Shown one piece after another: positions 1-13,311 of a stretch of DNA of 13,311 nucleotides. Below the pieces are notes generated by a model. That model searched no databases, was not told the origin of the DNA, and saw only the letters and a program-made list of their open reading frames with translations. Within the stretch, counting starts at the first letter, position 1. The number at the start of each line of letters is the position of its first letter. Where the stretch lies: positions 1-13,311 of the forward strand of contig JACRDW010000102.1 in the NCBI GenBank assembly GCA_016212785.1, in the 5' to 3' direction. Origin of the DNA: Methanobacteriota archaeon. Its GTDB lineage: Archaea > Hydrothermarchaeota > Hydrothermarchaeia > Hydrothermarchaeales > JACRDW01. A program made the translations under genes and the position numbers.

Positions 1-185
1 GACGTGCCGCTTTCAGCTTTCTGAACCGACGCGTGCTCTATCTGCATTGACTCTACCTTCTGCTCGAAATCCGTGGTTGCGCCCTTGATTCGAATATTGT
101 CGCCAACGGAGAGAGTTCCGCTCAGCTTAATTCCAGCCACGCCCACCTTGGAGAAATACGTAAATACCTTCCCGACTTCCTCCAT
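1..185 (-). CDS. Translation elongation factor-like protein (EF-Tu domain 2-like), C-terminus cut by window edge
   Basis: Reading leftward from an ATG at 185, 61 codons run off the window with no stop. The protein begins MEEVGKVFTYFSKVGVAG and contains LSGTLSVGDNIRIKG followed by TTDFEQKVESMQIEH. This is the small stand-alone beta-barrel protein annotated in many archaea and some bacteria as elongation factor-like, resembling domain 2 of EF-Tu/IF2. The family is usually about 80-90 residues, so roughly 20-30 residues are missing. A GGGGTGA ribosome binding site lies just upstream of the chosen ATG; another ATG at 189 is in a different frame. No GTPase domain is present, so it is not a full elongation factor. 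The cellular role of the family is not established. It is divergently oriented from the restriction-modification/mre11 operon. Confidence 0.85.
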   Translation of the reverse strand, partial: MEEVGKVFTYFSKVGVAGIKLSGTLSVGDNIRIKGATTDFEQKVESMQIEHASVQKAESGT

Positions 186-212
186 ACATTCACCCCATTT
201 TACCTTCCGCTT

Positions 213-232
213 CTGATTATAAAAACTTTTTG
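213..232 (-). promoter_or_regulatory. Archaeal BRE/TATA promoter for the leftward elongation factor-like gene
   Basis: On the minus strand this stretch reads CAAAAAGTTTTTATAATC, a good match to the archaeal pattern of an A-rich BRE followed by a T/A-rich TATA box. The box is about 35 bases before the ATG at 185. A start of transcription about 25 bases downstream would give a leader of roughly 10 bases containing the GGGGTGA site. Inferred from pattern and spacing only. Confidence 0.55.
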
Positions 233-253
233 CAATACTTTTTCCTCGCTCTC

Positions 254-292
254 GCAAAACTTTTTAATCTTATGTGGGATAATTATACCCAT
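254..292 (+). promoter_or_regulatory. Probable rightward promoter with an imperfect palindrome at the expected start site
   Basis: GCAAAACTTTTTAATC (about 256-271) resembles an archaeal BRE/TATA element. About 20-25 bases downstream, where transcription would be expected to begin, lies an imperfect palindrome, GGG-ATAATTAT-A-CCC (278-292). The arrangement would let a repressor cover the start site, but no regulator gene is visible. This promoter would serve the mre11-like mini-ORF at 340 and perhaps the whole rightward operon. Confidence 0.4.
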
Positions 293-326
293 AGAAGGGC
301 TCACATGAACCAAGTATCTTTTCTTT

Positions 327-378
327 GGGGTGAATTATAATGTGCTTTGCTCACCTTGCGGAGAGGGAGGTCGAATAA
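327..378 (+). pseudogene. Remnant of an mre11 start: ribosome binding site plus a 13-codon mre11-like ORF
   Basis: A GGGGTGA site (327-333) precedes an ATG at 340 that opens the short frame MCFAHLAEREVE, stop at 376-378. The genuine mre11 begins MKFAHLADTHLG. Aligned on their start codons, TTTGCTCACCTTGCGGA here matches TTCGCTCACCTTGCAGA in mre11 at 15 of 17 bases, including an exact 11-base run (349-359 and 3939-3949). After that the match is lost, apart from a possible low-complexity resemblance of GAGAGGGAGG to a stretch about 40 bases further into mre11. It is most simply the old mre11 translation start, left behind when the restriction-modification gene came to lie between it and the present mre11. 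A translated leader peptide is the alternative. Confidence 0.5.
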
Positions 379-432
379 CACCCGACACTTTACTTTTCCC
401 AAGCTCTCAGGAAAATTTCATAAGTGCGGGTG
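379..432. repeat. Nested inverted repeats between the mre11 remnant and the restriction-modification gene
   Basis: CACCCG (379-384) pairs with CGGGTG (427-432), and inside it TTTTCC (394-399) pairs with GGAAAA (410-415). The two 6-bp stems are nested, with asymmetric unpaired stretches between them. The element starts at the stop codon of the mre11-like remnant and could be a terminator, a processing site or the footprint of the event that brought in the enzyme gene. No function can be shown. Confidence 0.3.
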
Positions 433-448
433 AAGAGAAGGTTGAGGA

Positions 449-492
449 GAATAAAAAATTAAATAACTCTAAAGAGTATATAGGTTTAAAAA
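449..492 (+). promoter_or_regulatory. Possible gene-proximal promoter for the restriction-modification gene
   Basis: AAATTAAATAA (456-466) lies about 30 bases before the ATG at 493, the spacing expected for a TATA box driving a leaderless transcript. No GGTGA-like ribosome binding site is present just before this ATG, unlike the other genes of the window, which fits leaderless initiation. Between box and start sits a small inverted repeat, ACTCT-AA-AGAGT (466-477), that could be an operator. In-frame stop codons at 481 and 487 rule out an upstream extension of the enzyme. Confidence 0.4.
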
Positions 493-3400
493 ATGACAAC
501 TGAACTCAGCTTTACAGAGAATGTATTGAAAGCTTTCAAAAATATAACTAAAGAAATAGAGAAAGGCTCGTCCGAACACGATGTGAGATATAGATTTGTT
601 AAATATTTTGTTGAAGAAGTTCTTGGATATGAACCTAAATATATCAGATGGGAAAAGAAAAAAGCAGATTTGACGATTGTAGATGAAAATAACTTTGCCA
701 TAATTAAAATCGAGACCAAGAAGCCAAGTGAAAATATTGAGAAACCGGAATACGAAGAGCAGGCTTTTAAATACGAAGAAGAAACCACTAGATTCATAGG
801 TTTAACGAATTTCTTACAGTTTAAATTATGGGAAATTAAGAAAACGGGAAGTGAACTGAAGATTAATATTGATTTTTCCAGAATTTTGGAGCAGAGAAAA
901 CTGGTAGAACAATTAACAAGCGAAGAAAAGACCCAAATATTATTTTTGAATAATTTAACCAAAGAAAGCCTATTCGACCCAAGTAAATACGAAAAATTTG
1001 ATGAAAATTATGCAAGGGTAGATATAACGAAAGAAGCAGGATTTAGAAAACTCCTTGACAGACTGAATTTTATAACCAATAATCTGCTTTTAGGTTATAC
1101 ATTAAGGGCGTTTGGCGAGTATAAGGAAGGTTATAGCAAATACAAAGAGGAAATTGATAAAATCGACAATGAACTAAAAAACAAGAATAATAGAGCCATT
1201 AACCACAGTCTTGTAAAATACAGGCAAAAAATAGAGGAAGAATATGAAAAGTATAAATCATTCTCAGGATTCCAGTTATGGAAGCACTTTTCTGGGAAAG
1301 AAGACCTGCCTGACGATGAGGTAAAAGAGGTTTTCTGCAAGGAAACCATTTATGTTTTTCTGAACAAGCTTTTATTCCTTAGAATATGCGAGGACAAGGA
1401 ATTTCTCGAAAAGAGCATTTCAAACGGCGGCATTGAACAGCTGAGAGAAGTCTTCAAGAGAAGATTTGATGAAGATGTCCTGAATAAAGAGATAATAGAG
1501 ACCGCATTTAAAAGCGGAAAGACCATTTATTCCAGATTTTACGAAACTGGCATTCTCGACTGGTTCAGGACAGGGGATGGAGACCTAAATAAAATTTTGA
1601 ACAGAGTATTATGGATTTTAAATCAGTTTGATTTTACGCATGTGGATAGAGACATTTTAGGAAATCTTTATGAAAAATATCTGCCGAGCAAGGAAAGAAA
1701 GGCGTTAGGAGAATTTTATACGCCGACCGAAGTTATAGATTATATTCTAACATCTGTAGGCTACACCTACAGCTATGAAATAGAAACCAATGACCTGCTT
1801 GACCCTGCCTGCGGCTCTGGCGGCTTCTTGGTCAGAGCTACAAGAAGACTGATAAGCAGGTATCTGATGAAATTCGGCAAGGCAGATAAAAGAGAGCTGA
1901 GAGACCCCAGAAATTGGAAGGAAATCGTAGGTAGATTAAATCCAGACGAGGCAAAGATAATCATCGAGGCAGTGAAGGAGCACATCTACGGCTTAGACAT
2001 TAACCCATTCGCCTGCCACATTGCAGAGATGAACATGCTCTTCCAGACGATTGACCTGTATCAGAAAGTCAGGCAGAAGTATTCGGACTACAAGCTGGGC
2101 AGGTTCAAGATTTACAGAACAGATTCCCTGGAACTCCCGAAGCAGAAAACAATAACCGACTTCGGCAACCATCTCAAATTTTTAGAAGAACAGGATGAAA
2201 TAGAAGCAATCAAAAACAAGAAGTTTGATTTCGTCGTGGGGAATCCGCCGTATGTCAGGGTGCAGGTGCTGGATGAAAGGACAAAAGATTATCTCAGAAA
2301 AGAGTACAAAACAACGTTTAGCAATTTTGATTTATATGTCGTATTTATTGAGAGGGGTTTAGATTGGCTAAAGGAAAATGGAAAATTTGGATATATAACA
2401 TCTAACCAATTTATGAATAGAGGATATGGACAAAAACTAAGAGACTTTATACTAAAAAATTCTGAGATAATAAGCATAATTGATTTTGCAAGGTCAAAAG
2501 TATTTCAAGATGTTACTAATTATCCGGCAATTATTATTTTTAAGAAAACAAGACCTACAGAAAATATTTTAAAGTTTATAGCAGTGAAGGAAGAAAAACC
2601 CGATTTAATAAAAGATGTATACTTTCATTTTAGAGAAAAAGAATACAGAAGCAGATATTTTGACATCTTTGAAATTGTCCAGAATGAATTAAATGACAGC
2701 CCTTGGCAATTCTCTCCTAAGACGGAATCCAAGGTATTGGTCAAAATTGATGGAGTGAAAACTAAACTAAGTGACGTTTCAAAAATATTATTGGGAATCC
2801 AAACAGGGAAAGATGGCTTACTTGTTGGTAAAATAACCAAAAAGAAAAGCGAGAGTCTGGTAGAATTCACCTCTAAGGAAGATAAAGCACAAATAGAGAC
2901 AGAGTTATTAAAACCATTACTCCGAGGAAGAGAAGTCAGACGATGGGGCACAAGATGGTCAGGTTCTTATGTAATATGCCCGCATGAACAAGTAAGTTTT
3001 CAACCATTGAATGAAAAAGAATTGAAAGACCATTATAACACTACTTTTGAATTCTTAAAAAAACATGAAAGTGAAATAAGAAAAAGATTAATGTATGGTC
3101 AAACAGCAGAAGAAAAAACTGGGGCGTGGTATTCTTTAATGTATTTTGATTACGCCAAATTTTATGGAAAACCAAAAATATTGACTCCCGCATTAACAGA
3201 TAAAAACAATTTCACGATAGATGAAAAAGGGTATTTTTTTGTACTTGGAACGGCAGGGGTCTATGGAATAATTCCTAACGACAAAATCGATATGAAATAT
3301 CTTCTTGGCGTTCTAAATTCTCAAATTTCAGAGTATTATCTAAAGAAGATATGCCCCATAAAGCAAGGCGGCTACTTTCAATATAGCACCAAATTTTTAG

Positions 3401-3933
3401 AACGCCTCCCAATCAAACTCCCGCAAACGCCTGAAGAAAAGAAAATTGCGGACCAAATAATAGAAAAAGTTGATGAAATTCTTGAGCTGCATAAGCAAGG
3501 GATTGCGGATATAGACGCTGTTCTCGAAGGCGAGGAAACTGAAAAGTTGTGCAACCTGCCGAAAGTTGCGTTTTCGATAAAAGATGATGCGAAATTTGAG
3601 AAAATTAAGGTTGATGGAAATAAGATTTACATAAATCGAAAAGACCACATCGAAATAAAGGACAAGAAAGTTCTCGATTTCGTTGCAGTTTATCTTAATT
3701 TTATCAATGAAAAGTTAGCTAAGTCCAAAGACGTTAGAAGCGCAATTCTCAATCTTCCTGTTCTGAAATCCGAAGAAATTTTAAAGGAGATTGTCAAGAA
3801 AGGCAGCGCGGATTATTCTCAAATTAAAGAAAAAATCAAGAAGTTGGAGCAAGAAATCAACGAGCTTGTTTATGAGATTTATGGGGTTACAAAAGAGGAG
3901 AGGAAAATTATTGAGGGGAACTTAAAATTATGA
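493..3933 (+). CDS. Single-chain restriction-modification enzyme (Type IIG-like, Eco57I-family methyltransferase)
   Basis: This 1146-aa protein joins nuclease, adenine methyltransferase and target recognition in one chain. Residues 1-120 look like an HsdR-type PD-(D/E)xK nuclease: D59, then E74-T-K76, with Q90 downstream. A helical linker leads to the methyltransferase: LGEFYTP (405-411), motif I DPACGSGG (437-444) and catalytic motif IV NPPY (584-587), which indicate N6-adenine methylation. The rest is a TaqI-like specificity domain, with RGREVRRWG near 815-825 and GGYFQYSTKFLERLPI further on, ending in a coiled coil. All key motifs are intact, so both activities are plausible. The stop codon overlaps mre11 by ATGA. 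Coding sequence is more AT-rich than its neighbours, especially after motif IV. PglX of BREX is unlikely because a nuclease domain is present and no BREX partners are seen. Confidence 0.88.
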   Translation: MTTELSFTENVLKAFKNITKEIEKGSSEHDVRYRFVKYFVEEVLGYEPKYIRWEKKKADLTIVDENNFAIIKIETKKPSENIEKPEYEEQAFKYEEETTRFIGLTNFLQFKLWEIKKTGSELKINIDFSRILEQRKLVEQLTSEEKTQILFLNNLTKESLFDPSKYEKFDENYARVDITKEAGFRKLLDRLNFITNNLLLGYTLRAFGEYKEGYSKYKEEIDKIDNELKNKNNRAINHSLVKYRQKIEEEYEKYKSFSGFQLWKHFSGKEDLPDDEVKEVFCKETIYVFLNKLLFLRICEDKEFLEKSISNGGIEQLREVFKRRFDEDVLNKEIIETAFKSGKTIYSRFYETGILDWFRTGDGDLNKILNRVLWILNQFDFTHVDRDILGNLYEKYLPSKERKALGEFYTPTEVIDYILTSVGYTYSYEIETNDLLDPACGSGGFLVRATRRLISRYLMKFGKADKRELRDPRNWKEIVGRLNPDEAKIIIEAVKEHIYGLDINPFACHIAEMNMLFQTIDLYQKVRQKYSDYKLGRFKIYRTDSLELPKQKTITDFGNHLKFLEEQDEIEAIKNKKFDFVVGNPPYVRVQVLDERTKDYLRKEYKTTFSNFDLYVVFIERGLDWLKENGKFGYITSNQFMNRGYGQKLRDFILKNSEIISIIDFARSKVFQDVTNYPAIIIFKKTRPTENILKFIAVKEEKPDLIKDVYFHFREKEYRSRYFDIFEIVQNELNDSPWQFSPKTESKVLVKIDGVKTKLSDVSKILLGIQTGKDGLLVGKITKKKSESLVEFTSKEDKAQIETELLKPLLRGREVRRWGTRWSGSYVICPHEQVSFQPLNEKELKDHYNTTFEFLKKHESEIRKRLMYGQTAEEKTGAWYSLMYFDYAKFYGKPKILTPALTDKNNFTIDEKGYFFVLGTAGVYGIIPNDKIDMKYLLGVLNSQISEYYLKKICPIKQGGYFQYSTKFLERLPIKLPQTPEEKKIADQIIEKVDEILELHKQGIADIDAVLEGEETEKLCNLPKVAFSIKDDAKFEKIKVDGNKIYINRKDHIEIKDKKVLDFVAVYLNFINEKLAKSKDVRSAILNLPVLKSEEILKEIVKKGSADYSQIKEKIKKLEQEINELVYEIYGVTKEERKIIEGNLKL

Positions 3934-5024
3934 AATTCGCTCACCTTGCAGATACTCACCTCGGCTACAGGCAGTACAATCTGGACGAGAGAGAGGAGGA
4001 TTTCTACGCTGCGTTTCACGAAGCGGTAGAAAAAATCATCGCAACTAAATGTGACTTCGTTGTGCATGCTGGTGATTTATTCGACGAGCCGAGACCGCAT
4101 GTAAGGGCGATGGTGGAAGTTAGAAAAGCGCTGGACAGACTTCACGAAAGCCGCATTCCAATCTTTGCAATACCCGGAAACCACGACATACTCATGCGCA
4201 GGGGAGCAATGATACCGCATGCAATATACAAACGAATCGAGGTGCTGAGCGTAAAGAAGCCGTGGGTCGAGTTCAATGGAATTTTCGTCGCAGGTCTGCC
4301 TTACCACTCAAAAATCCATGCAAACGCATTGAAAGAGGAGCTGCACAAGCTTGCAAAAATGGCAGAGCGTTGTGACAAGAAAATTCTAATTTTGCACCAA
4401 GGCATAGATAAATATTTTCCGCTGGAGTATGAGCTTAAGTTTGCTGACATACCTAAGGGCTTTGACTACTATGCTCTGGGCCATGTGCACAAACGAATAA
4501 TAGACGAATTCGAAGACAGCAGGCTTGTTTATCCCGGTTCGACTGAAATGTGGCGGATAGACGAGTTAAGCGATTATGAAAAAAATGGTAAAGGATTCTT
4601 CATCGTTGATGCTGAGAATTTCGAAGCAGAGAGAGTGAATTTAGATGTTCGACCGTTCGTAAAGGCGGAAGTTGATTCGAATTTAGACCTTGAAAAAATT
4701 AGGGAAGCCCTGAAGACTGCGAGGAAGCCGGTTGTAAATATCACTGTAGCCTCTGATGTGCACGAATACCAGCAGATATATCAAAGGCTGGTCAGCGAAT
4801 TGAAAGATGCGCTATACCTGGACATAAAGAGAAAGAGAGCCGAGGAAAAAGAAGAGGCGATTTACGATAAGACGATAAACATTCGAGAGCTGATGAACGA
4901 ATTAATGAAGGGTTATTCCGAGGCAGAGAGAGACTACGCATATTCTGTTTTTAAGGCGCTTTCGAAGGGAGATTTAGACGAAGCAAGAATCGTTACCGAA
5001 GATTTCTATAAGGTGTTTAAATGA
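3930..5024 (+). CDS. mre11: DNA double-strand break repair nuclease Mre11
   Basis: A 364-aa calcineurin-type phosphoesterase, the Mn-dependent nuclease that resects DNA ends together with Rad50. The phosphoesterase motifs are all present: DTHLGY with D8 and H10, HAGDLFD with D49, PGNHD with N84-H85-D86, H156 in ILHQG, and GHVH with H185 and H187. The catalytic core occupies about 1-240; the remainder holds the capping region and the Rad50-binding helices. Length is close to the usual archaeal size. The start overlaps the upstream enzyme stop in an ATGA, and its own stop overlaps the rad50 start in the same way, so all three are probably translated in a coupled manner. No separate promoter is visible before it. 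The usual archaeal partners HerA and NurA are not in the window. Confidence 0.96.
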   Translation: MKFAHLADTHLGYRQYNLDEREEDFYAAFHEAVEKIIATKCDFVVHAGDLFDEPRPHVRAMVEVRKALDRLHESRIPIFAIPGNHDILMRRGAMIPHAIYKRIEVLSVKKPWVEFNGIFVAGLPYHSKIHANALKEELHKLAKMAERCDKKILILHQGIDKYFPLEYELKFADIPKGFDYYALGHVHKRIIDEFEDSRLVYPGSTEMWRIDELSDYEKNGKGFFIVDAENFEAERVNLDVRPFVKAEVDSNLDLEKIREALKTARKPVVNITVASDVHEYQQIYQRLVSELKDALYLDIKRKRAEEKEEAIYDKTINIRELMNELMKGYSEAERDYAYSVFKALSKGDLDEARIVTEDFYKVFK

Positions 5025-7357
5025 TCATCGAAGAGGTCGAAATCAAAAACTTCAGGTCGCACAGGAGCAGCAAAATTAAATTTGACCAGGGAATCTCGGT
5101 CATCGTTGGCGACAACGGCTCAGGAAAGACGAGCATTCTTGAAGCAGTAAACTTTGCCCTGTTCAAGCAGAAGCCGAACAACATAAACGCAGACGACTTG
5201 ATCCGCAGGGGTACAGAGGAAGCAGAAGTTTCTGTTACATTCCATTCCAACGGAAGAAAATACAGGGTAATGCGGGGAAGGAAGCTCGGGAAGGCGAGCG
5301 GAAGCGCACTTTATCAGGATGAAAAACTGCTCGTAAGGGGCGAGGACGAGGTAACTCTGGAAGTAGAAAAGATACTCGGAGTTAACGGAGAGCTTTTCAC
5401 GAGCGCAGTTTATATCAAGCAGGGGGAAATCGACGGCTTGATTTCGGCTGCGCCTGCGGTCAGGAAGGAGCAGGTCGGCAGGCTGCTCGGAGCGCAGGAC
5501 CTGGAAAATGCGTACAAAAACATGAGGGAGCTGATAGGCGAATATGACATGCGCTTTGAAAAATTTCAGACAGTGCCTGAGGATATAAAGAAAACAGAGG
5601 AAAAAATTAAAAAAGAAAAGCAGGAGATTGCGCAGCTGAGCGAAGAAATAAAAATCATTGAGAGAAATCTCTCAGAGAAGAGGAGACGGTTTGAAGAAAA
5701 AGAGAAAGAAATCGCGCAGCTCGAAAAGCTGAAAGATTTGCTGAATGCGAGGGAAAAAAATCTCGCAGAAATCGAAAACCTAGACGAGAAAATCAAGAAG
5801 ATTGAGAGCTATGAGAGGGAGCTGAAAGAAACAGAGAAAATTCACGAAGAATACGCAAAACTGGAGCAGGAAATCGAGGCGCTGAATCAGGAAAAAATAA
5901 AGCTTGCAGGATATTCAGTCAAATGCGAACAGCTGAGCAGCGAGCTTGCCTCTCAAAGAAAAAAAGCTGGCGAGCTGTCTGAATTTATCAAAAGTGAATT
6001 TGAAAAGTGCGGCGCTATTTTCGATGCAAAAGTTGAGTCCTATGAAAAGTTAGAGCAATTACTCTCAAAGAATATGGAAAATATTGAGGAAAAGCTGATT
6101 GAAATTAGAGAAGAAAAAGATGGGCTGACTTCCAAGATTGGAAAGCTCAGGGGAAATAACGAGGAGATTGAAAGGGCGGTCTCCGAGCTGGAGGAGGCTA
6201 GAGATAAGTGCCCTGTGTGCGGCGCAACGCTTACGGAGAAGCACAAGCGAAAATTGCTCGAAGAGTATTCTGCAAAAATCGAAAAAAATAGCAGCGGGAT
6301 TTTGAGGTGCGAGAAAAAATTAGAAAATTGCACCAGAGAAGAATCAAGACTGGAATCGCAGCTGCGAAAGATGGAAAGCATAAATCTGGAGATGCTCGGG
6401 TCGAAAATAGGCGAGGAGAGGGAGATAAAAGATGAAATTGAAAAAATATCTGGAGAGCTGAATGAAAACCGAAAGCTCTTAAAAAATTTGGGTGAAGTGG
6501 AGAAAAAACTGTCTGAGAACGAATTGGAAAAGGCAGCGCTTAAAGACGGCAACGAACGATATATAGAAGCCAAGCTCTTTTTAAGGAAAAATTTTCCTGA
6601 CAAAGAAAAATTTCAGGAAGAGATTGAGAAAATAAGAAAGCGCATCGAAAGCCTGGAGACGGAGATTAGAAAACTAAGATATGCTCCCGAGAAGATAGCG
6701 CAGCTGGATAACCTGAAAATGGAGAGAAGCATCCTTCAGGACGAACTCACAAAACTTGAGAAAGACAAGAGCTGGAACGAATCGACAATAAAAGAAAAAG
6801 GCAGGTCTATAGAAAATTTAACAGCGGAATTAGAGGAGCTGAAAGCAAAGGAAAAAGAGCTTAACAAGCTGGGCAATTTCAAAATTTTTCTAGGGCGCAT
6901 AAGGGAGCTGTTTCACAAGGACTACCTGCAAAGAGAACTCAGGGTTAAGTCCAGACCGCTGGTTGAGAAATATACCCGGGAGGTATTCGACAGGTTTAAT
7001 CTGCCTTACTCAGACATAGGCATAACCGAAGATTTCAATATCGTTGTTTACAGCCAGCACGGCGAGGAGAGCGTGGACATGCTCAGCGGAGGTGAGAGAA
7101 TCGCGGCTGCGCTTGCCCTGCGCATCGGCATAGCAAGAGCACTTTCGGGTTCTGCAATGGAGCTGATAATGCTCGATGAGCCCACGATACACCTCGATGC
7201 CCTGCGAAGGAGGGAGCTGGTCGACATCATCAAAAAGCTCTCCTCGATACCGCAAACCATCGTAGTAACTCACGACAAGGAATTCGAGAACGCCGCAGAC
7301 CGCTTGATTCTCGTTGAGAAAGTTGAAGGAGTTTCGCAGGTGAGATATGAGGAGTGA
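5021..7357 (+). CDS. rad50: DNA double-strand break repair ATPase Rad50
   Basis: A 778-aa SMC-like ABC ATPase that forms the Mre11-Rad50 complex. The N-terminal lobe carries Walker A, GDNGSGKT (30-37). Two heptad-rich coiled-coil arms (about 155-385 and 410-640) flank a zinc hook, CPVC (397-400), through which two Rad50 molecules join. The C-terminal lobe has the ABC signature LSGGE (688-692), Walker B LIMLDEP (715-721) and the H-loop in VVTHDKEF. The protein is shorter than most archaeal Rad50s (roughly 850-900 aa), because of shorter coiled-coil arms; both lobes look complete. It starts within the mre11 stop (ATGA overlap) and its last 11 bases overlap mfnD. Confidence 0.96.
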   Translation: MIIEEVEIKNFRSHRSSKIKFDQGISVIVGDNGSGKTSILEAVNFALFKQKPNNINADDLIRRGTEEAEVSVTFHSNGRKYRVMRGRKLGKASGSALYQDEKLLVRGEDEVTLEVEKILGVNGELFTSAVYIKQGEIDGLISAAPAVRKEQVGRLLGAQDLENAYKNMRELIGEYDMRFEKFQTVPEDIKKTEEKIKKEKQEIAQLSEEIKIIERNLSEKRRRFEEKEKEIAQLEKLKDLLNAREKNLAEIENLDEKIKKIESYERELKETEKIHEEYAKLEQEIEALNQEKIKLAGYSVKCEQLSSELASQRKKAGELSEFIKSEFEKCGAIFDAKVESYEKLEQLLSKNMENIEEKLIEIREEKDGLTSKIGKLRGNNEEIERAVSELEEARDKCPVCGATLTEKHKRKLLEEYSAKIEKNSSGILRCEKKLENCTREESRLESQLRKMESINLEMLGSKIGEEREIKDEIEKISGELNENRKLLKNLGEVEKKLSENELEKAALKDGNERYIEAKLFLRKNFPDKEKFQEEIEKIRKRIESLETEIRKLRYAPEKIAQLDNLKMERSILQDELTKLEKDKSWNESTIKEKGRSIENLTAELEELKAKEKELNKLGNFKIFLGRIRELFHKDYLQRELRVKSRPLVEKYTREVFDRFNLPYSDIGITEDFNIVVYSQHGEESVDMLSGGERIAAALALRIGIARALSGSAMELIMLDEPTIHLDALRRRELVDIIKKLSSIPQTIVVTHDKEFENAADRLILVEKVEGVSQVRYEE

Positions 7358-8339
7358 AAAAGTCTTCCTCTTCGAGTACGCAACTTGTGCAAGAAGTAAA
7401 CTTCCGCCCTCAATAGCAGTCGAAGGCATTGGCATGTTCAGGACGCTGTACGAGGGCTTTGCGTTAGCAAGACCGCAAGTCTACCGCACTACCTTCGGTA
7501 TTGAAAACCCGATTTCATTCTACGATGCAGAAAACTATACCAAACTTTTTGAAGAGTATCTCGATAAAGCAGACTTTGCTCTGGCAATTGCGCCGGAGAG
7601 CGGCTTCGAACTCTACAGACTGACAAAAAAAATTGAAAGCTCGAGCTGCGAAAATCTCGGCTGCAGTTCAAAGAGCGTTAGGATAGCGACTGACAAATTT
7701 TTGACCTACAAAAAATTGAAGGGAATAAACATTCCCAAGACCGAAATTTTTGACGGAAAAACTAGACTGGAATTTCCTCTAATAGCAAAACCCAGAGACG
7801 GCGCGGGCTGCGAGGGAATCTTTTTCGTTGAAAGCGAAAAGGAGCTTGAAAAAATTCCGAGAGAAAATTACATACTCCAGGAGTACGCCGAAGGGCAGCC
7901 CTGCAGCGCAAGTCTTCTCATAGGCGACGAAATAAATCTTCTAAGCTTGCAGACGCAGGAAATTGAAAATTTCAAATACGTCGGCGCAGAGATACCAGTC
8001 GAAATTGAAAATACTGGAAACATTCTCAGGGCTGTTGAAAAAATCAAGCTGCACGGCTTCGTCGGAGTGGACTTCATTGCGGGCGGAGAGATAAAAATAA
8101 TCGAGATAAACCCGAGACCGACGACGCCCATAATTGCGCTGAACAGAGTTTTTGATTTCAACGTTGCGGAGCTGATTTTAAAAAATTACTACCGAGAAAA
8201 ATTGCCGAAGTTCGAACCAAAAAGAAAAATTTACATGAAAAAAATTAAGGGAAACAAAGGCTACGCATCCTTCGGCGGCTACTCAATCGTATTGGAAGAA
8301 TCGGTGTCGAGCACTCGTTTCGAAGGAACGAAAGCATGA
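7347..8339 (+). CDS. mfnD: Tyramine-L-glutamate ligase, ATP-grasp (methanofuran biosynthesis)
   Basis: A 330-aa ATP-grasp enzyme. The family adds glutamate to tyramine, forming the gamma-glutamyltyramine part of methanofuran, the C1 carrier of methanogenesis and its reverse. The N-terminus FLFEYATCARSKLPPSIAVEG is typical of MfnD. ATP-grasp elements are KPRDGAGCEG (148-157) and the metal-binding loop EINPRP (253-258). A GGTGA site lies about 5 bases before the ATG, inside rad50, and the two genes overlap by 11 bases. The last ten or so codons (SSTRFEGTKA) and the stop lie inside a hairpin repeat, so the natural C-terminus has probably been replaced or extended by repeat sequence. The partner gene mfnF follows after that repeat. 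Confidence 0.85.
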   Translation: MRSEKVFLFEYATCARSKLPPSIAVEGIGMFRTLYEGFALARPQVYRTTFGIENPISFYDAENYTKLFEEYLDKADFALAIAPESGFELYRLTKKIESSSCENLGCSSKSVRIATDKFLTYKKLKGINIPKTEIFDGKTRLEFPLIAKPRDGAGCEGIFFVESEKELEKIPRENYILQEYAEGQPCSASLLIGDEINLLSLQTQEIENFKYVGAEIPVEIENTGNILRAVEKIKLHGFVGVDFIAGGEIKIIEINPRPTTPIIALNRVFDFNVAELILKNYYREKLPKFEPKRKIYMKKIKGNKGYASFGGYSIVLEESVSSTRFEGTKA

Positions 8340-8426
8340 GCAACGCTCATGCCATTCCGCAAGGAAGATGGCGTGTCTGCCATCTTTCTGACGAAAGTCT
8401 CGCTCTCTCGAAGCGAATGCGAGGAG
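8307..8426. repeat. Hairpin-rich repeat, copy A (end of mfnD to mfnF)
   Basis: A chain of short stem-loops: CGTTTC-GAA-GGAACG (8316-8330); GCATGAGC-AAC-GCTCATGC (8334-8352, perfect 8 bp); a 10-bp stem with one G-T pair, 8363-8372 with 8379-8388, whose left arm can also pair as TTCC-GCAA-GGAA (8355-8366); CTTTC-TGAC-GAAAG (8384-8397); and CTCGC (8399-8403) with GCGAG (8419-8423). The mfnD stop codon lies within the second hairpin. The left part matches copy B in inverted orientation (34 of 42 bases), the right part matches copy C in direct orientation (34 of 42). The purine-rich tail up to 8454 has no clear pairing. Role unknown: mobile remnant, transcript-processing site or structured RNA are all possible. 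Confidence 0.75.
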
Positions 8427-8463
8427 TGAGGAGCGCAGCGACGAAACGACGAAGGGTGACAGA

Positions 8464-9477
8464 ATGAGGATAGCGGCTTACGACATAGGCGGCGCAAATA
8501 CCAAGAAATTACTTCTGGATACAAAAACAGGAAAAATAAAATCCCAAATTTTATATTTTCCGATGTGGAAGAAAAAAACAGAGCTGAAGTCGTTCTTGCA
8601 GAGCATTAAAGAAAAAGCTGATTGCACGGCAATAGCGATGACAGCAGAGCTGTGCGACTGCTTTTCGAGCAAAGCAGGGGGAGTGAAATACATAGCTTCA
8701 GCGTGCGAAGAGGTTTTTGAGAATCCTTACTATCTGAGTGTGGACAGAAAACTCTTGAGATTTAAAGAAATTGGAAATTTTTTAAAAATCGCGGCTGCGA
8801 ATTTTGCAGCGAGCATATATTTTCTCGAAAAAAAATTTGGGGAAGGCATTCTTGCAGACGTCGGCAGCACGACCGCTGACGTAATACCCTTTAAAAAAGG
8901 CGAAACTCTTTACGGCAGAACCGATTTGGAGCGGCTCCGGAAGAATCAGCTGGTTTATACGGGCATGCTTCGAACGCCCGTAAGCGCTATCGTCAGCAGG
9001 GTGCCTTTCAGAGACCAGCCTGTTAGAATTTCCTCAGAGTATTTTGCAATAACCGCAGATGTTTACAGTATTCTGGGCATGCTCAAAAATTATTCCTGCG
9101 ATACTCCCGACAACAAGGGGAAAGGAATAAAAGACTCCATGCGGAGAGTCGCAAGACTGCTGTGCGCTGATTTAGACGAAGTTGAGGAAAAAGAAGTAAC
9201 TGAAATTTGCGAGTACGTGCACAAAAAGCAGGTTGAGCAAATTGCAGAAGCCCTCCGAGAAGCTGCCGAGGATTCCGAAATCAAAAGAGCATACGTCTGC
9301 GGAATTGGAAAAGAGCTTGCAAAGGAGGCATGCAAACTGGCAGGAATAAATGCCACCGATTTATCCAGAATCACAAAAGCTTATGATAACCTGCCCTGCC
9401 TGGGTCTGGCTGAGATGGCAAAATCTGAAATTTTTGCTCTCGGCAAAGATTTCTGCGTGGAGGTATGGAAAGGTTAA
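8464..9477 (+). CDS. mfnF: Methanofuran biosynthesis protein MfnF-like (ASKHA-fold, H4MPT-linked C1 pathway family)
   Basis: A 337-aa protein of the hydantoinase/ASKHA-like family long annotated as H4MPT-linked C1 transfer pathway protein. The characterised member, MfnF, condenses gamma-glutamyltyramine with the aminomethylfuran phosphate-derived unit to build the furan-phenyl ether of methanofuran. Phosphate-binding loops are DIGGANTK (7-14) and DVGSTTAD (132-139). A GGTGA site at 8455-8459 supports the start. Lying just downstream of mfnD, whose product supplies its substrate, strengthens the call. There is no TATA-like element in the hairpin repeat before it, so it probably depends on read-through from upstream. 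Its last 13 bases overlap the zinc-ribbon gene. Confidence 0.85.
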   Translation: MRIAAYDIGGANTKKLLLDTKTGKIKSQILYFPMWKKKTELKSFLQSIKEKADCTAIAMTAELCDCFSSKAGGVKYIASACEEVFENPYYLSVDRKLLRFKEIGNFLKIAAANFAASIYFLEKKFGEGILADVGSTTADVIPFKKGETLYGRTDLERLRKNQLVYTGMLRTPVSAIVSRVPFRDQPVRISSEYFAITADVYSILGMLKNYSCDTPDNKGKGIKDSMRRVARLLCADLDEVEEKEVTEICEYVHKKQVEQIAEALREAAEDSEIKRAYVCGIGKELAKEACKLAGINATDLSRITKAYDNLPCLGLAEMAKSEIFALGKDFCVEVWKG

Positions 9478-9626
9478 GATGCATTTCATGCGGTGCGTAT
9501 ATCACAACCGGAAACGGTTCTGTTAAGTTTCCCTGTCCAGAGTGCGACGAAATCATCGGCCGCTGCACCAGATGCAGGGATTTGGGCAAGAGATATATCA
9601 GCAAGTGCAGCTTCGAGGGGCCGTAA
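9465..9626 (+). CDS. Small archaeal zinc-ribbon protein (HVO_2753-like), fourth zinc motif degenerate
   Basis: A 53-aa gene starting inside the end of mfnF (13-base overlap), with AGG GGT-like purines (GGAGG at 9459-9463) just before the ATG. It encodes MERLRCISCGAYITTGNG and onward, with cysteine pairs C6/C9 (CISCG), C24/C27 (CPEC) and C34/C37 (CTRC), ending SKCSFEGP. The family is a two-zinc protein with four CPxCG-like motifs, commonly next to the EF-1 beta gene, as here. In the family the last motif normally reads CPxCGF-GP; here only C48 remains, with isoleucine in place of the first cysteine and serine in place of glycine. Seven zinc ligands instead of eight remain. The specific role of the family is not well established; linkage suggests translation. 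Confidence 0.8.
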   Translation: MERLRCISCGAYITTGNGSVKFPCPECDEIIGRCTRCRDLGKRYISKCSFEGP

Positions 9627-9898
9627 ATGTCAGCACTTCGCAGGCAGGCTTTTCAAACAACTTGACGTAGGGATTGTCCCTACGTCTGTCTTCTCGAATG
9701 CATTCGCTCCGAAGGAGCGAGGGCATGAGCGTCGCTCACGCTCTCGTTCTTGCAGAACGAATGCCTGCTCGTGCCGACACTCATTGGGTCAAGACACGAC
9801 GAGAAACGAATATAATGGGTCTCGGCACTAGGAGCAACGAGCGGAGCGAGTTGCTGGCATTCGCACCAACTTCCTATCGGAATTGAGAGGTGGATTGA
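9627..9898. repeat. Hairpin-rich repeat, copy B (zinc-ribbon gene to EF-1 beta)
   Basis: After about 37 plain bases, stems follow one another: a perfect 10-bp stem with TTG loop (9664-9673 with 9677-9686); a 12-base palindrome CGAATGCATTCG (9695-9706); TCGCTCC-GAA-GGAGCGA (9704-9720); GCATGAGC-GTC-GCTCACGC (9723-9741); TCGTTCT-TGC-AGAACGA (9744-9760); and a large nested structure in which CGAATGCC (9758-9765) pairs with GGCATTCG (9856-9863), enclosing GTGCCGA (9771-9777) with TCGGCAC (9822-9828) and AGCAAC (9833-9838) with GTTGCT (9850-9855). TTCC-TATC-GGAA (9871-9882) closes the element. The end matches copy C at 17 of 19 bases. Short open frames crossing it are by-products of the repeat, not genes. 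Confidence 0.75.
9801..9816 (+). promoter_or_regulatory. Possible EF-1 beta promoter inside the repeat
   Basis: GAAACG followed by AATATAAT (9809-9816) resembles a BRE/TATA pair. It lies in the large loop enclosed by the GTGCCGA/TCGGCAC stem of copy B. Transcription from here would begin near 9840 and give a leader of about 60 bases carrying the GAGGTGG ribosome binding site (about 9886-9892). Based only on pattern. Confidence 0.3.
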
Positions 9899-10162
9899 AT
9901 GGCTGAAGTTCTGATAACCTTCAAAATAATGCCCGCAGAGGCGGATGCAAATATCGACTCAATTGAAGATGCAATCAAAAAGATAAAGGCTGCAAAACTC
10001 AATAAAATAGAAAAGGAGCCGATAGCTTTTGGTCTTGTGGCCCTCAAGCCTTCTTTTATTGCAAACGACGAGGGCGGGGCTGCGGACAAAATAGAAAAGG
10101 AATTGAAAGAAATCGCAGGGGTAGGAAGTGCGGAAGTTATCGAGGTCACCAGATTACTATAG
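9899..10162 (+). CDS. Archaeal elongation factor 1-beta (nucleotide exchange factor for EF-1 alpha)
   Basis: An 87-aa protein beginning MAEVLITFKIMPAEADANID and containing EPIAFGLVALKPSFIANDEGG, the typical signature of the archaeal EF-1 beta family. It corresponds to the C-terminal exchange domain of eukaryotic EF-1 beta and recycles EF-1 alpha from the GDP to the GTP form in the cytoplasm. Length matches the family (about 88-90 aa). A GAGGTGG site lies about 7 bases before the ATG. The zinc-ribbon gene upstream is its usual neighbour, here pushed 272 bases away by the hairpin repeat. Its stop codon region overlaps the end of the convergent argF gene by 6 bases. Confidence 0.95.
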   Translation: MAEVLITFKIMPAEADANIDSIEDAIKKIKAAKLNKIEKEPIAFGLVALKPSFIANDEGGAADKIEKELKEIAGVGSAEVIEVTRLL

Positions 10163-11062
10163 CTTTTTTATTCCCCCAAGAAGTAAGCACAGCAGCGCTT
10201 TCTGCACGTGCAGTCTGTTTTCCGCCTGCTCGAAGACGATTGAGTTTTTGCTTTCCAGCACCTCGTCAGTTATCTCCAGGCCGCGCTTTGCCGGCAGGCA
10301 GTGCATTACGAGCGGGCTGCTGGCTTTTCTTACCAGCTTGGCATTGACTTGATAGTTTTTAAAATCTCTCAGCCTATTTTTTTCTTCGGACTCCTGCCCC
10401 ATGCTGACCCACACGTCCGTATATATTATCTCGGCTCCGGTGACTGCGGCTGCAGGGTCGGCGGTTATCTCTATATCAGCTCCGCTCTTCTTTGCATATT
10501 TCTTTGCTTTTCTTAGTATTTCTTCATCAGGCTCGTATCCTTTTGGGCAGGCAACCGAGATATCCATCCCGACAATCGAGGAGCCAAGCAGAAGGGAGTT
10601 GCAGACGTTGTTTCCGTCGCCTACGTATGCGAGCTTTACGTTGAAGCTATTTTTAAATTCCTTGATTGTAAACAAGTCAGAGAGCACTTGGCACGGATGC
10701 TCCAGGTCAGTTAAGCCGTTGATAACTGGCACTGTAGAATATCCTCCAAGCTCTACGACGTCCTCGTGTTCATTCGCTCTGAGCATTATTCCGTCCACGT
10801 ATCTGCTGAGCGTCCTTGCAGTGTCCTTTATGGTTTCCCCTCTCTTCAGCTGCGTGTTTGTCCGGTCTAAGTATATCGCATGTCCTCCAAGCTGGGTCAT
10901 TGCTGCCTCGAAGGAAACTCTCGTCCTCGTGGACGGCTTCTCAAATATCATTGCGAGAGTTTTTTCATTCAGAACTTTGAAGTTCTTCTTTTTAAGCTTT
11001 GCAGACATCTCAAAAATGTTCTCGAGATTTTTTTCTGCATCTGCTATTGATATCAAATTCAC
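10157..11062 (-). CDS. argF: Ornithine carbamoyltransferase
   Basis: A 301-aa cytoplasmic enzyme that joins carbamoyl phosphate and ornithine to citrulline in arginine synthesis. Visible motifs: carbamoyl-phosphate loop STRTR (44-48), HPCQ (122-125), ornithine-binding SMG (220-222) with D216 nearby, and the catalytic HCLP (254-257). The length is normal. The start is a GTG at 11062, giving VNLISIADAEKN..., with an AAGGTGA ribosome binding site just upstream. It begins 4 bases after the purD stop, so the two are co-transcribed. Its 3' end overlaps the EF-1 beta gene on the opposite strand by 6 bases, leaving no room for an intergenic terminator. Confidence 0.96.
   Translation of the reverse strand: MNLISIADAEKNLENIFEMSAKLKKKNFKVLNEKTLAMIFEKPSTRTRVSFEAAMTQLGGHAIYLDRTNTQLKRGETIKDTARTLSRYVDGIMLRANEHEDVVELGGYSTVPVINGLTDLEHPCQVLSDLFTIKEFKNSFNVKLAYVGDGNNVCNSLLLGSSIVGMDISVACPKGYEPDEEILRKAKKYAKKSGADIEITADPAAAVTGAEIIYTDVWVSMGQESEEKNRLRDFKNYQVNAKLVRKASSPLVMHCLPAKRGLEITDEVLESKNSIVFEQAENRLHVQKALLCLLLGGIKKL
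10163..10172 (+). terminator. Possible oligo-T terminator for EF-1 beta
   Basis: A run of six T (10164-10169) directly follows the EF-1 beta stop codon, within the 3' end of argF on the other strand. Archaeal RNA polymerase can stop at such U-rich tracts without a hairpin. No matching tract is seen for the leftward argF transcript just past 10157. Confidence 0.35.
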
Positions 11063-11066
11063 TTTT

Positions 11067-12386
11067 TCACCTTACAGCTTTCATGCTCTCTATCTTTCTC
11101 TGAATTAAAGCCTTCGTTCCTATATCTCTTCGGTGGTATATGTGCTCCCCCGTTATGTTTGCAATCGCAGATTCTGCGATTTTCTCAGCCTCCTCGATAG
11201 AGCCGGCGGTTCCCACGACTGCTAGGGAACGTGAGGAGGTCGTGCATATCTTGCCATTTTCTTCATTTACTGCCGCATAATACAGGAGCGCTCTTTTGCG
11301 TCTTATTGCTTCTTCATCAACACTTATAATTTCTCCAGCCCTGGAGCCGATTCCGTAACCCTCAGGTACAACGTACTTGCACACCGTGGCTTTCTTTTCG
11401 AATACTGCGTCTCTCTCCTTCAGGGTGCCGTCGATTATCTTCTGGCATATTTTCACGAAATCAGAGCTTAAAATAGGCAGCACGTTCATAGCTTCGGGGT
11501 CTCCGAAGCGGCAGTTGAACTCGATGAGCCTGGGTTCTTTGCCAAGCATGAACTGCCCGTACAATATTCCTTTATACTCCTCTCTGGTTTCCCTGCGTAG
11601 CGCATCCACAGTTTTTTTCATCACCTCGACCGCATACTCACGGTCGCTCTCTGTGACAAACGGCAGCAAGCCGTTCGAATCGGAGTAAGAGCCCATGCCG
11701 CCTGTGTTGTGACCTGCGTCGCCCTCGAAGGCTCTCTTGTGGTCCTGCACCATGGGCATGGCTATGACGTGGCTTCCGTCCACAAAAGCCTGAATGGTGA
11801 ATTCTTCTCCAACAGCTTTTTCCTCGATTACGACTCTATCGCCGCCAATCTTTTTTTCTATTACTTCACGAACATATTTCTTGGCTTCCTCCAAGTCTTT
11901 AAGTTGGTCTCCTATAACCTTGACTCCCTTTCCTCCCGTTAATCCGACAGGTTTAACAGCTATCGGCTTTCCATAAGAGTCGATGAATTCAGACGCCTCT
12001 CCTGCATCATCAAAAACAGCATACTCCAGCGACCCGGGAATCTTGTATTTTTGCATTAAATTGCGCATGAATTCCTTGCTTGCCTCGATTCTCGCAAGCT
12101 TTTTCGCAGGTCCGACGCAAGGGATTCCCTCGCCGCCCAGCACATCAACGATGCCCTCTGCAAGCGGCGCTTCCGGACCAATTACTGCGAAATCAACGCC
12201 GCTCTCCTTTGCAAATTCTGCGATTTTTTTTGTTTCTGTCTCGTGTTCTAAGAGTATTTTCTCAGACAGCCTCGCAATTCCGGGATTTCTATTTTTCATC
12301 GCTGCAAACAGCTCTGCGCCGCTTCTTTTAATCGCCTCTGCTATCGCGTGCTCTCTCGCCCCTCCGCCGACGAGCAAGACTTTCAT
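11067..12386 (-). CDS. purD: Phosphoribosylamine-glycine ligase (GAR synthetase)
   Basis: A 439-aa ATP-grasp enzyme for the second step of purine synthesis, joining glycine to 5-phosphoribosylamine. The N-terminal domain has GGGAREHA (7-14) and GPEAPLAEG (70-78). The ATP-grasp region has KPVGLTGGKG (145-154), the loop MVQDHKRAFEGDAGHNTGGMG (212-232) and the metal-binding segment NCRFGDPE (291-298). The length is usual for the family. The start follows the upstream membrane-protein stop with a single-base gap, and argF begins 4 bases after its stop, making a tight leftward operon. There is no evident functional link among the three genes beyond housekeeping metabolism. Confidence 0.97.
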   Translation of the reverse strand: MKVLLVGGGAREHAIAEAIKRSGAELFAAMKNRNPGIARLSEKILLEHETETKKIAEFAKESGVDFAVIGPEAPLAEGIVDVLGGEGIPCVGPAKKLARIEASKEFMRNLMQKYKIPGSLEYAVFDDAGEASEFIDSYGKPIAVKPVGLTGGKGVKVIGDQLKDLEEAKKYVREVIEKKIGGDRVVIEEKAVGEEFTIQAFVDGSHVIAMPMVQDHKRAFEGDAGHNTGGMGSYSDSNGLLPFVTESDREYAVEVMKKTVDALRRETREEYKGILYGQFMLGKEPRLIEFNCRFGDPEAMNVLPILSSDFVKICQKIIDGTLKERDAVFEKKATVCKYVVPEGYGIGSRAGEIISVDEEAIRRKRALLYYAAVNEENGKICTTSSRSLAVVGTAGSIEEAEKIAESAIANITGEHIYHRRDIGTKALIQRKIESMKAVR

Positions 12387-12387
12387 T

Positions 12388-13251
12388 TTACTCCCTGCCA
12401 GAATAGAAAATGTTTGTCTCGATTATTATTACGGCTACTCCGATTCCGAGTATTATCAGGTGCAGTAAAATTAGGTATCCCAAGAGTGCGTAGGCAAATG
12501 CTTTTACGCTGGACGCAAGACCTGCTATCCGCTCTATGTTTTCGGCAGAGCTCTTCAGGGTCGAAGAAGCGCTTGAAATCAAGCCGCCCAGGTGCTCCTT
12601 GAGCTCGTCGAAATTTTTTCTCGTTTGATTTAGACTCTTTCCAACGTCCTGCAGCTCCTGCGAGGATTCCCTGAGCTGCGAAGCCGTGCTGCCGAGAGCG
12701 AGAGCTGTGCTCTCTAAGTTCCTTGCAGTTAAATCGAGCTTTGCTCCGGATTCCTCCAGCTTCGTGGCAGAAATAGTTATTTTGTCTGTTGCGCTGTCGA
12801 ATGTTGACTTTGAGGGCAGTGTGGAGCCGTTGTAATCGTATTCCGAAGCCCAGGATTTAAGACCCGTTGCGCCCGCACTCAGATAAACACCGGCATCTCT
12901 GTTCGACCAGGACGCAAGCCTGGTGTTAATCCCTGCATCTGTGAGATTTTTAGAGGCAGAATTTATCGCATCAGAAGCGGAGCTCAATTTCCTCCCGGCG
13001 CTTGCGACAGCAAATGAAGCGTTGTTCAGATTCAGGCTCAGCTCGGATATGGAGGCGTCCGCATCCGCTTTCTTCCTGTCAAGCTCCTCGCTCATTTGGG
13101 ATATTGGAGTTTTCACAAAACCGGCGGCATTCGAGTCCAGGGCATAGCTGTGCACTAATTTTAGAGCATATATTCCGCCCACTGTTCCGGAGAGCCCTAT
13201 CAGCACCAAAGTAATACCCAGACCCCTCAGCAAAACAGAAGGCATGTCCAT
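12388..13251 (-). CDS. Two-helix membrane protein with a large extracellular Ser/Ala-rich helical domain, unknown function
   Basis: I do not recognise a named family. The 287-aa protein has a hydrophobic helix near residues 8-30 and another near 252-277, with about 220 residues between them that should lie outside the cell. This domain is rich in Ser, Ala, Leu and Asn, strongly helical (for example 170-245) and holds four N-glycosylation sequons: N77-A-S, N102-L-T, N141-G-S, N208-Q-T. The topology recalls chemoreceptor or PspC/YhgE-like ectodomains, but no cytoplasmic signalling domain is present. A GAGGTGGG site just upstream supports the ATG at 13251; an in-frame ATG two codons on is a less likely start. 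It heads the operon with purD and argF, with a hairpin repeat directly upstream. Confidence 0.8.
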   Translation of the reverse strand: MDMPSVLLRGLGITLVLIGLSGTVGGIYALKLVHSYALDSNAAGFVKTPISQMSEELDRKKADADASISELSLNLNNASFAVASAGRKLSSASDAINSASKNLTDAGINTRLASWSNRDAGVYLSAGATGLKSWASEYDYNGSTLPSKSTFDSATDKITISATKLEESGAKLDLTARNLESTALALGSTASQLRESSQELQDVGKSLNQTRKNFDELKEHLGGLISSASSTLKSSAENIERIAGLASSVKAFAYALLGYLILLHLIILGIGVAVIIIETNIFYSGRE

Positions 13252-13263
13252 TTTCCCACCTCA

Positions 13264-13311
13264 CTTCCGTAAGGAAGATGGCGTACGTGCCAGCTTCCTG
13301 TCGGAATTCGC
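13264..13311. repeat. Hairpin-rich repeat, copy C (cut by the window edge)
   Basis: Three overlapping stem-loops: CTTCC-GTAA-GGAAG (13264-13277); a 10-bp stem with one mismatch, 13273-13282 with 13289-13298; and TTCC-TGTC-GGAA (13295-13306). Positions 13265-13306 match 8355-8396 of copy A in the same orientation at 34 of 42 bases, and 13290-13308 match 9866-9884 of copy B at 17 of 19. The element continues beyond the window. It abuts the ribosome binding site of the membrane-protein gene, so it forms part of that gene's leader or promoter region. Confidence 0.7.

Follow-up and report, generated by a model that had tools for sequence, protein, structure and literature searches.

How a restriction-modification (RM) gene came to stand directly in front of mre11 and rad50, and what is to be made of a short reading frame that lies 3590 nt upstream of mre11 and begins as mre11 does, are the questions raised by this archaeal locus. 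They are addressed here for the window, i.e., the whole 13,311-nt stretch of DNA that was analyzed. A mobile single-gene RM most probably entered the junction between mre11 and a gene for an elongation factor-like (EF-like) protein, left a scar there and took over the head of the operon. The features of the locus are the following:

3–185, minus strand: 5′ part (61 codons) of the EF-like gene (translation elongation factor-like, EF-Tu domain 2 protein, MEEVGK...), from Pfam and homologues
186–339, no strand assigned: divergent intergenic region with the ribosome site GGGGTGA at 327–333, read directly; probably the old mre11 promoter and ribosome site
340–378, plus strand: 12-codon mini-ORF MCFAHLAEREVE, the scar, whose part 340–362 is the putative relic of an older mre11 start, from the ATG-anchored match
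379–492, plus strand: AT-rich leader ahead of the RM gene (GC 34%)
493–3933, plus strand: single-chain type IIG RM gene (1146 aa), from profile matches and motifs
3930–3933, plus strand: ATGA, in which the RM stop codon (TGA) overlaps the mre11 start, read directly
3930–5024, plus strand: mre11 (364 aa), from profile matches and homologues
5021–7357, plus strand: rad50 (778 aa, with zinc hook), overlapping mre11 by 4 nt
7347–8339, plus strand: ATP-grasp gene, overlapping rad50 by 11 nt

The EF-like gene starts at 185, diverges from the RM/mre11 operon and is truncated by the contig end; its 85-codon frame matches PF03144 with 22.6 bits (E = 1.5e-4), below the curated cut-off of 30.3, and it shares 95% identity over 60 residues with P0345 and P0340 and 68% with its G003 counterpart. 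At the other end of the operon, the best NCBIfam match of the ATP-grasp gene is tyramine-glutamate ligase MfnD, with a score below the family cut-off. An Rfam scan at gathering thresholds gave no match, the leader RNA fold has a z-score of -1.94, and a scan with the sigma-70 model, which is unsuited to archaea, found 18 promoters against 14.3 in shuffles.

The ribosome site is followed by a 6-nt spacer and by the ATG at 340, from which the mini-ORF runs to a stop codon at 376–378. The initial annotation had noticed that this frame resembles the start of mre11, and the resemblance is borne out: 15 of 17 bases are identical between 346–362 and 3936–3952, and 18 of 23 between 340–362 and 3930–3952 when both are anchored at the ATG, with an exact 11-mer and the register kept. 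The anchored match was equaled in none of 3000 dinucleotide shuffles of 187–492 and in none of 600 of 1–3900. An exact 11-mer arose in 3/3000 and 16/600 of these shuffles, respectively, and a 15/17 match irrespective of offset in 3/3000 and 3/600; the unanchored local match has p = 0.01 against single-base shuffles. The unanchored tests of the relic are thus weak (p 0.01–0.03). A longer relic, extending past 362 through an in-frame deletion (EREVE vs. EREED), was rejected, the score of the cheap-gap local alignment being reached in 57/4000 shuffles; the stretch after 362 taken alone resembles mre11 at chance level (2613/4000).

Real sequences provided a second control, consisting of 6971 ATGs on both strands of 472,450 bases from 22 loci, 17 of them with mre11. 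Three of these ATGs reach 18/23 and four read M-x-FAHLA; they belong to five distinct loci and all are true mre11 starts, so that no other ATG in this set matches the scar as well. Even among the mre11 starts of the relatives themselves, only 3/17 reach 18/23. Within G000, the 17-mer with at most two mismatches occurs only in the two known places; three mismatches add three places, and a reversed control likewise gives five in total. The second codon of the scar, TGC, is a single transition away from CGC (Arg), and the N-terminus of Mre11 in the 16 closest homologues (P0121–P0136) reads MRFAH in 14 and MKFAH in two; the scar therefore fits the commoner Mre11 start. Judged by these comparisons, 340–362 very probably represents a former start of mre11.

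Two other origins of the mini-ORF have to be weighed. It could have come along with the RM gene as a leader peptide or upstream ORF, or match mre11 by chance, as its good ribosome site, the unanchored p-value of 0.01 or 57/4000 and the exact 11-mer in 16/600 shuffles of the 3.9-kb region would allow; however, inspection by eye of the 260-nt leaders of four RM homologues revealed no such frame (0/4), no ATG other than true mre11 starts matches equally, and the mini-ORF sits where an mre11 start is expected beside the EF-like gene, which makes this origin very unlikely. A chimeric contig built from strains with and without the RM gene might come to mind for a metagenome assembly of 161 contigs, but it is scarcely credible: the scar differs from the mre11 start of its own contig at 5/23 bases and is therefore no copied k-mer, and the linkage of RM and mre11 seems to recur on another contig, of 15700 bp, with the same RM C-terminus. 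An older mre11 start remains the preferred reading of 340–362, and the insertion of an RM gene that left this scar is well supported.

The gene that fills the gap and overlaps mre11 through ATGA, both as first described, is by its profile matches and motifs an intact single-chain type IIG RM gene (best PADLOC model REase_MTase_IIG; Pfam Eco57I). Its product carries a PD-(D/E)xK-like motif (D59...E74-T-K76), the methyltransferase motifs DPACGSGGF (437) and NPPY (584), a variable specificity region at ~600–960 with PF12950 at 807–974 of the same chain, and a TaqI-like C-terminal domain. In an alignment of 100 sequences, the window RM included, the N6-adenine methyltransferase residues D437, P438, C440, G441, S442, G443, F445 and N584-P585-P586 are found in 100/100, A439 in 98 and G444 in 99, while residue 587 is Tyr in 80 and Trp in 20. 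The putative nuclease residues are kept nearly as strictly (D59 100/100, E74 and K76 99/100 each), although the PF13588 match is weak, at 20.4 bits against a 25-bit cut-off. Assignment to BREX PglX was rejected, the score being 144.6 bits for BREX-2 PglX, with its cut-off of 400, and lower for other PglX.

Several lines of evidence point to a horizontal origin of the RM gene. Its GC content is 32–37%, against 44% in mre11. Among the matches listed, homologues of 58–73% identity occur in Aenigmatarchaeota (70–71%), Altiarchaeales (60%), Methanosarcinales (59%) and Thermoplasmatales (58%), and in the host order a match was found in 6/20 genomes, its own included, the best foreign one being 33% identical over residues 286–684. 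Plasmid relatives (E ≤ 1e-50; 7 records) are 28–32% identical, and the eight listed among 18 phage records at the same threshold 33–34%; a search for the subfamily on virus contigs yielded 12 pattern matches and no true relative. One match was found in 94 genomes of the Thermococcales order. Parts of the gene also move separately. P0011 is 94–99% identical to the window RM in each 100-residue block of the first 600 residues and 25–27% in the specificity block; pieces of the RM gene thus appear to travel. P0018 is 69–94% identical in residues 1–600 and 25–30% in residues 701–900 (windowed identity), which shows, at the level of protein sequence, that the specificity region has been replaced from one RM protein to another.

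The surroundings of other subfamily members were surveyed at five loci, the window's included. RM genes lie within 2 nt of, or overlap, a DNA ligase, purA or aconitase X gene at three of the four other loci, archaeal operons in each case, and for each of these three the DNA of relatives without RM shows the flanking genes joined. In 4/5 located members, the RM gene thus ends right at the start of a host gene read in the same direction; the fifth, in G198, has no downstream partner. None of the other three such sites showed a duplicated start, and G288 has AATGA at both RM ends. Since members also precede purA, aconitase X and DNA ligase genes, mre11 seems to be just one of several places where the subfamily lands.

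This diversity bears on the suggestion of the initial annotation that the RM enzyme may act as a functional unit with Mre11-Rad50, in which foreign DNA is cut and its ends are then processed. The overlap of the genes, the conservation of the catalytic motifs in the family and the RM-mre11 linkage that seems to be kept in a relative with 86% identical Mre11 would suit such a unit, as would the member that precedes a DNA ligase gene and another that follows a metallophosphoesterase-RadB-cupin stretch. However, other members stand before purA or aconitase X, RadB is already upstream of cupin-purA in 7/9 relatives without RM at that place, one close relative seems to lack the RM gene, and none of 17 mre11 loci of the same order or class has an RM match (E ≤ 1e-3; at least 1.4 kb upstream covered in 14). 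A cut-then-process unit is not supported, because the neighbors of other members are so diverse, and we consider such a unit, maintained by selection, improbable; the incoming RM gene beside mre11 is the part of the earlier interpretation that stands.

An RM-free relative with the EF-like gene by mre11, to which the initial annotation had looked for support, is found by inference but not as a direct join. A direct join of the two genes is absent from all 17 order/class loci read as DNA, and only G003 has them near each other, 3.8 kb apart and separated by ligase, response regulator and kinase genes. P0122 (Mre11, 89% identical) and P0345 (EF-like, 95% over 60 residues) come from the same source, with a longest contig of 2336 bp for both; judging from the equal sizes, both genes seem to lie on one contig, and this relative seems RM-free at mre11 because 2336 bp cannot hold a 3.4-kb RM gene. 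By the same reasoning, the linkage of RM and mre11 seems to be conserved on a 15700-bp contig, the size recorded for both P0018 (RM, which likewise ends NLKL) and P0124 (Mre11), each labeled “Methanobacteriota archaeon.” Chance equalities of contig size do occur: a 1290-bp mre11/EF pair is too short for both genes, a 5883-bp RM/mre11 pair has no common source, and for P0068 (RM) and P0221 (mre11, 44% identical), at 4504 each, whose genes would fill 4482 of 4504 nt, chance is the more likely explanation.

The descent of the insertion is not simple. In the Mre11 tree, the split between the window, P0121 and P0122 and the other 14 has a support of 97, and P0123 groups with P0124 with a support of 98. 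Since the two RM-bearing proteins, the window's and P0124, are not sisters, the tree does not agree with a single insertion passed on vertically, and one has to invoke exchange, loss or more than one gain. P0123 and P0124 differ at 8/80 N-terminal sites and 2/284 later ones (Fisher 1.2e-4; breakpoint scan 0.0005), and at the eight N-terminal differences the window agrees with P0124 six times and with P0123 once. P0124 thus looks mosaic, its first 80 residues being window-like and the remainder near-identical to P0123 except for a 15-residue insertion.

Two routes to the present arrangement can be envisaged. On the one hand, the RM gene would have inserted de novo with a target duplication of ~23 nt. 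On the other hand, an RM gene and the 5′ end of mre11, joined ready-made in another lineage, would have come in as one piece, through homologous recombination inside mre11 at the right end and illegitimate joining at the left; the start that the recipient already had would thus have been stranded with no target duplication. The mosaic look of P0124, the traveling pieces exemplified by P0011 and the second scar codon, more readily derived from Arg (the residue in 14/16 close homologues) than from the Lys now present, favor import; the mosaic is nevertheless seen in P0124 and not in the window Mre11, which has no sharp breakpoint in 40-residue blocks. Import is a serious possibility, if a somewhat less than even one.

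By either route, a mobile single-gene type IIG RM most probably entered the EF-like/mre11 junction at the mre11 start in this hydrothermarchaeal lineage. The opening codons of the earlier mre11 frame and its ribosome site would thereby have been stranded beside the EF-like gene, while an intact mre11 start came to follow the RM stop codon immediately. Now at the head of an RM-mre11-rad50-ATP-grasp operon, the RM gene probably captured the promoter as well, and the ATGA overlap probably couples translation of mre11 to that of the RM gene; the translational dependence of mre11 on the RM gene is plausible. Deletion of the RM gene would then disturb expression of mre11, which, like rad50, a review calls essential in thermophilic archaea (PMC7776575), and this may be why the RM gene has persisted.

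The locus can be read as the scar of a restriction gene that entered a DNA-repair operon and took over its first position, with a hint of a pattern in the 4/5 located members that end flush against host gene starts. If confirmed on more loci, this would be a second way in which RM genes become hard to lose, via coupling to the translation of an essential gene. A broader and rather doubtful extension, offered tentatively, is that the subfamily acts as a self-spreading, transposase-free “operon wedge,” repeatedly inserting itself into host operons at the precise position of a start codon, making an indispensable gene (mre11, DNA ligase, purA) translationally dependent on it and being kept by expression coupling and post-segregational killing while its specificity region is swapped in place.

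Related systems are known. Type IIG enzymes (Eco57I/MmeI-like R-M-S proteins) likewise combine in one chain a PD-(D/E)xK-like N-terminus, an N6-adenine methyltransferase core, a specificity region and a TaqI-like C-terminal domain; the window RM differs in its weakly matched nuclease domain (PF13588) and in belonging to an archaeal subfamily, 28–34% identical to plasmid and haloarchaeal-virus proteins (7/7 and 8/18 records). Conserved flanks around a replaced specificity region, as between the window RM and P0018, recall the domain movement described for RM enzymes of H. pylori (PMC3077401; PMC3983042), although the case here concerns a single-chain archaeal IIG enzyme and is seen in a protein comparison. 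Archaeal mre11-rad50 operons, which include herA-nurA in thermophiles (PMC7776575), have the same gene order and overlap; unlike them, the window operon has no herA or nurA among its annotated genes and is headed by an RM gene. A further parallel is with the insertions described by the Kobayashi group, in which RM genes lie within operons or are inserted with a long target duplication (Nobusato 2000; Furuta 2010; via PMC3031569). As in those, the RM gene stands beside a duplicated host stretch (18/23 on its two sides), has RM-free relatives and is accompanied by no transposase gene among the annotated window ORFs. In contrast to them, the duplication is ~23 nt here and elsewhere either ~5 nt or absent, and the window RM stands exactly at the start codon, its stop codon overlapping the start of the host gene.

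The window is contig C51 of an archaeal metagenome genome of 1.1 Mb in 161 contigs, and its genes are arranged as follows.

3-185, leftward: elongation factor-like (EF-like) gene, coding for an EF-Tu domain 2 protein, cut by the left end
154 nt: divergent gap from the EF-like gene to the mini-ORF
340-378: mini-ORF
493-3933: single-chain type IIG restriction-modification (RM) gene
3930-5024: mre11, overlapping the RM gene before it
5021-7357: rad50, overlapping mre11
7347-8339: ATP-grasp gene, overlapping rad50

The initial annotation had matched the mini-ORF to the start of mre11, and its coordinates and base counts proved correct when the window sequence was reread. Elsewhere in the contig, 8340-8423 forms a short intergenic repeat: its match to contig C50 (L087 1-84) has 86% identity across 85 aligned nt, and inverted arms of 43 and 22 nt (8311-8353 and 8399-8420) pair with 9700-9764; it looks like a dispersed repeat of this genome.

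Anchored on the ATG, 340-362 agrees with the mre11 start (3930-3952) at 18 of 23 bases, a level reached by none of 3000 shuffles of the intergenic region and none of 600 shuffles of 3.9 kb; unanchored criteria were weaker (3/3000 to 16/600 shuffles; p = 0.01; 57/4000). Among 6971 ATGs on both strands of 22 real loci (472,450 bases), three reached 18/23 and four read M-x-FAHLA, together making up five loci, each a true mre11 start. Of the 17 orthologues from the order and the class, the best three match the mre11 of the window just as closely as the mini-ORF does. Fourteen of the 16 closest Mre11 homologues, among the matches listed, open with MRFAH, and the TGC codon of the mini-ORF is one transition away from an Arg codon. 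A search of the whole genome for the 17-mer, allowing up to two mismatches, gives two places only, here and at the mre11 start. Because of the anchored match, the survey of real ATGs, the MRFAH openings and the restriction of the 17-mer to these two places, 340-362 is taken as a relic of an mre11 start; no continuation of mre11 was detectable after 362.

The RM gene groups with Eco57I-like type IIG enzymes (Pfam, PADLOC). In 100 sequences of 1091-1179 aa drawn from the 120 matches listed, that of the window included, D59, E74, K76 and the MTase motifs show little or no variation, and a block at about 600-960 is variable. The HsdR-N profile match stays under its cut-off; nuclease activity is likely. 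Homologues at 58-73% identity, among the matches listed, are labelled as several archaeal groups. Within the order, an RM match of any kind is present in 6 of 20 genomes (own included), and none of these matches is close; a wider sample of 394 genomes gives 9 with a match at 1e-60, five of them (own included) over >90% of the query. The GC content is 32-37% for the RM gene vs 44% for mre11. As judged from sequence, the RM gene is evidently an incoming gene.

The flank of mre11 was examined at the 17 closest other loci, 14 from the order and three from the class, of 37 genomes with an Mre11 match (own included). The labels of eight named relatives (Mre11 45-58% identical) are those of MAGs given as archaeon, Euryarchaeota, Hydrothermarchaeota and Candidatus Pyrohabitans. 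None of the 17 loci contains an RM match, with at least 1.4 kb upstream covered in 14 and 270-398 nt in three. An EF-like gene lies near mre11 in one only (G003), 3.8 kb away, with DNA ligase, response-regulator and histidine-kinase genes in between. Archaeal DNA ligase is a neighbour of mre11, either immediate or a few genes away, in 6/17 relatives, as the direct leftward neighbour in G007 and one gene away in G013, G014, G017 and G018. In the genome of the window the ligase is on another contig (G000:C50:1112-2671, L074); therefore the mre11 flank had been rearranged, separately from the entry of the RM gene.

For closer relatives the data are proteins plus longest-contig sizes. P0122 (Mre11, 89%) and P0345 (EF-like, 95% over 60 residues) come from the same source and each have 2336 bp as the size of the longest contig, which leaves at most 995 nt beyond the two genes. 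P0018 (RM) and P0124 (Mre11, 86%; 89% without its insertion) have 15700 bp and an organism label in common. Cross-matching of sizes among the best 120 of 1221, 1334 and 239 matches gave 10 in common for mre11/EF-like (one impossible), three for RM/mre11 (15700 and two doubtful) and none for RM/EF-like. A relative with the EF-like gene close to mre11 and no enzyme between them is suggested by P0122/P0345 and their 2336 bp; none of the 17 loci shows the two genes directly joined. A 4504-bp contig is recorded for both P0068 (RM) and P0221 (Mre11); the two may form a second RM-mre11 pair, from an archaeon less closely related, or, more probably, agree in length by chance.

Compared with P0018, the RM protein of the window is 69-94% identical per 100-residue block over residues 1-600, 25-30% over 701-900 with flanking blocks at 52-57%, and 77-87% over the last 146; compared with P0011, another RM protein, it is 94-99% identical over the first 600 and 25-27% in 701-900. 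The Mre11 proteins P0123 and P0124 are 97% identical. Eight of their 10 differences lie in residues 1-80, and at these eight sites the residue of the window is shared six times by P0124 and once by P0123; the pattern suggests that the RM gene spread together with the 5′ end of mre11. In a tree of 17 Mre11 proteins, the window groups with P0121 and P0122 (support 97) and P0124 with P0123 (support 98). The two RM-bearing lineages thus fall apart, which requires exchange, loss or repeated gain. P0124 also carries a 15-residue insertion after window residue 195, missing from its sister P0123, which is either an assembly error or real.

Four other members of the RM subfamily were located (E <= 1e-200). 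That of G288 shares 4 nt with UbiD on its upstream side and another 4 nt with an aconitase X gene on its downstream side; that of G151 is separated by 25 nt from the cupin gene before it and by 2 nt from the purA that follows; that of G337 comes after an M50 peptidase gene, at a distance of 87 nt, and has a 13-nt overlap with the DNA ligase gene behind it; that of G198 is without a co-directional downstream neighbour. Where relatives have the same neighbours without the RM gene, UbiD and aconitase X are no more than about 20 nt apart in 10 of 12 (0.6-1.1 kb in two), cupin adjoins purA without an RM match in 9/9 purA-bearing relatives, and the M50-ligase spacing in the two genomes compared is 18 nt (G394) and 238 nt (G271). 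G167, of the genus of G337, was left out; its DNA ligase match falls in three separated pieces within a 1119-aa open frame (C67:259-3579; L091, L092, L094), as an intein would give. AATGA stands at both ends of the G288 insert and once in the empty site of G237. No duplicated gene start of the mre11 kind occurs at the G288, G151 and G337 sites.

The evidence favours seamless entry: the RM gene would have entered at the mre11 start codon, leaving the old start behind beside the EF-like gene. Promoter capture by the RM gene and coupling through ATGA would follow from the gene anatomy. RM systems are addictive, which helps their retention. Addiction and a place before an essential gene explain the persistence well enough; mre11 is called essential in thermophilic archaea in the part of a review consulted (PMC7776575). 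The dedicated cut-and-process unit of RM enzyme and Mre11-Rad50 that had been envisaged is not needed, and is disfavoured because the neighbours of other RM members differ.

Among the papers listed for this subject, no title or abstract opening pairs Mre11 with restriction-modification in an archaeal operon; the consulted parts of PMC3874152, PMC2614495 and PMC3120642 add nothing on archaeal operons, and the main text of a 2026 survey of archaeal immunity mentions neither Hydrothermarch nor Mre11 (PMC12988326). For RM insertion with target duplication, the original papers are reportedly Nobusato 2000 and Furuta 2010. According to PMC3031569, comparison of genomes had suggested that RM genes of every type are able to insert with target duplications that are long and variable, and operons are listed there as one of the settings in which such genes are found.
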